Source: Oscillatoria sp. FACHB-1406
Lineage (GTDB): Bacteria > Cyanobacteriota > Cyanobacteriia > Cyanobacteriales > Spirulinaceae
Length of the DNA stretch: 64,000 nucleotides
Direction: 5' to 3'
Assembly (NCBI RefSeq): GCF_014698145.1
Contig: NZ_JACJSM010000024.1
Span: forward strand, 1 to 64,000
Every line of letters begins with the position of its first letter. Within the stretch, counting starts at the first letter, position 1. A model generated the notes under the pieces. It did no database searches. It worked only from the letters and a program-made list of their open reading frames with translations, and was not told where the DNA came from. Position numbers and translations under genes: made by a program. Shown piece by piece: positions 1 through 64,000 of this stretch.

Positions 1-39
1 GTGAAGGCTGGTGCTATGAAGCAGAAACCTAAGTCGTAG
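1..39 (+). pseudogene. tnpB: C-terminal tail of an IS200/IS605-type TnpB (cut by window edge)
   Basis: The frame open from base 1 ends at the TAG at 37-39 and encodes VKAGAMKQKPKS, a basic tail of the kind seen at the C-terminus of cyanobacterial TnpB proteins. The main support is the DNA just downstream, which looks like an IS200/IS605 right end with its hairpin. Only 12 codons are visible, so whether the upstream gene is intact cannot be judged. TnpB is an RNA-guided nuclease whose guide RNA is made from the 3' end of the element. Confidence 0.5.
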
Positions 40-127
40 CGTCCTCGTTTTTGAGGTCTCCTCAAAAATATGGACGGGCGCGTGAGGTTTAGGAATCCCC
101 GTGCCTTTGGGTCGGGGAGGATGTCAA
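40..127 (+). mobile_element. IS200/IS605-type right end, probable TnpB guide (omega) RNA scaffold
   Basis: Two stem-loops follow the TnpB stop codon. TTTTTGAGG at 48-56 pairs perfectly with CCTCAAAAA at 60-68. A second hairpin, CCCCG at 97-101 with CGGGG at 113-117, lies in the stretch 92-127 that reads GGAATCCCCG...GGGGAGGATGTCAA. This is the typical right-end motif of cyanobacterial IS200/IS605 elements. In this family the right end doubles as the 3' scaffold of the TnpB guide RNA. The boundary is inferred to lie at about 127, so the guide would be read from the flank starting at 128. Confidence 0.6.
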
Positions 128-404
128 TTTAAACTGCTTACCGCTCGTTCTTACGCTTTTGTCCCCTCCCCTTTCAAAAAAATAAAACTCCCGCGAACTT
201 TGCACCCAGGAACGCAATAGGTAGCAATACTTACAGAAAATAATGGTAAGTCTGCCAAAATCTGGAGAACTTCAGAAAGTGATTAATGCGAAACAGAATA
301 CCCTGTTGTCGTGCTATTGCTCCTAAATTCTGTCTTTTCGCAGAGGGCAGTTTTCTGAAGTTGGGCTTACAATATTAAGAATGGTTAAATTCTGTATTTA
401 ACTC

Positions 405-995
405 TTGACTAAAGTACGCCCTAACCCATTAAACCCGACCGGTGAGGTTTTCCAGTCTATGAACGCATTAATCCCTAACGTTCGAGTCTCCCCCGAATCT
501 TTAGCGATCGCGTTTTTCCAGCGCTCTCACGGGCAATGGAAATCCCAACGACGCTACTACACCCTACAAAGCGAAAAAGTAGAAGAAGTTGAAAGCTTCT
601 TAAGCGTCTCTTTTCTCGAAGCAGGGAGTCCCGAACTTATCGAGTTAGCTGCGTTGCACGAACTCGAAGATTTAGCCTTTGTTGCAGGGGCGAAAACCAC
701 CTGGGAAAGTAACTATACCGGTACGCAGCGCAAACCCAGCAAAGGTTCGACCGTCTTTGGCGTAAAGGACAATATTTTATACCGCGATCGCGGATTTGCC
801 ACAACCAAACCCGTCACCGCTACATTCTCCTTCATCAATGCCGACACCATGACCCTACGAACCGAATACAAAGGTTCCTTGTTTGAGGAAGAACTCAAAC
901 TCATTGGAGAACAGTATCGTACCCGTCAAACCATTATTTCCCGCGCGGGAGAACAGCTAACCATCGGTCAATACTTAGAAAAGCGGATCGGGTAA
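405..995 (+). CDS. Phycobiliprotein lyase, CpcS/CpeS family
   Basis: The protein resembles the CpcS/CpeS family of calycin-fold lyases, which attach phycocyanobilin or a related bilin to the conserved Cys of allophycocyanin and phycobiliprotein beta chains. Family-like segments are FFQRSHGQWKSQRRYY near the N-terminus and the C-terminal half with MTLRTEYKGS and EEELKLIGEQYRTRQT. Length (196 aa) suits the family. The start is uncertain. TTG at 405 gives the full frame but has no clear ribosome site, while ATG at 459 (giving MNALIPN) follows a GGTGAGG stretch and may be the real start. Which lyase subtype it is cannot be told. The apcD target gene lies elsewhere in the window at 47311. Confidence 0.85.
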   Translation: MTKVRPNPLNPTGEVFQSMNALIPNVRVSPESLAIAFFQRSHGQWKSQRRYYTLQSEKVEEVESFLSVSFLEAGSPELIELAALHELEDLAFVAGAKTTWESNYTGTQRKPSKGSTVFGVKDNILYRDRGFATTKPVTATFSFINADTMTLRTEYKGSLFEEELKLIGEQYRTRQTIISRAGEQLTIGQYLEKRIG

Positions 996-1082
996 GGGCA
1001 TCAGGAGAGGTAACGAGTGGAGAAGAGCCTGTTAATCGCTAAAAGATCGCATTCTAGGCTTGTTTGACAGAAGCAGTCGATT

Positions 1083-1124
1083 CGCTATTCACTATTCACT
1101 ATTCACTATTTACTATTTACTCTT
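1083..1124 (+). repeat. Heptamer tandem repeat (ATTCACT/ATTTACT)n
   Basis: About six consecutive 7-bp units, ATTCACT changing to ATTTACT, lie just upstream of the methyltransferase start at 1132. Short tandemly repeated heptamers are a known feature of cyanobacterial intergenic DNA. Related stretches occur in many other spacers of this window. Confidence 0.85.
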
Positions 1125-1131
1125 GACCTAG

Positions 1132-2331
1132 ATGTCTGATTCTCAAGCGATTAGCCAAGCGGTTGCCAAACTCTACAATACCTTTCCTTTCCCCCCCGAT
1201 CCGCTCTCCGACGAGGCACCGCCGGGATATAACTGGCGTTGGAACTGGCAAACAGCTTACAACTTTTGTACCGGACGCAAACCGGCGCGGGAGGCGGTTC
1301 GCATTCTCGATGCGGGGTGCGGGACGGGTTCGGGAACGGATTATTTGATTCACCTCAACCCGCAAGCGGAAGTCGTCGCGATCGATTTGAGCGAGAAGGC
1401 GCTGGAAGTGGCACAGGAACGCTGTCGCCGTTCTGGGGTATTGGAAGGGCGCGAGAAACCCGTACAGTTTTTGCAGATGCCGTTGGAAGAGGCGGTAGCG
1501 TTGCCGGGAGAGTTCGATCTGATTAATTGCGTGGGCGTGTTGCACCATCTGCCGAATCCGGTTAAGGGGTTGCAAGCGATCGCGTCTAAGCTCGCTCCCG
1601 GCGGTTTGCTGCATATTTTTGTTTATGCTGAGTTGGGACGCAGAGAAATTCGTTTGATGCAGGAAGCGATCGCGCTGTTACAAGGCGATCGGCGCGGCGA
1701 TTATACTGACGGCGTGAAAGTCGGTCGTCATTTATTCAGCGCCTTACCACAAGATAATCCGATTGTCAAGCAAGATCGGGAGCGATGGTCGCTAGAGAAT
1801 CATCGGGACGAAGCCTTTGCAGATATGTACGTCCATCCCCAGGAGATCGATTACAACATCGAGACATTATTCGATCTAATCGAGACTTCGGGGTTGACAT
1901 TTTTGGGATTTTCTAACCCGCAGTTTTGGCAGTTGGAGCGGTTAATTGGGGCAGATGCGGAATTGATGGCCAGATCTGAGCATTTGGGAGAACGCGATCG
2001 CTATCGCCTCGTCGAACTGCTGGATCCGAGCGTCGCCCATTACGAGTTTTTCTTAGCGCGTCCGCCTTTAGAGATTAGCGATTGGTCCGACGACGAAGCG
2101 CTGCGGCGAGCGATTCCAGAACGCAGTCCTTGTTTGGAAGGGTGGCCGAGTCGCAATATTTTTGATTTTAATTACCAAATTGTGAGTTTGTCTGAAGCTG
2201 AGTTTGCTTTTCTGGAGGCTTGCGCGCCGGAACGAGGGGCAAGCGTTGGCGAATTGTTAGAAGCAACGGGCTTGGATTTGGAGGGGGCGCGATCGCTGCA
2301 ACAGCGACAACTGATTCTGCTTGCTTGCTAG
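1132..2331 (+). CDS. Class I SAM-dependent methyltransferase (substrate unknown)
   Basis: A 399-residue protein with a Rossmann-type methyltransferase domain in its first half. Motif I is ILDAGCGTGSGTD (about residues 59-71), the acidic end of strand 2 is VVAIDLS, and the post-motif region FDLINCVGVLHHLPNP resembles the Methyltransf_25/11 families. The C-terminal half (about 230-399) has no domain I recognise. An aromatic-proline N-terminus, LYNTFPFPPDP, is seen in cyanobacterial and proteobacterial relatives. The ATG at 1132 immediately follows a heptamer repeat, and no strong ribosome site is visible. The acceptor substrate cannot be inferred from context. Confidence 0.85.
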   Translation: MSDSQAISQAVAKLYNTFPFPPDPLSDEAPPGYNWRWNWQTAYNFCTGRKPAREAVRILDAGCGTGSGTDYLIHLNPQAEVVAIDLSEKALEVAQERCRRSGVLEGREKPVQFLQMPLEEAVALPGEFDLINCVGVLHHLPNPVKGLQAIASKLAPGGLLHIFVYAELGRREIRLMQEAIALLQGDRRGDYTDGVKVGRHLFSALPQDNPIVKQDRERWSLENHRDEAFADMYVHPQEIDYNIETLFDLIETSGLTFLGFSNPQFWQLERLIGADAELMARSEHLGERDRYRLVELLDPSVAHYEFFLARPPLEISDWSDDEALRRAIPERSPCLEGWPSRNIFDFNYQIVSLSEAEFAFLEACAPERGASVGELLEATGLDLEGARSLQQRQLILLAC

Positions 2332-2445
2332 AGTTGGCGAGAAATTTAGAGATTCTTAAGAATTGTCACGCCACTGTGATAAGATTGCTTTTGGCTTGGC
2401 GAGCGATCGAGTCATTAATCCGATTGACAAACGCGCTTTTGCATC

Positions 2446-2886
2446 GTGAATCCGTCTAACTCATCGACTGAACCAACACCCCAGACGAGCGATCGAGAAA
2501 ATACTTCGGCCTCCACCGCAGGAAACTCGATGGAAGAGTTCTATCAATTGCAGCAAACATTGTTGCGAAGCACTCTGATCGTCACCGCGATCGTTTTTAT
2601 AGCCGTCTGGCTCTTTTACTCCCTCAACACTGCGTTTAATTACCTCGTAGGAGCCTGTACGGGAGTGGTTTATTTGAAACTGTTGGCGCGAGATGTCGAG
2701 CGTTTGGGGTCGAGCCAACAGCGCCTAGGAGTCAAAGGATTAGCGCTTTTTAGCGTCCTAATTATTGTCGCCAGTCGCTGGGGGCAATTGCATATTATCC
2801 CCGTCTTTTTAGGGTTTCTGACTTATAAAGCCGCGATTATCGTCTATACCGTGCAGACCGCAATTTTGCCTGCCGATGATAGATAG
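2446..2886 (+). CDS. atp1: ATP synthase subunit I (Atp1)
   Basis: First gene of the ATP synthase cluster. This small membrane protein has a hydrophilic N-terminus of about 35 residues and roughly four hydrophobic segments, beginning [16 protein letters not shown]. Subunit I homologues act in c-ring assembly or Mg2+ handling and are usually encoded directly before subunit a, as here. The GTG at 2446 is the start taken, giving 146 aa. An internal ATG (SMEEFYQL) is a possible alternative. The stop is 64 bp before atpB, consistent with one operon. Confidence 0.9.
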
Positions 2887-2950
2887 ATAACGAGCAGTGT
2901 TGGGGAACGATCGAATCGCAAAATTTGGAGATTGAGGTAAATCTCGCGGA

Positions 2951-3703
2951 ATGGAAATTTTAGATAGTTTGAACCTTCTCAATTCAGTGCCACTGGCTTC
3001 TTTGGAAGTTGGCAAGCATTTTTATTGGGAAATTGGAAACTTCCGAGTTCACGGGCAGGTCTTGCTCGTCTCCTGGTTCGTCATGGGGCTGCTCGCGATC
3101 GCCTCGATCGCGGCAACTCGCAACATTCAACGAATCCCCTCGGGAATGCAAAACCTGATGGAATCCGCCCTCGAATTTTTGCGAGAACTCGCTCGAAATC
3201 AACTGGGAGAAAAAGACTATCGCCCTTGGGTTCCCTTTATCGGGACGCTATTTTTATTTATTTTCGTCTCGAACTGGTCGGGCGCGCTGATTCCCTGGAA
3301 ACTCGTCGAGCTTCCCGAAGGAGAATTAGCTGCTCCTACCAATGATATCAATACAACGGTAGCGCTAGCCTTGCTCACCTCCTTAGCGTACTTCTACGCC
3401 GGACTGAGCAAAAAAGGATTGGGATATTTCGCCAGCTACATCGAACCCATTCCGGTCCTCCTGCCGATTAAAATCTTGGAAGATTTTACCAAACCCCTCT
3501 CCCTAAGTTTCCGTCTATTCGGTAACATTCTTGCGGACGAATTGGTGGTAGCGGTGCTGGTGTTCCTCGTGCCTTTATTTATTCCCTTACCGCTCATGGC
3601 TTTGGGATTATTTACCAGTGCCATCCAAGCGCTCGTGTTTGCCACCTTAGCCGGGGCTTACATTCACGAAGCGATGGAAGGACACGGCGAAGAAGAACAC
3701 TAA
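2951..3703 (+). CDS. atpB: ATP synthase F0 subunit a
   Basis: The 250-residue membrane subunit forms the proton half-channels of F0 (named atpI in plastid/cyanobacterial usage). The conserved helix [13 protein letters not shown] carries the essential arginine that faces the c-ring carboxylate. The C-terminus, [15 protein letters not shown], matches the usual end of cyanobacterial subunit a. It begins at ATG 2951 behind a purine-rich stretch and sits between subunit I and subunit c. A 257-bp spacer without a convincing gene separates it from the c-subunit gene. Confidence 0.97.
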
Positions 3704-3951
3704 CGCGCCTTCCGAGCAATCGTTATCTGGAAGCGCTAAAGTTCCTACCTTTAGGAGTTGAGCCACCCTAGAGCGCTAGAATTCAAACGGCAAAATTGCC
3801 AGTTGAAATCAGCCGCCCGATAACGCATCCCGGCTTGCGAGAACCGCCCTCGCACTTTGGGAGTTAATAAAGACTCCCCAAACTCAATAAATTGTCCGAA
3901 AAGGCAATTTTTTTAAACCACTCAACTTTAGTTCTGTAATCTCAAAGGTAA

Positions 3952-4206
<255 letters not shown>

Positions 4207-4225
4207 GGTTTCTCAACGCTAACCA

Positions 4226-4257
4226 TTGTAGAGTCGCGATCGCTCGTGACTCTACAA
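4226..4257 (+). promoter_or_regulatory. Intercistronic stem-loop between c and b' subunit genes
   Basis: TTGTAGAGTC at 4226-4235 is perfectly complementary to GACTCTACAA at 4248-4257. The 12-nt loop contains the HIP1 octamer GCGATCGC. No long T run follows, so this looks more like an RNA processing or stability hairpin or a partial attenuator than a full terminator. That role is an inference. Confidence 0.55.
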
Positions 4258-4291
4258 AGATGTCGAGTCCAAAGATGGATTTGTGAAATAA

Positions 4292-4726
4292 ATGTTTGAT
4301 TTTGACGCAACGCTGCCGGTGATGGCAGTGCAATTTTTGCTCCTCGTCGTAATTCTCAATGCCCTCTTTTACAAGCCCTTGGGTAAAGTCCTAGACGAAC
4401 GAGCCGAATACATCCGTAAAGAAAACGCTTCGGCGCGCGAGCGCTTAGAGAAAGCGAAAGCTCTAGAGAAGCAGTACGAGCAAGAATTAGTGGACGTTCG
4501 TCGCAGAGCGCAAGAGATCGTCGCCAACGCCCAAGCTGACGCACAAAAGATCGTCACCGAGCAAACGCAAGCCGCTCAGAAAGAGTTGCAAGCCGAACGG
4601 GAAAAAATCGCCCGGGACATTGCCGCTCAAAAAGACCAAGCGTTTGGGGCGCTGGAAGCACAAGTTGATGCTCTCAGCCGTCAGATTCTCGAAAAGCTCG
4701 TGGGACCGGAGTTAGCAAACCGCTAA
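4292..4726 (+). CDS. atpG: ATP synthase F0 subunit b'
   Basis: The 144-residue peripheral stalk subunit has one N-terminal membrane helix ([19 protein letters not shown]) followed by a long charged coiled coil (about residues 40-135). Photosynthetic bacteria and plastids have two different b-type subunits, b and b'. This one lacks the longer N-terminus of subunit b and precedes it, as is usual in cyanobacteria. It heterodimerises with the next gene's product to form the stator stalk. Confidence 0.95.
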
Positions 4727-4764
4727 CCCCTCGGTATGACCGTAAATAAACTAAGTGGGGATCG

Positions 4765-5280
4765 ATGAGTAATATTTTATACCTTGCCCATGAAGGGGGG
4801 TGGGGTCTCAACTTTAACATTTTTGAAACTAACCTGATTAACCTGGGAATTTTAGTCGGGTTATTGCTGTACTTCGGTCCTAAATTTATCAGCAAAGCGC
4901 TCGACGAACGACGCGCGAGGATCGAAGGAGAAATTAAAGAAGCTGAAGGGCGCGCCTCCGATGCGGCAGCTTCTTTAGCCGACGCTCAACAGAAGCTAGC
5001 GCGGGCCCAAGCTGAAGCCGAAAATATTCGCAAAGCTGCCGAAGAAACGGCTAAAGCGGCTAAGGATAAAGTGTTGGCCCAAGGCAAAGCTGAAATCGAG
5101 CGATTGAAAAGCGGTGCGGCACGGGACACGCAAACCGAACAAGACCGCGCGATCGCAGAATTGCGCGATCGCGTTACCGCCCTCGCCCTCGAGCGCGTCG
5201 AAGCCCGACTGCAAGAAGTTCTCGATGACTCCGCCCAAAGCCAACTCATCGACCGCAGTATCGCCCAATTCGGTAACTAG
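4765..5280 (+). CDS. atpF: ATP synthase F0 subunit b
   Basis: A 171-residue peripheral stalk subunit. An N-terminal hydrophobic helix (NLINLGILVGLLLYFG) is preceded by a short luminal-side segment and followed by an Ala/Lys/Glu-rich coiled coil to the C-terminus. It lies 38 bp after the b' gene, and its stop is 8 bp before the delta gene, whose ribosome site (AGGAGG) overlaps this gene's TAG. Confidence 0.96.
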   Translation: MSNILYLAHEGGWGLNFNIFETNLINLGILVGLLLYFGPKFISKALDERRARIEGEIKEAEGRASDAAASLADAQQKLARAQAEAENIRKAAEETAKAAKDKVLAQGKAEIERLKSGAARDTQTEQDRAIAELRDRVTALALERVEARLQEVLDDSAQSQLIDRSIAQFGN

Positions 5281-5288
5281 GAGGTCGT

Positions 5289-5846
5289 ATGAAAGGGAGT
5301 TTATTGAGCAGCGAAATTGCCGAGCCTTACGCTCGCGCGCTGATGGATGTCGCGCAATCGACCAATTCCACGGATGCTTTAGGCGAACAGATACGCGGTT
5401 TGGTCGCCCTGATGGAAGAATCGCCGGAATTGCGCGATTTTGTCGCCAATCCCGTCGTCGATGCGGAAGCCAAAAAAGCCGTACTGCGCCGGGTATTAGG
5501 AGAAGGAAGCAATCCTTACCTGAGTAACTTTTTAATGTTGCTCGTCGATAAACGTCGCGTCGCGCTCGTCGATAAGATTCTGGAGCAATTCCTCGCCTTA
5601 TTGCGAGAATTAAACAAAACCGCTCTGGCTGAAGTAACAGCGGCTAAAGAACTGTCCGAAGAGCAAAAGCAGCAAATTATCGATCGCGTCAAAACAATGG
5701 CGGGTACCGACTCGGTTGAAATTAAGACAGCGGTCGATCCCGATTTAATCGGTGGGGTCATCATCAAAGTTGGCTCTCAAGTCGTGGATGCTAGCGTCCG
5801 AGGACAACTGCGGCAGATGACCCAACGCTTAAAGGGCAACGCATAA
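5289..5846 (+). CDS. atpH: ATP synthase F1 subunit delta
   Basis: A 185-residue OSCP/delta subunit (atpD in plastid naming) that ties the peripheral stalk to the top of the alpha3beta3 head. The N-terminal helical domain begins SEIAEPYARALMDVA. The C-terminal region contains KTAVDPDLIGGVIIKVGSQVVDAS, a hallmark of the family. Translation starts at ATG 5289, directly after an AGGAGG site at 5279-5284 that spans the end of the b-subunit gene. Confidence 0.97.
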   Translation: MKGSLLSSEIAEPYARALMDVAQSTNSTDALGEQIRGLVALMEESPELRDFVANPVVDAEAKKAVLRRVLGEGSNPYLSNFLMLLVDKRRVALVDKILEQFLALLRELNKTALAEVTAAKELSEEQKQQIIDRVKTMAGTDSVEIKTAVDPDLIGGVIIKVGSQVVDASVRGQLRQMTQRLKGNA

Positions 5847-5889
5847 ACGCAAAAAATTGTCAAGTTTTTTCAGCAAAACTCGCAATCTT

Positions 5890-7439
<1,550 letters not shown>

Positions 7440-7537
7440 AGGAAAATCGGAAGTAACGGCAATCGGAGCGATTGAATTAAGGTCCGATTGCCCTACTTTT
7501 AGCTAAAAGCCGAACTTTTAAATTTAAAATCCGAAAG

Positions 7538-8485
7538 ATGCCCAATCTTAAAGCGATTCGCGATCGCATTCAGTCGGTCAAGAATACCCAAAAAATTACA
7601 GAAGCCATGCGCCTGGTGGCAGCGGCCAAGGTGCGTCGCGCCCAAGAACAAGTGATTGCGACTCGTCCTTTTGCCGATCGCTTGGCCGAAGTCCTCTACA
7701 ATTTGCAAAACCGCTTGCAATTTGAAGATGTATCTTTGCCGTTACTCTCGCAGCGTCCGGTGCGTACTGTCGGGCTGTTAGTAGTGTCGGGCGATCGCGG
7801 TCTCTGCGGCGGTTACAATGGCAACGTTATTAAACGCGCCGAAATCCGCGCCAGAGAACTCGAAGCCGAAGGAATCGCCTATCAGTATATCCTCATCGGA
7901 CGCAAAGCCGTTCAGCACTTCGAGCGTCGCAATGCCCCGATTTTGGACAAATACACCAACCTCGAGCAAATTCCTAAATCGGAAGAAGCCGCAGAAATTG
8001 CCGACGTACTTTTATCGGCATTTCTATCGGAAACTGTCGATCGCGTCGAACTGATTTACACCAAATTCGTTTCCTTAATTAGTTCTCGCCCCGTCATTCA
8101 AACCCTGTTACCTTTAACTACCCAAGGTTTAGAAGTTATGGATGACGAAATTTTCCGCCTCACCACGCGCGGCGGCGAATTTCAAGTCACCCGGGAGAAA
8201 GTCGCAGCAAAACCGATTCAACCTTTCCCCAAAGACACGATTTTCGAGCAAGATCCGGCGCAAATTCTCGATGCGCTCCTGCCGTTGTATTTGAACAACC
8301 AATTGCTGCGCGCCTTACAAGAGTCGGCAGCTAGCGAATTGGCAGCGCGGATGACGGCGATGAGCAACGCCAGCGATAACGCCAGCGATCTCGCCTCGAA
8401 CCTCACGCTATCTTACAACAAAGCCCGTCAGGCTGCGATTACTCAAGAACTGCTCGAAGTGGTTGCCGGTGCTAACGCGCTGTAA
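7538..8485 (+). CDS. atpC: ATP synthase F1 subunit gamma
   Basis: The 315-residue central-shaft subunit (atpG in many bacterial annotations). The N-terminal helix reads [21 protein letters not shown] and the C-terminal helix [15 protein letters not shown]...[12 protein letters not shown], which pair to form the rotating coiled coil. The extra segment (about residues 195-235) is typical of photosynthetic gamma subunits and helps suppress ATP hydrolysis. It is the last gene of the operon and is followed by a strong terminator. Confidence 0.97.
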
Positions 8486-8531
8486 TTAATGTTCGCGAGT
8501 CTTGGGTTCGATCAGAGAAATATTCGTTTTT

Positions 8532-8566
8532 AAAACTCTTCCTTTTATTTTAAGGGAGAGTTTTTT
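8532..8566 (+). terminator. Rho-independent terminator of the ATP synthase operon
   Basis: AAAACTCTTCCTT at 8532-8544 pairs with AAGGGAGAGTTTT at 8552-8564 with one G-U position, and a run of six T follows. The hairpin starts 46 bp after the gamma-subunit stop. Confidence 0.9.
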
Positions 8567-8728
8567 GTTGCGATCGGCTTGTTAATTTCTCGTCTATCGA
8601 ACTTACGCTAGGGTCCACGTGCACAGCTTCGCGCCTCCATAGGCGCTCGATGTCATCGAACTCACGTTGCTAAACAGGAAATTGCAGCATGAATAATTAT
8701 TTGACGCAATAACCTAATTATCTCAAGC

Positions 8729-9934
8729 TTATAGACTTTCTGATTTTGCTGCTAACTTTAAACTTAATAATTCATACTCGTGCTTTTCCTTATTCAGAAC
8801 AGTAGATACAATTGAATACTCTTGAATAGTAGCTACATAAACCACACTTTTACTAATAGTTTCTACATCTTTCATAGCTGAATCTGCTATAAAGCATTTG
8901 TATTTTTTCTTAGAGCCGACTTCTTGTAAAGTCAATATTTTCCTACTATAATTAATATGAGTCAATTTTACATTTACACAAATTTCTGTTTCTGCTCTTA
9001 ACTTAGTATTCTTGATAACATCAAGAACTTCAAATACAGTTTCTTGTTCTATTTCTCCCATTTGTACCTTTTGACCAGGAGAAGCCCAATCTATGTGTAA
9101 TTTACTGATGCCAATTTTAGTTAAAGCTGTTAAAAACTCCGTATATTTAAAAGCTGTTTTCTTTTTTAATACATTTAATTTAGCTGGCAATTCTTCTGTA
9201 TTTGCCCCAAGATTTATTAACTCGATAAATTCTTTTAAGCATTGCCCTAAGAAAGACTCTCCTAAACCTAAACTATCTTCTTCATATACAGTTCCTTCCA
9301 GGCGCATTCCAAATGAGCCACTAAATACACCAGACATCACAACTTGAGTCTTTTGCTTTACTTCATGTGGTATGATATGGCTTTCTGATTTTCCTAGCTT
9401 GATTTGACCGATAGCATCAATTGTTTCTTGTAATGAAGATAAAATTAACCCCAAATTACCGACAGGAGCTTCTGTAATTTCTTCTTCGGGAAAATGTAAA
9501 GTAAAATCAATTATTTCCCTTCTTTTTTGAATGGAAACCGTTTCAAGATTATTACGCTCGCAATTATCTTCAGATTGAATAACTTGCCCTAATTCTGGCA
9601 AATATTCATCTGGAATTTCATTGCAATTAACAGTTTCTACAACAACGTTTGTCCCTTCTTCGTGAGGAATTTTTACATAATATACAAAACCATCTTCTGT
9701 ATTGTTAAATATATCTCTAAGCTCAACTTTACCCCGAACTACGTTTTGAAATCTAGATGAAGACATGGGAGCATATAACCATATCTCAGAAACATCAGAA
9801 CTATCTACACAAATTACAATAAAAATCAATCCAGATTTGTTTTTACAGGAAAACAATACTGGCTTGTCATAAAAGTCGTAGACTTCTATAATATCAATCT
9901 GTCCTAATATTGTTCGTTCCGGCAAAAAGCTCAT
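8729..9934 (-). CDS. DUF6575-like accessory protein, function unknown
   Basis: A 401-residue protein. Its N-terminal ~100 residues resemble DUF6575: LGQIDIIEVYDFYDKPVLF, then a WLYAPMSSSRF segment and VELRDIFNNTEDGFVYYVKI. The middle (about 150-290) is predicted mixed alpha/beta, and the C-terminal ~90 residues look like a small beta-rich domain (YSRKILTLQEVGSKKKYKCFIADS). There is no signal peptide, membrane helix or recognisable catalytic motif. The gene is clearly more AT-rich than its neighbours and lacks HIP1 sites, which suggests transfer. It starts 9 bp after the stop of the small gene 9944-10357, so the two are very probably co-transcribed. The biological role is unknown. Confidence 0.75.
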   Translation of the reverse strand: MSFLPERTILGQIDIIEVYDFYDKPVLFSCKNKSGLIFIVICVDSSDVSEIWLYAPMSSSRFQNVVRGKVELRDIFNNTEDGFVYYVKIPHEEGTNVVVETVNCNEIPDEYLPELGQVIQSEDNCERNNLETVSIQKRREIIDFTLHFPEEEITEAPVGNLGLILSSLQETIDAIGQIKLGKSESHIIPHEVKQKTQVVMSGVFSGSFGMRLEGTVYEEDSLGLGESFLGQCLKEFIELINLGANTEELPAKLNVLKKKTAFKYTEFLTALTKIGISKLHIDWASPGQKVQMGEIEQETVFEVLDVIKNTKLRAETEICVNVKLTHINYSRKILTLQEVGSKKKYKCFIADSAMKDVETISKSVVYVATIQEYSIVSTVLNKEKHEYELLSLKLAAKSESL

Positions 9935-9943
9935 GTTTATAAC

Positions 9944-10357
9944 TTATGTTTTATTAGAATCTTCTTGTTTTAGATCGATTATCTCAAACACCTTATAAGG
10001 TTTTGTATTCTCTGGTATCCACCAAGTATGATGTGATTTTTCATTCTTTGAGGGAGTATGTTGTATTCTTCCCATTTCTTCGCTCAAACTACCCTTAGCT
10101 ATTTTCATCTTTTTAAAACGCGGAATTCTCATAGATAGATTTTTTGCATCATCCAATGATGAATGAATTGATAAACCATAGGCTTGACATTCGGGAATAC
10201 TCGTAGGGCATTCCTTCTTTGGATTTTCTTGTCGCCAAGATAAGAAATCTTTTGGTTGGGGTGTTTCATGAGCCTTGTTAATAAACCTGTAAAACTCTCC
10301 CGATGCAATATCAGATTGCGATGGAGGACAGTCATCGGGAAAGTGTTTTGAATACAT
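9944..10357 (-). CDS. Small partner protein of the DUF6575-like gene, function unknown
   Basis: A 137-residue soluble protein, first gene of an AT-rich two-gene unit. Conserved-looking features are an N-terminal DDCPPSQSDIASGEFYRFI, a Cys-containing CPTSIPECQAYGLSIHSSLDDA segment, and a C-terminal HHTWWIPENTKPYKVFEI. I recall similar small proteins preceding DUF6575 genes in other bacteria, but no function is established that I can name. The Cys and His residues could bind metal, but this is speculative. An internal start (MTVLHRN...) in another frame is a shadow. Confidence 0.65.
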   Translation of the reverse strand: MYSKHFPDDCPPSQSDIASGEFYRFINKAHETPQPKDFLSWRQENPKKECPTSIPECQAYGLSIHSSLDDAKNLSMRIPRFKKMKIAKGSLSEEMGRIQHTPSKNEKSHHTWWIPENTKPYKVFEIIDLKQEDSNKT

Positions 10358-10597
10358 TATCCTTTGTTTTGTGGATATAAAACAATATTAACACTTAAAC
10401 AATTGTTACAGTTAAACTAAAATAAGCGATTCCCTATTGCCATATTTGATAGCCGTAGCTCCTGAAGTTAGGACGAGGTACTTAAAGCCATTTGTCTCTC
10501 TCGGCTTTGATAATGTGTTAAGCAAGTTGGTTAGCGCTATAACTAAAACTTTACCAGTAGTAATATGACAAATAATGTGTCAATCGACAACAATATA

Positions 10598-10670
10598 TGG
10601 AGGATAGGGAACTCGAATCCCTGACCTCTGCGGTGCGATCGCAGCGCTCTACCAACTGAGCTAATCCCCC
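10598..10670 (-). tRNA. tRNA-Ala (anticodon CGC)
   Basis: A 73-nt cloverleaf on the minus strand. The acceptor GGGGGAU pairs with AUCCUCC and includes the G3-U70 wobble that identifies alanine tRNAs. The D arm is GCTC...GAGC. The anticodon stem CTGCG/CGCAG holds loop ATCGCAC with anticodon CGC. The variable loop is AGGTC and the T arm AGGGA-TTCGAGT-CCCTA, with discriminator A. CCA is not encoded. The anticodon arm contains the HIP1 octamer GCGATCGC, so HIP1 covers the anticodon. It lies 53 bp downstream of the HAD gene on the same strand. Confidence 0.95.
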
Positions 10671-10723
10671 AGGCTCCGAACCGAGTACCGATTCAAAAAG
10701 TCCAGCATCCTCTATTTTAGCAC

Positions 10724-11431
10724 TTATATTGCCCCAGAGCGAGCAAATACGTCTTGGATGCGATCGAGTTCGAGATCGGCTAGGGAATCGATCGTCCAAT
10801 TGCTGCACCGTTGCAGCATATGAAACGGGTAAGTATTGGCAATGCCTACCGCTTGCATTCCGGCGCTTTTTGCGGCTTGCAGTCCGGCGAAGGTATCTTC
10901 AATCGCCAAGCAATTTGCCGGTTCGAGGGCGAGGGCGGGAAAAGCGCGGTTGAGGCGTTCGACGGCGAGGAGATAGCCGTAAGGATCGGGTTTGCTGCGC
11001 TTAATTTCGTCGCCGCCGACAATGATGCTAAAGTAAGAAGCTAGACCGGCGCGATCGAGTACCCAAGCGGCTTCGGAGCGAACTGCACCCGTCACTAAAC
11101 CGATCTTTAACCCCGCTTGTTGCAATTGTTGGAGGCAGTCGGCGACGGGATAAATCGGCAGCGTTTCCAGGCTTTCGAGGCGCTGCCGATATAATGAGGT
11201 TTTGAGGTCGATCAGGCGTTTGAGGGTTTTATCGTCGGCAACGCGCCCTTGTAAGGCAAGGAGATTGGTCAAGCAGGCGCGATCGCTCTGACCCAAGCAG
11301 GATTCTCTATAATTGCGGGGCAGAATGCGTAAATTTTCCCCCAACAAGATTTCACTAATTAACTCCGCGTGAATGGCTTCGTCATTAATAATGACCCCAT
11401 TGAAATCAAATAAAACCGCTTTTAAAGTCAT
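10724..11431 (-). CDS. HAD-superfamily hydrolase (beta-phosphoglucomutase-like)
   Basis: A 235-residue protein if started at the ATG at 11431 (MTLKAVLFDF). An in-frame extension to 11458 would overlap the upstream gene. Motif I is DFNGVI: the nucleophilic Asp is present, but the usual second Asp (DxD) is Asn. Motif II is LVTGA, motif III the Lys in KRSKPDPYGY, and motif IV AIEDTFAGLQAAKSAGM. The cap is helical, as in the CbbY/beta-PGM group. The DxN variant occurs in a cyanobacterial subgroup and may change catalysis. It is likely co-transcribed with the methyltransferase upstream (gap 13 bp). Confidence 0.85.
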   Translation of the reverse strand: MTLKAVLFDFNGVIINDEAIHAELISEILLGENLRILPRNYRESCLGQSDRACLTNLLALQGRVADDKTLKRLIDLKTSLYRQRLESLETLPIYPVADCLQQLQQAGLKIGLVTGAVRSEAAWVLDRAGLASYFSIIVGGDEIKRSKPDPYGYLLAVERLNRAFPALALEPANCLAIEDTFAGLQAAKSAGMQAVGIANTYPFHMLQRCSNWTIDSLADLELDRIQDVFARSGAI

Positions 11432-11444
11432 TCCAGATCGCTGC

Positions 11445-12347
11445 TTATGCAGGCGCAAAACCTTCTATTGCTTCGGGAAACGCATCGCCGATCGTTGAAA
11501 AAGTCGTCCTTGCGAGGGGCTTGATTCCCCGCGAGGCTTGATGAACTAACCAGATATCTTGGGTTTGTACGGCTTCAAATCCGATCGCGCCCATCCAAGC
11601 ATCGACACTTCCCCGAGCGTATTCTTTAATATACGGTTCCTCGAAAACATTTGTCAGCCAATCGCTATGACGCAATAGCTTTTGGTTGCCATCGAGAATC
11701 AACACTTGTCCGTTCGGTTTCAGCAGTCGGAATGCTTCTCGTAAAATCTCACGAGAGATGCGTTCTGGGGTTTCGTGGAAAAGTAAGGAGGCGGTGACGA
11801 GATCGAAGGACGCATCGGCAAATCCGGTGGCTTCAGCGAGTCCGTGCTGCCAGTGGATTTTTGAACCGGCGACGGCAGCTTTATGGGCTGCCATAACCAG
11901 CATATAGGGCGATAAGTCCAATCCGATAATTTCAGCGCGGGGGAAGGCTTTTTCGAGTAGGAGAGTGGTAGAACCCGTACCGCAACCGAGATCGAGAATG
12001 CGTCGGGGTTCGCCGCCGATGCTGTTAATCGCGTCTTGGCGAATCCAGGTTTCGTTAGGGGGCAGTGCGTACTGAGTGATGGGATCGTAAGATACCGCAG
12101 CACCGGAATTTAAGTAACCGCCTTCGATACCGTGGAAGTTTTGGGAGCGATAATATTCAGGATAGGTGAGGTTGGGTTGACAGAAGCGATCGCTCTCGGC
12201 TTCCCAGTCTTTACTCTGGTAGAATCGCCGCAATTCTTCTTGGTCGAGGAAGGAGAGGACAATAGGCTTAAGAAAGCTTTCCCACAGGGTATCTTTACGA
12301 ACGGGCATAGCGTGCGATCGGGTAAAAGAATTTACATCTTTAAGCAT
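11445..12347 (-). CDS. Class I SAM-dependent methyltransferase
   Basis: The frame encodes 300 aa. The ATG at 12308 (MPVRKDTLWESF) may be the true start. Motif I is ILDLGCGTGSTTLLLEKAFP, strand 2 ends IIGLDLSPYML, and FDLVTASLLFHETP with ILREAFRLLKPNGQVLILDG are the later motifs of the UbiE/Methyltransf_25-type fold. An N-terminal extension of about 100 residues (EYYRSQNFHGIEGGYLN) precedes the fold. It is the upstream gene of a two-gene unit with the HAD hydrolase. The substrate is unknown. Confidence 0.85.
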   Translation of the reverse strand: MLKDVNSFTRSHAMPVRKDTLWESFLKPIVLSFLDQEELRRFYQSKDWEAESDRFCQPNLTYPEYYRSQNFHGIEGGYLNSGAAVSYDPITQYALPPNETWIRQDAINSIGGEPRRILDLGCGTGSTTLLLEKAFPRAEIIGLDLSPYMLVMAAHKAAVAGSKIHWQHGLAEATGFADASFDLVTASLLFHETPERISREILREAFRLLKPNGQVLILDGNQKLLRHSDWLTNVFEEPYIKEYARGSVDAWMGAIGFEAVQTQDIWLVHQASRGIKPLARTTFSTIGDAFPEAIEGFAPA

Positions 12348-12640
12348 TTTAGTTTTTCACGAGCTACAGCGCCACCTCAAGAGACGGTTAATGTTAGATA
12401 AGCTTGACAAAAAGCTTAAGTTGCGCATTGCTCGGCTAAGAGGATTTCAGGGGGAGGGTAGGCATTGCCGTTTGCGGCTGACTGCCGTTGAAATGTCCCA
12501 AATTTAGCGATCGCTAAGAACTAAAAAGTGTTTACTCTAACAGTAGAGTTTCACGCTTCTGAAGTGTTGCGCTCTAACGGTTCGCAGTTCGTTCATCAGT
12601 AACAACGCATCTCTATTCGCAGTATTTTTGATAAGTCGCT

Positions 12641-12916
12641 ATGTTCAGAAAGGTTCTTTTTGCCGTGATGGGCTTAGCCCTCGCCCTACTCCTCAATTCG
12701 CTGCTGTTAACGCCTGCGGATGCTGCGGTTCCCGTTGCGGATGTTTACAATTGGGGTTACGCCAATCTCGGCAGCAATCAACGGGTTTGCCAGAAGATAG
12801 CCTTTCAGCCCCAAATGCAAGCTTCTTCCACCTCTTCCGGGCAGCAACCCGTGCAAATTCGTTCCGAAGTTGTCGATAATCGCTACTGCGCCCATCTTCC
12901 CAAGGTTAGCCGTTAG
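12641..12916 (+). CDS. Small secreted protein, function unknown
   Basis: A 91-residue protein with a clear Sec signal peptide: MFRK, then a hydrophobic core VLFAVMGLALALLLNSLLL and a probable cleavage after PADAA. The mature part is about 60 residues, Gln/Ser-rich, with two cysteines (RVCQK and RYCAH) that could form a disulfide. No family is recognised. It stands alone, with the convergent xisH/xisI pair downstream. Confidence 0.6.
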   Translation: MFRKVLFAVMGLALALLLNSLLLTPADAAVPVADVYNWGYANLGSNQRVCQKIAFQPQMQASSTSSGQQPVQIRSEVVDNRYCAHLPKVSR

Positions 12917-12956
12917 CGCGTCGCTGTACAAAAATCGGGGTTTCTGGAGATGTCTA

Positions 12957-13292
12957 TTAGCTAATGCCGTAACCCGTATGTTGGCGCATATAAGGCGGAT
13001 GAAAAGCTAAAATAATGTTCTCTTTAGGAACCCCTGCCGCTACGAGTTCATCGGTAATCCCATCTTCAATTCCATCGCGGTGAATCCAAATTTTACCCTC
13101 AATAATTTCGACATGGACGACACAACCATGAATGCGGCGATCTCCATCCCACCCGGCATTCATAAGGACGAAATTATTGCGATCGCGGTCTACAATAAAT
13201 TTGCTCTCTATTTCGCCATGTCCGAAGGGAATGCGATGATGGGCTTCTAGGATTTTATAAAGAATGTTTCGATATTCTTCTACTCTATCCAT
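12957..13292 (-). CDS. xisI: XisI family protein
   Basis: A 111-residue protein matching the XisI family: MDRVEEYRNILYKILEAHH, then IWIHRDGIEDGITDELVAAGVPKENIILAFHPPYMRQHTGY. It was first described as a factor controlling excision of the nitrogenase fdxN element in heterocystous cyanobacteria, but homologues are common where no such element exists, as here. Its ATG overlaps the end of xisH by 13 bp, so the two are translationally coupled. The real role is unknown; a toxin-antitoxin or nuclease/immunity-like function is only a hypothesis. Confidence 0.92.
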   Translation of the reverse strand: MDRVEEYRNILYKILEAHHRIPFGHGEIESKFIVDRDRNNFVLMNAGWDGDRRIHGCVVHVEIIEGKIWIHRDGIEDGITDELVAAGVPKENIILAFHPPYMRQHTGYGIS

Positions 13293-13693
13293 TCTGCAAC
13301 CTCTGCGGTTTTGGCGTTAAATGTAATTAATTTTAAGTGTTGCTCCTCAATCACCATTTGTGCAATTTCTTCTTGAAAAAAATCGAGATAAACTTCAGCA
13401 GGAATTGCCAAATAGAGAACGCGATCGGGTTGAGAACGTTTGAGACCATCTCTGTACAAAATATATTGACCTAGGGCATTTTCTAAGTCATTAACAGGAG
13501 AGGGGTTCAAAAAGCTCTTGACTTCAACTGCAATTTTACGTCCCTCTCGTTCGGCAACGATGAACTTTTCTGCACTGAAATCGATGTATACCGAACGAGA
13601 GCCAATTGTCAATCGAAATAATTCATCTGTAATTGTCCATCCATCTTTTTCTAAAGCCTTTTTAACCGTGTCGTGGTAGACATCTTTAGCCAT
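13280..13693 (-). CDS. xisH: XisH family protein (PD-(D/E)XK nuclease-like)
   Basis: A 137-residue protein with the typical XisH start MAKDVYHDTVKKALEKDGWTI. The core YIDFSAEKFIVAEREGRKIAVEVKSF has an Asp and an E-x-K arranged as in the PD-(D/E)XK nuclease clan, where Pfam places XisH. NDLENALGQYILYRDGL is also conserved in the family. It is encoded immediately upstream of xisI. No neighbouring nif genes or excisable element are seen, so an excision role here is unlikely. Confidence 0.93.
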   Translation of the reverse strand: MAKDVYHDTVKKALEKDGWTITDELFRLTIGSRSVYIDFSAEKFIVAEREGRKIAVEVKSFLNPSPVNDLENALGQYILYRDGLKRSQPDRVLYLAIPAEVYLDFFQEEIAQMVIEEQHLKLITFNAKTAEVAEWIE

Positions 13694-13761
13694 TATCTCG
13701 ATTTCAACGTCGCCCTTTACAATTAAAGCTCGAAAATCCCCGACTGAAACGCTCGCGATCG

Positions 13762-16700
13762 CTATCGCGTTTTAACTTCGCCATTCTCCTCGCGCGCCGC
13801 CCGTTCTTCCTGCTGTTGGCGATCGCCTAATTTCCGCCCCAGCCAATGTACGAAGTTATCGATGTAAGTAAACAGTACCGGAACCACAATCAACGTTAAC
13901 AGGGTTGAGGTACTAAACCCACCAATCACCGCAATTGCCATCGGCGATCGCACTTCGCCATCCGCGCCGATTTCCAAAGCAATGGGAACCATCCCCGCAA
14001 CGGTAGAAAGAGAAGTCATTAGAATCGGGCGCAAACGCGAAACGCCTGCCTGTACCACTGCCTTAAACTGCGGCATTCCTTCCTGTTCGGCGGCGAGGGC
14101 AAAATCCACGAGTAAAATCGCGTTTTTCGTCACCAATCCCATCAATAAAACGATGCCAATTAAGGCAAATAACGCGAGTTCTTTTTGCGCCACCATTAGC
14201 CCCAATAATGCCCCGCCCACCGATAGCGGTAACGCCGACAAAATCGCCAAAGGATAGAGGAAATTGTTGTAGAGTAGCACGAGGATTGCATAGATTGAGA
14301 TAATCGCAAATCCTAACGCCGTTCCGAAGCGGGTGAAAACATCGCGCATGATCTTCGCATCGCCCGCCGACTCCTCAGAAACATCCGCTGGGAGGGATTT
14401 CATCGCCGGAAGCGCGCGAATTTGACTCATTGCGCTGCCCAGGGAGAGTCCGTCGAGGTTGCCTTCTAAGGTGACTTGGCGGCTGCGGTTGAAGCGTTTA
14501 ATTTCAGCGGGACCGCTGCCCAAACGGATATCTGCGACGGCGCTAATGGGAACGAGGCTACCGTTCGCGCCGGGAACGCGCAAGTTTTCCAGCGTTTCCA
14601 GTTTTTCCCGTTCGTTCGTAGCGATTTTGATGCGAATTGGGATTTGGCGATCGCTCAAATTAAACTTGGCGAGGTTCGAGTCGCTATCGCCGATGAGGGC
14701 AAGGGAAGCTGTCCGCGCGATCGCTTGTACCGATACGCCTAAATCTGCCGCCCGTTGTGGATCCGGCGTAATCACGATTTCCGGTTTCACCAAACTCAAA
14801 CTCGAACTGACTTCGACTAAGCCAGGAATTTCCCGCATTTGTTTTTCCAACGCATCGGAGGTTTGACGCAAAGATTCCGGGTTCTCGCCTTTAAGGACGA
14901 GGGTAACATCTTTGGCGCTACCCCCGCCGCCGCCGCTGCGAAAGGCAAGACGCGCGCCGGGAATGCTGGCAAACTCCGTTCGCATCTGCTTTTCAAACTC
15001 GCGCTGATGGATGCGTTGTTCTTTAGGAACGAGGTTAACGAATACCGAAGCCGCATTGACGCTGGTCGCGCGGGCAAGGACGCGATCGACGGCTGGATTG
15101 GCTTGCAGCTTGCGATTGAGTTCCTGCATCACTTCCGTTGTTTCGTCCAACGTCGATCCCGGGGGTAATTCCACCATTACCGTACTCACGCCCGTATCGC
15201 CGGAATTAAATAACCCTTTCGGGATAAAAGGGATCAGTTGCAAACTGCCGATAAAAAACGCGATCGCGATTAACAACGTTACAATCCGATGCCGCAAAGC
15301 CCAAGTTAAAACAGTACGATACGGCCCAGACCTGCGAATATGCGAATGCTGGTAACTCGTGGCAAACTCTTCTTCCCCGCGATTCTGTGCTTCCTTCTTC
15401 GGTTTCAACCAATAGGCACTCAACATCGGCGTAACTGTCGTCGCCACCAAGGTTGAAAACATCGTCGAAACGGCCACCGTTACTCCAAACGGCTGAAAAA
15501 ACTGCCCCGGAACGCCGCCCATAAACGCCACCGGCAGAAATACCGCCACAATCGTCGCCGTTGTCGCCACTACTGCTAAGCCAATCTCGCGCGCCGCATC
15601 CCACGCCGCCCGATAAGGACTCTTACCCATTTGCGCGTGTTGGTCGATATTTTCCACCATACAAATCGCGTCGTCCACCAAATTCCCAATCGCTAACGCC
15701 AAACCCAACAGCGTCATCCCATTGAGGGTATAGCCCAACGTCTTCATCACCAGAAAGGTAGGAATCATCGACAGCGGAAGCGCTAAGGCGGTAATCAACG
15801 TTACGCGCCATTCCAACAAAAAGACACCGACAACAATGACAGTTAAAAGACAGCCAATCCAAATTGAATCAATAGTTGCTTTATACGTCTCGCGAATCGC
15901 CGTCGCGCGGGTAAAGGTTAACTCCAACTTCACATCCTGCGGTAGTGTCTTCTTCAACTCCTCCACCGCCGCCGTTACGCCATCCGCCACCGTCACCAAA
16001 GTGCTGCCCTGACTCCGCAATACCGAAAAACCCACCACCGGCTTACCGTTCAAAAAAGCGGCCTGACGCGCATCTGCCGAACCATCCTCAACTTTCCCCA
16101 AACTGGTGAGGGGAACCGTATCGCCGTTCGGTAACTTAATTAAATACCCCTGCAAATCCTCGAGGGTTTTCGCGCTACCCAAGGTTCGCACATTCTGTTC
16201 GCTGCCCCCAATTTCCGCCCGTCCGCCGGGAAGGTTAACGTTGAAGGCGCGAATTTGGTCGTTGACTTGGGTTGCCGTAATCCCGTAGGCTTGGAGGCGC
16301 GCCGGATCGAGATCGACACGAATTTCTCGGTCAACGCCGCCGACTCGTTCGACTTGGGCAACGCCTTTAACGGTGAGGAGGGAACGCGCGATCGTGCGAT
16401 CGACTAAATCGCTTAATTCTTCGAGCGATCGCTTCTCGCTTTGTACCGCATAAGTCATAATTGAACCCGATGCAAATTCGAGGCGTTGAACGATGGGTTC
16501 GTTAATATCTTGGGGCAGAGAAGTGCGAATTTGACTGATTGAATTCCGCACGTCGTTTGTCGCTTCGTTGCTATCCGTTCCTAGGGTAAAATTAATAACG
16601 GTAGTCGAGCGTCCGTCGCTGACAGTTGAAGAAATATCTTCAATATTTCCCAGTCCGGCAACGGCATCTTCAACCTTTTTCGTGACTTGAGTTTCGAGTT

Positions 16701-16878
16701 CTTGCGGCCCCGCACCGGGTTGCGCGATCGTCACCTGAACCGCAGAAATATCGATGTTAGGCTGCTGATCGATTCCCATCGAACGGAAGGAAAAGAAACC
16801 GACGATGCTGAGAATCAGGAATAAGACAATCGTGGGGACGGGGTTTTTAATCGACCAGGAGGAAACGTGGAAGGACAT
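13762..16878 (-). CDS. RND efflux pump inner-membrane subunit (AcrB/HAE1-like)
   Basis: A full-length (1038 aa) resistance-nodulation-division transporter with the usual duplicated 12-helix layout: an N-terminal helix (VPTIVLFLILSIVGFFSF), a large periplasmic porter loop, helices 2-6, the second loop and helices 8-12. The proton-relay acidic pair is visible in TM4 (GNLVDDAICMVENI). The substrate is unknown; hydrophobic drugs or lipids are typical of HAE1 members. The matching adaptor gene is at 17889-19352 on the same strand, with an unrelated opposite-strand toxin-antitoxin pair between them. Confidence 0.93.
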   Translation of the reverse strand: MSFHVSSWSIKNPVPTIVLFLILSIVGFFSFRSMGIDQQPNIDISAVQVTIAQPGAGPQELETQVTKKVEDAVAGLGNIEDISSTVSDGRSTTVINFTLGTDSNEATNDVRNSISQIRTSLPQDINEPIVQRLEFASGSIMTYAVQSEKRSLEELSDLVDRTIARSLLTVKGVAQVERVGGVDREIRVDLDPARLQAYGITATQVNDQIRAFNVNLPGGRAEIGGSEQNVRTLGSAKTLEDLQGYLIKLPNGDTVPLTSLGKVEDGSADARQAAFLNGKPVVGFSVLRSQGSTLVTVADGVTAAVEELKKTLPQDVKLELTFTRATAIRETYKATIDSIWIGCLLTVIVVGVFLLEWRVTLITALALPLSMIPTFLVMKTLGYTLNGMTLLGLALAIGNLVDDAICMVENIDQHAQMGKSPYRAAWDAAREIGLAVVATTATIVAVFLPVAFMGGVPGQFFQPFGVTVAVSTMFSTLVATTVTPMLSAYWLKPKKEAQNRGEEEFATSYQHSHIRRSGPYRTVLTWALRHRIVTLLIAIAFFIGSLQLIPFIPKGLFNSGDTGVSTVMVELPPGSTLDETTEVMQELNRKLQANPAVDRVLARATSVNAASVFVNLVPKEQRIHQREFEKQMRTEFASIPGARLAFRSGGGGGSAKDVTLVLKGENPESLRQTSDALEKQMREIPGLVEVSSSLSLVKPEIVITPDPQRAADLGVSVQAIARTASLALIGDSDSNLAKFNLSDRQIPIRIKIATNEREKLETLENLRVPGANGSLVPISAVADIRLGSGPAEIKRFNRSRQVTLEGNLDGLSLGSAMSQIRALPAMKSLPADVSEESAGDAKIMRDVFTRFGTALGFAIISIYAILVLLYNNFLYPLAILSALPLSVGGALLGLMVAQKELALFALIGIVLLMGLVTKNAILLVDFALAAEQEGMPQFKAVVQAGVSRLRPILMTSLSTVAGMVPIALEIGADGEVRSPMAIAVIGGFSTSTLLTLIVVPVLFTYIDNFVHWLGRKLGDRQQQEERAAREENGEVKTR

Positions 16879-17033
16879 GGGGAGGGGTTGCGGTAGGGCA
16901 GACTCGAGGTTGTCAGATTTTCTTAATAATACTTAAAATTGAGGGCGACTGGCGATGTAATAGCGCAGTTCTGGATGAGCGCATTTTACCCAAAAAGTCA
17001 AGCTTCGCCGTAACTTAACCCTCGCAAAGACGA

Positions 17034-17414
17034 ATGGTCATTCACCCTACATTTACTAATGATGCCGAAAAAGCCAAGTTAATTGAGATGACGAAAGATG
17101 CGATAGTCGTTGCGCCAGCTTCAATTGATTGGGAAGTTGGTAATGCTTTTTCAGCGATGCTTAAACGTTCGCGCATCGATCTGCAACAAGCTATTGAAGC
17201 CATAGAGGTTTATCAAGAAATTCCGTTGGAGATCGTAGAGATTGACTTAAAAGAGGCAGTCCGATTAGCAGCAAAGTTTAATATTTATGCTTATGATGCG
17301 TATATCCTTCAATGCGCTATCGAACATCGTTTACCACTAATATCATTAGACAAAAATCTGGTTGAGATTGCTAAACGTGAGGGGATTCAAGTCATTGAGG
17401 TGGAGCCGTCATGA
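17034..17414 (+). CDS. PIN-domain (VapC-like) toxin, N-terminus possibly degraded
   Basis: A 126-residue PIN-like protein. Three of the four expected acidic residues are present: Glu in DWEVGNAF, Asp in YAYDAYILQCAI, and Asp in SLDKNLVE. The usual N-terminal VDASVI/LDTNVI segment with the first catalytic Asp is missing. The reading frame instead starts MVIHPTFTNDAEK, and the in-frame codons before the ATG do not restore it. Ribonuclease activity is therefore doubtful. The gene overlaps the antitoxin gene by 4 bp (ATGA at 17411-17414), giving toxin-first order. The pair lies between the RND pump and its adaptor on the opposite strand. Confidence 0.75.
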   Translation: MVIHPTFTNDAEKAKLIEMTKDAIVVAPASIDWEVGNAFSAMLKRSRIDLQQAIEAIEVYQEIPLEIVEIDLKEAVRLAAKFNIYAYDAYILQCAIEHRLPLISLDKNLVEIAKREGIQVIEVEPS

Positions 17415-17632
17415 TCTACTCTTATTTTCAAGCGCAAGAACGACTTTCATCTTTATTAGAAAGAGCCTTAAGTGAAGGTCAAGTCAAACTCAGATCTCGA
17501 GATGGGCGCGTATTCATTATTCGTCCGGAGCAACCTATTAAATCATCGCCCTTTGAGGTAAGAAGCCTGAAACTTCCCATTAATAAGGCAGATATATTAG
17601 AAGCCATTCGAGAAAGTCGAGCCAGGTTTTAG
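17411..17632 (+). CDS. Antitoxin of a PIN/VapC-type pair
   Basis: A 73-residue small protein, MIYSYFQAQERLSSLLERALSEGQ, followed by a short strand-rich segment RSRDGRVFIIRP and a C-terminal helix ADILEAIRESRARF. The N-terminal pattern is that of small Phd/YefM-like antitoxins. The C-terminal helix would bind the toxin. Translation is coupled to the toxin gene by the ATGA overlap. Confidence 0.75.
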   Translation: MIYSYFQAQERLSSLLERALSEGQVKLRSRDGRVFIIRPEQPIKSSPFEVRSLKLPINKADILEAIRESRARF

Positions 17633-17690
17633 TTTGTGACGGTTTGCTATTAATTGAAAGCGCTAAGTATTTAAGCAAAATAAATTACTA

Positions 17691-17812
17691 ATACCAATTT
17701 AAGATTGCGCTGCCTAGAATCAACCCTCCTAAATTCTCAGGATAATCGGTGCGTTACGCTTCGCTAACACACCCTACTTTTCATTCTATGCAGCTTCATA
17801 TCAATCTGGTAT
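17691..17812. mobile_element. MITE-like repeat, family A copy 1
   Basis: A 122-bp element with short imperfect terminal inverted repeats, ATACCAATTT at the left and ATCTGGTAT at the right. It is closely similar along its length to 35912-36032, including CTGCCTAGAAT / TTGCCTAGAA, CAGGATAA, the palindromic GTGCGTTACGC...GCTAACACACC core, and CTTTTCATTCTATGCAGC. It has no coding capacity. It sits between the antitoxin gene and the convergent RND adaptor gene. Confidence 0.75.
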
Positions 17813-17888
17813 AACTTGCAAATCCTGAAACCCTTGAATTTCCTAGCTTTTGGCTTATGGCGATGTGTAAATAATTTTGCCTGAGTGC

Positions 17889-19352
17889 TTAATTTTTAAT
17901 TTCCACCCGATCGCCTTCTTTCAAATACGCCGCACCTTTAAGAACGACGCGATCGCCCGAACTTAAACCACTTTCAATCTCTACCTGTCCGTTGGGAAGG
18001 ATTTTGCCCGCCTTTACAGTTTTCGCCTTCACGGTATTATCCGGTTGAACGACATACGAGATCGCGCTGCCATCGGATTGCGGCAAAATTGCAGCCGTGG
18101 GTGCAGTAAGCCCTGTCGCCGCAGAAGTCACGATCGCGGCGCGCAAAAACATTCCGGGTTTCAAACCGGGCGCATCAGCCAGGTCCACTTTAACCGTGGC
18201 TTGGCGCGATTGCGGATCGATGGTGGGATCGATTTCGCGCACCGTCCCGTTAAACTTCAATTTACTATCCGCATCGGAGGAAAGTTGCACGCTTTGTCCG
18301 GGGCGGATTTGCGCGAGTTGCGTTTCGGGAACCTTGAGTTGCACTTCCAAGCGTCCGTTTTGAATCATCTCGAACAGCTTTTTAGAGGAAGAAGTGAGAT
18401 CTCCCACATAAGCGCCGCGCGTGGCGATTTTGCCGCTGGCGGGCGCGACGACGCGAGTTTCGTTAAGTTGACTGGTGACGAGTTGCACTTGTCCTTTAGC
18501 TTGGGCGAGTTGCGCTTCGGCTTGGGCGATGGTTTCCGGGCGCGCCCCGGATTCGACTTGAACGAGTTGCTGGCGCGCTTCCTGGAGGCGGGCGCGGGCT
18601 TGGGCGAGGGCAGCTTGGGCGTTGCGTTCGATGTTAAGGACTTCATCGAGGCGATCGCGCGCGATCGCTCCTTCTCCTTGCAAAAAGCGGTTGCGCTGCG
18701 CTCTTTGCTGCGCTAAATTTAAATCCGACTCGGCTTGCGTCACGCCCGCTTCGGCGCTGCGAACGCCCTCTCGCGCCCGCGCTACTTCCTCATTGCGACT
18801 CCCCGCCCGCAGTTCGGCAACCCGCGCTTCCGCTTGGGCAACTCCTGCTTGCGCTTGCGTCAGTTGTGCTTGCAAGGTTGCATTGTTGAGGCGTACCAAA
18901 GTTTGTCCCCGTTGAACGAAATCGCCTTCCGCCACTAAAACTTGTTCGATCTTCAATCCAGTCGCTTGTGCCATCACGGGTAACAACTCGAAGGCGGCGA
19001 CGGTTCCCGTAGCTGCTAAGGTGCGGCTGACGGAGGCGAGTTTAACTTCGGCGATAGTAACGCTTTGGGCGGGGGCTTGGGATTTTTGAGTGGCAGGGGC
19101 GGGAGTTACCGTTTTTGGTGCTGTTTCTCGTTTGGCGAGGAGTTGACTGCCGCCGAAGGCTAGCCCGACTCCGAGTAGCATTCCTAGTAAAATGCCACGA
19201 CTGCCCGCATACCAAGGAAGTTTTGCGGGTTTTGGCGACTCTGGAACGAAGGACGGCAAGGGCTGAAGCTCGATGCTAAGCGCTCGATTTTCGAGCTTGG
19301 TTGCGCCATTACCGTTTTGAGTCGATTTTCTTTCTGGGGCGTTGAAATCCAC
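17889..19352 (-). CDS. RND efflux periplasmic adaptor (HlyD/MFP family)
   Basis: A 487-residue membrane-fusion protein. After a cytoplasmic lead of about 45 residues comes an anchor helix (GILLGMLLGVGLAFGGSQLL), then a lipoyl half-motif (VAEGDFVQRGQTLVRLNN), a long Ala/Glu/Arg coiled-coil hairpin (about residues 155-290), the second lipoyl half (RVVAPASGKIATRGAYVGD), and beta-barrel and membrane-proximal domains ending GAAYLKEGDRVEIKN. It would link the RND pump at 13762-16878 to an outer-membrane channel, which is not encoded here. It is the upstream gene of the pump on the same strand. Confidence 0.93.
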   Translation of the reverse strand: MDFNAPERKSTQNGNGATKLENRALSIELQPLPSFVPESPKPAKLPWYAGSRGILLGMLLGVGLAFGGSQLLAKRETAPKTVTPAPATQKSQAPAQSVTIAEVKLASVSRTLAATGTVAAFELLPVMAQATGLKIEQVLVAEGDFVQRGQTLVRLNNATLQAQLTQAQAGVAQAEARVAELRAGSRNEEVARAREGVRSAEAGVTQAESDLNLAQQRAQRNRFLQGEGAIARDRLDEVLNIERNAQAALAQARARLQEARQQLVQVESGARPETIAQAEAQLAQAKGQVQLVTSQLNETRVVAPASGKIATRGAYVGDLTSSSKKLFEMIQNGRLEVQLKVPETQLAQIRPGQSVQLSSDADSKLKFNGTVREIDPTIDPQSRQATVKVDLADAPGLKPGMFLRAAIVTSAATGLTAPTAAILPQSDGSAISYVVQPDNTVKAKTVKAGKILPNGQVEIESGLSSGDRVVLKGAAYLKEGDRVEIKN

Positions 19353-19775
19353 GATTTTCTCTATGGGTGCTATAGGAGCGGGGTTATGTAACAGTTAGTT
19401 AAAAGTTTTAAGACTTATTTCTTTATGTCTTAATAATACTTAAAAAAATGACGCAGCAGTCTACCTCTCGCGTTTTTCTGTTCATGCACACTCCACTGAT
19501 AAAGTCAACCCCCATATCGCAGAAATTAGACCAGTTTTTAGTGTGGCACAAACCAATGTTGTTGCAGGGGGAGGCGTTCGGAGGGGCAGCACTCACCCAA
19601 AAGACTTGTTAATTCAATGCTTCGAGGATGTAGCGTTGATTCTTTAGACGCAGACGAGGGTTCTTCTGTTCCCACCCAATCGAGAAACTGTCACCATTTT
19701 CCTTGGGATTCTTAAGAGCATCTCGTTACGATTGTAATTGAAAAGAGACAAGTTTTTACGGGGAGATGAAGGGAA
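19353..19775. other. Intergenic region, no convincing gene
   Basis: A 423-bp spacer between the divergent adaptor and YiaAB-like genes. One 54-codon plus-strand frame (19448-19612, MTQQSTSRVF...) is present but has no ribosome site or recognisable similarity. Promoters for both flanking genes presumably lie here. A bidirectional regulatory role is likely but not directly visible. Confidence 0.5.
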
Positions 19776-20057
19776 ATGCAAAAATCAGTTACTTCTCAAG
19801 ATCATAGTAGCGCTTGGATTCTCCAAACGTGGGCATCTTTTATTATTTCTATTACTGCAATGGGCATCGGTATTGTTTATTTGCCCGTTGATAATTGGAC
19901 GAAAGGGTATATGGGAATGGGGTTGGTATTTACGGTAGGTTCGACGATGAGTTTAGCGAAGACGACACGCGATATTCACGAAGGTAAAAAGATTGTTTCT
20001 AAAATTGAAGAAGCCCGCGTTGAAAAAATTCTCAACGATCACAGTCCTTTGCGTTAA
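19776..20057 (+). CDS. YiaA/YiaB-like two-helix membrane protein
   Basis: A 93-residue inner-membrane protein with two hydrophobic helices (ILQTWASFIISITAMGIGIVYL and GYMGMGLVFTVGSTMSLAKTTRD), matching the YiaAB two-helix family. The positive C-terminal tail faces the cytoplasm. The start at ATG 19776 follows GGGGAGATGAAGGG. The family's function is not known. Confidence 0.75.
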   Translation: MQKSVTSQDHSSAWILQTWASFIISITAMGIGIVYLPVDNWTKGYMGMGLVFTVGSTMSLAKTTRDIHEGKKIVSKIEEARVEKILNDHSPLR

Positions 20058-20093
20058 ATCTTTGTTGGAGGAAAAAAAATTGAACTTTTTTTT

Positions 20094-20122
20094 GTAAGGG
20101 TGTAGCACAACTACGCCCTTAC
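20094..20122. terminator. Bidirectional terminator hairpin
   Basis: GTAAGGGTGTAG at 20094-20105 pairs with CTACGCCCTTAC at 20111-20122 (one G-U pair). It is flanked by a T run on the left, which reads as A on the other strand. It lies between two convergent genes. Confidence 0.65.
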
Positions 20123-20146
20123 TTATTTTGCTCCATTTTAAAACAA

Positions 20147-21118
20147 TTAACGTAACTTAAAGGAATCGAAGAAACGATCGCCATCTTGCGGATAAGTTGT
20201 TTTACTCGGAGCGACGGCGGTTAATAAATAAAGGCGATTTTCGACTAAATACATTCTGGCTTTAATATACCCTTCAGCCCCTTCAACTTCGATTTCTCTG
20301 CCGAGGTAATTATTAATTGCGATCGCGCGATTGCTCAGTAATTTACCGCTAACGACTCCATTGGCGACAAAATCTTCTAAAAAGCGATCGAGAAAAGTTC
20401 TGGCTTGTTCGTTCGTAGGCGTACCATTAAAAACTTTATAAAACGCACCATATCCTAGCGGACTGTTGGTAGACTCCCAAATGTAAGCTCCTGTTTCTAA
20501 TCGCCGCGTTGCTACATCTGCTGGTTCGACTTGTTCGTTAGGAACTCCAGGAAAATCAATACTGAAGCGTCCTTGAGGTGCGGTAAATGCTTGCCAATTG
20601 CCGGGACTGACTGCCGATTCGGGAGGTTTAGGCGCTTCTGGGGGTGTAGGGGTTTCCGATTCGGGAGGTTTAGGCGCTTCTGGGGGTGTAGGGGTTTCCG
20701 ATTCGGGAGGTTTAGGCGCTTCTGGAGGTGCAGGGGTTTCCGATTCGGGAGGTTTAGGCGCTTCTGGGGGTGTAGGGGTTTCCGATTCAGGAGGTTTAGG
20801 CGCTTCTGGAGGTGTAGGGGTTTCCGATTCGGGAGGTTTAGGCGCTTCGGGGGGTGTAGGGGTTTCCGATTCGGGAGGTTTAGGCGCTTCTGGGGGTGTA
20901 GGGGTTTCCGATTCAGGAGATTTAGGCGCTTCCGGGGTTGTGGGAGTTTGGGCGATCCGCAAAGCGGATCCCTGCGGGGGCGCGGAGTTAATATGATGAG
21001 GATAGAATACGATCGCGCTGCGTGCGGGAACGCCAGCCATAGCAAGCCAAAGCGATGCAATTGTAACCCCGGAAAGTCGAGCAAACATGATGATTGAAGT
21101 CAGTTTAGCGATCGGCAA
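20147..21118 (-). CDS. Secreted protein with proline-rich 14-residue repeats
   Basis: A 323-residue exported protein. The N-terminal signal peptide (GVTIASLWLAMAGVPARS) is followed by about eight copies of a 14-residue unit, consensus ESETPTPPEAPKPP, and then a C-terminal globular domain of about 150 residues beginning WQAFTAPQGRFSIDFPG. That domain looks like the DUF1795/PsbP-type surface domains. The repeats likely form an extended polyproline spacer crossing the periplasm or peptidoglycan. The gene starts 8 bp after the Hsp70-like gene, so they are probably one operon. The repeats are near-perfect in DNA, so the copy number may vary between strains. Confidence 0.75.
   Translation of the reverse strand: MPIAKLTSIIMFARLSGVTIASLWLAMAGVPARSAIVFYPHHINSAPPQGSALRIAQTPTTPEAPKSPESETPTPPEAPKPPESETPTPPEAPKPPESETPTPPEAPKPPESETPTPPEAPKPPESETPAPPEAPKPPESETPTPPEAPKPPESETPTPPEAPKPPESAVSPGNWQAFTAPQGRFSIDFPGVPNEQVEPADVATRRLETGAYIWESTNSPLGYGAFYKVFNGTPTNEQARTFLDRFLEDFVANGVVSGKLLSNRAIAINNYLGREIEVEGAEGYIKARMYLVENRLYLLTAVAPSKTTYPQDGDRFFDSFKLR
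20616..20951 (-). repeat. 42-bp coding minisatellite, 8 units
   Basis: Units begin at 20616, 20658, 20700, 20742, 20784, 20826, 20868 and 20910 (plus-strand GATTCGGGAGG or GATTCAGGAG), each 42 bp with only a few substitutions. They encode the 14-residue proline repeat of the gene 20147-21118. The units directly abut each other without spacers, so this is a tandem repeat and not a CRISPR array. Confidence 0.95.
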
Positions 21119-21126
21119 GTTTCAGT

Positions 21127-22746
21127 CTAGCTCAACTCTGCAACGATGCGATCGCTCATTAAAGTCTCATTAGCGAGCAAATCTTCCACCGTTAACCGCA
21201 GACATCGCTGCGAATCGACTGAAAATAAGAGTTTAACGCGATCGCTGCCCGGAAATCCCGGCGGATTTAGAGTGGCGATAGTTCTGCCCTCTTCAGTATC
21301 GTTCAGCACGCGCACGCTCGTTTCGCCGCTACCGAGCGATCGCGTCACTAAGCGATCGCCCTCAAAGTATACCTCCGTTGCGCCCGTTTCTGCCCCTAAC
21401 TCGCCGATAATCAGTTCGATTTTGGGTTGATTGTCCGTCGATGCGCCCAATCGTAATTCTACCGGCGCGCTGCTTGGATAAGCTTGACCTGCCTTAATAA
21501 TTGGATGCCAAGCGTGACGATTTTCACGACGATTCCAGTAGCGAATCCCGTAACTGTGGTATAAAAAGTCTTTCACTTCAACGCCGCGCGCTAATTGTAA
21601 CGCGCCAGACGCGATCGCTTCAAAAGGTTTGTGCGCTTTAATATTGCGACTATCGAAATATTTTTCTACCCAACTTCCGACAGCAGGAATTTGCGTGCTG
21701 CCTCCTACTAACAACACGGTTTCGATATCGGTAACATCAATACCTTGCAATCGTCCTTGTTGCAATAATTTCACCATTAAATCGTCTAACTGCTGAAAAA
21801 ATTGGTGGCGATCGAGAATTTCTTCAAAGCGCTCTCGCTCTAAACTTAATTCGTAACTTTCTAAGGTTTCATCGTTAAAATAAACCTCCGTTGCTTCCCA
21901 TTGCGTCGAAAGTTGAATTTTTAACCGTTCTGCCAGTCGTGCAATTAAAGATGATTTCGGTACGCCCTGTTCTTCGGCAAAATAATCGACCAACCAGTTA
22001 TCAATATCCGCACCCCCTAAATACTGCCCTACTTTTGCCAAAACTTTAGCCGTCTTCACTTTTTGAGCGGAACTTTCTCCCAAAGATTTTTCACCCCATT
22101 TGAGAATAAATCCGAGCGGCTGAGCGGTGTTCGCCTGTCCCAAATCTAAACGTACAAGCGACAAATCGATCGTCCCACCGCCAAAATCGATCGCTAATAA
22201 AACATTATTATCCGCTACCTCGTAACCGAGGGCTGCTGCGGTCGGTTCGTCTATAAGGCGAATTTGAGGGATAGAAAGATTTTTACAAACGCCGCTCAAC
22301 CAATTGCGATATATATCAAAACTATCAACCGGCACTGTTAAAACGAGCGATTCAATTCCTGCCGGTTCCCTTTCTAGCAATTGTTCGATGATGCGGGTTA
22401 AAAACCATTCTCCAACTTGCTCAAAACCAACAGTTACACCCTCTAACTCCGGCAAAAAACCGGGAATCGGCGCGCCAATTCCCCGCTTGAAACCGCGCCA
22501 AAATCGCGAATCGGAAGTTAAATCGAAGCCGCGATCGCGAACTTCCTGTCCGGCAATAATTTTACCCGCTTTCGCATCTTCAACGTAAACCAAACTCGGA
22601 ACCAGCGGCGGATTTTCGCTCATTTGCTGCGAAAGTCCCGGCAAACTTACCGTTTCGGCGGATTGCGTCGCCGCATTCCAACGGGCGACAACGGTATTGC
22701 TCGTGCCAAAATCGATCGCGTAAGCTGAGGTGGTAGGTTGAGACAT
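21127..22746 (-). CDS. Hsp70-family (DnaK-like) ATPase
   Basis: A DnaK-like protein of 539 aa from the ATG at 22746 (MSQPTTSAYAIDFG). The longer frame to 22776 would overlap the hicB region. The ATPase motifs are present: phosphate-1 YAIDFGTSNTVVARW, phosphate-2 LAIDFGGGTIDLSLVRL, RLIDEPTAAALGYE and adenosine motif LLVGGSTQIPAV. The C-terminal substrate part is short (about 150 residues) and lacks the full SBD-beta/lid of DnaK, as in cyanobacterial 'Hsp70 family protein' paralogues. It is co-directional with, and 8 bp upstream of, the proline-repeat secreted protein. The client is unknown. Confidence 0.9.
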   Translation of the reverse strand: MSQPTTSAYAIDFGTSNTVVARWNAATQSAETVSLPGLSQQMSENPPLVPSLVYVEDAKAGKIIAGQEVRDRGFDLTSDSRFWRGFKRGIGAPIPGFLPELEGVTVGFEQVGEWFLTRIIEQLLEREPAGIESLVLTVPVDSFDIYRNWLSGVCKNLSIPQIRLIDEPTAAALGYEVADNNVLLAIDFGGGTIDLSLVRLDLGQANTAQPLGFILKWGEKSLGESSAQKVKTAKVLAKVGQYLGGADIDNWLVDYFAEEQGVPKSSLIARLAERLKIQLSTQWEATEVYFNDETLESYELSLERERFEEILDRHQFFQQLDDLMVKLLQQGRLQGIDVTDIETVLLVGGSTQIPAVGSWVEKYFDSRNIKAHKPFEAIASGALQLARGVEVKDFLYHSYGIRYWNRRENRHAWHPIIKAGQAYPSSAPVELRLGASTDNQPKIELIIGELGAETGATEVYFEGDRLVTRSLGSGETSVRVLNDTEEGRTIATLNPPGFPGSDRVKLLFSVDSQRCLRLTVEDLLANETLMSDRIVAELS

Positions 22747-22866
22747 TGACTTTAAGGGCGGGGTTGAGTGCAGCAATCTATTTTAAGCGATCGCGCAGGT
22801 AAGTTTGCTAAAATGAAACCCAATGATGAGAGCGAGCGAGCGAAATCAGTAAAAAAATCCTGGAAA

Positions 22867-23076
22867 ATGAAAACTAGAAGTTTTACAGTCATAGTCTATA
22901 AAGAAGACGATACTTATATTGCAGAATGTCCTGAAGTCGGAACGATTGACCAAGGCGAAACGATAGAGGAGGCAATAACAGGGTTAAAAGAGGCAACGCG
23001 ACTCTATTTAGAAGAATTTCCCGTACCAGCAACTTCACCGCGATTTCTGACTAGCATTGAGGTTAGTTATGCCTAA
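22867..23076 (+). CDS. hicB: HicB-like antitoxin
   Basis: A 69-residue protein from the ATG at 22867 (MKTRSFTVIVYKED). The frame opens further upstream, but that part is not family-like. The partial RNase H-like fold is visible as FTVIVYKEDDTYIAECPEVGTIDQGETIEEAITGLKEATRLYLEE, typical of HicB. No long C-terminal DNA-binding domain is present, so this is the short type. The last 8 bp overlap the start of the adjacent hicA, which is broken. Confidence 0.88.
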   Translation: MKTRSFTVIVYKEDDTYIAECPEVGTIDQGETIEEAITGLKEATRLYLEEFPVPATSPRFLTSIEVSYA

Positions 23077-23307
23077 GCTGCCGCGAATTTCAAGCAAAGA
23101 AGCGATTCGCGCACTCGAAAATTTAGGATTCAAGCAGATTCGTCAAACGGGAAGTCATGTTGTTATGAACAAGGTACGGTTGGCTGCGTTATTTTCTTAC
23201 CTCAATAATTGAAAGTTGTAACATTGAGTTGCATTCTCAAACAAGCCAAAGTTACAGTTGAAGAGTTTATCGATTGTCTGTCAGTGGGGTTGAGGAATAA
23301 AATTTAA
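23069..23307 (+). pseudogene. hicA: HicA-like mRNA interferase, frameshifted and with internal stop
   Basis: The frame starts MPKLPRISSKEAIRALENLGFKQIRQTGSHVVM, an excellent HicA N-terminus with the catalytic His in GSHVVM. After about 23171 the family continues in another frame: GTVGCVIFLPQ, a TAA at 23206-23208, then LKVVTLSCILKQAKVTVEEFIDCL to the stop at 23305-23307. A one-base deletion near 23171-23173 plus a nonsense codon therefore inactivate the toxin. The unshifted frame ends after 47 residues. The antitoxin upstream remains intact. Confidence 0.85.
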
Positions 23308-23589
23308 TATGGCGTTTTTCGTTTGCGTGAGGTACAGATTCAAAAATGAAATCGGTAGGGGCGCGGATTTCGAGGTCGCCTCGCAATTGAACGTCGCCCC
23401 GTAGGGGCGAATGGTATTCGCCCGCTGGGTGTACCTCATTCATGTGAAAACTGCTATATCTGTCAGTTTTTGTTGAGTAAAACGTAAGTCGAATGGCACG
23501 GACTTAAGGCTGGTGGGCGCTGCCCACCCTACAAAATATCAATGCTTTGAGCGATTTTTCAACTCTTATTTCAGTACCATTCAAACGTA

Positions 23590-23692
23590 ATACCAGTTCT
23601 CATTGATTTTGCACTGTTCCGCACTCATTAGGGCATTGCAGTGCAATGCCCCTACAGATAAAATTTAGTGCATCAGGACTGGGAATTGGTAT
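23590..23692. mobile_element. MITE-like repeat, family B copy 1
   Basis: A 103-bp element with termini ATACCAGTTCTCA and (on the other strand) ATACCAATTCCCAG, containing the stem GGGCATTGCA/GTGCAATGCCC. It matches 35805-35910 in inverted orientation (TTGATTTTGCACTGTT corresponds to GTGCAAAATCAATGAG there). It ends about 50 bp before the SGNH hydrolase start, and the long open frame of that gene reads through its right half. Confidence 0.75.
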
Positions 23693-23744
23693 AAGTCAAA
23701 AGACAAATCCTTCTAACGCACTTTTAACCAGAAGAACTCATCGC

Positions 23745-24686
23745 GTGAAACTCTTACTCGTACTTCTCATCGCAATCCCGCTTCTCCTCTTCATCCTCGC
23801 CGAACTCAGTTTGAAGATAATTTGGGGATTTGGCAACCCGCCGTTATATATTGCCGATGAAAAAATTGGCTATCTCCTCGCCCCCAATCAACGCCTCCGT
23901 CGTATGGGAAATCGCATTGAAATTAACGAATATTCGATGCGGAGTCCTTCTGTCGCGCGGGAACGCCCTGAAGGAACGCTGCGAGTGCTGCTGCTGGGCG
24001 ATTCTGTGGCGAATGGCGGTTGGTGGACCGATCGCGCCCAAACCATATCCTACTTGATGCAAGAACAGTTGCAACAGGGCGGGCAAACGGTGGAAGTGTT
24101 GAATGCGTCGGCGAATTCTTGGTCGCCGCGCAACGAACTGGCTTACGTCCGGCGCTTCGGACTGTTTGGGGCGCAAGTCGTGGTGTTGCTGATTAATACC
24201 GATGACTTGTTTGGGACAAAACCGAGTTCGTTGCAAGTCGGGCGCGATCGCAACTATCCCGATCGCAAACCGCCTTTAGCATTAGTTGAAGCATACACGA
24301 AATATTTTGTCAAGCAAAAACCGATTCCCGGTTTAGCAGAAATTCACAAAGAAGAGGGCGATCGCGTCGGGATAAACTTAGAAGCAATTGGAAACTTAAA
24401 TGAAATCGCGCGCGCGAACAATTCCCAACTCATCCTCGCCATGACTCCGTTACTACGAGAAATCGGCAAACCCGGCCCGCGAGATTACGAATTAACAGCG
24501 CGAGAAAGAGTGAAACAATTTGTCAACAAGCGAGATATATTTTACCTCGATTTCCTCGTAGATTTTAACGCGCATTCCGACCCCAAAACCCTGTACCGCG
24601 ACCATATTCACCTCAGTCCCCTCGGCAATGAAAAAGTGCGAGATCGCGTGGTGGGCGCGATTTCCAAGCAAATAGCGAAGCTCTAA
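23745..24686 (+). CDS. SGNH/GDSL-family hydrolase, membrane-anchored
   Basis: The frame is open from ATG 23646, but residues 1-33 are a translation of a MITE right half. GTG at 23745 (VKLLLVLLIAIPLLLF) gives a more natural start with an immediate signal-anchor helix and 313 aa. The catalytic Ser lies in LLLGDSVANGG, the oxyanion region in LNASANSWSPRNEL, and the Asp/His pair in YRDHIHLSPLGN. These mark the SGNH esterase/acyl-hydrolase fold, often acting on acetylated cell-surface glycans. The substrate is not inferable. Confidence 0.8.
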   Translation: MKLLLVLLIAIPLLLFILAELSLKIIWGFGNPPLYIADEKIGYLLAPNQRLRRMGNRIEINEYSMRSPSVARERPEGTLRVLLLGDSVANGGWWTDRAQTISYLMQEQLQQGGQTVEVLNASANSWSPRNELAYVRRFGLFGAQVVVLLINTDDLFGTKPSSLQVGRDRNYPDRKPPLALVEAYTKYFVKQKPIPGLAEIHKEEGDRVGINLEAIGNLNEIARANNSQLILAMTPLLREIGKPGPRDYELTARERVKQFVNKRDIFYLDFLVDFNAHSDPKTLYRDHIHLSPLGNEKVRDRVVGAISKQIAKL

Positions 24687-24817
24687 AAAATTGTTATCAA
24701 AAGCTATTATCAAAGCAAATATTAAGCTTTGGTAGAACGGTAAAATGCGGACATTTAATTAATAAACTCGCTCCTTAAAGACGGCACTTACTGAAGACTA
24801 AAAACTACGTTTCCGGA

Positions 24818-24849
24818 CTGTAGAGACGTTATATATAACGTCTCTACAG
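24818..24849. repeat. 32-bp perfect palindrome
   Basis: CTGTAGAGACGTTATA is followed directly by its reverse complement. It belongs to a class of small palindromes ((T)GTAG(A/G)GACGTT...) and has a related copy at 42960-42987. It is located in the spacer between the SGNH and NUDIX genes and could act as a terminator-like hairpin. Confidence 0.85.
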
Positions 24850-24920
24850 GTCTCAAGAAAAAAGGTTTATAAGTAGTCTCTCATTAGCTTATTTTAGCGC
24901 CTTTCACCCAAACCTAAATC

Positions 24921-25379
24921 ATGAAAGTCGATACGACAGTTCGAGTCGCTGCCTACATTCTCCGCCAAAATCGCGAAGGGTTTCACGAACTGCTAATGTT
25001 TAAACATCCCGATTGTCCCGACGCTCCGATTCAAATTCCGGGGGGAGGCGTTGAACCTCAAGAATCTCTAGAATGCGCTTTACATCGAGAAATTTTGGAA
25101 GAATCCGGACTTGGAAATCTCACCATTCTGCGGAAATTAGGCGTGGCTGAAAGCTGCTGGTTGCAACCGCGCAAACTCATTTCCTATCGTCACTGCTTTT
25201 TGTTGCGCGCAGAAGGAGATTTGCCAAATATTTGGGATTTTCGCGTTCGAGGGTCAGGAATCGATTCGGGAATGATATTTTCTTACTTTTGGGAGCGTCC
25301 CCATCTCGATTTTAAATTACCCCAAGGATTCGGTGATTTTTTGCGCCCCGATCGCATCCCCGAACTCTACGCGCGATAG
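24921..25379 (+). CDS. NUDIX hydrolase
   Basis: A 152-residue protein with a perfect Nudix box: GGVEPQESLECALHREILEE followed by SGL, matching Gx5Ex7REUxEExGU. The N-terminal strand region TVRVAAYILRQN precedes it. NUDIX enzymes hydrolyse nucleoside diphosphates linked to other moieties using Mg2+ bound by the REUxEE glutamates. The specific substrate is unknown. The gene stands alone between the SGNH hydrolase and pdhB. Confidence 0.92.
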   Translation: MKVDTTVRVAAYILRQNREGFHELLMFKHPDCPDAPIQIPGGGVEPQESLECALHREILEESGLGNLTILRKLGVAESCWLQPRKLISYRHCFLLRAEGDLPNIWDFRVRGSGIDSGMIFSYFWERPHLDFKLPQGFGDFLRPDRIPELYAR

Positions 25380-25457
25380 GCAGTGCCGCGAAGCGCGATC
25401 GCGTCGAGCGAACTGAAAAATGATAGGATTGCAAAGACTCCTACCGATGATAGATGA

Positions 25458-26441
25458 ATGGCAGAAACTCTCTTCTTCAACGCCCTGCGCGAAGCAACCG
25501 ACGAAGAAATGGCGCGAGACCCCAGCGTCTTCGTCTTAGGTGAAGATGTCGGTCATTACGGCGGTTCCTACAAAGTGACCAAAGACCTTTACCAAAAATA
25601 CGGCGACCTGCGAGTCCTCGACACCCCCATCGCCGAAAATAGCTTCACTGGTATGGCGATTGGTGCTGCCATGACCGGACTGCGCCCGATTATCGAAGGC
25701 ATGAACATGGGCTTTTTGCTTCTCGCCTTCAACCAAATTTCCAATAACGCTGGAATGCTGCGCTACACCTCCGGCGGCAATTTCAAAATTCCCGTCGTCA
25801 TTCGCGGTCCCGGCGGAGTCGGACGGCAACTCGGTGCCGAACACTCCCAACGCTTAGAAGCTTACTTCCAAGCCGTTCCCGGACTGAAAATCGTTGCCTG
25901 TTCCACCCCTTACAACGCCAAAGGATTGCTCAAATCCGCCATTCGCGACGATAACCCCGTCCTTTTCTTCGAGCACGTTCTTCTTTATAACCTTAAGGAG
26001 AACTTACCCGACCACGAATATCTCGTTCCCCTCGACCGCGCCGAAATCGTGCGTCCGGGGAAAGATGTCACCATTCTCACCTACTCGCGGATGCGCCATC
26101 ACGCTATCCAAGCCGCTAAAACCCTCGAAAAACAAGGCTTCGACCCAGAAGTCATCGATTTAATTTCTCTCAAACCCCTCGATATGACAACAATTGGCGC
26201 TTCGGTTCGCAAAACCCATCGCGTCATCATTGTTGAAGAGTGCATGAGAACCGGCGGAATTGGGGCAGAACTGATGTCGCGCATCAACGAACAACTATTT
26301 GACGAACTCGATGCGCCCGTCGTGCGTCTCTCCTCCCAAGACATTCCCACGCCCTACAACGGCATCCTCGAAAACTTAACCATTGTCCAACCCGCTCAAA
26401 TTGTTGAAGCCGTCCAAAAAATGATGGCGCTACAAGTTTAG
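25458..26441 (+). CDS. pdhB: Pyruvate dehydrogenase E1 component, beta subunit
   Basis: A 327-residue protein of the E1-beta family. It begins [36 protein letters not shown], with the TPP/Mg-binding and partner-contact region [17 protein letters not shown]. The C-terminal transketolase domain contains [18 protein letters not shown]. With E1-alpha (not in this window) it decarboxylates pyruvate and transfers the acetyl group to lipoyl-E2. In cyanobacteria the alpha and beta genes are commonly unlinked. Confidence 0.95.
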
Positions 26442-26634
26442 TGAATAATGAATAGTGAATAGTGAATGGTGGATCGTTTTATAGGCAGCAAGTTACTTTT
26501 GTATTTCTCGCGATAGAGAGAAGATTGCAAAATTGACCGCTTCCCACTCGCTCTGAGCGCGAACTCCCAAACCGTAACGCTTCCCTAATAACTATTCACT
26601 ATGCACTATTAACTATTTACTATTTACTATTTAA
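26442..26634 (+). repeat. Heptamer repeats flanking the pdhB-secD spacer
   Basis: GAATAGT-type heptamers follow the pdhB stop (about 26442-26466) and ACTATTCACT/ACTATTTACT-type heptamers precede the secD start (about 26588-26634). The two blocks are partly complementary, so the spacer RNA could fold into a long weak hairpin. Confidence 0.7.
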
Positions 26635-26637
26635 GTA

Positions 26638-28053
26638 ATGCAAAAACAGCGCTCGTTAATCGCTTTAATTTTAGTCTTAGTTGTCGCCGCGATCGTCGTC
26701 CTCATTCAACTGCCTCTCGCTTTGGGACTCGACTTAAAAGGCGGCGCGCAACTCACCATTCAAGTGCAGCCCGCCGAAGGTTCTGCCCGCATTACCCCAG
26801 AAAACCTTAACGATGTTAAACGGGTTCTGGAAAACCGCGTTAACGGTTTAGGCGTAGCCGAACCTATCGTGCAAACCGCTGGCAACGATAAAATTCTCGT
26901 TCAACTGCCGGGAGTCAGCGACCCCCAACAGGCAGAACGAGTTTTAGGAGGAACGGCAAAACTCGAGTTTCGCCCGCAAAAACCCGGCACGGAAGCCGAA
27001 TTTGATGTCCGGCGGCAAGAGTTAGCCTTAGCCAAGGCTAAATTACAAGTGCTGTTGGAGGATAAAAAGCAACAGCCCGACGAAGCCGCCCTCGCTGAAG
27101 CGAAAGCCCAGCTTCAAAAAACGAATGAAACGATTCTCAATCTCTTTGAACCTGTCGATTTAACGGGAAAAAACCTCGCCAATGCAGGTTTTGGAACGAC
27201 TTCCGGCGGCGATAGCTGGCAAGTCAGCGTTGAATTCGACCCGGACGGCGGTCAAAAATTTGCCGACCTTACTAAAAGTATTGCTGGAACGGGACGCACG
27301 ATTGGGATTTTCTTAGACGACGAATTGATTAGTTCGCCCATCGTGAGTGCCGAATATGCCGCCCAAGGGATTGCAGGCGGTAGAGCTAGCATCAGTGGCA
27401 ATTTTACCAGCGAGACAGCGCGGGATTTAGCCGTGCAACTGCGTGGCGGCGCGCTGCCCTTCCCCGTAGCGGTGGTAGAAAACCGCACGGTGGGTGCAAC
27501 CTTGGGGCGCGATAGTATCAACCGCAGTATTATCGCTGGATTGGCGGGATTAGTCCTGGTTTTTGTCTTTATGGGAGTCTATTACAGGCTGCCGGGATTG
27601 ATTGCCAACATTGCCCTGGCGATTTATGCGCTGCTGACTTTAGCGGCTTATTCTTTAATTGGCGTGACGATGACGCTGCCGGGGATTGCTGGATTTATCC
27701 TCAGTATCGGGATGGCGGTGGATGCAAACGTGCTGATTTTCGAGCGCACCCGCGAAGAGTTGCGCGACGGTCAAAAACTGTATCGGGCGGTCGAATCTGG
27801 CTTTTACCGCGCGTTTTCGAGCATTTTGGATAGTAACGTTACGACCTTGATTGCTTGCGCCGCGTTGGGATATTTTGGTTCGGGGCTGGTACGCGGTTTT
27901 GCGGTGACGCTGTTTATCGGCGTTCTGATTAGTATGTTTACGGCGCTGACGTGCAGCCGAACGCTTTTATTATTAGTCGTTTTGGGCTTCCCCGGCGTGC
28001 GCCAAAAACCGGAATTATTTTGCCCGAATTTACCGGCTTCGGTGAGGTCTTAG
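26638..28053 (+). CDS. secD: Protein translocase subunit SecD
   Basis: A 471-residue membrane protein with the hallmark D1 motif GLDLKGGAQLTIQV after the first helix, a periplasmic P1 region including an Ala/Lys-rich insertion typical of cyanobacteria, then GVGVAEPIVQTAGNDKILVQLPG. The cluster of five C-terminal helices contains SIGMAVDANVLIFERTREELR. With SecF it uses the proton gradient to pull exported proteins through SecYEG. secF follows directly. Confidence 0.97.
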   Translation: MQKQRSLIALILVLVVAAIVVLIQLPLALGLDLKGGAQLTIQVQPAEGSARITPENLNDVKRVLENRVNGLGVAEPIVQTAGNDKILVQLPGVSDPQQAERVLGGTAKLEFRPQKPGTEAEFDVRRQELALAKAKLQVLLEDKKQQPDEAALAEAKAQLQKTNETILNLFEPVDLTGKNLANAGFGTTSGGDSWQVSVEFDPDGGQKFADLTKSIAGTGRTIGIFLDDELISSPIVSAEYAAQGIAGGRASISGNFTSETARDLAVQLRGGALPFPVAVVENRTVGATLGRDSINRSIIAGLAGLVLVFVFMGVYYRLPGLIANIALAIYALLTLAAYSLIGVTMTLPGIAGFILSIGMAVDANVLIFERTREELRDGQKLYRAVESGFYRAFSSILDSNVTTLIACAALGYFGSGLVRGFAVTLFIGVLISMFTALTCSRTLLLLVVLGFPGVRQKPELFCPNLPASVRS

Positions 28054-28064
28054 GGAGGCTGAAT

Positions 28065-28097
28065 AATTCGTAATTCGTAATTCGTAATTCGTAATTG
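28065..28097 (+). repeat. Heptamer tandem repeat (TAATTCG)n between secD and secF
   Basis: Four to five tandem units of TAATTCG fill almost the whole spacer between secD and secF. The same heptamer forms long arrays at 51664-51752 and 52894-53006. Confidence 0.85.
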
Positions 28098-28103
28098 ATT
28101 GAG

Positions 28104-29081
28104 ATGAGACTTAATGTTATTAAACTGCAACGTTTATGGTGGACGGTTTCGATTGTTGCCACCATCGCCGGTTTTGCAGCAATGGCGATTTCTTATACGC
28201 GGTTTAATGCGCCGCTGCGTCCGGGTTTAGATTTTATCGGCGGTACTAGACTGCAACTGGCGCTCGATTGCTCGGTGGCGGGACAGTGCGACAAACCGAT
28301 TGAGGTGGCGCGAGTACGAGATGTTTTAGCCCAGCAAGGGCTGGAAGGAAGCACAATTCAAGTTATCGACGGGAATACTCTTTCCGTGCGCACTAAGGAG
28401 TTAAAACCCGAACAGCGTAACGAGTTACAAAATGCTCTCAGTAAGGAGATCGGGCGCTTCGACCCGAAAACCGTTCAAATCGATACGGTGGGGCCGACGG
28501 TGGGGCGCGAATTGTTTTCGGCGGGGTTGTTGGCGTTGGTGATTTCTTTTGTTGGGATTGCGGTTTATTTGAGCTTTCGCTTTAAGCTCGATTATGCAAT
28601 CTTGGCAATTGTGGCGCTGTTCCATGACGTAATGATAACGGCGGGATTTTTTGCTTTTCTCGGGTTAACGCCGTTTGCAGTAGAGGCGGATAGTTTGTTT
28701 TTGGTGGCGCTGTTAACGATTACGGGGTTTTCGGTAAATGATACGGTGGTCATTTACGATCGCGTGCGAGAATTAATCGCAGAGCGCGGCGGTAAAGATT
28801 CGATCCAAAATATCGTTGACGATGCGGTGAATCAGACCTTAACGCGATCGATTAATACCAGTTTGACGACGACGCTACCGTTAATTGCGATCTTTTTCTT
28901 CGGCGGCGAAACTTTGAAGTATTTTGCACTGGCGTTAATTATTGGCTTTATTTCGGGTGCGTATTCCAGTATTTTCATTGCCAGTACAACGCTGGCTTGG
29001 TGGCGCAGTCGTAAGGGGGAAACGCTTGCAGTAGCAACACCTCAAGATACTCGCCCTGCCAATTCCATCGATAAAATCTAA
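28104..29081 (+). CDS. secF: Protein translocase subunit SecF
   Basis: 325 residues from the ATG at 28104 ([13 protein letters not shown]). A TTG at 28095 would add three residues from the repeat. Motifs are [12 protein letters not shown] after the first helix, a periplasmic domain, and the C-terminal helices with [19 protein letters not shown] and [14 protein letters not shown]. It forms the SecDF complex with the preceding gene product in the plasma or thylakoid membrane. Confidence 0.96.
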
Positions 29082-29107
29082 GTGCTGTGTAACCCAACCC
29101 AAATTTT

Positions 29108-29509
29108 ATGAACGATCGTTCCACTGCACCCGTAGATCGCGATCGCGACCTCGAACGACAAGTCCAGAAACTTTACCAGTTTTCGCTGCGTCGCCGGTGG
29201 TTATTTGTCGGTTTCTGCTGGTTGATTCTTGCCCCATTAAGTCTTTGGGCGCTGCGCGATCGCATTTCTTTAGGGTTGGATTATTTGACTTGGGCGCTCG
29301 TCCGCACGACTCTTATTTTTGACCCCATTCCGAGTCTGGCTTTGGGGTTTTGTATTGCCATTCTCGCGGCTGTTCTGTTCGCGCAAACTTACCGTCACCT
29401 TTTTGGGTTTTCTCCTCAATATCGACAGCAGTTAGAGCGCCAGGTCATGCGGATTCGAGCAACGGGACAAAATCATCCGCTTTGGAAGTCGATCGTGAAT
29501 AATGAATAA
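29108..29509 (+). CDS. Conserved membrane protein of unknown function downstream of secDF
   Basis: A 133-residue protein with a charged N-terminus (DRDRDLERQVQKLYQF), two hydrophobic segments (WLFVGFCWLILAPLSLWAL and SLALGFCIAILAAVLFA) and a basic tail. It starts 26 bp after secF on the same strand, so it is likely in the secDF operon. I do not recognise a named family. Confidence 0.7.
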   Translation: MNDRSTAPVDRDRDLERQVQKLYQFSLRRRWLFVGFCWLILAPLSLWALRDRISLGLDYLTWALVRTTLIFDPIPSLALGFCIAILAAVLFAQTYRHLFGFSPQYRQQLERQVMRIRATGQNHPLWKSIVNNE

Positions 29510-29608
29510 TGGATAGGGATTAGCGCCAGATAGTTTTTCGAGCGGTGCTTTCTCAACTTAAAAGTTATTGTATCAACCATTATCCATTGTCAATTATCAA
29601 TTAAATCT

Positions 29609-29782
29609 ATGTATTTTTCAAGGGAATTTGTCGAGCAACTCAGACAATATTTAACGACAAAAAGCGCTACGGGCGATGAAGAAGCGCGCGCTTTATTGGC
29701 AAAACTAGAACAACTCGAGCGGGAAGGCACTGCAACGCAGAGCTTTTTTGTACCGCCGCCGGGACAAGGATTGGGGTGTTGA
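29609..29782 (+). CDS. Small hypothetical protein (57 aa)
   Basis: ATG 29609 to TGA 29780-29782 encodes a 57-residue protein with a helical, charged N-terminal part (MYFSREFVEQLRQYL, then EEARALLAKLEQLERE) and a C-terminal tail FFVPPPGQGLGC. Composition and codon use look protein-like. It is bounded downstream by a strong hairpin. Function unknown. Confidence 0.5.
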   Translation: MYFSREFVEQLRQYLTTKSATGDEEARALLAKLEQLEREGTATQSFFVPPPGQGLGC

Positions 29783-29801
29783 GGGGTTGAAGCAGAAATA
29801 A

Positions 29802-29877
29802 CGAGCGCGCATATATATGCGCGCTCGCTAAGCAATCTTTCTTAAAAACTAGAATATTGGTACGGTATTCTAGTTTT
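29802..29877. terminator. Two successive hairpins between convergent genes
   Basis: A 26-bp perfect palindrome at 29802-29827 (half-site CGAGCGCGCATAT) is followed by AAAACTAGAATA at 29845-29856 pairing with TATTCTAGTTTT at 29866-29877. The second hairpin ends in T on one strand and begins with A on it, as expected for a bidirectional terminator between the plus-strand genes on the left and the minus-strand accessory pair on the right. Confidence 0.75.
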
Positions 29878-30084
29878 CTACCGCTCTTTAACTCTGTAAC
29901 CAGGGATCGAAATTTTGCTCAGATCGACTGAACGAAGACGTTTCGCAAATTCTTCCTTAGTGACAAACTTCTTTTCTGTAAAGCCACTATTGCGACTTCC
30001 AGTAAAAGGAGCGATCGTTCTCGAAGTTTGAATTTTTCTCAAAGTATCATCAATCTTCGGTTTCTGATGGAAAATATTCTGCAT
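29878..30084 (-). CDS. Small basic partner of the SDH/Clp-fold protease, function unknown
   Basis: 68 residues from the ATG at 30084 (MQNIFHQKPKIDDTLRKIQ). Alternative starts at 30093 and 30123 lie deeper inside the preceding gene. The protein is basic, with FTEKKFVTKEEFAKRLRSVDLSKISIPGY near the C-terminus. It overlaps the 3' end of the protease gene by about 35 bp, indicating coupled translation. No family is recognised. It could be a regulator or substrate adaptor of the protease (inference only). Confidence 0.5.
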   Translation of the reverse strand: MQNIFHQKPKIDDTLRKIQTSRTIAPFTGSRNSGFTEKKFVTKEEFAKRLRSVDLSKISIPGYRVKER

Positions 30085-30991
30085 CGTTATCATCGTTTGT
30101 TGATTTTTCATCGTTATCTCCATCTTGAATATTGTTCAGTTGGGTCTCTTGCACAATATCTTCTATGAATTCATCAAGAGAAAATATTAAAGGTTCAGAA
30201 GTAGGCGATCTAACGCATTGTTCTAGAATTTGCTCTAAAATTAATTCCTCATTACTAGGTTCGCGAACTGAAGGAAAAAGTCCTTTTGCTTCTTGACGAT
30301 CGATGACAAAGCTGTGAGAAGGATATCCATCAACGAGCTTTTTTATCTTACCTCCTAAACTAGGGTTAAGGCGAATACCATACTCGTAAGCGACTTCCAT
30401 AGACCTTGAAAGCTCGCCCAATCTTAAGGGATCGATTTGTCCAGCTATTGGAGTCAACAAACCGACTGCCATCGAACTTGCAATATCGGCTGCTAGTTTA
30501 ATATTAACGACACCTTCCGAGCGATAAACAGTTTCAATAAAACAAACTTCAAAAGCTTTAAAAACTTCATCTCTCAGAACATCTAAAGCTTTCTGTAAAT
30601 CTAGACCGGACGAACGTCTGAAATCATTTTCTTTAAGAACCTGAACGTCTAGAGGGCCGAGTTCAGCTAAGTCTGATATTACTATCTCGTCCGCTCCAAT
30701 CGCAATTAAAGTGCCAGCACTTTTGCAATATCCAAAGACAAATAGCGTAAACGTCTTATACGCTTGCTTCAAGAATCGGGTGATTCTGTAAGCAGCATCA
30801 GGATCGCCGCCATAAGTTGCCAGAACTAAAACTGCATTTTCCCTTTTATGCGATACGCTCCTAACAACCTCTACAAATAGGTCGGCATTTTCTTGACTGA
30901 TATCCGCGCTATAAAGAAAGAGATTGGCATCAAGAGGCTCTGATATATTTTTGATACACGCTTGTACATTCTCCGGTATGTATGTACTCAT
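30050..30991 (-). CDS. SDH-family Clp-fold serine protease-like protein
   Basis: A 313-residue cytosolic protein with a ClpP/crotonase-type fold resembling the SDH (serine dehydrogenase proteinase, SppA-related) family. Features are LATYGGDPDAAYRITRFL (oxyanion-type Gly-Gly), a Ser in FGYCKSAGTLIAIGADEIV at the nucleophile position, and LAELGPLDVQV. The C-terminal ~70 residues are acidic and probably disordered. There is no signal peptide. It is AT-rich compared with neighbours, with a small overlapping downstream gene. Such proteases occur in accessory loci of many bacteria; a stress or defence role here is inference. Confidence 0.8.
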   Translation of the reverse strand: MSTYIPENVQACIKNISEPLDANLFLYSADISQENADLFVEVVRSVSHKRENAVLVLATYGGDPDAAYRITRFLKQAYKTFTLFVFGYCKSAGTLIAIGADEIVISDLAELGPLDVQVLKENDFRRSSGLDLQKALDVLRDEVFKAFEVCFIETVYRSEGVVNIKLAADIASSMAVGLLTPIAGQIDPLRLGELSRSMEVAYEYGIRLNPSLGGKIKKLVDGYPSHSFVIDRQEAKGLFPSVREPSNEELILEQILEQCVRSPTSEPLIFSLDEFIEDIVQETQLNNIQDGDNDEKSTNDDNDAEYFPSETED

Positions 30992-31163
30992 GAACTCCGC
31001 CTAGTATTGCTTCTATGATAAGCGATCGCACCCCACAGCCACCCAGCGAAAACCTCGTAAACGCAAAGAACTGTTAAGATTGAGAGAAAGCAAGCGGCTC
31101 TCGAGCTTCCCTCGAGACTGTGAAATGTCCGCCAAGTCACTGCGTTAATTATTCCCTGGCACT

Positions 31164-31727
31164 ATGACGACCTTAGTCGCGCCCGAAAAGAAAAAGCTAG
31201 AAAACCCCCCCCTAGAACTCCATTATCTCGGCGATCGCGTCCTGCGTTCCCCAGCTAAACGCATTGCCAAGGTCGATGACAGCGTGCGCCAACTGGCCCG
31301 AAAAATGCTGGAAACCATGTACAGTAAAGACGGTATTGGTTTAGCCGCCCCCCAAGTCGCCGCCAACAAGCAATTAATCGTCATCGACTGCGAACCGGAT
31401 AACCCCGCCAATCAACCTTTAATCTTAATCAACCCGGAAATTAAAGGCGCGAGCAAAGAGTTGTGTACCGCCCAAGAAGGCTGCTTGAGCATCCCCAACG
31501 TCTATCTCGATGTGGTGCGCCCCACCGCAATTGAAGTCGCGTTTAAGGACGAAAGCGGTCGTCCCCGGCGCATCAAAACCGATGGACTCCTCGCCCGCGC
31601 GATTCAGCACGAAATGGATCACTTGCACGGCGTTCTGTTTGTCGATCGCGTCACCAACAGCTTAGCCTTAACCGAAGAGTTGAAAAAGTACAACTTTTCC
31701 GTTAGCGCCGTCAAACCCATCGCATAG
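31164..31727 (+). CDS. def: Peptide deformylase
   Basis: A 187-residue metalloenzyme that removes the N-formyl group from nascent proteins. All three motifs are present: GIGLAAPQ, the metal Cys in EGCLSIP, and the metal-binding HEMDH in QHEMDHLHG. The N-terminal extension of about 20 residues is typical of the cyanobacterial form. It is followed 15 bp later by a small membrane protein and then the FHA-PrsW gene. Confidence 0.97.
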   Translation: MTTLVAPEKKKLENPPLELHYLGDRVLRSPAKRIAKVDDSVRQLARKMLETMYSKDGIGLAAPQVAANKQLIVIDCEPDNPANQPLILINPEIKGASKELCTAQEGCLSIPNVYLDVVRPTAIEVAFKDESGRPRRIKTDGLLARAIQHEMDHLHGVLFVDRVTNSLALTEELKKYNFSVSAVKPIA

Positions 31728-31742
31728 GAGATTGCAGTCATT

Positions 31743-31943
31743 ATGGGCATGACACCCAAAAGTGGTGTATTTTTAATGGGGTCTTGCGTTGCCGCGATCG
31801 CGGCAGTCGGCTCGGTCTTTGAACTCGGTTACGGCCACCCCACCTACGGCACTTCAACCACCGCAGCCATTCTCATCGCCAGCATTCCCATCAGCGCCCT
31901 CTTATTTTGGGCCGCCGTTCGGGATACCAAAGCCAATCAATAA
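31743..31943 (+). CDS. Small two-helix membrane protein, function unknown
   Basis: A 66-residue protein with two hydrophobic stretches (GVFLMGSCVAAIAAVGSVFEL and AAILIASIPISALLFWAAV) joined by a Gly/Thr-rich loop. It lies between def and the FHA-PrsW gene, with gaps of 15 and 12 bp, so it is probably part of that transcription unit. No known family recognised. Confidence 0.65.
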   Translation: MGMTPKSGVFLMGSCVAAIAAVGSVFELGYGHPTYGTSTTAAILIASIPISALLFWAAVRDTKANQ

Positions 31944-31955
31944 GTCCTCAGAAGA

Positions 31956-33239
31956 ATGAGCAGCTTAAGGAAGGCATCTCTGCGGCAGCTAGCAATCGGG
32001 GGGGGAAGTGTGCCGCTTCTCCCCCCTTATCGCTTGCCGGAAACGCGAGAAGTCATCCTCGGACGCGAACCCGTCTGTCATCTCATTCTCGACCCGAAAA
32101 TTTACACCGGCGTTTCTCGCCGTCACTTAGCTATTCGCCCTCAGTCCTACGGCTGGGAAGCGTGCGATCTCGGCAGCGCCAACGGCACTTACCTCAACGG
32201 TCAGCGCTTGCATCGCTGCCAACCTCTCCAAAACGGCGATCGCCTCAGCCTGGGTAAAAACGGCCCGGAGTTCATTTTTGAGGTCGAAGATGCTTCAAAC
32301 ACCTCGAATCCCGACTATGTAACCTTTACACAGCTTTTCCCCATCCTCTCCACCGGCCGCGATTTAATGCAAAAAGCTTTTTTGCTCCCGGCGGGGGTGA
32401 CGGTGGTATTTGTCGTTCTCATGTTTGCCTCCGTCGGGCAACCCGTCGCCTTTAACCTGCTATTCGCTGCCTATCTCGCCGGAGCGGCCTATTACTACGT
32501 CTATCAACTCTGCGGCAAGGAAAAGCCTTGGTGGGTTTTAATGGCTGTCGGATGGGCAACGGCAGGAATTGTTGTCAGTCCGCTCCTGATCGTGTTTGCC
32601 CAAATTTTCCGAGTCCTCTTACCCGGAGAACTGCCCGTACCGGGAGAAAAAATAGCCTTTCCCGCTTTGCTGGTGCGGATGTTTTTTGGGGCGGGCCTGA
32701 TGGAAGAGTTGCTCAAAGCCCTACCCGTTCTCTTTGCCTTTGGACTGGGACAATTGCTCAAGGGTTCCTCGCGGCTGCGCGAACGCTTTGGGGTGATGGA
32801 ACCCCTAGATGGCATTCTTTTGGGGGCGGCTTCTGCGGTGGGTTTTACCTTGATTGAAACCTTGGGGCAGTATATCCCGACAATTATTCAAAATACGAGG
32901 TTGCAATCCGGGGAAGGGTTGGGGCAGTTGTTGGGGCTGCAATTGCTGATTCCGCGCATTTTGGGGTCGGTTGCCGGTCATATGGCTTATAGCGGCTATT
33001 TCGGTTATTTCATCGGACTGAGCGCGCTCAAGGCGAGCAAGCGCACCCAGATTTTATTGGTGGGATATCTGACGGCTTCTTTTCTTCATGCGTTGTGGAA
33101 TGCGAGCGGTTATTACAACAGTTTGTTGTTAGCGCTGGTGGGCGTAATGTCCTATGCGTTTTTGGCGGCGGCTATTCTGAAGGCGAGGATTTTATCGCCA
33201 ACGCGATCGCAAAATTTTGCCACTCGTTTTTCTAAGTAA
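31956..33239 (+). CDS. FHA domain fused to PrsW-type intramembrane protease
   Basis: A 427-residue fusion. Residues about 30-110 form an FHA domain: VILGREPVCHLILDP, then the phosphothreonine-binding GVSRRHLAI and GSANGTYLNG. The rest is a polytopic membrane domain with PrsW family motifs EELLKALPVL (EExxK), TLIETLGQY and HALWNASGYY, the proposed metal or active-site residues. PrsW is known for site-1 cleavage of anti-sigma factors in Bacillus. FHA fusion suggests recruitment by phosphorylated partners (inference). It is likely co-transcribed with def. Confidence 0.85.
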   Translation: MSSLRKASLRQLAIGGGSVPLLPPYRLPETREVILGREPVCHLILDPKIYTGVSRRHLAIRPQSYGWEACDLGSANGTYLNGQRLHRCQPLQNGDRLSLGKNGPEFIFEVEDASNTSNPDYVTFTQLFPILSTGRDLMQKAFLLPAGVTVVFVVLMFASVGQPVAFNLLFAAYLAGAAYYYVYQLCGKEKPWWVLMAVGWATAGIVVSPLLIVFAQIFRVLLPGELPVPGEKIAFPALLVRMFFGAGLMEELLKALPVLFAFGLGQLLKGSSRLRERFGVMEPLDGILLGAASAVGFTLIETLGQYIPTIIQNTRLQSGEGLGQLLGLQLLIPRILGSVAGHMAYSGYFGYFIGLSALKASKRTQILLVGYLTASFLHALWNASGYYNSLLLALVGVMSYAFLAAAILKARILSPTRSQNFATRFSK

Positions 33240-33471
33240 TAATTCCGCTTCTGTCGCCGACGATAAGTGGCGAGTTATTCGAGATAGAGAAATTCCTATA
33301 ACGATGCTACCTTTGTCGAAATTCAAGCTTTTATAATTAAGTTTTTTTAAGTAAAGAATTGTATAGCGCTCGTTTTCGAGCAATGCCCCTTAAGGAGCGT
33401 AAGATTGAAGATAATGATGGTAGCCTACGAATTTGGCTCGGATCGATCGTGTAAGGAGAAAACCCGCGTCG

Positions 33472-35529
33472 ATGAGTATTTCAACTTCTGTACTTACAGA
33501 GTTGCTGCGATTCTTTCCCGATTTGCGACCTCAACTGTACTTCAAATCTTCCTTAATCGCGCTCTCTCACGCGATGGAAGACCAAGTTTTAGCCGATACG
33601 AACGTCCCCCTGATCGTTGCCACCTTTCAACGAGAGCGTTACTATCGCCAAGAAGCTCATCGCTATCGAAGGATTGCGGAGAAAACGGCTTGGGTGTACG
33701 TGCTGAGCGCACCAGAAACCGATTTTCGGAATGACTCGGGCGTTTACGAATCCGTTGCTTTCGATGTAGCCGATGCTTTAACGCAGGAATGGCATTTGGT
33801 TGTTCTGAATTCCCAGTATGCCAATTGTTTGATTTGTCGGGAGCGAGCGCTCAGTCCGGCGGAAATTGCGGCTTCGCCGGTCGAAAACAGTCGGCGCTTT
33901 GAAGGAATTTGGACGTTCGATCGCACCGTCAGTTTAAAAGCTGCCGAAATTTTACTCGATCGCATCTCGCTCTACCGCCCGGAATTAGCACCCAAACTCC
34001 AACAGACGCGCGACATTTTCTTAAGCGCTTCCCCCAGCCAGAAGATGCGCGATTTACCCCCAGCATCGAGTTCGCCCGCAACCAACCCCGATCCCTTCGT
34101 GCAACGCCTCGTCACCTACTTACAAGCGGGTCAGTACAAGCTGATGAAAGCATACCGTTCTATTGCTGCCCAAGAGCAAAAAGAACGCCTCATTCATCTG
34201 ATGACGGTGGCGATTCGCGAATCCCTCGATCCCGAAGAAGTCCTAGACATCGCTGTCGAGCAGTTGGGGCGAGTTTTAAGCGTTTGCCGCTGCATTATTT
34301 ATCGCTGTCAGGAAGACTCGCAAACGGTTAAGATCCTCCATGAATATTTGGGGTCGCAGGCTCCTTCCGCGCGCGGCGAAACTTGGCCCGTGGCGCAAAA
34401 TCCGCTGTTTCGGGAAGTTTTAGAGCGTCGGGCAACGGCTTGCGCGAGCGATACCCTAGAAGATCCGCGCCTCGCCAACGCCCCGAAAGCCTCCCTCGAG
34501 CCGTTTATCCGGCAATACGGGATTTCTTCTTGGCTGTGCGTTCCCGTTTTTTATAACAATCGCTTGCAAGGGATGGTGGAATTGCACCACTGCGGAACGA
34601 CGCGAGAAGAATGGACAAAAGAAGAAATTAGTTTAGTCGAAGCCATTGCAACGCAAGTCGGCGTGGCTTTGATTCAAGCTGAAGCTTACGCTAACCTAGA
34701 AGCGCTCAACGAACAACTCGAATCGTTCGATCGCACTCGCTCTAATCTGGTTGCGATCGTCGGACACGAATTGCGAACTCCCCTCTCTACCATACAAGTT
34801 TGTCTGGAAAGTTTAGCCAGCGAACCCGATATGTCTGCTGACTTGCAACAAGTTATGCTCCATACCGGCCTTGCCGATGCGGAGCGGATGCGAAAACTCA
34901 TTCAAGACTTTCTCACCCTCTCCCAATTGGAAAGCGGGCGCGTCGAATGGAACCCAGAAAACCTCAATATTCAAGAGTGCATTAGTCTCTCTTTAAGCAA
35001 TACCTTTGCGCGCAAATCAAAACAAGAATTACCCGAAATTATTGCCCCCCTCACCAGCAATTTTCCCCTCGTTCGCGCCGATGGCGAGTGGCTGGTGCAA
35101 GTCCTCGCAAAATTGCTCGATAATGCTTGTAAGTTTACTGATGTTGGCGGGAGAATCGCGATCGAGGCTCGGGTAAATCGCGATCGAATGTTAGAAATTG
35201 CCATTTCCGACAATGGGCGCGGTATCGAACCGAGCAGTCTTGAAACCGTTTTCGATCGCTTTTATCAAGAAGAAGGCGCATTGCAGCGGACTGCGGGCGG
35301 GACGGGTTTGGGGTTGGCGATTTGCCGCCAAATTATTAAGCGTTGGGGAGGCGAAATTTGGGCAGTTTCCGAAGGGAAAGATAAGGGAAGCAAGTTTTAT
35401 TTTACGGTTCCGCTGGCTGAAGGCGCGATCGAGCCGCAGAATGGGGCTACAGCGCGCGCGCCCGAAGCGAGTTCCGTGAAACCTTCCGCCAACAGAACCC
35501 GCCAAAGAAGGACGAAAAAGCGACAATAA
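33472..35529 (+). CDS. Sensor histidine kinase with DICT and GAF domains
   Basis: The frame opens at 33433, but ATG 33472 (MSISTSVLTELLRFF) is the likelier start (685 aa). The N-terminal ~190 residues look like a DICT sensory domain (LALSHAMEDQVLADTNVPLIVATFQRE spans it). A GAF domain follows at about 220-400 (LCVPVFYNNRLQGMVELHH), then HisKA with the phospho-His in IVGHELRTPLS, and HATPase_c with LLDNACKF, DNGRGIEP and GTGLGLAICRQ. No membrane helix is present, so the sensor is cytoplasmic. No response regulator is adjacent (orphan kinase). The C-terminal tail is basic. Confidence 0.9.
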   Translation: MSISTSVLTELLRFFPDLRPQLYFKSSLIALSHAMEDQVLADTNVPLIVATFQRERYYRQEAHRYRRIAEKTAWVYVLSAPETDFRNDSGVYESVAFDVADALTQEWHLVVLNSQYANCLICRERALSPAEIAASPVENSRRFEGIWTFDRTVSLKAAEILLDRISLYRPELAPKLQQTRDIFLSASPSQKMRDLPPASSSPATNPDPFVQRLVTYLQAGQYKLMKAYRSIAAQEQKERLIHLMTVAIRESLDPEEVLDIAVEQLGRVLSVCRCIIYRCQEDSQTVKILHEYLGSQAPSARGETWPVAQNPLFREVLERRATACASDTLEDPRLANAPKASLEPFIRQYGISSWLCVPVFYNNRLQGMVELHHCGTTREEWTKEEISLVEAIATQVGVALIQAEAYANLEALNEQLESFDRTRSNLVAIVGHELRTPLSTIQVCLESLASEPDMSADLQQVMLHTGLADAERMRKLIQDFLTLSQLESGRVEWNPENLNIQECISLSLSNTFARKSKQELPEIIAPLTSNFPLVRADGEWLVQVLAKLLDNACKFTDVGGRIAIEARVNRDRMLEIAISDNGRGIEPSSLETVFDRFYQEEGALQRTAGGTGLGLAICRQIIKRWGGEIWAVSEGKDKGSKFYFTVPLAEGAIEPQNGATARAPEASSVKPSANRTRQRRTKKRQ

Positions 35530-35587
35530 GAAGTCTCTTAAAATTCTCTTCAGATCGGGAGATTCAGGAGAATAATTTCGATAGTCG

Positions 35588-35760
35588 AATCAAAAGTAGG
35601 GTGTGTTAGCGAAGCGTAACGCACCATTATCTCAGCCCAAAACCGATCTGTTTCTCAGTTTTTATCGGCTATGTTTTTGTAGATGTTTGGAGTCCAGTCA
35701 GAATCAAAAGTAGGGTGTGTTAGCAAAGCGTAACGCACCATTATCTCAGCCCAAAACCGA
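35588..35760. repeat. 59-bp direct repeat, two copies
   Basis: Copies at 35588-35646 and 35702-35760 differ at one position. Each begins AATCAAAAGTAGGGTG and contains the palindrome-like GTTAGCGAAGCGTAAC core that recurs at 17750, 35970 and 54905. They flank a 55-bp unique segment. Confidence 0.9.
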
Positions 35761-35804
35761 GGGGAGTCGATTCTGTCTATGCAACGTCATCTTCAATTGG
35801 TATA

Positions 35805-35910
35805 ATACCAATTCTCAGTCCTAATACAATAAATAAATTTTATTTGTAGGGGCATTGCACCGCAATGCCCTAATTCTGGGTAACAGTGCAAAATCAATGA
35901 GAACGGGTAT
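35805..35910. mobile_element. MITE-like repeat, family B copy 2
   Basis: A 106-bp element bounded by ATACCAATTCTCA and, inverted, ATACCCGTTCTCA. Its core is the stem GGGCATTGCACCGCAATGCCC. It is the inverted counterpart of 23590-23692. It abuts the family A copy that starts at 35912. Confidence 0.75.
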
Positions 35911-35911
35911 A

Positions 35912-36032
35912 ATACCAATTTAAAATTGCGTTGCCTAGAATAAACTTTCCTAAATTATCAGGATAACGGTGTGTTAGCGAAGCGTAACGCACCCTACTTT
36001 TCATTCTATGCAGCGACCCATCAATCTGGTAT
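35912..36032. mobile_element. MITE-like repeat, family A copy 2
   Basis: A 121-bp element with ends ATACCAATTT and ATCTGGTAT, same orientation and roughly 85-90% similar by eye to 17691-17812. It carries the GTGTTAGCGAAGCGTAAC palindromic core. Confidence 0.75.
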
Positions 36033-36118
36033 AAGTCAATTACTCTTTTATTTTGGCGCTATAACAAGCATAAGATTCAATATGAATCTGCGAAAAATGT
36101 TACAGCACTATTCTTAAA

Positions 36119-37183
36119 TCATGGAGAAAACCGAGATAAATCTTCAGGCTTTATCAGCCCTCTTTCGGTTATAATGCCTGCAATTAACTCGGCAGGAGTC
36201 ACATCAAAAGCAGGATTATAAAACTCCGCACCGGGCGTACAAATTCGAGTTTCTCCGACCTGATAAATCTCCGCCGAATCTCGCTCCTCAATCGGAATTT
36301 CTGACCCCGTTGTCAGCTTAAAATCTACCGTTGAAAACGGTGCTGCTACAAAAAACGGGACGTTATGCGCCTTCGCTACAACTGCCAAACCATAAGTCCC
36401 AATTTTATTCGCCGCATCTCCATTCGCCGCAATCCGATCTGCCCCCACAATCGCCACATCAATTAACCCTTGTTTCATGCAGTGGGCTGCCATTCCATCG
36501 GTAATAACCGTCACCGGGATTCCCTCTTGGACGCATTCCCACGCCGTCAATTTTGCCCCTTGCAAGCGCGGGCGCGTTTCATCAGCAAAGACTCGATTCA
36601 AGCGTCCCTCGCGCCACGCCGAACGGATTACCCCTAGGGCAGTCCCGTAACCCGCCGTTGCTAGCGCCCCCGCATTGCAGTGCGTCAAAATCGTTAACTT
36701 CTCCGGTTGCGAGGGCAACGCTATTAAGCCATTGTCGCCGATCGCGCGGCAGGTTTCCACATCCTCTGTTTGAATCGTTTTCGCGCTTTCTAGCAGCAGG
36801 GCGGGAATTTCTGCTAGCGGTACTGTAGCAGTGCGGGCGACTTGTAATTGGCGATCGATCGCCCAAAATAAATTCACCGCTGTCGGGCGCGTTTGGCGCA
36901 ATTGTGCGGCGATTTCCTCCAATTGGGCGAAAAAATCCTCGCGAGTCTCGGTGTTAATTTCCCGCGCGCCGAGATACATTCCATAAGCTGCGGCAACGCC
37001 AATGGCAGGCGCGCCCCGTACTACCATTGTTTTAATCGCATCGGCCATCTGTTCGCAGCGATCGATTTCTAAATAGGTTGTGGTTTCGGGTATGCGGGTT
37101 TGATCGATTAATACAACTCGATTCTCAACGTAGCGAATGGGATCGATTCCGCCGGAAGCCATTGTACTGGGCGCGTTAGGCAT
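36119..37183 (-). CDS. mtnA: Methylthioribose-1-phosphate isomerase
   Basis: A 354-residue enzyme of the eIF2B-related MtnA family in the methionine salvage pathway, converting 5-methylthioribose-1-phosphate to the ribulose form. Signature segments are [39 protein letters not shown] (with the conserved Cys), [17 protein letters not shown], and [23 protein letters not shown] (Asp of the active site). No other mtn genes are nearby. Confidence 0.96.
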
Positions 37184-37315
37184 TGTAAAAAACTAAGATT
37201 GAGGGAATGCCGAAGCAAACTTATCGATTCGGACTGGTTCATCCCAATTTTAGCGGATTGGGCGATCGCTCCGCGGTTGGACACTCAACCCGCATCGGGT
37301 TCCTAACCCAACAAA

Positions 37316-37849
37316 TTAAGTCCACCAAGGTTTTGCACCCGTGCGCGGATCGAGATCGTTCCACGGGGAAATCCAAATCGATTCGTCCTTAACGGTAACG
37401 CGAACAAGTTTGAGCGGGCGGTTAGCAGGCCCTCGAACCACTGTACCATCAGGCGTATAGCGAGATCCGTGACAGGGACATTGAAACTGCGAGTCGATCG
37501 CGTTCCAGGGAAAGGTACACCCTAAATGGGTGCAGTTATTGACAATTCCTATCTCGTCCAACGTACCATCTTCTTTTAGGGTTAGATACGTCGGTTCTCC
37601 TGCTAAACCGGCAATTAAAGCGCGCGTTCCCGCCGCTTCGACTAAGATTTGCCCAGCGGGAATCGGATTGCCTAGCTTATCCTTAGCGAGGATCGAACCA
37701 TCTTCACTGCTTTCTACCGGAGGAATGAAGAATTGAACGGCTGGATAGAGAGTAGCACTCGCTGTTGCCGCAACCACCGTTCCGGTGAGAAAGTTAAGCA
37801 ACTGCCGTCGAGACAAGGTGGGAGATTCAAGAGGAAGACTGTTTTCCAC
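37316..37849 (-). CDS. petC: Rieske iron-sulfur protein, cytochrome b6f-type isoform
   Basis: A 177-residue Rieske protein. A twin-arginine signal-anchor (LSRRQLLNFLTG, then a hydrophobic segment TVVAATASATLYPAV) is followed by the soluble domain with both cluster motifs CTHLGC and CPCHGS, and the disulfide Cys residues within them. The C-terminus RTGAKPWWT is b6f-like. In cyanobacteria the major petC is co-transcribed with petA. Here mtnA lies downstream and no petA is present, so this is more likely one of the alternative isoforms (PetC2-like). Confidence 0.88.
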   Translation of the reverse strand: MENSLPLESPTLSRRQLLNFLTGTVVAATASATLYPAVQFFIPPVESSEDGSILAKDKLGNPIPAGQILVEAAGTRALIAGLAGEPTYLTLKEDGTLDEIGIVNNCTHLGCTFPWNAIDSQFQCPCHGSRYTPDGTVVRGPANRPLKLVRVTVKDESIWISPWNDLDPRTGAKPWWT

Positions 37850-38215
37850 AATATTTTTAAATTGGAGTTAAGTTATAAAGCACTTCTCAGCGCTCGAACG
37901 CGGTTCAAAACCGGCTGATTGCTCTATGTATGTAGAGTATAGCGCAAACATTACTGATTGGATATATAGCTTTTAAGCGCTTTAAGCTTGACTCCGGAGT
38001 TGAAAACCGACAAAAGCTTCATTGCGGCGAGCTTGCAACCCGATCGCGCTCAATTGGGACGGGGATTTTTATAAGCTTAACTTGGTTTTATCAAACTGAT
38101 ACATACAAATCGATAATCTTTCCCTTCAGGAATCTGCATTTTACAAATTCCGGAATTAGCCCGACTATAGAAGTTAAGAAAAGTAACAACTATAACTTAG
38201 GAGCAGCAGCAGCGT
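37850..38215 (+). promoter_or_regulatory. Divergent promoter region of petC and the flavodiiron operon
   Basis: A 366-bp spacer between divergent genes with no coding frame of note. A strong ribosome site (TTAGGAGCAGCAGC) sits just before the ATG at 38216. In other cyanobacteria this operon responds to low CO2 and high light, but I cannot identify an operator here from sequence alone. Confidence 0.5.
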
Positions 38216-39946
38216 ATGGTTGCACTCACAGGACAGTTAGCAGAAACGCCTTCTACGGGGCGCTTAACGGTACAAACGGTAGAAATTGCCGAAAATACAA
38301 CGGCGATGCGATCGCTCGATTGGGATCGCGATCGCTTCGATATTGAGTTCGACTTACAGAACGGAACGACTTATAATTCCTTCCTTATCCGAGGCGAAAA
38401 AACGGCGCTTGTCGATACTTCCCATCGCAAATTCAAGACGCTTTATCTCGATACTTTAAAAAGACTAATTGACCTCTCAACTTTAGATTATCTAATTGTT
38501 AGTCATACAGAACCGGATCATAGCGGTTTGATTCAAGACGTGCTGAATCTCGCACCGCAAGTCACCATTGTTGGGGCAAAAGTGGCGATTCAGTTCCTCG
38601 AAAATATGGTGCATCAGCCCTTTAAATCGAAAATCGTCAAAAGTGGCGATTGCTTGGATTTAGGCAACGGACACGAGATCGAATTTGTCTCCGCACCCAA
38701 CTTACATTGGCCCGATACTATCTTCAGCTTTGATAAAAAAACGAAGACGCTCTATACTTGCGATGCCTTTGGGATGCACTACTGCGACGATCGCTTGTAC
38801 GACGAGGATCCAGAATTAGTAGAAGGGGATTTTAGATATTACTACGATTGTTTGATGGGGCCGAATGCGCGTTCCGTTCTCTCGGCGATTAAACGCATTG
38901 AAAAGTTTGAGATTGAAACCATTGCTACCGGACACGGGCCACTGTTGCATCATCACCTTTCGACTTGGGTTAATTCTTACCAGCAGTGGAGCGCCGAACA
39001 AACGAAAGCAGAGACTTTTGTAGCGCTATTATACAGCACTGAAGCAGGAGAAAGCGAGGCATTAGCTAACGCGATCGCGCGGGGAATTTCTCGTAGCGGC
39101 GTTAAAGTCGAACCCCTCGATATCAGTGCTGCCGATCCCCAAGAAGTACGAGAATTAGTATCTCAAGCTGCCGGACTTGTTATTGGAATGCCGCCCCAAT
39201 CCGACGCGAACGCGCAAAGTGCTTTGAGTACGATTTTAGCCGCTGCCCACAATCGCCAATCGATTGGTTTATTTGAGACGGGGACGGGCGAAGATGAGCC
39301 AATTTTTCCGTTACGAAATAAGTTCCAAGAAATTGGTTTGATTGAAGCATTTCCGCCGATTCTTGTCAAGCAATCTGTTGATGCGACTCTCGAGCAACTT
39401 TGCGACGAAGCAGGAACGGATTTAGGGCAATGGTTAACGCGCGATCGCACGATTAAAGAGATTAAGTTTATCGATAACAACCTCGAACGCGCCCTCGGAC
39501 GAATTAGCACGGGTTTATATATCCTTACCGCCAAAAAAGATGGGGTTTCTAGCGCTATGTTTGCTTCCTGGGTAATGCAGGCGAGTATGAGTCCTTTGGG
39601 CGTGGCGATTGCAGTCGGGAAGGAACGCGCGATCGAATCATTATTGCATCCCGGCGATCGTTTTGTTCTGAATGTCCTCGAGGAAGATAACTATCACAGC
39701 TTGATGAAACATTTTCTCAAGCGTTTTCCGCCCGGTTGCGATCGTTTTGCAGACATCAAAACCTATCCAGCGAGTAATGGTTCTCCCATTCTTGCCGACG
39801 CTTTAGCTTATCTTGAATGCGAAGTTTCAAGCCGAATTGAATGCAGCGATCATTGGATTGTTTACAGCAACGTTTCAAGCGGACGAGTTTCTAAGTTAGA
39901 TGCCGTTACTGCCGTTCACCATCGCAAGGTCGGAAACCATTATTAA
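38216..39946 (+). CDS. flv4: Flavodiiron protein, canonical diiron type (Flv4-like)
   Basis: A 576-residue three-domain protein: an N-terminal metallo-beta-lactamase-like diiron domain, a flavodoxin domain (about 265-405) and a C-terminal flavin reductase domain (about 430-576). All diiron ligands are present: HTEPDH at 97-102, His164 in NLHWPD, Asp183 in CDAFG, and His240 in GHGP. It precedes a PsiE-like membrane gene and a second flavodiiron gene lacking the ligands, matching the Synechocystis flv4-sll0218-flv2 arrangement, whose products act as an electron outlet protecting photosystem II. Flv3 is the alternative but does not have this context. Confidence 0.88.
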   Translation: MVALTGQLAETPSTGRLTVQTVEIAENTTAMRSLDWDRDRFDIEFDLQNGTTYNSFLIRGEKTALVDTSHRKFKTLYLDTLKRLIDLSTLDYLIVSHTEPDHSGLIQDVLNLAPQVTIVGAKVAIQFLENMVHQPFKSKIVKSGDCLDLGNGHEIEFVSAPNLHWPDTIFSFDKKTKTLYTCDAFGMHYCDDRLYDEDPELVEGDFRYYYDCLMGPNARSVLSAIKRIEKFEIETIATGHGPLLHHHLSTWVNSYQQWSAEQTKAETFVALLYSTEAGESEALANAIARGISRSGVKVEPLDISAADPQEVRELVSQAAGLVIGMPPQSDANAQSALSTILAAAHNRQSIGLFETGTGEDEPIFPLRNKFQEIGLIEAFPPILVKQSVDATLEQLCDEAGTDLGQWLTRDRTIKEIKFIDNNLERALGRISTGLYILTAKKDGVSSAMFASWVMQASMSPLGVAIAVGKERAIESLLHPGDRFVLNVLEEDNYHSLMKHFLKRFPPGCDRFADIKTYPASNGSPILADALAYLECEVSSRIECSDHWIVYSNVSSGRVSKLDAVTAVHHRKVGNHY

Positions 39947-40039
39947 TAATGGATAATTGATAATGGACAATGGATAATTGACAAGTTGATTCGTAGGGTG
40001 GGCAATGCCGTTTATAACTTCGCTCCAAAATCCAGATTT

Positions 40040-40060
40040 GTAGGGTGGGCAATGCCCACC
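40040..40060. repeat. 21-bp palindromic repeat (GTAGGGTGGGC type)
   Basis: A representative copy of a small palindrome with the half GTGGGCA and its complement TGCCCAC. Related copies are at 23511-23532, 39993-40009 (truncated), 40446-40466, 51907-51930, 51972-51995, 55010-55030 and 55455-55475. All lie in spacers and can form a short hairpin. Confidence 0.85.
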
Positions 40061-40133
40061 AGAAAATCTTTGCTTCTTCAGTACGAATTCCGACCCAAAA
40101 AGCGATGGAAAGGGCAGCGCCCACCAACAATTT

Positions 40134-40336
40134 TTTTTTAGCTTTAACAGTTTCAATACCAATTGTCATTGATTTTGCACGACTCCCTCAGAGGGCATAA
40201 CAGTGTTATGCCCCTACGAGATGGCTACAAAGGCATCAAAAACTTCAAACAATTTGGGAGAATAAAATGTACAAAACCGCAGATAAATCCCCCTCGCAGC
40301 GCGAAAGCTGGTTCAGCATTAACCGCATTGTAAAAG
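40134..40336 (+). repeat. Upstream copy of a ~200-bp tandem duplication (promoter and 5' end of the PsiE-like gene)
   Basis: From TTTAGCTTTAACAGTTTCAA to about AACCGCATTG, this segment is about 90% identical to 40502-40702, at a spacing of 367 bp. It contains a decayed family-B repeat (ATACCAATTGTCATTGATTTTGCAC), the palindrome GGGCATAACA/TGTTATGCCC, a shared ribosome site GGGAGAATAAA, and the first 23 codons of the PsiE-like gene. Confidence 0.9.
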
Positions 40337-40359
40337 TAGTAGTACATCGACAAGGTTAA
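40267..40359 (+). pseudogene. Truncated duplicate of the PsiE-like gene (30 codons)
   Basis: ATG 40267 begins MYKTADKSPSQRESWFSIN, matching the first 23 residues of the gene at 40634 apart from one Lys/Glu change. It then leaves the homology after RIVK and stops at TAA 40357-40359. The frame runs into a small inverted-repeat element starting at 40343. The ribosome site is retained, so a 30-residue peptide could be made. Confidence 0.8.
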
Positions 40360-40445
40360 AATTGGGGGTAACGTAATTCCTAAACCTTTTGCTAAGTCTT
40401 GATTTCAGCGATCTCTTTTCCCCTCGAATTAAGCTTGTCGATGTA
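40343..40445. mobile_element. 103-bp inverted-repeat element (MITE-like)
   Basis: TACATCGACAAG at 40343-40354 is the exact inverse of CTTGTCGATGTA at 40434-40445. GTAG at 40339-40342 and 40446-40449 could be a 4-bp target duplication. Removal of the element restores a GTAGGGTGGGC palindromic repeat directly after the truncated duplicate. There is no coding capacity. Confidence 0.7.
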
Positions 40446-40633
40446 GTAGGGTGGGCATTGCCCACCAATAAATATTCGCTTATTCAGTCCACTAGCAATC
40501 TTTTTTAGCTTTAACAGTTTCAATAAAAATTGTTATTGATTATGCACGATTCCCTCAGAGGGCATAACAGTGTTATGCCCCTACGAGATGGCTACAAAAG
40601 CATCAAAAACTTCAAACAATTTGGGAGAATAAA

Positions 40634-41122
40634 ATGTACGAAACCGCAGATAAATCCCCTTCACAGCGCGAAAGCTGGTTTAGCATTAACCGCATCGTTA
40701 AAGCCTTAGAACTCGTTCAAGATGCAATTATTATATCTTTGTGCATCGGCTTATTCAGCTTCATGGTTCTCGAAATTCGCACCATGTTTATGGAAATGCT
40801 ACCACCGATTCATTTTCATGTTGTTACTGCCGATATCCTCTCGCTGCTAATTTTAGTCGAACTCTTTCGTCTACTCATTATTTACTTACAAGAACAGCGG
40901 GTTTCGATTGGCGTTGCAGTGGAAGTTTCGATTGTTTCAGTGCTTCGAGAAGTTATCGTTCGCGGCGTTCTTGAAACGAATTGGACGCAAGTTTTAGCGA
41001 CTTGTGCTTTCTTACTCGTTCTTGGAACTTTAATGGTTTTGCGAGTGTGGCTTCCCCCTACTTTTGAGGGAATCGACCCCGAACATGAAGTTTCTAGACG
41101 TGCGAAAAATCGCGTTCACTAA
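40634..41122 (+). CDS. PsiE-like membrane protein of the flavodiiron operon (Sll0218-like)
   Basis: A 162-residue protein with about four hydrophobic helices (AIIISLCIGLFSFMVL, LSLLILVELFRLLIIYL, then two more near VSIVSVLREVIV and VLATCAFLLVLGTLMVL) in the PsiE family pattern. Position between a canonical and a non-canonical flavodiiron gene matches sll0218 of Synechocystis, a thylakoid protein that stabilises photosystem II together with Flv2/Flv4. A 5' duplicate lies upstream at 40267. Spacing to flv2 is about 53 bp. Confidence 0.85.
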   Translation: MYETADKSPSQRESWFSINRIVKALELVQDAIIISLCIGLFSFMVLEIRTMFMEMLPPIHFHVVTADILSLLILVELFRLLIIYLQEQRVSIGVAVEVSIVSVLREVIVRGVLETNWTQVLATCAFLLVLGTLMVLRVWLPPTFEGIDPEHEVSRRAKNRVH

Positions 41123-41175
41123 CGATTAACACTTCACTATCAACTCTTAATTCTCGACTATTCACTCATATCGTC

Positions 41176-42906
41176 ATGGCTATTCCTACTGAAACACAAA
41201 CAACTCGCCCTCGCGACGTACAAATGACAGAAATTGGCTCCGAAACTTTGATGTTGCGATCGCGGACTTGGGATCGGCTCAAGTTTGAGGTGGAATACGC
41301 TCGCCAAAAGGGAACCACTGCCAATTCTTACCTCATTCAAGGGGAAAAGTCGGCGCTGATCGATCCGCCCGGAGAATCTTTTACTGAAATTTTCCTCAAA
41401 GAATTAGGCGGTTGGGATGAGTTGGATTACATCATTCTCGGTCATGTCAATCCCAATCGGATCGCAACCTTAATAACCCTTATAGAGCGCGCCCCAAAAG
41501 CTAAAATTATTTGTTCGCGTCCCGGTGCAAATGCACTCAAAGCTGCTTATCCGCAATGGGCAGAAAAAATTGAAATCGTGCGATCGCAAGATACCCTCGA
41601 TTTAGGCGCAGGACATCAGTTACAGTTTATCGCAGTCCCGACTCCCCGCTGGCCGGATGGACTCTGCACTTACGATGCAGGCAGTCGCATTCTTTTTACT
41701 GATAAATTTTTTGGCGTTCACCTTTGTAATGATGCCTATTTAGATGAAGATTGGAAGCAATTAGATAGCGATCGCCATTACTATTTTGATTGTCTCCACG
41801 CCGGACAAGCCAAGCAAGTCGAAGCCGCCCTCGATAAGTTAGGAGTTTTTCCCGCAAAGTGTTATGCTCCGGCTCATGGGCCGTTAGTTCGCTATAGTTT
41901 AAGCCGCTTTAGTTACGACTATCGAACCTGGTGCCAACAGCAAAAATCCCAAGAATTGCGCGTGGCGTTGTTGTATGCTTCGGCTTACGGAAATACCACT
42001 ACCATTGCCAATGCGATCGCGCAAGGTTTAATCGAGAATAATCTCGCGGTAGAAGCGATTAATTGCGAACAAGCGGATGCAGAAGAAATTACCCGCGCCG
42101 TGCAAGATTGCGACGGCTTTATCATCGGTTCTCCGACGCTGGGCGGACACGCACCGACTCAAATTCAAACGGCGTTAGGAATCGTTCTTTCTGCTGCCAC
42201 AAAAACCAAACTTGCGGGCATATTTGGTTCCTACGGATGGAGTGGCGAAGCGATCGATTTATTGGAAAGTAAGTTACTCGATGCAAACTATCGCTTGGGT
42301 TTTTCTCCCTTGCGAGTGCGTTTCAGTCCCACAGAAGAAACCTTACAACAATGTCAGGAAGCGGGGAGAGAATTCGCACGAACGCTGAAGAAAAAGAAGA
42401 AATTACAAACGCCTCGCCAAGCGCTAACCGAAACGCAAATCGATCGCACCGAACAAGCTGTCGGACGTATTATCGGTTCTTTGTGCGTCGTTTCAACCCG
42501 CCTCGGCGATACCCATTACGGCGTTTTAACGTCCTTAATTTCTCAAGCAACCTTCAATCCGCCGGGATTAATGCTGGCGCTGGCGGAAGATCAAAATGCC
42601 GACTTACTCACGATGAATGGCGATCGCTTCGTCCTTAATATTCTCAAAGAAGGGCGCGACGTTCGCAAGCATTTTTCCTATCGCGCTGCTACTGGGGAAA
42701 ACCCCTTCACTCAGTTGGAAACTCGCACGGCGGAAAATGGCTGTTTGATTTTAAACGATGCTTTAGCCTACTTAGAATGTACCGTGCAGGAGCGGATGGA
42801 ATGCGGCGATCGCTGGTTGATTTATGCGACGATTGATAAGGGCGAGGTTTTGGAAGCGACGGGCGTAACCGCGATCGCGCATCGCAAATCCGGCAGTTCT
42901 TACTGA
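41176..42906 (+). CDS. flv2: Flavodiiron protein lacking canonical iron ligands (Flv2-like)
   Basis: A 576-residue protein with the same three-domain layout as the Flv4-like protein. The HxExDH ligand motif is replaced by H90-V-N-P-N-R95, and CDAFG is replaced by TDKFFG, so a normal Fe-Fe site is unlikely. This is the Flv1/Flv2 class, which works as a heterodimer with a canonical partner. The linked PsiE-like and Flv4-like genes favour Flv2 over Flv1. The flavodoxin domain contains YASAYGNT and the C-terminal flavin reductase domain begins near GRIIGSLCVVST. Confidence 0.87.
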   Translation: MAIPTETQTTRPRDVQMTEIGSETLMLRSRTWDRLKFEVEYARQKGTTANSYLIQGEKSALIDPPGESFTEIFLKELGGWDELDYIILGHVNPNRIATLITLIERAPKAKIICSRPGANALKAAYPQWAEKIEIVRSQDTLDLGAGHQLQFIAVPTPRWPDGLCTYDAGSRILFTDKFFGVHLCNDAYLDEDWKQLDSDRHYYFDCLHAGQAKQVEAALDKLGVFPAKCYAPAHGPLVRYSLSRFSYDYRTWCQQQKSQELRVALLYASAYGNTTTIANAIAQGLIENNLAVEAINCEQADAEEITRAVQDCDGFIIGSPTLGGHAPTQIQTALGIVLSAATKTKLAGIFGSYGWSGEAIDLLESKLLDANYRLGFSPLRVRFSPTEETLQQCQEAGREFARTLKKKKKLQTPRQALTETQIDRTEQAVGRIIGSLCVVSTRLGDTHYGVLTSLISQATFNPPGLMLALAEDQNADLLTMNGDRFVLNILKEGRDVRKHFSYRAATGENPFTQLETRTAENGCLILNDALAYLECTVQERMECGDRWLIYATIDKGEVLEATGVTAIAHRKSGSSY

Positions 42907-42959
42907 CGCGACAAAAAGCAGGTTCCCTACCGATTGGGTTAAATCGGATTAGATTGAAA

Positions 42960-42987
42960 GTAGGGACGTTGTATACAACGTCCCTAC
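42960..42987. repeat. 28-bp perfect palindrome
   Basis: GTAGGGACGTTGTA followed by its exact reverse complement, 54 bp after the flv2 stop. It resembles the palindrome at 24818-24849 and may serve as the operon's terminator hairpin (followed by ATTTTTGT). Confidence 0.85.
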
Positions 42988-43291
42988 ATTTTTGTAGGTA
43001 AAACTTTCTGAATAAATCAATAATTAACAACGTTGTTGACTTTTTTTCTCCGAACCAAGAAACCCATCTCCCAACTCGGTAAAAATTTCATCAATCCTTC
43101 CAGCAAAGCTTTTAAAACGCTGCCCTCTGCTTTTTGCAGCGGCGTTTCCGCGTTCAAAATTGCTAAAATCCTGTTGGGGCAACTCTTGTAAAACTGCTAC
43201 CCAACAGAACGAGGACTGCCAGCGAAACCCTGGCGATGAGGTCAGATAACCGATACTCCGACTCGATCGCGGTTCGCCGAGCGCCCTTTAT

Positions 43292-43305
43292 AGTACAATT
43301 GTATG
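43292..43305 (+). promoter_or_regulatory. LexA-like operator upstream of ssb
   Basis: AGTACAATTGTATG matches 13 of 14 positions of the cyanobacterial LexA consensus RGTACNNNDGTWCB as I recall it. The possible -10 element TATAAA at 43309-43314 is directly downstream, and the ssb ATG is at 43352. SOS-type control of ssb is therefore plausible, but binding is inferred. The rest of the 42907-43351 spacer holds one palindrome and no convincing gene. Confidence 0.4.
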
Positions 43306-43351
43306 ATGTATAAAGAGTGTTGTAATTGTTAAACGTTACCGAGACTTAAAG

Positions 43352-43861
43352 ATGAATAGTTGTGTATTAATAGCTCAAATTCAGGATGCGCCCAAACTCC
43401 GCAAAACGCAGGAGGGTCAAACGCTAACAGAAATGCTTGTCTCGTTTGATGGCGGGCGCGAAGACGACCCCCCTTCCAGCTTAAAGGTCGTGGTTTGGGG
43501 AAATCTGGCTGAGGAAGTCTACCAAAATTATTTTGCGGGCGATCGCGTCATTCTCACGGGTCGTCTGAAAATGATGATGGTAGAACGAGAAGACAACGGC
43601 GGCGCGCACCGTTTTAAGGAAAAGCGGGCTGAACTGACAGCATCGAGTTTTGAAAAACTAAGCGGAACAGAAGGTTTGGCAACGGTTTCGAGTTCTGATT
43701 CGCGTCCGAACAACGTGATCCCAATGGACAGTTACAATAAACCGACAGCGACAGAAACGCCTGCCTCGAGTCGCAGTCGAACGACAGCAGAACCGGCAAG
43801 TGTGGCTTCAAAATCTTCTGCCCCCGTTGACGATGCGGATTTAGACGATATTCCCTTCTAG
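43352..43861 (+). CDS. ssb: Single-stranded DNA-binding protein
   Basis: A 169-residue SSB. The N-terminal OB fold (about 1-110) contains LKVVVWGNLAEEVYQNYFAGDRVILTGRL. A Ser/Thr/Pro-rich linker and the acidic C-terminal tip DADLDDIPF follow; the tip recruits replication and repair partners. It differs from the E. coli N-terminus, as cyanobacterial SSBs usually do. It stands alone, with a LexA-like box upstream. Confidence 0.93.
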   Translation: MNSCVLIAQIQDAPKLRKTQEGQTLTEMLVSFDGGREDDPPSSLKVVVWGNLAEEVYQNYFAGDRVILTGRLKMMMVEREDNGGAHRFKEKRAELTASSFEKLSGTEGLATVSSSDSRPNNVIPMDSYNKPTATETPASSRSRTTAEPASVASKSSAPVDDADLDDIPF

Positions 43862-44043
43862 GAATCGGTCGAGTCGCAAGGCTTGACAAAATCTTTAAGC
43901 TGTGAATCCATCAAGCAGGAAAAGCTGTAGGGGCGAATGGCATTCGCCCTTGATAATTCACGTCTGATGTGCATTATCCGAAAATCTTGATTTCCCTCAC
44001 CCCCAGCCCCTCTCCCGAGCCCCCCTAACCCCCCTTACTAAAG

Positions 44044-44231
44044 CTACTGTGTACACACAAGTAGAAAATTGAGACCCCCAATCTGTATAAGCCTTGCTAG
44101 GCAAGGCTTTCACAATTCAGAGTTGATTCTTAACAACTCAAGCTTATTGAGAAAGAGAAACGAGCCATCGGCTCTTGAGACATCGGAATGTTCCGAAACG
44201 GTTCCGCGATCGAGATGTGTGTACACAGTAG
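44044..44231. mobile_element. 188-bp MITE with 16-bp terminal inverted repeats and 10-bp target duplication
   Basis: The left end CTACTGTGTACACACA (44044-44059) is the exact inverse complement of the right end at 44216-44231. The flanks carry a perfect 10-bp direct repeat, CTTACTAAAG, at 44034-44043 and 44232-44241. Removing the element restores a plain CCCCCTTACTAAAGGGGG sequence. An internal hairpin GCCTTGC-TAG-GCAAGGC lies at 44091-44107. No transposase frame is present. The long target duplication suggests mobilisation by an IS4-like transposase (inference). Confidence 0.92.
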
Positions 44232-44327
44232 CTTACTAAAGGGGGAAAATGCGAGGGGAGAAAGAACAGTAATAGCGATCTTTATTCATAACTCATAATT
44301 CATAATTCATAACTCATAACTCATAAT

Positions 44328-44672
44328 TCATCCCGCCCAAGCTTTCAGCGCCCAGCCGATCGCGATCCCCAATCCGCCAAAACGCACGGCTTGCCAAAAA
44401 GGATGCCAAAGACTGCGCCAGTTAAAGAGACGACTTTCGAGGTTAATTTCAAGACTTTCGAGTTCTCGTTCGATCGCGCGGAGTTGCGATCGCATCTCGG
44501 TGTTGCGCGATCCCCGCAATTGCACCCGTTCTTGCTGGAGTTCGGTTTGACGCTGGAGATCGCGACGAACTTGAGAGTAGCGTTCCTTAAATTCGAGCAG
44601 CGATCGCTCCAATCGGGCGATCGCTTCGTCTAAATCTTCGTCGTCGGGGCGGTTTGGATCTTCGACAACCAT
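44328..44672 (-). CDS. Conserved coiled-coil protein with C-terminal membrane helix, function unknown
   Basis: A 114-residue protein: an acidic N-terminus (DPNRPDDEDLDEAIARLE), a heptad-rich coiled coil to about residue 80, then a short hydrophobic C-terminal segment (FGGLGIAIGWALKAW) that likely anchors it. The layout suggests a tail-anchored structural or adaptor protein. No named family recognised. A heptamer-type repeat (CATAATTCATAACT) follows the stop. Confidence 0.7.
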   Translation of the reverse strand: MVVEDPNRPDDEDLDEAIARLERSLLEFKERYSQVRRDLQRQTELQQERVQLRGSRNTEMRSQLRAIERELESLEINLESRLFNWRSLWHPFWQAVRFGGLGIAIGWALKAWAG

Positions 44673-44718
44673 TCTAAACTAGAGGAGAATTTCAACACAT
44701 CCTACCCTGTATTTTCCG

Positions 44719-45012
44719 ATGCTTCAGTCCTCCCCACAATCCCAAAGCCAAGCGATCGAGCAATTGAGCGATTTAGAGCTTGCGCGCGCCCTTTCCGAAC
44801 GCCTCGCGATCGCACCAAACGATTGGCATCGACTCAAAGCCAATCGCAAAGCCCAAGCCGCCCAACAAGCTGCCGCCGCGATCGTCTTTTTGCTCAACGA
44901 TCGCCCGGAAGAAGCCCTAGCACGCTTGCAACAGGCAAGTGGCTGGCTCGATCGCAGCATCGTCGCCCCACCCTGCCCGACGCACGGCAAGAAGCCAACT
45001 GACGCAATTTAA
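44719..45012 (+). CDS. DUF6439-like small conserved cyanobacterial protein
   Basis: A 97-residue helical protein: LSDLELARALSERLAIAPNDWHRLKANRKAQAAQQ, AAAIVFLLNDRPEEALARL and WLDRSIVAPPCPTHGK. This pattern is conserved in cyanobacteria and, as I recall, carries the DUF6439 label. No catalytic motif or membrane segment is seen. It is divergent from the coiled-coil gene at 44328-44672. Confidence 0.75.
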   Translation: MLQSSPQSQSQAIEQLSDLELARALSERLAIAPNDWHRLKANRKAQAAQQAAAAIVFLLNDRPEEALARLQQASGWLDRSIVAPPCPTHGKKPTDAI

Positions 45013-45016
45013 ATCT

Positions 45017-45466
45017 TTAGAATAGGGGGGTTTTTTGCTTGCCCCCTCGGATCTGCTTGCACAACTTTAATTGATTGCCCTGCGAATTCCAATCGACGCG
45101 ATCGAAAATTTGATACAGCAAGCAGAGTCCCCGTCCTTGTTCGGCTTCATTTTCCGGAAGCAACGCTTCTGGATCGTCAGGACAGTTACAATTCACCTCA
45201 AAACCCGCGCCCCGATCCGAAATAATCCAAGAATAAATCCCCTCAGCAATTGAAAACTGAACCTCCACGATTTTACTGGGGTCGAGTTTGTTACCGTGAA
45301 CGACAGCGTTAACGAGGGCTTCTTGAAGTCCCAATCGCAGTTCGGGCTGCCATTCCTGGGGAATATTGGCTAGGAGTAAATCGAGAATTGGGCAAAGGTA
45401 GAGCGTAGAGGCAAAGCTCAAGGTTTCCCATTTGCTTCGAGTGACAGGCAGAGAAATAGCAATCAC
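45017..45466 (-). CDS. RsbW-like ATP-binding regulatory protein (anti-sigma type)
   Basis: A 149-residue stand-alone HATPase domain of the GHKL fold. The N-box is LGLQEALVNAVVHGN, the G1 box IISDRGAGFEVN, and the lid/G2 region EQGRGLCLLYQIFD. Single-domain kinases of this type (RsbW/SpoIIAB-like) phosphorylate STAS-domain antagonists and bind sigma factors or other partners. A STAS-like protein is encoded at 62187-62642, far from here, so pairing is only a possibility. Confidence 0.85.
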   Translation of the reverse strand: MIAISLPVTRSKWETLSFASTLYLCPILDLLLANIPQEWQPELRLGLQEALVNAVVHGNKLDPSKIVEVQFSIAEGIYSWIISDRGAGFEVNCNCPDDPEALLPENEAEQGRGLCLLYQIFDRVDWNSQGNQLKLCKQIRGGKQKTPLF

Positions 45467-45641
45467 GCACCTTACCTCATAGGCTTTATATGTTTGCAGC
45501 AGTTAGTTCTAGAATAGCGCTAACTTTTAGTTACTTAAGGGCAAACCCTGACTTGATAAGAATGTTGTGGAACAATTCCTTTTAATTATAGCAAAAAATG
45601 ATTGTAAAACCCGGAAAATATACGCTTGAACTCTTGACAAA

Positions 45642-47093
45642 TTAAGATTTGTGTAGGTCAAACTGAGCTTCTAAAAAAGCAACGCTTTCAACATGGGTCG
45701 TTTGGGGGAAAAAATCGGCAGGTTGCACGGCGACTAACCGATATTGTCCGCTTTGGCACAGCAGGCGGAGATCGCGGGCTAAAGTGGCGGGTTTGCAACT
45801 GACGCAGGCAATGCGAGCGGGTTGCAGGGCGAGGAGAGCTTCGAGAACGGCGCGATCGCATCCTTTCCGGGGAGGATCGAGCAGTACGAGGTCGGGGATC
45901 GCGTCTAGGTGGGCGATCTGGCTTTCTACCGTTCCCGCCAAAAACTCGACATTCGCGATCGCATTAAGTTCTGCATTGTGTCGAGCTTGTTGCACGGATG
46001 CAGCTTGCACCTCGATCCCCACCGCTCGCCCGCATCGTTGCGCTAACGGGAGGGTAAACGTACCGATCCCGCAGTAAGCATCGAGCAAAAATTCATCGCC
46101 CTGCAAAGTCCAGCGATCGAAAATCACCTCCAACAGCGCCTCTGCTGCTTCCGTATTCACCTGAAAAAACGTCTCCGGGCGCAAATCAAACTCCAATCCA
46201 GCAAAAACTTCCCGCAACTCAATGCGTCCGGCAATACAGCGCGTTTCCTCCCCAAAAATAACATTCGTCCGCGCCGAGTTAAGGTTGAGCGCCACGCCGA
46301 CTAAAGCCGGATAGCGCTGCATCCATGCCCGAGCGCGATCCCCGAGTTCCGGTAAATCCCTTTCCGTACTCACCAGCGTTGCTAAAATTTCCCCCGTGCG
46401 CCGCCCGACGCGCAACGAGAGATGGCGCAATTGACCGCGATGCGTCCGTTCGTCATAAATCGACCATCCGGCTTGTTGAATTTCTTGTTTGAGATCGGCG
46501 AGGAGGGGGTTGAGGCGTGCGTCCTGCACCGGACATTGATTGAGATTGACGATCTGGTGCGTTCCGGTGCGATAATACCCCGCTTGAACGTTGCCCGCCG
46601 CGTTTATACCGAGGGGATACGTGGCTTTGTTGCGATAGTTGAGGGAGGAAGCCGCCGTTAGGATGGGTGCAACGGGGGGATTGTCAAAGCCGCCGATGCG
46701 AGTGAGGGCTTGGACAACGCGATCGCGCTTAGCTTGTTGTTGATACTCGTCGCTGACGTGCTGCCACTGACAACCGCCGCACTTATCCGCGACGATGCAG
46801 CGCGGGCGAATCCGATGCGGGGAGGCGTGCAGAAGGGTTTCGAGCTTAGCGGCGGCATACTGAGGTTTGACGCGCAGCAAGCGGGCTAAAACGCGATCGC
46901 CGGTTACAGTGTCGGGAACGAAAACCACGCGCCCCCCAAAGCGCCCGACTCCTTCGCCAGTATCATTGAGATCTGCGATCGTCACCTCGATTAACTCTCC
47001 CTGCTGCCAGCGCGACGAAATCTCGTCTCGATTCTCGCTGTCTTTTAACTCGACCATCTTGTCCTCATTCATAATTTGTAATAATTTTCTCAT
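45642..47093 (-). CDS. rlmD: 23S rRNA (uracil-C5)-methyltransferase, RlmD/RumA family
   Basis: A 483-residue enzyme: an N-terminal TRAM domain (about 30-90, GELIEVTIADLNDTGEGVG), an Fe-S-type cysteine set (CIVADKCGGCQWQH), and a C-terminal SAM methyltransferase with LLDAYCGIGTFTLPLA, VLLDPPRKGCDRAVL and the catalytic Cys in ACVSCKPATLARDL. It methylates uracil in rRNA (or tRNA in some relatives). The start could be one of two internal ATGs (residues 8 or 13). Confidence 0.92.
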   Translation of the reverse strand: MRKLLQIMNEDKMVELKDSENRDEISSRWQQGELIEVTIADLNDTGEGVGRFGGRVVFVPDTVTGDRVLARLLRVKPQYAAAKLETLLHASPHRIRPRCIVADKCGGCQWQHVSDEYQQQAKRDRVVQALTRIGGFDNPPVAPILTAASSLNYRNKATYPLGINAAGNVQAGYYRTGTHQIVNLNQCPVQDARLNPLLADLKQEIQQAGWSIYDERTHRGQLRHLSLRVGRRTGEILATLVSTERDLPELGDRARAWMQRYPALVGVALNLNSARTNVIFGEETRCIAGRIELREVFAGLEFDLRPETFFQVNTEAAEALLEVIFDRWTLQGDEFLLDAYCGIGTFTLPLAQRCGRAVGIEVQAASVQQARHNAELNAIANVEFLAGTVESQIAHLDAIPDLVLLDPPRKGCDRAVLEALLALQPARIACVSCKPATLARDLRLLCQSGQYRLVAVQPADFFPQTTHVESVAFLEAQFDLHKS

Positions 47094-47123
47094 TCCCCGT
47101 CCCCCTATCCCTCATTACCCTAT

Positions 47124-47219
47124 CACCGAGTACGCTGAGCCTGCCGAAGCGCCATCCCCCCGTCACCCCATCACCGGGTACGCTGAGCCTGCCGAAGCGC
47201 CATCCCCCCGTCACCCCAT
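47124..47219. repeat. 48-bp direct repeat, two units
   Basis: Units at 47124-47171 and 47172-47219 are nearly identical and contain GTACGCTGAGCCTGCCGAAG, a version of the widespread TGAGCCTGTCGAAG-type bacterial repeat. They are followed by a degenerate CACCCTATCCCC tract. Located upstream of both rlmD and apcD (divergent). Confidence 0.9.
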
Positions 47220-47310
47220 CCCTCCGTCACCCTATCCCCCATCACCCTACTTCCTTTCTGTCCCACCGAATCGCTAAACTACATAATGTTATTAAATTCA
47301 CCTCGATAGT

Positions 47311-47796
47311 ATGAGTGTAGTTAGCCAAGTTATTCTCAAAGCAGACGACGAACTCCGCTACCCCAGCAGTGGCGAACTCCAGAGTATCAAAGAGTTTATG
47401 ACCACCGGGGAACAGCGAGTCCGCATCGCTGAAACCCTCGGCGAAAACGAAAAGAAAATTGTCGATCGCGCCAGCAAAGAATTGTGGAAAAAGCGTCCCG
47501 ACTATATCTCTCAAGGCGGGAACGCTTACGGTCAACGCGAGCGCGCTCAGTGTTTGCGCGACTATGGCTGGTACTTGCGCCTCGTCACTTACGGAGTTCT
47601 GTGCGGCGACAAAGAACCGATCGAATCCATCGGCGTAATTGGCGCGCGCGAGATGTATAATGCGCTCAACGTCCCCATGCCGGGGATGGCAGAAGCAATT
47701 CGTTGCCTGAAAGAAGCCTCTTTGGGACTGCTGACGGGCGAAGATGCCAGAGCTACCGCACCCTACTTCGATTACCTGATCCAAGCCATGTCTTGA
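47311..47796 (+). CDS. apcD: Allophycocyanin-B alpha-type chain ApcD
   Basis: A 161-residue phycobiliprotein. The chromophore-binding Cys81 lies in [22 protein letters not shown]. It matches ApcD more than ApcA because of [18 protein letters not shown] and the C-terminus [12 protein letters not shown]. ApcD is a terminal emitter of the phycobilisome core that passes energy mainly to photosystem I and helps state transitions. It is monocistronic here, as is usual. Confidence 0.93.
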
Positions 47797-48155
47797 AGTT
47801 AGCTGGGGCAGAAAGCGCGATCGGTGCAGCCCCAAGCAGATTTGAGAGGGGATCGCGCAGCGTGCCGCGCTCCAGCCTCACTCCTTCCACCCAGCCCGCG
47901 CGCTCAACCGCGAGGTTAAGGAAGAGGGTTGTTGCGTTACCCGCCGCGCGATCGCCCAACTTAATCAAAAAAAAAGACAGCTTCCGGTCAAGAAACTGTC
48001 AACTCGTCATGTGTTCCCTATGATTGACTCCCGTGGAGTTCAGTTAACGATTAGTATGGCTGAGGTGAAAGGCAGATCGAGGGAGGGGGATCATCTCTAG
48101 ACTGTGATATTCATTACACGCAACCGCTGCTGGAGGGATTAGTCCTGCTGCCAAG
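47797..48155. other. Intergenic region without convincing gene
   Basis: A 359-bp spacer after apcD. A possible weak hairpin pairs GACAG with CTGTC around 47977-48000 next to an A9 run. Long frames here (for example a 71-codon minus-strand frame at 47753-47968) have TTG starts, overlap apcD and look like noise. Confidence 0.5.
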
Positions 48156-48671
48156 ATGAAATCGAGCCAAAATTTACTCGTTTGGGCTTTGCTATTCCTT
48201 CTGTTGGCCTACATCGGTTTGGGCTGGTATGTCGCGCGCGCCACCGCAGCTTGGCAATTTTGGGTGCGTGCCGGTGTTTGCAGCGCGCCCGAACTGGAGA
48301 AATCCTGGATTTGTCTGTGGCTCGATCGGCCGGTATTTGCGTGGAGCGCCCTTTTCCTCAGTATCGCTGCTTTCCTCCTCGCCCTCGTTCACCCGATTAC
48401 CAAACTCAAAAGCGTCTTCGGCAATTGGCTTCAGTCTGATACCAAAGCCTTTCTCTCCGTTATCGTGATCTCCTTTTTGGTGGTCGTGGTCTTAACGCGG
48501 AGCGATTTAGTCGCAGAAGGTCTGAGCTTGCTCGCGCCGGGACTGCTCGCGCGCCTAGAATTGCGCTGGGCGGGATACAGCGATTGGCACTCCTTCGGAA
48601 TGATTATCGTTATCTGCGCGGTTGGGTATGTGGCGGGTTTATCGCTGTATCAACATTACGGAGTTCCTTGA
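48156..48671 (+). CDS. Four-helix membrane protein, function unknown
   Basis: A 171-residue protein with four hydrophobic segments (LLVWALLFLLLAYIGLGWYV, VFAWSALFLSIAAFLLALV, AFLSVIVISFLVVVVL, FGMIIVICAVGYVAGLSL). Two cysteines (VCSAPELEKSWICLW) lie in the first loop. No family recognised. It precedes psb27 on the same strand, with a spacer of about 200 bp. Confidence 0.7.
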   Translation: MKSSQNLLVWALLFLLLAYIGLGWYVARATAAWQFWVRAGVCSAPELEKSWICLWLDRPVFAWSALFLSIAAFLLALVHPITKLKSVFGNWLQSDTKAFLSVIVISFLVVVVLTRSDLVAEGLSLLAPGLLARLELRWAGYSDWHSFGMIIVICAVGYVAGLSLYQHYGVP

Positions 48672-48868
48672 GTGCGAGCGAGTTCTACCAATTCTCCTTG
48701 ATTTTGCACTTCGCTTCATAACCGTAAGAAGTAGACCAGTCCTTGCCTTCGGCTCAAACAGACCGAGCGAAACCCCAAAATTTTCCCCAGAAGAACTGAC
48801 CGGCAAAGACCATTAGACTATAGGATCGAATTTAGAGATTCGCGTTTTTGTAATTAAATATCAAACAG

Positions 48869-49276
48869 ATGGTTCCCATTAAATCCTTCTTATCCCGCCT
48901 GCTCGCGTTGATGTTAATTGTTGTTGTCGGCCTAGCGGGCTGTGCAAACAATCCTTCCGGGCTAACGGGAAATTATTCTCAGGATACTTTGACCGTGCTG
49001 CAAAGTCTCGGTACCGCGATCGACTCGGCCGATAACGCTGAAAACAAAGCCGATATCGTCCGTTTAGCTCGCACCCAGATGAATGACTATGCGGCGCGCT
49101 ACCGCAGAGATCGTAAAGTTTCAGCGCTGCGCTCGTTTACGACGATGCAAACGGCAGTCAACAGCCTAGCAGGCTTTTATAGCTCCTACGGGACTCGTCC
49201 GATTCCCGAGAAGTTGAAAAAGCGTCTCAAGCAAGAGTTCAAGCAGGTTGAGTTCGCTCTCAATCGCGATTCTTAG
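48869..49276 (+). CDS. psb27: Photosystem II assembly lipoprotein Psb27
   Basis: A 135-residue protein with a lipoprotein signal: a hydrophobic LLALMLIVVVG followed by lipobox LAGC (Cys25). The mature part is a four-helix domain with YSQDTLTVLQSLGTAI, RLARTQMNDYAARYRRDRK and PEKLKKRLKQEFKQVEFAL, all typical of Psb27. It binds luminal CP43 in assembling or repairing photosystem II before the manganese cluster forms. Confidence 0.95.
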   Translation: MVPIKSFLSRLLALMLIVVVGLAGCANNPSGLTGNYSQDTLTVLQSLGTAIDSADNAENKADIVRLARTQMNDYAARYRRDRKVSALRSFTTMQTAVNSLAGFYSSYGTRPIPEKLKKRLKQEFKQVEFALNRDS

Positions 49277-49422
49277 TTGCACCGCGATCGCGAAAATACG
49301 GGGCATTATTCCCTTCTTCCTGGAGTTGGCTCCGATATGCCCCAAAAAAATGCCAAATTAGAGTTGCTAAGTTAAAAAGTTTTTGCTAACATAGCTAAGC
49401 CGAGTGCAAAAAAGCACAAAGC

Positions 49423-49495
<73 letters not shown>

Positions 49496-49544
49496 TTAAA
49501 AGCGGCGCTTTGCCGCAGAACGCCAATTTAAGAATAGGTGGTAG

Positions 49545-49725
49545 GATTAGAAAATTTGGTTTTGGTGGGGAGCCGCCACCAAACGTAAGGGGGAAAGTCC
49601 GGTGCAAATCCGGCGCTGTCCCGCAACTGTAAGCCAATTTTGGCGTGCCAGCGATCGTGGAAATTATCCGAACCTTCAGCTGGAGAGCCAAGATTGTGTA
49701 AGTCAGAATGCCCGCCGGATTGGAA
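49545..49725 (+). promoter_or_regulatory. Cobalamin (B12) riboswitch
   Basis: Contains the conserved core: GGGAAAGTCCGGTGCAAATC from 49591, then GCTGTCCCGCAACTGTAA to 49632, and the distal box GTAAGTCAGAATGCCCGCC near 49699-49717 (a variant of the usual AGCCAGGAGACCTGCC). It immediately precedes cbiM, so it should repress cobalt uptake and B12 synthesis genes when adenosyl- or other cobalamin is abundant. Boundaries are approximate. Confidence 0.95.
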
Positions 49726-49765
49726 AAAACTGTTGAATCTATAAGTCTGCGAGGTACAGACAAAG

Positions 49766-50521
49766 ATGAAAAAGCATAAATGGTGGAACCTTGCGCTGAT
49801 GGCCGGGTTGAGTTGTTATTTAGTTGCTGCATCGCCCGCACCGGCTCATGCAATGCACATCATGGAAGGATTTTTGCCTGTAGGCTGGGCTATTTTTTGG
49901 TGGTTAGTCTATCTTCCCTTTCTATTTTGGGGGATGCGATCGCTTTCTAAGCTCGCTCGCCAGCATCCCGAAACCAAACTGCTGCTAGCCCTAGCCGGGG
50001 CTTTTGCTTTTGTCCTCTCCGCTCTAAAAATTCCCTCAGTGACGGGCAGTTGCTCTCATCCCACCGGAACAGGCTTAGGAGCGATATTATTTGGGCCGGC
50101 TGCGATGTCGGTTTTAGGGGGACTGGTACTGCTGTTCCAAGCGCTCCTCTTAGCGCATGGAGGGCTAACCACATTGGGGGCGAGTGGCTTCGCAATGGCT
50201 GTTGTGGGCCCCTTTGTAGCTTACAGCGTCTATCGAGCGATCGCGCGTTTTACCGGAAAACAAACGCTAGCTATCTTCCTAGCTGCCGCCCTTGGCAATT
50301 TTCTAGCTTATGTGTCAACTTCCGTGCAATTAGCCCTCGCCTTCCCCGCACCCAATGGCGGTATTTTGGCATCCTTTGTTAAGTTTGCCGGAATTTTTGC
50401 CGTAACCCAAATTCCCTTAGCCATTAGCGAAGGATTCTTGACCGTATTGGTGTGGAACTGGCTACAGACTTACAACCGCCAAGAATTAGAGGTTCTAAAA
50501 TCGATCGCGCAGGAGTCATAA
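49766..50521 (+). CDS. cbiM: Cobalt ECF transporter substrate-capture protein CbiM
   Basis: A 251-residue membrane protein with a cleavable signal ([22 protein letters not shown]). The Met-His-Ile-Met-Glu sequence after cleavage is the N-terminal metal-binding site of CbiM. Further motifs are [24 protein letters not shown] and [16 protein letters not shown]. It starts 41 bp after the riboswitch and begins the order cbiM-cbiN-cbiQ-cbiO typical of class-I cobalt ECF transporters. Confidence 0.97.
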
Positions 50522-50526
50522 AATTC

Positions 50527-50871
50527 ATGAACCGAGTAAACCGAAGTTGGAATAATTGGCTTTTGGTGTTGGCAGTCGTCGGTTTGGCAATTGCGCCACT
50601 CCTACTACTTCGAGATGCAGAGTTTGGCGGGGCGGATGTCGAAGCAACCGCCGCAATTAAAGAAGTCGATCCCAACTATCAGCCTTGGGTAAAACCTGTT
50701 TTCACGCCTGCTAGCGGCGAGATAGAATCGCTGCTATTCGCCGTACAAGCTGGACTGGGAGCGGGAGTCATCGGCTATGTGTTGGGGCTATATCGGGGCA
50801 GAACAGAGCGCGACAATACCCAACGGCAACCCCAAATAAAACCCCCTCGTGCCGACTCCGGAGATTATTAG
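50527..50871 (+). CDS. cbiN: Cobalt ECF transporter subunit CbiN
   Basis: A 114-residue protein from ATG 50527 (MNRVNRSWNNW), 5 bp after cbiM. It has two membrane helices (WLLVLAVVGLAIAPLLLL and LLFAVQAGLGAGVIGYVLGLY) flanking an extracytoplasmic loop with EFGGADVEATAAIKEVDPNYQPW. This is the CbiN pattern. The C-terminal tail is polar. It helps CbiM load cobalt. Confidence 0.93.
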   Translation: MNRVNRSWNNWLLVLAVVGLAIAPLLLLRDAEFGGADVEATAAIKEVDPNYQPWVKPVFTPASGEIESLLFAVQAGLGAGVIGYVLGLYRGRTERDNTQRQPQIKPPRADSGDY

Positions 50872-50880
50872 TCTAATTTT

Positions 50881-51684
50881 ATGCCCCACGATCTCAATGC
50901 CTATGCCTATACGAATCGCCTCAAACAATTACCCCCCCAACAAAAGCTAACTTTTGCTTTAGTTATTCTCTCAATTGCGTTGGTGACGCACCCGATCGCT
51001 CAAGGACTTATTTTTGTTTGGTTAAGTGTTTGGATCGTTGGCTACGCTCGCATTCCAGCTAAAATCTACGGGCGGGTTTTGTTCGTAATAATGTTCTTTT
51101 TATTCGCGAGTCTTCCCGCTCTTATTATCGAAGGAGTCTCTGCCGCTCAACTCGATCGTATCCAGACGAATTCGTTAGCTGGGGTTGTGTTAGGAGATTG
51201 GTATTTTTTTATAAGTCAAACCGGACTGATGCGAGCGGTTGAAGTCTCGATGCGATCGCTAGCCTGCGTTTCTTGCTTGCTGTTTATTCTGTTTACCATT
51301 CCGTTTGCAGAATTATTAGCGATTATGCGTCGATGTCGCGTGCCTTCGCTTCTCATCGATCTTTTACTCCTGATGTATCGATTTATATTTTTATTTCTGG
51401 AGGTTGCCTTACAACTGGAATTAGCCCAACGATCGCGGGGTGGATATCGGACTCGCCAGCGATGGCTTCACAGTACGGGATTACTAATCGGGCAATTGGT
51501 AGTGCGATCGCTGCAACGCTACCAACAATTTTCTCTAGGGTTAGCGGCTCGTGGGTTTAATGGAAATTTCAAAGTTTATACTCATCAGTCCTATCACTAT
51601 TCTCAACGTTACGCGATCGAATCTTTGGTTGGATGTATCGGCTTAATTCTTTTAGAATCACAGTTCGTAATTCGTAATTCGTAG
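50881..51684 (+). CDS. cbiQ: Cobalt ECF transporter transmembrane subunit CbiQ
   Basis: A 267-residue T component of an ECF transporter. It has several hydrophobic helices and a cytoplasmic coupling region containing ELAQRSRGGYRTRQ and LGLAARGFNG, the two Ala-Arg-Gly-type motifs that contact the ATPase. Its last residues FVIRNS and stop codon are encoded by the (TTCGTAA)n heptamer array that begins at about 51664, so the C-terminus seems to have been rewritten by the repeat. Confidence 0.93.
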   Translation: MPHDLNAYAYTNRLKQLPPQQKLTFALVILSIALVTHPIAQGLIFVWLSVWIVGYARIPAKIYGRVLFVIMFFLFASLPALIIEGVSAAQLDRIQTNSLAGVVLGDWYFFISQTGLMRAVEVSMRSLACVSCLLFILFTIPFAELLAIMRRCRVPSLLIDLLLLMYRFIFLFLEVALQLELAQRSRGGYRTRQRWLHSTGLLIGQLVVRSLQRYQQFSLGLAARGFNGNFKVYTHQSYHYSQRYAIESLVGCIGLILLESQFVIRNS

Positions 51685-51752
51685 TTCGTAATTCGTAATT
51701 CGTAATTCGTAGTTCGTAGTTCGTAGTTCGTAATTCGTAATTCGTAATTCGT
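51664..51752 (+). repeat. Heptamer array (TTCGTAA/TTCGTAG)n overlapping the cbiQ end
   Basis: About 12 tandem heptamers, TTCGTAA with TTCGTAG variants, start inside the cbiQ coding sequence and extend into the spacer. They are followed by a second degenerate array of TCATTTATCGCTCATGAT-type units to about 51840. Confidence 0.92.
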
Positions 51753-51873
51753 GATTTATCATTTATCGCTCATGATTCATCATTTATCGCTCATGATTCA
51801 TCATTCACCCCTCATGATTCATCACTCATAACTCACAATCCCCCCATTCATCACTTATAGCGCTACTGAAAAC

Positions 51874-52003
51874 TTAAATGTACGTCTCTAAACGCTGAAA
51901 GTCTTTGCTGGTGGGTGCTGCCCACCCTACCCAATGTCTTAAATGTACGTTTCTAAACGCTAAAAATCTTTGCTGGTGGGCGCTGCCCACCCTACCCAAT
52001 GTC
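51874..52003. repeat. 65-bp direct repeat, two units with internal palindrome
   Basis: Units at 51874-51938 and 51939-52003 both begin TTAAATGTACGT and carry the GTGGG(T/C)GCTGCCCAC palindrome. A third, diverged relative lies at about 54970-55035. Together with the heptamers they fill the cbiQ-cbiO spacer of 384 bp, which has no gene. Confidence 0.88.
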
Positions 52004-52068
52004 CTAACCGAGTTGCGTAGCGCTATATTACTCATTATCAATTATCCATTATTCATTATCCATTATTA

Positions 52069-52896
52069 ATGCTCCTTCCCCTCCTGGAATTTCGCTCGGT
52101 TTGCTACACTTACCCCGGTACAGAATATCCCGCCGTTCGAGATATCAATTTAGCGATCGCGGCAGGACAAAAGACCGTTATTTTAGGTCATAATGGCTGT
52201 GGAAAATCAACGCTTTTATTTCTAGCTGATGGTTTATATCGTTGCGACTCCGGAGCAATTTATTGGCAAGGCGAACCGTTAAAGTATCAGGCAAGGATGC
52301 TCAATCTTTGGCGGCAACGGATAGGTTTAGCATTTCAAGATCCAGAACAACAATTAGTAGCAGCAACGGTAGCCGAAGATATTTCCTACGGATTGTGCAA
52401 TTTGCCCTTATCCGAAGCAGAAATTGCTCGACGATTGCATCAAACCTTGCTCGATTTTTCGCTTCAAGAACTTGCCGATCGCCCGCTGCATCACCTCAGT
52501 TTGGGACAAAAACGACGAGTAGCCCTAGCTGGGGTAATGGCGTTGCAACCCGAACTGCTATTGCTAGACGAACCGACAGCTTACCTCGATCGCCGACAAA
52601 CTCGCCATCTATTTGAAGAACTCGATCGCATCCAAGCGAGTGGTACGACGATTGTTATTGCAACTCACGATCTCGATCTCGCCTATGCTTGGGCGGATTG
52701 GGCGATCGTGCTGCATGAAGGACGATTGATGCACTCCTCACCTGCACCCGATCTTTTCGGTTGCGCCGATCTCCTGGAGGAACTTCAGTTAGGACTGCCA
52801 ACCCTCCTAGAATGCTGGTACGCACTCCCTCCAGCATACCGCGATCGCCGCTCTCCCCCCCGAACCCTATCGGAGTTGCGATCGTACTGTTTGTAA
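52069..52896 (+). CDS. cbiO: Cobalt ECF transporter ATPase CbiO
   Basis: A 275-residue ABC ATPase. Walker A is GHNGCGKST, the Q-loop FQDPEQQLVAATV (typical of ECF ATPases), the signature LSLGQKRRVALAG, Walker B LLLLDEPTAYLD, and the switch His in IATHDLDLAY. It energises cobalt uptake with CbiM, CbiN and CbiQ. It is followed directly by a long heptamer array and then the cbiG-cobJ fusion gene. Confidence 0.95.
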   Translation: MLLPLLEFRSVCYTYPGTEYPAVRDINLAIAAGQKTVILGHNGCGKSTLLFLADGLYRCDSGAIYWQGEPLKYQARMLNLWRQRIGLAFQDPEQQLVAATVAEDISYGLCNLPLSEAEIARRLHQTLLDFSLQELADRPLHHLSLGQKRRVALAGVMALQPELLLLDEPTAYLDRRQTRHLFEELDRIQASGTTIVIATHDLDLAYAWADWAIVLHEGRLMHSSPAPDLFGCADLLEELQLGLPTLLECWYALPPAYRDRRSPPRTLSELRSYCL

Positions 52897-53006
52897 TTCG
52901 TAATTCGTAATTCGTAGTTCGTAATTCGTAATTCGTAATTCGTAGTTCGTAATTCGTAATTCGTAATTCGTAGTTCGTAGTTCGTAGTTCGTAGTTCGTA
53001 GTTCAC
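52894..53006 (+). repeat. Heptamer array (TTCGTAA/TTCGTAG)n between cbiO and cobJ
   Basis: About 16 tandem units of TTCGTAA or TTCGTAG begin immediately after the cbiO stop. The minus strand reads as NYELRIT-type peptide repeats, which are translation artefacts. A short CATAACT-type array follows to 53049. Confidence 0.93.
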
Positions 53007-53049
53007 CACTCATAATTCATCATTCATAACTCATAACTCATAATTCACA

Positions 53050-54879
53050 ATGTTTAACTCTTACCAAGATTTTCAGCCCATCGCCGCGATCGCAACAACT
53101 CCCGACGCTGCTGTTACGCTTCAACGTTTTTGTCAAGAAAGCGGCGCGAGTTTGTGGCTGCCCGAACGCTTGCAAGGCGATCGCGTCCCGGAAGCGAACT
53201 TTTACTCCGGCAGTTTAAAAGACTGCATTGCAACCCTTTGGGGCAACCAGCGCGCTTTAGTATTCGGCATGGCGGCGGGGGCTGTCGTGCGCTTAATTGC
53301 GCCGCTACTGCGGGATAAAGCCACCGATCCGGCGGTTGTGGTTCTCGATCCGATGGGGAAGTTCGCTGTGAGTTTGTGCGGCGGGCATCAGGGCGGGGGC
53401 GATCGCCTCGCTGAGTTAATCGCGCGGCAGTTGGGCGCAACGACAGTAATAACGGGGGCTGCGGCGAGTTTGGGATTGCCGGGAGTTGATGTTTTGGGCG
53501 TTCCTTTCGGTTGGAGGAAGGGCGAGGGCGATTGGACGGCGGTGAGTGCGGCGATCGCGCGGGGCGAACAAGTGACAGTCTTTCAGCAAGCGGGTTCTCG
53601 CCTTTGGGAAAGCGCGATCGAGAATTCGCCCTTTACCTCGGAAGCGTTGGGGGGTTGCGAACTGCACATCACGCCGTACAAAGTCATAACGAGTTCGGAT
53701 AAGGCTGTTTGGCATCCGCGCGTATTGTGGGTGGGGCTGGGGTGCGAACGGGGAACCTCGCGAGAGTTAATGGAGGTGGCGATCGCGCGGGTTTTTGAGG
53801 CGCATCAACTCGCAGAAGACGCGATCGCGGGGATTGCAACCCTCGATCTCAAAGCCGACGAAACGGGGCTATTGGAGTTGTGCGATCGCCGCAATTGGGC
53901 GCTTAAAACCTTTACTGCCGAAGAGTTGCGCGCCGTGACGACTCCTAACCCTTCCGCGATCGTCGAACGGGAAGTCGGAACCCCCAGCGTTGCGGAAGCG
54001 GCGGCGCTCCTCATCAGCCAACAAAACGCGCTTCTTGCCCCAAAACAAGTCTTTTCCGCTAAAAATGAGGTAAATCCCGGAACGGGAGCCGTTACGGTTG
54101 CTGTAGCGTTATCAAAACGCGAATATATCGGCAGGACGGGGCAACTTTGGTTAGTGGGAACCGGGCCGGGGGGACTCGAGCAAATGACACCCGCCGCCCA
54201 AACCGCGATCGCGTCGTCCGATGCAATTATCGGTTACTCGCTTTACCTCGATCTCATTCAGCCCTTGCACCATCCCGGGCAGATTTTCGAGTCTTTCCCC
54301 ATCACCCAAGAACGAGAACGGGCGCAACGCGCGATCGAGTTAGCAGAATGGGGGTTATCGGTAGCGGTTGTATCTTCAGGAGACTGCGGAATTTATGGGA
54401 TGGCGGGATTAGTGTTTGAGGAATTGCAGGCGAGGGGATGGGATGGGAAAACGCCGCAGGTGCAAGTTTTGCCGGGAATTACCGCCCTGCAAGCCGCCGC
54501 CTCTCGCGTTGGCGCGCCCTTAATGCACGATTTTTGCGCCATCAGTTTGAGCGATTTATTAACGCCGTGGGACGTTATTGAGAAGCGATTGGAAGCGGCG
54601 GCGCGGGCAGATTTTGTCACGGCATTGTATAATCCGCGATCGCAAAAACGCACGCAACAAATTGTTACCGCCCGCGATATTTTCCTGAAATACCGCGATC
54701 GAAAAACTCCCGTCGCGATCGTCCGTTCTGCTTATCGTCCCGACGAAGAAATCTTTCAAACAACATTAGCAGAAATGTTGGACGTTCCCATCGATATGCT
54801 AACGACAGTTATTATCGGCAATTCGACAACGCGATTTTATAACAACTGGACAATTACACCCAGAGGATATTATAAATAA
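53050..54879 (+). CDS. cobJ: CbiG-CobJ fusion: precorrin-3B C17-methyltransferase
   Basis: A 609-residue fusion. Residues about 1-330 match CbiG (VLDPMGKFAVSLCGGHQGG, WVGLGCERGTS), which opens the delta-lactone ring in the anaerobic B12 pathway. Residues about 360-609 are the tetrapyrrole methylase CobJ/CbiH: GQLWLVGTGPGG (SAM-binding), VVSSGDCGIYGMAGLV, LPGITALQAAASR and TALYNPRSQKR. Cyanobacteria often carry this fusion. Being downstream of the cobalt transporter, it links metal uptake to corrin ring synthesis. Confidence 0.93.
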   Translation: MFNSYQDFQPIAAIATTPDAAVTLQRFCQESGASLWLPERLQGDRVPEANFYSGSLKDCIATLWGNQRALVFGMAAGAVVRLIAPLLRDKATDPAVVVLDPMGKFAVSLCGGHQGGGDRLAELIARQLGATTVITGAAASLGLPGVDVLGVPFGWRKGEGDWTAVSAAIARGEQVTVFQQAGSRLWESAIENSPFTSEALGGCELHITPYKVITSSDKAVWHPRVLWVGLGCERGTSRELMEVAIARVFEAHQLAEDAIAGIATLDLKADETGLLELCDRRNWALKTFTAEELRAVTTPNPSAIVEREVGTPSVAEAAALLISQQNALLAPKQVFSAKNEVNPGTGAVTVAVALSKREYIGRTGQLWLVGTGPGGLEQMTPAAQTAIASSDAIIGYSLYLDLIQPLHHPGQIFESFPITQERERAQRAIELAEWGLSVAVVSSGDCGIYGMAGLVFEELQARGWDGKTPQVQVLPGITALQAAASRVGAPLMHDFCAISLSDLLTPWDVIEKRLEAAARADFVTALYNPRSQKRTQQIVTARDIFLKYRDRKTPVAIVRSAYRPDEEIFQTTLAEMLDVPIDMLTTVIIGNSTTRFYNNWTITPRGYYK

Positions 54880-55103
54880 TGATTAATGAATACAGTAGAA
54901 AGTAGGGTGCGTTAGCGGAGCGTAACGCACCATTGCTCGATTAATCGAGGTAGGAATATAGATCGCTAAACGTGAATGTATATATTTCTAAACGAACAAA
55001 AATCCTGGATGGTGGGCGCTGCCCACCCTACTAATCCTTACCTTAACTTCGTATTTTAGAAAAACTTTCTGTTCGCTACAGGATAACCTACCCAAACCCT
55101 TAA
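54880..55103. repeat. Spacer of small palindromic repeats
   Basis: Contains a GTAGGGTGCGTTAGCGGAGC/GTAACGCACC palindrome (about 54903-54931) of the same family as those inside the 35.6-36.0 kb repeats, and a GGTGGGCGCTGCCCACCC palindrome at 55010-55030. No gene. Confidence 0.8.
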
Positions 55104-55436
55104 ATGAAAAAGCTTCTTTTTATTTGCAGTCGAAATCGCTTGCGAAGTCCAACCGCAGAAGCTATCTTTTCTGAGTATGAAGGATTAGAAGTCGATTCGG
55201 CAGGATTGGATCGAGATGCAGAAAATATATTAGACAGCGAAGCCGTGCAATGGGCAGATATTATTTTTGTGATGGAAAAGTCTCACCGGAAAAAATTATC
55301 TGCAAAGTTTGGGGCATGGCTTAAAAATAAGCGGGTTATTTGCTTAGATATTCCGGATAACTATGAATATATGGATCCTGCCTTAGTCGAGTTGCTTAAA
55401 AAGAAAGTGTTACCGATATTAAAGATTGAGACTTAA
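55104..55436 (+). CDS. Low-molecular-weight phosphotyrosine phosphatase-like protein
   Basis: A 110-residue protein with the CX5R P-loop as CSRNRLR (Cys8-Arg14) followed by SPTAEAIF, the LMW-PTP/arsenate-reductase fold start. The C-terminal part has MEKSHRKKLSAKF and LDIPDNYEYMDPALVE, where the Asp could be the general acid. It is shorter than classical LMW-PTPs (about 150 aa), as in a known bacterial subgroup. Its substrate is unknown. Confidence 0.82.
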   Translation: MKKLLFICSRNRLRSPTAEAIFSEYEGLEVDSAGLDRDAENILDSEAVQWADIIFVMEKSHRKKLSAKFGAWLKNKRVICLDIPDNYEYMDPALVELLKKKVLPILKIET

Positions 55437-55565
55437 GGGTAAAATTAAAAATTAGTAGGGTGGGCAGCGCCCACCAACCAAGACTTTGGTATATTTAAAG
55501 ATGTACATTTGCAAGCAAGCAACGCGATCGGAGCAAATTAATTAATTTTCCCCTCTCATAACCGC

Positions 55566-55973
55566 TTATTTCTTCAGCATTCGTCCGATCCAAACAAATA
55601 TTAAAACTCCGCAAATAAACCAAAGGCTAATAATAATAGCAGCCACTATTGAACTGCTGGGTTTGTCGCGATCGATTTCAAGTGTTGCTCTTTGCCGACA
55701 TTCATTTAATACCGTTGGTGGAATCATTTTCAAGACCAGCCAAATCCCCAAAGGAACGAGAATCAGATCGTCGAGATAGCCAAGGATCGGAATAAAATCC
55801 GGGATGAGATCGAGCGGACTGAAGAGATAAGCCGCGATCGCAACCGCCAGCAATCTAGCATACCACGGCACGCGGCGATCTCGCCCCGCCAAGTAGAGCG
55901 CGTAAGTTTCTTGCTTGAGTTTTTTCGCCTGTTGTTTGAGGCGATTGTATAATCGAGCGCGATCGATTCTCAT
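55566..55973 (-). CDS. DUF1232 (YkvA-like) membrane protein
   Basis: A 135-residue protein with the DUF1232 signature: a basic N-terminal helix (RLKQQAKKLKQETYALYLAGRD), then DRRVPWYARLLAVAIAAYLFSPLDLIPDFIPILGYLDD, the SPxDLIPD motif being diagnostic. A C-terminal membrane helix (IVAAIIISLWFICGVLIFVWIG) is added. Function of the family is unknown. Confidence 0.88.
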   Translation of the reverse strand: MRIDRARLYNRLKQQAKKLKQETYALYLAGRDRRVPWYARLLAVAIAAYLFSPLDLIPDFIPILGYLDDLILVPLGIWLVLKMIPPTVLNECRQRATLEIDRDKPSSSIVAAIIISLWFICGVLIFVWIGRMLKK

Positions 55974-56011
55974 TCTAGTTTTACCTGAAGTAGACGGAAA
56001 TACAACTAATA

Positions 56012-56164
56012 TTAATCTTCTTTAACGATAAGTTCGACGGAGCCTGATATCTTGATGCTCTCGTAAGCTGAAAGCCTCATTATTTCGTGAAAATGCTCGA
56101 AATTCAGATCTTCATCAAACGCACATTTATGAGGTTTTGTGTAGTAGGTTATAGATGCCGTCAT
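56012..56164 (-). CDS. Candidate small protein (50 aa), function unknown
   Basis: A minus-strand frame from ATG (56164-56162) to TAA (56014-56012). It encodes 50 residues beginning MTASITYYTKPHKCAFDEDL, with a helical-looking NFEHFHEIMRLSAYESIK and a strand-like KISGSVELIVKED end. Composition looks like a real globular protein. A weak ribosome site (CCAAGG) precedes the ATG. It lies in the otherwise empty region between DUF1232 (same strand, 38 bp downstream) and the FkbM gene. No family recognised. Confidence 0.45.
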   Translation of the reverse strand: MTASITYYTKPHKCAFDEDLNFEHFHEIMRLSAYESIKISGSVELIVKED

Positions 56165-56248
56165 AAACCTTGGAGCTTGCTAATTAGCCAATTAGAATTG
56201 GGATAACGTGATTTCGTACCCAATTGAAACAGAAAGGCGGTTTTTTCT

Positions 56249-57145
56249 ATGAGCAAATTAAAAAGTTTTTTAAAGAAAGTTATCAAAACTATTAGTGGAT
56301 ATGACATTAATGGTTGCGGTCGCGGTTCCTACGGACTGGCCAGAAAAAATGTAGAAATGGAGTCTCTCTATCCAGGAAGCATCATCTTGAGAGAAAAAAC
56401 AGAAGATGAGGTGCAGGGAACTCGGGGCATTTATGACTATTTACGCAGACTGAGACTCAAAACGATATTAGAGAAGTATCAGATCGATGTTGTCCTAGAT
56501 GTCGGTGCGAATATCGGTCAGTTTGGCCGCGAGTTAAGGGCGATGGGCTATGAGGGGAAAATTATTTCGTTTGAACCGATATCGAGTGCCTTTGAAGTCT
56601 TAAAGCAAGTCTCCGGTAGCGATCCCAATTGGGAGATCCACAAACTCGCTTTGGGAAGACAAAATGGAGAACAGAAAATTCATGTAGCCAGTGATTCTGC
56701 CTTTACCTCCTTCTTAAAATCTAATGCTTGGTGCGAGAAACAGTTTGGTGAAAGCGCAGTTGGAAGCCGAGAAGAAACGGTAACTGTCCGTCGTCTGGAT
56801 GAGGTGCTGAATGAAATGGTCGAGAAGCGCGAGCAAGCAAGAATGTATTTAAAAATGGATACTCAAGGTTATGATTTAGAAGCAATCGCAGGGCTTGAAG
56901 GTCAGTATGATGGGATTTTCGGATTGCAGAGCGAGATCTCTGTTATCCCCATTTATCAAGGTATGCCTCATTTAACAGAGAGTATTTCATTCTTTGAGAA
57001 GGCTGGATTTGAAATAGCGGGTTTGTATCCTGTGAGTCAGCAAAGCTCTACCGTTCAGGTGATTGAGTTCGACTGTTTGATGGTCAAATCTAGCCGCAAA
57101 AAAGAGTTAGAGTTGTCTAATGCTCTGAGTACGGCTGTTAGTTAG
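56249..57145 (+). CDS. FkbM-family methyltransferase
   Basis: A 298-residue protein. The FkbM-type SAM domain covers about residues 85-270: VVLDVGANIGQFGRELRAMG (motif I), KIISFEPISSAFEVLKQV, and YLKMDTQGYDLEAIAGLE (motif with acidic residues). The family O-methylates diverse substrates, often glycans or secondary metabolites in envelope biosynthesis. A basic N-terminus precedes the domain. No glycosyltransferases are adjacent, so the substrate is open. A ribosome site AGAAAGGCGG precedes the ATG. Confidence 0.9.
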   Translation: MSKLKSFLKKVIKTISGYDINGCGRGSYGLARKNVEMESLYPGSIILREKTEDEVQGTRGIYDYLRRLRLKTILEKYQIDVVLDVGANIGQFGRELRAMGYEGKIISFEPISSAFEVLKQVSGSDPNWEIHKLALGRQNGEQKIHVASDSAFTSFLKSNAWCEKQFGESAVGSREETVTVRRLDEVLNEMVEKREQARMYLKMDTQGYDLEAIAGLEGQYDGIFGLQSEISVIPIYQGMPHLTESISFFEKAGFEIAGLYPVSQQSSTVQVIEFDCLMVKSSRKKELELSNALSTAVS

Positions 57146-57249
57146 TTAACCAGACTGGTAAGGGCGGGTTAACCTAAAATTCATGGATATACACGATCGA
57201 ATCGATCGGAAAACCTGCCCCTACTGGTTGAAAACTTTCTGAATCCAGA

Positions 57250-60200
57250 TTAATTTAATAGTTGCAGTTGCGAACCGGCTTCGGTTTTATGCACTTCAAT
57301 TCGCGTTTGAAACGCTTCCTTAAATTGGGGCATATGGGTGACGGTGAGGATGCAAGAAAAGTCAGAGGCGATCGCGTTAATGGCAGCAATCAAGCGATCG
57401 CACCCTTCCCGATCCTGCGTGCCGAATCCTTCATCGATAATCAGCATTTGCAGGGAGGTTCCGGCGCTCTGAGCCAGCAATCGCGCTAAAGCTAAACGAA
57501 TCGAAAAGTTAATGCGGAAGGCTTCGCCGCCGGAATAAGTCTCGTAGGGGCGAGTTCCGCGCGCGTCGGCAATTAAAATTTCGAGAGTATCGATGGTTTT
57601 TGCCTTCCGTTTTGAAGCGCTTTTACTCGCTTTTTGGGTAATAAATTGAACGTGCAACTGATTGCCCGTTAAACGGGCTAAAATTTGATTGGTTTGCGCT
57701 TCCAAGTTAGGTAAAATATTCTCAATTGTCAGCGCTTGAATACCGTTTTTCCCGAAGGCGCGGGCGAGTTCTTGGTAAACGCGAGATTTGCGGCGTAGGG
57801 ATTGCAATTCTTCGGTGCTTTCTTCGTATTGGGTTTGAAAGCGCTCGATTTGGGCGAGTTGTTGTTGCACTCTACCACGGCGCGCGATCGCGTCGTCTCT
57901 TTCTCGTCGCCCCTGCTGTACTTTTCCTTCTAAACTCGCAATTTCGGCGCTATAATCGGCAATTTGCGTCATTTGTGCGGTTAAACTGGCTAAATGCTCT
58001 CGCATCGTTGCCGTTTCCGACTGTCGCGCTTGTAACTGCTGTTCTGTCGCTGTCAACCGCGCTTGCTGTTCGGGGATTTCGCCTCGGGCGCGCTGCAAGT
58101 TTTGGTAGGGTAACTGCCAGGATTGCGCTTGGCGGGCGGCGGCGATGAGTTGTTGGTGCTGAGTGCGATCGTACCCTAATTGCGCGATCGCGTCCTCAAC
58201 TTCTTGTAACTGCCGTTGAAGCGGGGAATTGAGGCGTAACTGTTCCACTGCATCGCGCAATTGTTGCAGTTGCGCTTGGAGTTGCGGTTTTTGGATGTCA
58301 ATTTGTTCCTGTTTGCGTTTAGCGTCCTCCAAGTTCGCTTGCTTCACCTCCGCCCAACGCCAGCGCTTTTCTTCGCCGCGTACTAGGGCGTGCGTCTCTT
58401 CGTTGTAGTGGAGGGTTTGCAATTGGCGATCGAGGTTTTGCAATTCGGTTTGCGCTTCTAGGGCAAAATTACCGGCGGCGATCGCGTTTTCTAACTCGGC
58501 TAATTCCGCTTTTATCTCCTCCATTTGTTCTTGCATTTCAAAAGCGCGATCGAGTTCTGAAGCCAACTGTCCTTGCTGTTGGGACAAGCTCTCGTGAGGG
58601 ACTAATTCATCGGTGAGTTGTTTGTACTCGAGGCGCAAGTTTTTTACTTCCGCTTCATAAGCAACAATTTGCTGGCGCAACTGCCAAATTCGCTCGTTTA
58701 AAACATCTTGTTGGCTGCGAGTTTTCTCAACAACCTGTTGGTGGTGGTGCGCGTCGAGGGGGCGTTCGCACAGCGGACAAAGCGCTTCGGGCGTTTTGAG
58801 GAGAGTTAATTTTGTTTCTAACTCGGCGATTTGTTGGGTGTAAGTATTTTCGTTTTCTTGGAGGCGAGCGATTTCTTTATTGCTTTCTTGTCCTTTCTCG
58901 TTGACGCGATCGCGGTAGACTTTCTTTTTCTTTAAAGCCTCTACTTTAGCAACAATATCGAGCAATTTTTTGCGCTGGTGGGGAATATCATCAATGATTC
59001 GAGCAAACTCTGAAACTCGGACTTGGAGTTGTTCGACACGAGCGCTTAGTTTTGCTCGGGCGCGATCGATTTCAACGAGCAAAGTATTGCGCCGTTGAGA
59101 GAGCGGAGAAACTTCGAGTTGCAAGCGATCGAGTTCTTGCAAGCGTTGGCGGTGCTGTTGGAGTTGAACGAGGGCGGCGCTTATTTCTGGCGCGCGGCGC
59201 AGCGTTTCTTGGAGTTCTTGTTGCTGTTGTTCTAAGGTTTCAATGCGAGTTTGAAACTGACGAATTTCGAGGTTGAGATCGTTGAGTTTTTGGGTTAACT
59301 GTTGCTCGATCTGCTGCTTTTGTTGTTGCGAATCTTGGTAGGTTTGGAATTTAGCAGAGAGAACTTCTTCTTGTTGTTGCAGTTGCAATAATTCTTGATA
59401 TCCGGCGGTAATTTCAACTTCGCGATCGCACAATTGTTGGAGTTCGTTGAGACGCTGCCGCACGCGATCGCGATCTTGCTGGGCGCGATCGCATTCTCGC
59501 TGCAATTGTTCGCAACGTTCCTGCTGCCAGCGTACCTGCTGTTCCCAATTCGCGCGATCGCGCTGCTTGTCCTGCAACGCTTGTAACGCGCCTTCATCCT
59601 GCTTCTGCTGCCCTTCGAGTTGCTTTAACTGCCCCTCTAATTCTCCTGCTTCCTCCCCAATCTCGCCGCGCCTTTTCAGTTCGTTTTCCAGCGGTTCCAA
59701 GTTCGATTGCAACTGCTCGATTTTTCCCTTTAACTCCTTACCGACTTCCTTTGCTTTCTCCGAAAGTTCCTCATAGCGATCGAGCTTTAATAAATCTGCT
59801 AAAACTTGCTTGCGCTCGCTAGGACGGCGCATCATAAACTCATCGGCGCGCCCCTGTCGTAAATAGGCAGAATTAACGAAAGTATCGTAGTCGAGTTTGA
59901 GGTAAAAAGTAATCTGTTCTTGCGTGGCGCGGACGCTTTTTGCGGTAATCGAACGAAAGTTTCCCTTATTCGTTTCCACCTGAAAATCGAGCGCCACACT
60001 TTTTCCCACCGCGCGCGATCGAATAACTCGATACGTCTGATTGTTACTAATAAAAGTAAAATCGACACGGACATCTTTTGCCCCCATCAAAATTACATCG
60101 TCATCCGTCGCTGCCCGACTTTGCCCCCAAAGAACCCAAGTAATCGCCTCGAGCAGAGAAGACTTACCCGCCCCATTTGCACCGCAAACGCAAGCTGTAT

Positions 60201-60273
60201 GAAAACTGCGGAAATCGAGTGCTGCCGAGCGATAGCTCAAGAAATTTTTGAGGGTGAGTTGGAGAGGAATCAT
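57250..60273 (-). CDS. sbcC: SbcC/Rad50-type SMC-like ATPase
   Basis: 1007 residues from ATG 60273 (MIPLQLTLKNFLSYRSA). The frame is open up to 60558, but that extension is translated repeat DNA. The N-terminal Walker A is CGANGAGKSS, followed by very long coiled coils interrupted by a zinc hook CPLC at about residue 497. The C-terminal signature is YSGGEAFRINFSIRLALARLLA and Walker B LQMLIIDEGFGTQD. With the nuclease SbcD (not in this window) it processes hairpins and DNA ends. Downstream is the FkbM gene, convergent. Confidence 0.92.
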   Translation of the reverse strand: MIPLQLTLKNFLSYRSAALDFRSFHTACVCGANGAGKSSLLEAITWVLWGQSRAATDDDVILMGAKDVRVDFTFISNNQTYRVIRSRAVGKSVALDFQVETNKGNFRSITAKSVRATQEQITFYLKLDYDTFVNSAYLRQGRADEFMMRRPSERKQVLADLLKLDRYEELSEKAKEVGKELKGKIEQLQSNLEPLENELKRRGEIGEEAGELEGQLKQLEGQQKQDEGALQALQDKQRDRANWEQQVRWQQERCEQLQRECDRAQQDRDRVRQRLNELQQLCDREVEITAGYQELLQLQQQEEVLSAKFQTYQDSQQQKQQIEQQLTQKLNDLNLEIRQFQTRIETLEQQQQELQETLRRAPEISAALVQLQQHRQRLQELDRLQLEVSPLSQRRNTLLVEIDRARAKLSARVEQLQVRVSEFARIIDDIPHQRKKLLDIVAKVEALKKKKVYRDRVNEKGQESNKEIARLQENENTYTQQIAELETKLTLLKTPEALCPLCERPLDAHHHQQVVEKTRSQQDVLNERIWQLRQQIVAYEAEVKNLRLEYKQLTDELVPHESLSQQQGQLASELDRAFEMQEQMEEIKAELAELENAIAAGNFALEAQTELQNLDRQLQTLHYNEETHALVRGEEKRWRWAEVKQANLEDAKRKQEQIDIQKPQLQAQLQQLRDAVEQLRLNSPLQRQLQEVEDAIAQLGYDRTQHQQLIAAARQAQSWQLPYQNLQRARGEIPEQQARLTATEQQLQARQSETATMREHLASLTAQMTQIADYSAEIASLEGKVQQGRRERDDAIARRGRVQQQLAQIERFQTQYEESTEELQSLRRKSRVYQELARAFGKNGIQALTIENILPNLEAQTNQILARLTGNQLHVQFITQKASKSASKRKAKTIDTLEILIADARGTRPYETYSGGEAFRINFSIRLALARLLAQSAGTSLQMLIIDEGFGTQDREGCDRLIAAINAIASDFSCILTVTHMPQFKEAFQTRIEVHKTEAGSQLQLLN

Positions 60274-60762
60274 CCTAATTGATAATGGATAATGGATAAT
60301 TGATAACGGGGGAGTTGGCGTTTTTAGGTGGGTTACACCACATCGTAGTATTTGGGGCTTAACAATTGATAACGGGAGAGTTGCCGTTTTTACATTTGTT
60401 ACTCCACTTTTGCCCTGTTGTAACTTCAGCGTTCGCTCTTTATATACATAGCAGTATTTTTGTACGTTTGAACGGCTTTGGGTAAAAAGACTTGCTGGAG
60501 TTTTGCCATTTTCTCGAAACGTGAAGCTGGCAAAAGTCTGGATTGCCCTCACTCTCAAGCTTTCTATCGGGTGTGGAAAACGAGATCGTTAAGAGGAGAG
60601 CGAATGTTGCAGCGATTGAAACGCATCAAGCAAAATTTGGGAACTTCCGAGCGGTTTGGGCGAGTCTGACAACTCGAGAAGTGAGATAATTTCTCGCGCT
60701 CGATCGCAAGGAAATTAGAGGGATTTGATTATCTAGCCGGATAAAATTTTTCCACAACTTCG
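60274..60762. other. Repeat-containing intergenic region upstream of sbcC
   Basis: Holds two copies of a unit beginning ATTGATAACGGG and running GAGTTG(G/C)CGTTTTTA (about 60298-60327 and 60365-60397), and a stem TTTTGCCA/TGGCAAAA (60501-60508/60528-60535). A 21-codon frame at 60604-60669 (MLQRLKRIKQNL...) has a good ribosome site (AGAGGAGAG). No other gene is visible. Confidence 0.55.
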
Positions 60763-62175
60763 ATGAAAGTAAAATTTATTACCTTATTTTTGCTCGGTTT
60801 TCTGGTCGTGTTTGTTCCTGCTTGCCTCGATCGCATTCCGTTCGCGCAGAGAAAGCTAAGCGCGGCAGAGCCTCAAGAGATCGTCCGCAATAATGAAGTG
60901 CGATCGCTCCCCGGCAAATTAGACAGTATTCCGATGTTCAACAGTAACAGTCCTGAATGGGTAAAAACCGAAGGGATTCTCCTTTCTACCTTTCCCCCCA
61001 CCGGAAAACGAGTTCCCGCCGCCCACCTAAACTACCCCTTCAACGGAGATTTCACCCTCTTCGCCCACCACTTCACCCACACGCCCCCCAACTTACAAAC
61101 CCTTTACCTCGGCATTCTCGTCCACAATCCCGGCGAACAACCCGTCACCCTTTCAATTCCCGCCGCTGCTAGCTATTTACTCGAACCCGATGCACCGTTC
61201 CAGCAGAAACCACCAATGAGCGAAAATCCCGATGGTGCGATTTTTTCAGGCCCGGGTATCCGCGCTGTCGATAGCGTCATGCGCGGGAAGCGACAAGCCG
61301 ATTTCCCCGAAAAAATCTTGATTCCGCCCCGCCAGAGTCGGATGTTGATGAATTTGCCGATTCCCGTGCGCGGACTGGAGAAACCCGTTAACGGGCGCTC
61401 GAGTTTTCTGCGGTTGAACGGCAGCGATACGGTGTATATGGCTTCCTTGGCGATGTATGCGAAGAAAACGCCAGAAGGTACGGAGCGCGCCCCCACGCTC
61501 GCTGAATGGCAGCAACTCCTGGATACGGGGAACTTAGCTGGACCGCGCGACAAAACGCCAACGCCGCCAACGCAAACGAGCGGACAATTGATTTACGGGC
61601 GCGTTGCGGGCGTACAATTGGGTTCGACCTGGCAGGCAACGATAACGGATTCCGACACCGACATTTTACCCCTGCCCGCGCCCGATCGCGCCATTTCCTA
61701 CGCGATCGATACCCTGCGCGGCGGCGAACTCAGTACCTACCCTATTCAAGCAGCCCCCTTAGCCGTCCGTTACCCCGACACCGCCTACGAATCCCACGCT
61801 AACTATGCCGTAAATTACGACCTTACGCTGCCTTTAGCAAACATCAATGATTACTACGGCGTTCGCCGCGCCCGTACCGTTGAGTTAACCCTAGAAACGC
61901 CCTTAAAAGAAGGCAGACTCTCGCGCGGCGGACTGATTTTCCGGCAGCCCTCCTGGGATTTTCCCTTCTTCCGAGGGACGGTCAGATTGCGATATAAAGA
62001 TGACAGCGGCCAGGAAGTCACGCGCTACGTGCATTTGTGGCATCGACGCGGGCAGGTTTTAGAGCCGTTAGTTTCCTTAACGTTGCAACCGCAAGAACGG
62101 CGAACCGTCCGGTTAGATTTCCTCTACCCGCCGGATTCCGTCCCGCCGCAAGTTTTGACGGTGAGTGCCAAATAG
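60763..62175 (+). CDS. DUF3370 secreted protein
   Basis: A 470-residue exported protein with signal peptide KFITLFLLGFLVVFVPACLD, possibly a lipoprotein (VPAC). The body matches DUF3370 as I recall it: LPGKLDSIPMFNSNSPEWVKTEGILLS, GPGIRAVDSVMRGKRQ, and SNLQ-type beta-rich C-terminal segments (FRGTVRLRYKDDSG). DUF3370 proteins are widespread in cyanobacteria with unknown role, probably periplasmic or cell-surface. It is convergent with the STAS gene downstream. Confidence 0.82.
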   Translation: MKVKFITLFLLGFLVVFVPACLDRIPFAQRKLSAAEPQEIVRNNEVRSLPGKLDSIPMFNSNSPEWVKTEGILLSTFPPTGKRVPAAHLNYPFNGDFTLFAHHFTHTPPNLQTLYLGILVHNPGEQPVTLSIPAAASYLLEPDAPFQQKPPMSENPDGAIFSGPGIRAVDSVMRGKRQADFPEKILIPPRQSRMLMNLPIPVRGLEKPVNGRSSFLRLNGSDTVYMASLAMYAKKTPEGTERAPTLAEWQQLLDTGNLAGPRDKTPTPPTQTSGQLIYGRVAGVQLGSTWQATITDSDTDILPLPAPDRAISYAIDTLRGGELSTYPIQAAPLAVRYPDTAYESHANYAVNYDLTLPLANINDYYGVRRARTVELTLETPLKEGRLSRGGLIFRQPSWDFPFFRGTVRLRYKDDSGQEVTRYVHLWHRRGQVLEPLVSLTLQPQERRTVRLDFLYPPDSVPPQVLTVSAK

Positions 62176-62186
62176 TAGCTAAGTCG

Positions 62187-62642
62187 CTAAAACTGGGTTT
62201 GAGCGTCGGTATTGCTGGTTTTGAAGGCATAACCGCTAACGGCAGCTTCTCCGCCTCGCAACTGTTCGGCTGCGATTAAGCGCTGTCTAATACGGGCAAA
62301 TTGCTGGGAGACTCCGAGAGTTCGAGGAATGGGAAGCGATCGCGAAGGGATGGGTTGCCAAACTTTGGTTTTGGGGCTGGCGTACTGCAACTGCAATCTC
62401 ATACCTGCGGGTAGGGTGAGGTTGCACAGACGCAGGGTGCATTGTTTTCGGGCTGCTAATCGGAATAGTTCGCTGAAGATGAATAAACCGGAGACGCTAA
62501 CTCGCTCAACTCCGATAAAATCAATAATCCAGCGAGAGCCTGGAGGAATGGGTTGGTTGTCTGCCCACTGGTTTAACTGCTGCTGAACGAGAAATGCAGT
62601 TGGGAAATCAAGGGTGCCGCGAAGGTGTAAAACAAAATTCAT
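62187..62642 (-). CDS. STAS-domain protein (anti-sigma antagonist-like)
   Basis: A 151-residue protein. The first ~95 residues look like a STAS domain (MNFVLHLRGTLDFPTAFLVQQQL, then WIIDFIGVERVSVSGLFIFSELFRLA). The regulatory serine region reads VSVSG, which keeps a candidate phospho-acceptor Ser. The C-terminal ~50 residues are a basic tail of unknown function. It may be a partner for an RsbW-like kinase such as that at 45017-45466, but linkage is absent. Confidence 0.7.
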   Translation of the reverse strand: MNFVLHLRGTLDFPTAFLVQQQLNQWADNQPIPPGSRWIIDFIGVERVSVSGLFIFSELFRLAARKQCTLRLCNLTLPAGMRLQLQYASPKTKVWQPIPSRSLPIPRTLGVSQQFARIRQRLIAAEQLRGGEAAVSGYAFKTSNTDAQTQF

Positions 62643-63091
62643 GGTTTTTAGAGAATGCGCTAAGGGATATTGCCCGCAATTCGGGTCGCGAATTGTTTTT
62701 GAAACCCTTAATCTCTGCTAGGATACTGAAAATTTGCGGATTTTTCAACTTCATTTTTACAAAGAATCTCTGAGTTTTTTCTTACGTCTGGGGGAAATTA
62801 CGGAAAGTGATTCAAGAATTAGCGGTTGGCTCGGTACAGTTGGAGGAGAAGGGGAACAACGCACTCGTAATCTGTCGTAATATCTCGTAATATTTGGGGG
62901 ATGCCCATTAAGGGGAAAATGGAAGTTAGGCAGAAAAATTAGAAGCGATCGCGCGCGCCCGAAGAGATCCGCAAAGCGGATCGCGCCTTTCCTGAGTGAT
63001 GTTAGTCTCAACTCTACGAGCGCCAACGGGGAAAGACTGGCAATACTGTTAACCGCTTTTGGGGGCGCGGTGTTGGGGGGAAAGATTACCA
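62643..63091. other. Intergenic region with one short palindrome
   Basis: No convincing gene is present. GATCCGC-AAA-GCGGATC at 62966-62982 is a small inverted repeat that also occurs inside the coding sequence of the gene at 20147-21118 (20954-20970). A long minus-strand frame (62757-63101) is low-complexity and overlaps the next gene's start. Confidence 0.5.
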
Positions 63092-64000
63092 ATGACAGCA
63101 AATCAACAAGTGTTAATTTTAGGCGGCAGCGGTCGTATAGGCAGCAGCGTAGCAGCGGATATTGTCGCCTACACGCCAGCGCGGGTACTCCTAGCGGGGA
63201 GAAATCCGATCGCGGGCGAAGAGATTGCCCGAAAATTGGGAGAAAAGGCGCAGTTCGTTGCCCTAGAGTTAGACGCTCTCGCCCCCCTGCATTCCGCGAT
63301 TGCGCAATCCAATCTCGTCATTCATTGTGCCGGTCCCTTTCACCATCGCGATGGGCGCGTTCTCAAACATTGTATTGAAACGGGCGTTCCTTATCTCGAT
63401 GTCAGCGATCATCGTTCTTTTACCCAAAAAGCGCTGCAATTTCAAACGGAGGCAGAACGCGCGGGAGTAACCGCGATCGTGAATACGGGGATTTTTCCTG
63501 GCATTTCCAATAGTATGGTGCGTCGGGGAGTTGAATGGTTAGATCGTCCCGATCGCATCCATCTCAGTTATGTCGTCGCCGGTTCGGGCGGTGCGGGTTT
63601 AACGGTGATGCGAACGACGTTTTTAGGGCTGCAACATCCCTTTGAAGCTTGGATTGAGGGCAAATGGCAAACTGTCAAACCGTATAGCGATCGCGAAACC
63701 GTCACCTTCCCCTCGCCCTACGATCGCGCGGGCGTTTACTGGTACGATATGCCGGAAACCTTTACACTCCCCGCAACCTTCCCCGTCCAAACCGCGATTA
63801 CCAAATTCGGTTCCGTTCCCGATTTATACAACTACCTAACGTGGTGGGTGGCAAAAACTTGGCCCAACTCTTGGCTGCAAAATCGCCAGGTTATCGAATT
63901 TTTGTCCACCGTCAGCTATAAAATGACCCAAGTTAGCGATCGCTTTAGCGGGATTGGCGTTGCGATTCGTTCCGAAGTTTCCGGACTGAAAGCTGGCAAC
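63092..64000 (+). CDS. Saccharopine dehydrogenase-like NADP-binding protein (partial, runs off the end)
   Basis: 303 codons are visible from ATG 63092 with no stop. The N-terminal Rossmann motif is VLILGGSGRIGSSVAADI, followed by ALELDALAPLHSAIAQSNLVIHCAGPF and GVPYLDVSDH, the pattern of the saccharopine dehydrogenase NADP-binding family. Family members include lysine-pathway enzymes, but also many oxidoreductases with unknown substrates; this one is not assignable to lysine metabolism. The C-terminal part lies beyond the window. Confidence 0.85.
   Translation, partial: MTANQQVLILGGSGRIGSSVAADIVAYTPARVLLAGRNPIAGEEIARKLGEKAQFVALELDALAPLHSAIAQSNLVIHCAGPFHHRDGRVLKHCIETGVPYLDVSDHRSFTQKALQFQTEAERAGVTAIVNTGIFPGISNSMVRRGVEWLDRPDRIHLSYVVAGSGGAGLTVMRTTFLGLQHPFEAWIEGKWQTVKPYSDRETVTFPSPYDRAGVYWYDMPETFTLPATFPVQTAITKFGSVPDLYNYLTWWVAKTWPNSWLQNRQVIEFLSTVSYKMTQVSDRFSGIGVAIRSEVSGLKAGN

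Follow-up and report, generated by a model that had tools for sequence, protein, structure and literature searches.

The closest described relative of the locus studied here is PD-T4-10, a two-gene DUF6575 toxin-antitoxin system of E. coli found by functional selection (Vassallo et al. 2022, PMC9519451). There, PD-T4-10B was toxic and was neutralised by PD-T4-10A, the A gene could not be deleted, B was needed for resistance, and the pair protected E. coli from T-even phages, including T4, by abortive infection; DUF6575 was one of the domains newly tied to defence in that work (PMC9519451). A second relevant pair is PDC-M63, a candidate defence pair of PADLOC consisting of a DUF6932 protein and PDC-M63B, for which the E. 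coli NILS69 representative, PDC-M63AB, gave no protection from the phages it was challenged with (PMC12409345). Pairs combining DUF6575 with DUF7226 are found in E. coli and Rahnella prophages and in some cyanobacteria (L015, L018, L026, L031, L032, and L034). Finally, PrrC, encoded with EcoprrI, is compared here for its gene arrangement: in the published description (PMC2610378), the linked type I restriction-modification (R-M) enzyme keeps it silent, and an anti-restriction factor of a phage activates it.

The window, i.e., the whole stretch of 64,000 nucleotides analysed from Oscillatoria sp. FACHB-1406, contains, at the positions given by the initial annotation, two ORFs, A and B, which are flanked by atpG and tRNA-Ala(CGC) and spaced by 9 bp (Table 1). 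B belongs to the Pfam family DUF6575 (1.7e-83), and no Pfam family was matched by A. The GC content of A and B (0.36 and 0.32) is well below that of the atp neighbours (0.52-0.55) and of the window (0.486), as is their third-position GC (0.28 and 0.22, versus 0.56-0.63 for the neighbouring atp genes), in agreement with the initial annotation, which had described an AT-rich two-gene unit on one strand. The same annotation noted the lack of HIP1 sites, which is correct (none between positions 7798 and 10635); since the window has longer HIP1-free stretches elsewhere (25402-29139 and 33210-37262), this is, taken alone, only a weak sign of foreign origin. In comparison with eight relatives, both genes show dN/dS values of 0.14-0.31, that is, purifying selection, and are therefore more than chance ORFs. 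The description of A as a Cys/His-containing protein carries little weight: a single His is invariant in the family, but the Cys residues are not conserved, with one lost in the window protein (ECQAYG, versus ECQ[A/T]CG in close relatives). A zinc-binding role for A was rejected on this ground.

Table 1. Features of the A/B locus, in window coordinates
Feature	Position	Strand	Description	Evidence
Gene A	9944..10357	-	PD-T4-10_A-like, 137 aa, presumed antitoxin, precedes B	ORF, PADLOC
Gene B	8729..9934	-	401 aa, DUF6575, presumed toxin	ORF, Pfam, PADLOC
B N-terminal domain	9569..9934	-	Residues 1-122, common to PD-T4-10_B and all DUF6575 partners of A	PADLOC, profile comparison
B C-terminal module	8762..9556	-	Residues 127-391, PDC-M63B-like, with a possibly OB-fold-like end (~312-396)	PADLOC, hhalign, Foldseek
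Transferred unit	8668..10389		DNA homology to the R-M-nested L004 copy, 92.5% identical	blastn
hsdS 3'-end remnant	8669..8692	+	24 bases (AKQEIAA*)	Alignment with HsdS tails of relatives
tRNA-Ala(CGC)	10597..10671	-	3' end faces the pair	

The comparison with PD-T4-10 was made through PADLOC profiles. Residues 8-125 of A match PD-T4-10_A (9.4e-6), and residues 22-123 of B match profile positions 26-124 of PD-T4-10_B (7.4e-10). Thus, the view that this is an undescribed system with no published function does not hold, as PD-T4-10 is published and its profiles recognise the two window proteins. In both systems, the genes are adjacent and in the same order, with the small A ahead of the DUF6575 protein B; the A proteins are homologous across nearly their whole length, and the N-terminal DUF6575 domain is common to both B proteins. 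The differences are that the C-terminal two thirds of the window B are not recognisably related, the match ending at position 124 of the 353 of the PD-T4-10_B profile, and that the PD-T4-10 frames overlap, whereas the window pair has a gap (in the E. coli prophage relatives, A and B overlap by 4 nt). Given that homology to PD-T4-10_B over the full length is absent, the pair is a PD-T4-10-like variant and not PD-T4-10 proper; judged by homology, it is a horizontally acquired variant with a different C-terminal module on B. Among the members of the A family, 20 of 22 match PD-T4-10_A, with the top value (2.3e-40) reached by L024, a locus from the same cyanobacterial order as the window organism, which also matches the N-terminal part of PD-T4-10_B (4.2e-30). 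Its A protein falls within the alignment of the window family, and by these profile matches L024 bridges that family to the E. coli system. An orphan cyanobacterial pair would thereby join a class with a demonstrated function.

Within 390 cyanobacterial genomes of the class, DUF6575 was identified in 14 and A in 11, all of the latter being among the 14 and having A adjoining B (hypergeometric 5e-19). The conserved pairing of a small protein with a DUF6575 protein, suggested previously, is thereby confirmed. Considering all loci gathered, A accompanies every distinct full-length B (25/25) but only three of the eight short ones, five having none (Fisher 2.4e-4), and the B copies devoid of A are all short or broken. 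As the loci were collected by B-directed searches, their selection did not depend on A. A full-length B that never occurs without A is what would be expected if B were poisonous alone, as the toxin-antitoxin reading predicts. The broken copies carry a stop codon (L020), are reduced to a 62-residue fragment (L021), or are interrupted by an insertion: in L053, on a 189 kb viral contig, a TnpB-like IS gene lies within the DUF6575 N-domain (L053:3620-5333).

B is a protein of two parts. Its residues 127-391 match PADLOC PDC-M63B (1.6e-11), and we designated window-type B proteins as type I and those of the E. coli prophage type as type II. The N-domains of the two types are homologous (hhalign probability 99.9), and the type I C-module is related to PDC-M63B of the Aeromonas caviae record (hhalign probability 97.8). 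Between the C-modules of the two types no relation was detectable (hhalign 2.7), and a common fold for the two was discarded as not significant at this value; type II B proteins end in a DUF7226-like region. The DUF6575/DUF7226 pairs thus share the A family and the B N-domain with the window pair and differ in having the DUF7226-like C-terminus in place of the PDC-M63B module. As for PDC-M63, its likeness is confined to that module, which in the window is fused behind DUF6575 and paired with A, whereas PDC-M63B has as partner a DUF6932 nucleotidyltransferase-like protein (PDC-M63A, DUF6932 in L027), with no A present. The window pair has no DUF6932 partner, and A does not match the PDC-M63A profile in PADLOC. 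On this homology, the PDC-M63B-like module appears to be used independently as well, behind a nucleotidyltransferase-like partner. Since A is found with two unrelated C-terminal types of B, it is A that follows the N-domain, and the C-module that is exchanged. The distances of A and the N-domain are correlated as well (Mantel r 0.91), although shared descent confounds this value and could alone produce it. A also occurs with short B proteins lacking any C-module (L014/L016, L023, and L024); in L016, the shortened B gene runs at its end into an overlapping XisI gene. A further architecture is observed in L019 (823-2412, minus strand), where B has two tandem N-terminal DUF6575 domains followed by one C-module.

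No meaningful relatives with solved structures were found by sequence. The AlphaFold2 model of A has a pLDDT of 90 and a pTM of 0.84, and several entries of the ART/RES fold are among its top Foldseek matches, including the RES-domain toxin VPA0770; with E values of 0.2 or worse and TM scores below 0.5, these weakly hint that the antitoxin A may have an ADP-ribosyltransferase-like fold. For B, the overall pLDDT is 57, and the prediction is good only at the N-domain and over the final 80 residues, being poor between them. An assignment of fold to the whole of B was dropped because of this unreliable middle part. The Foldseek matches of the C-terminal end are weak and enriched in OB folds, which faintly suggests that the predicted end (~312-396) is OB-fold-like.

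Based on the analogy to PD-T4-10, we consider it probable that A and B form a PD-T4-10-like toxin-antitoxin defence unit that would act by abortive infection, with A as antitoxin and B as toxin. Directly shown by the present analysis are the homology of both proteins to PD-T4-10, their strict pairing, the two-part build of B, the action of purifying selection on both genes, the horizontal acquisition of the pair, and its descent from an R-M-nested ancestor. In an uninfected cell, A would bind the conserved N-domain of B and keep the C-module silent; phage infection would upset the balance between A and B and render B active, and the infected cell, as with PD-T4-10, would stop growing or die ahead of phage production. 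The C-module, exchangeable between relatives, would be the poison and, to go by its OB-like end, might act on nucleic acid. With a C-module unlike that of PD-T4-10_B, the window system may also have another poison and another target. The negative result for PDC-M63AB in E. coli NILS69 counts against the toxin-antitoxin defence reading. Going one step further, A and the DUF6575 N-domain could form a general control unit behind which one effector module can be replaced by another (PDC-M63B-like, DUF7226-like, or PD-T4-10 type), with PD-T4-10 as a single branch within a modular class of toxin-antitoxin systems; we put this forward tentatively, as a proposal with slightly less than even chances. 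If the class is modular, profiles trained on its E. coli member will miss parts of it.

The attribution of the poison to the C-module has a main difficulty in the short pairs of A with the N-domain only (L023 and L024), and together with L014/L016 these pairs are left unexplained by it. They would fit a reversal of roles inside B, in which toxicity would reside in the conserved N-terminal DUF6575 domain and the variable C-module would act as a phage sensor or as a targeting part, and such a reversal is further favoured by the N-domain being the sole part common to all family members, PD-T4-10_B included. On the other hand, N-domains without A do occur (L022 and L030), whereas full-length B never does; moreover, the N-domain positions S58 and R61, which full-length B proteins conserve well, are not maintained in the short forms, a pattern more in keeping with a binding domain than with an enzyme. 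We regard reversed roles as unlikely, at roughly one chance in four, and favour A acting on the N-domain, with the C-module as the putative effector. The exchange of DUF6575 against a nucleotidyltransferase-like partner provides a handle on which part of B is toxic.

Regarding the origin of the pair, four Nostocales (L003, L004, L005, and L008) have it embedded in a type I R-M operon with the gene order hsdM-hsdS-pair-hsdR. Pfam identified hsdM, hsdS, and hsdR in L003, hsdR and a partial hsdS at the contig end in L004, and hsdM and hsdR in L005 and L008. The homology between the window and L004 begins inside hsdS, and the HsdS tails of the relatives (AKEEIAA* in L003, L004, and L008; AKGKIAA* in L005) are at the same distance from B as the remnant in the window. 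From this retained tail, it follows that the window pair descends from an R-M-nested ancestor whose R-M genes have since gone. In L003 (Nodularia), the island formed by the pair and the R-M genes has the same neighbours as the window pair, tRNA-Ala(CGC) and a HAD gene, the HAD genes being 46% identical. Within the flanks examined, no searched relative had the tRNA-Ala/HAD arrangement beside atpG, so that no empty site was identified there, and no convincing direct repeats marking an insertion were found. The nesting and the hsdS scar record a unit moving with a defence island and surviving alone after the island decayed. The window also encodes an XisI (3.1e-40) and XisH (9.1e-52) pair (12957-13693, minus strand), whose distance from the island, measured at the tRNA end, is about 2.6 kb.

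Other copies of the pair are found in E. coli prophages, on plasmids, and on 17 IMG/VR contigs; the phage genomes searched gave no matches. On an Arthrobacter plasmid, the pair adjoins an R-M methylase and hsdS, and one E. coli prophage copy occupies the replication-endonuclease/portal position, a defence hotspot (PMC9519451). The initial annotation of a mobile, toxin-antitoxin- or defence-like accessory system is hence upheld by the co-conserved partners and, in relatives, by defence-island neighbours (the R-M nesting in Nostocales and the R-M genes on the plasmid), its novelty being the part that fails. The patchy distribution (14/390 genomes) and the presence on plasmids and in prophages would also suit a plain addiction module whose role would be to stabilise mobile DNA, with none against phages. 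This is improbable, given that the pair has survived on the chromosome under purifying selection after the loss of its R-M neighbours and that the characterised relative, PD-T4-10, gives strong phage defence (PMC9519451).

The position between hsdS and hsdR in the four Nostocales, together with the hsdS remnant in the window, recalls the nesting of PrrC between hsd genes. By this precedent, B could be a guard of the R-M system, silenced by the type I complex or by A and freed when a phage blocks restriction. We regard this as a little less probable still than a plain addiction module. Most copies have no R-M linkage (the window, L002, L006, L007, L009, and the E. coli prophages), in the window's genome no strong relative of the HsdM of the nested system was found (the top match is 31% identical over half of the protein), and, differently from PrrC, B is inherited together with a partner of its own, A. 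That the two genes are neutral or serve a housekeeping role, for which no supporting point was found, is very improbable in view of the patchy distribution, foreign composition, defence neighbours, and homology to PD-T4-10, a relative whose characterised role is phage defence and not a housekeeping one.

Two neighbours of the pair in other genomes should also be mentioned. Directly behind it in an E. coli P2-like prophage, a DUF4145 protein is encoded that is weakly PD-T7-4-like (L034:7788-8486, 1.6e-7), and directly upstream of it on a conjugative Oscillatoria plasmid, a 1928-aa DEAD helicase (L028:1704-7490) is possibly another defence system.
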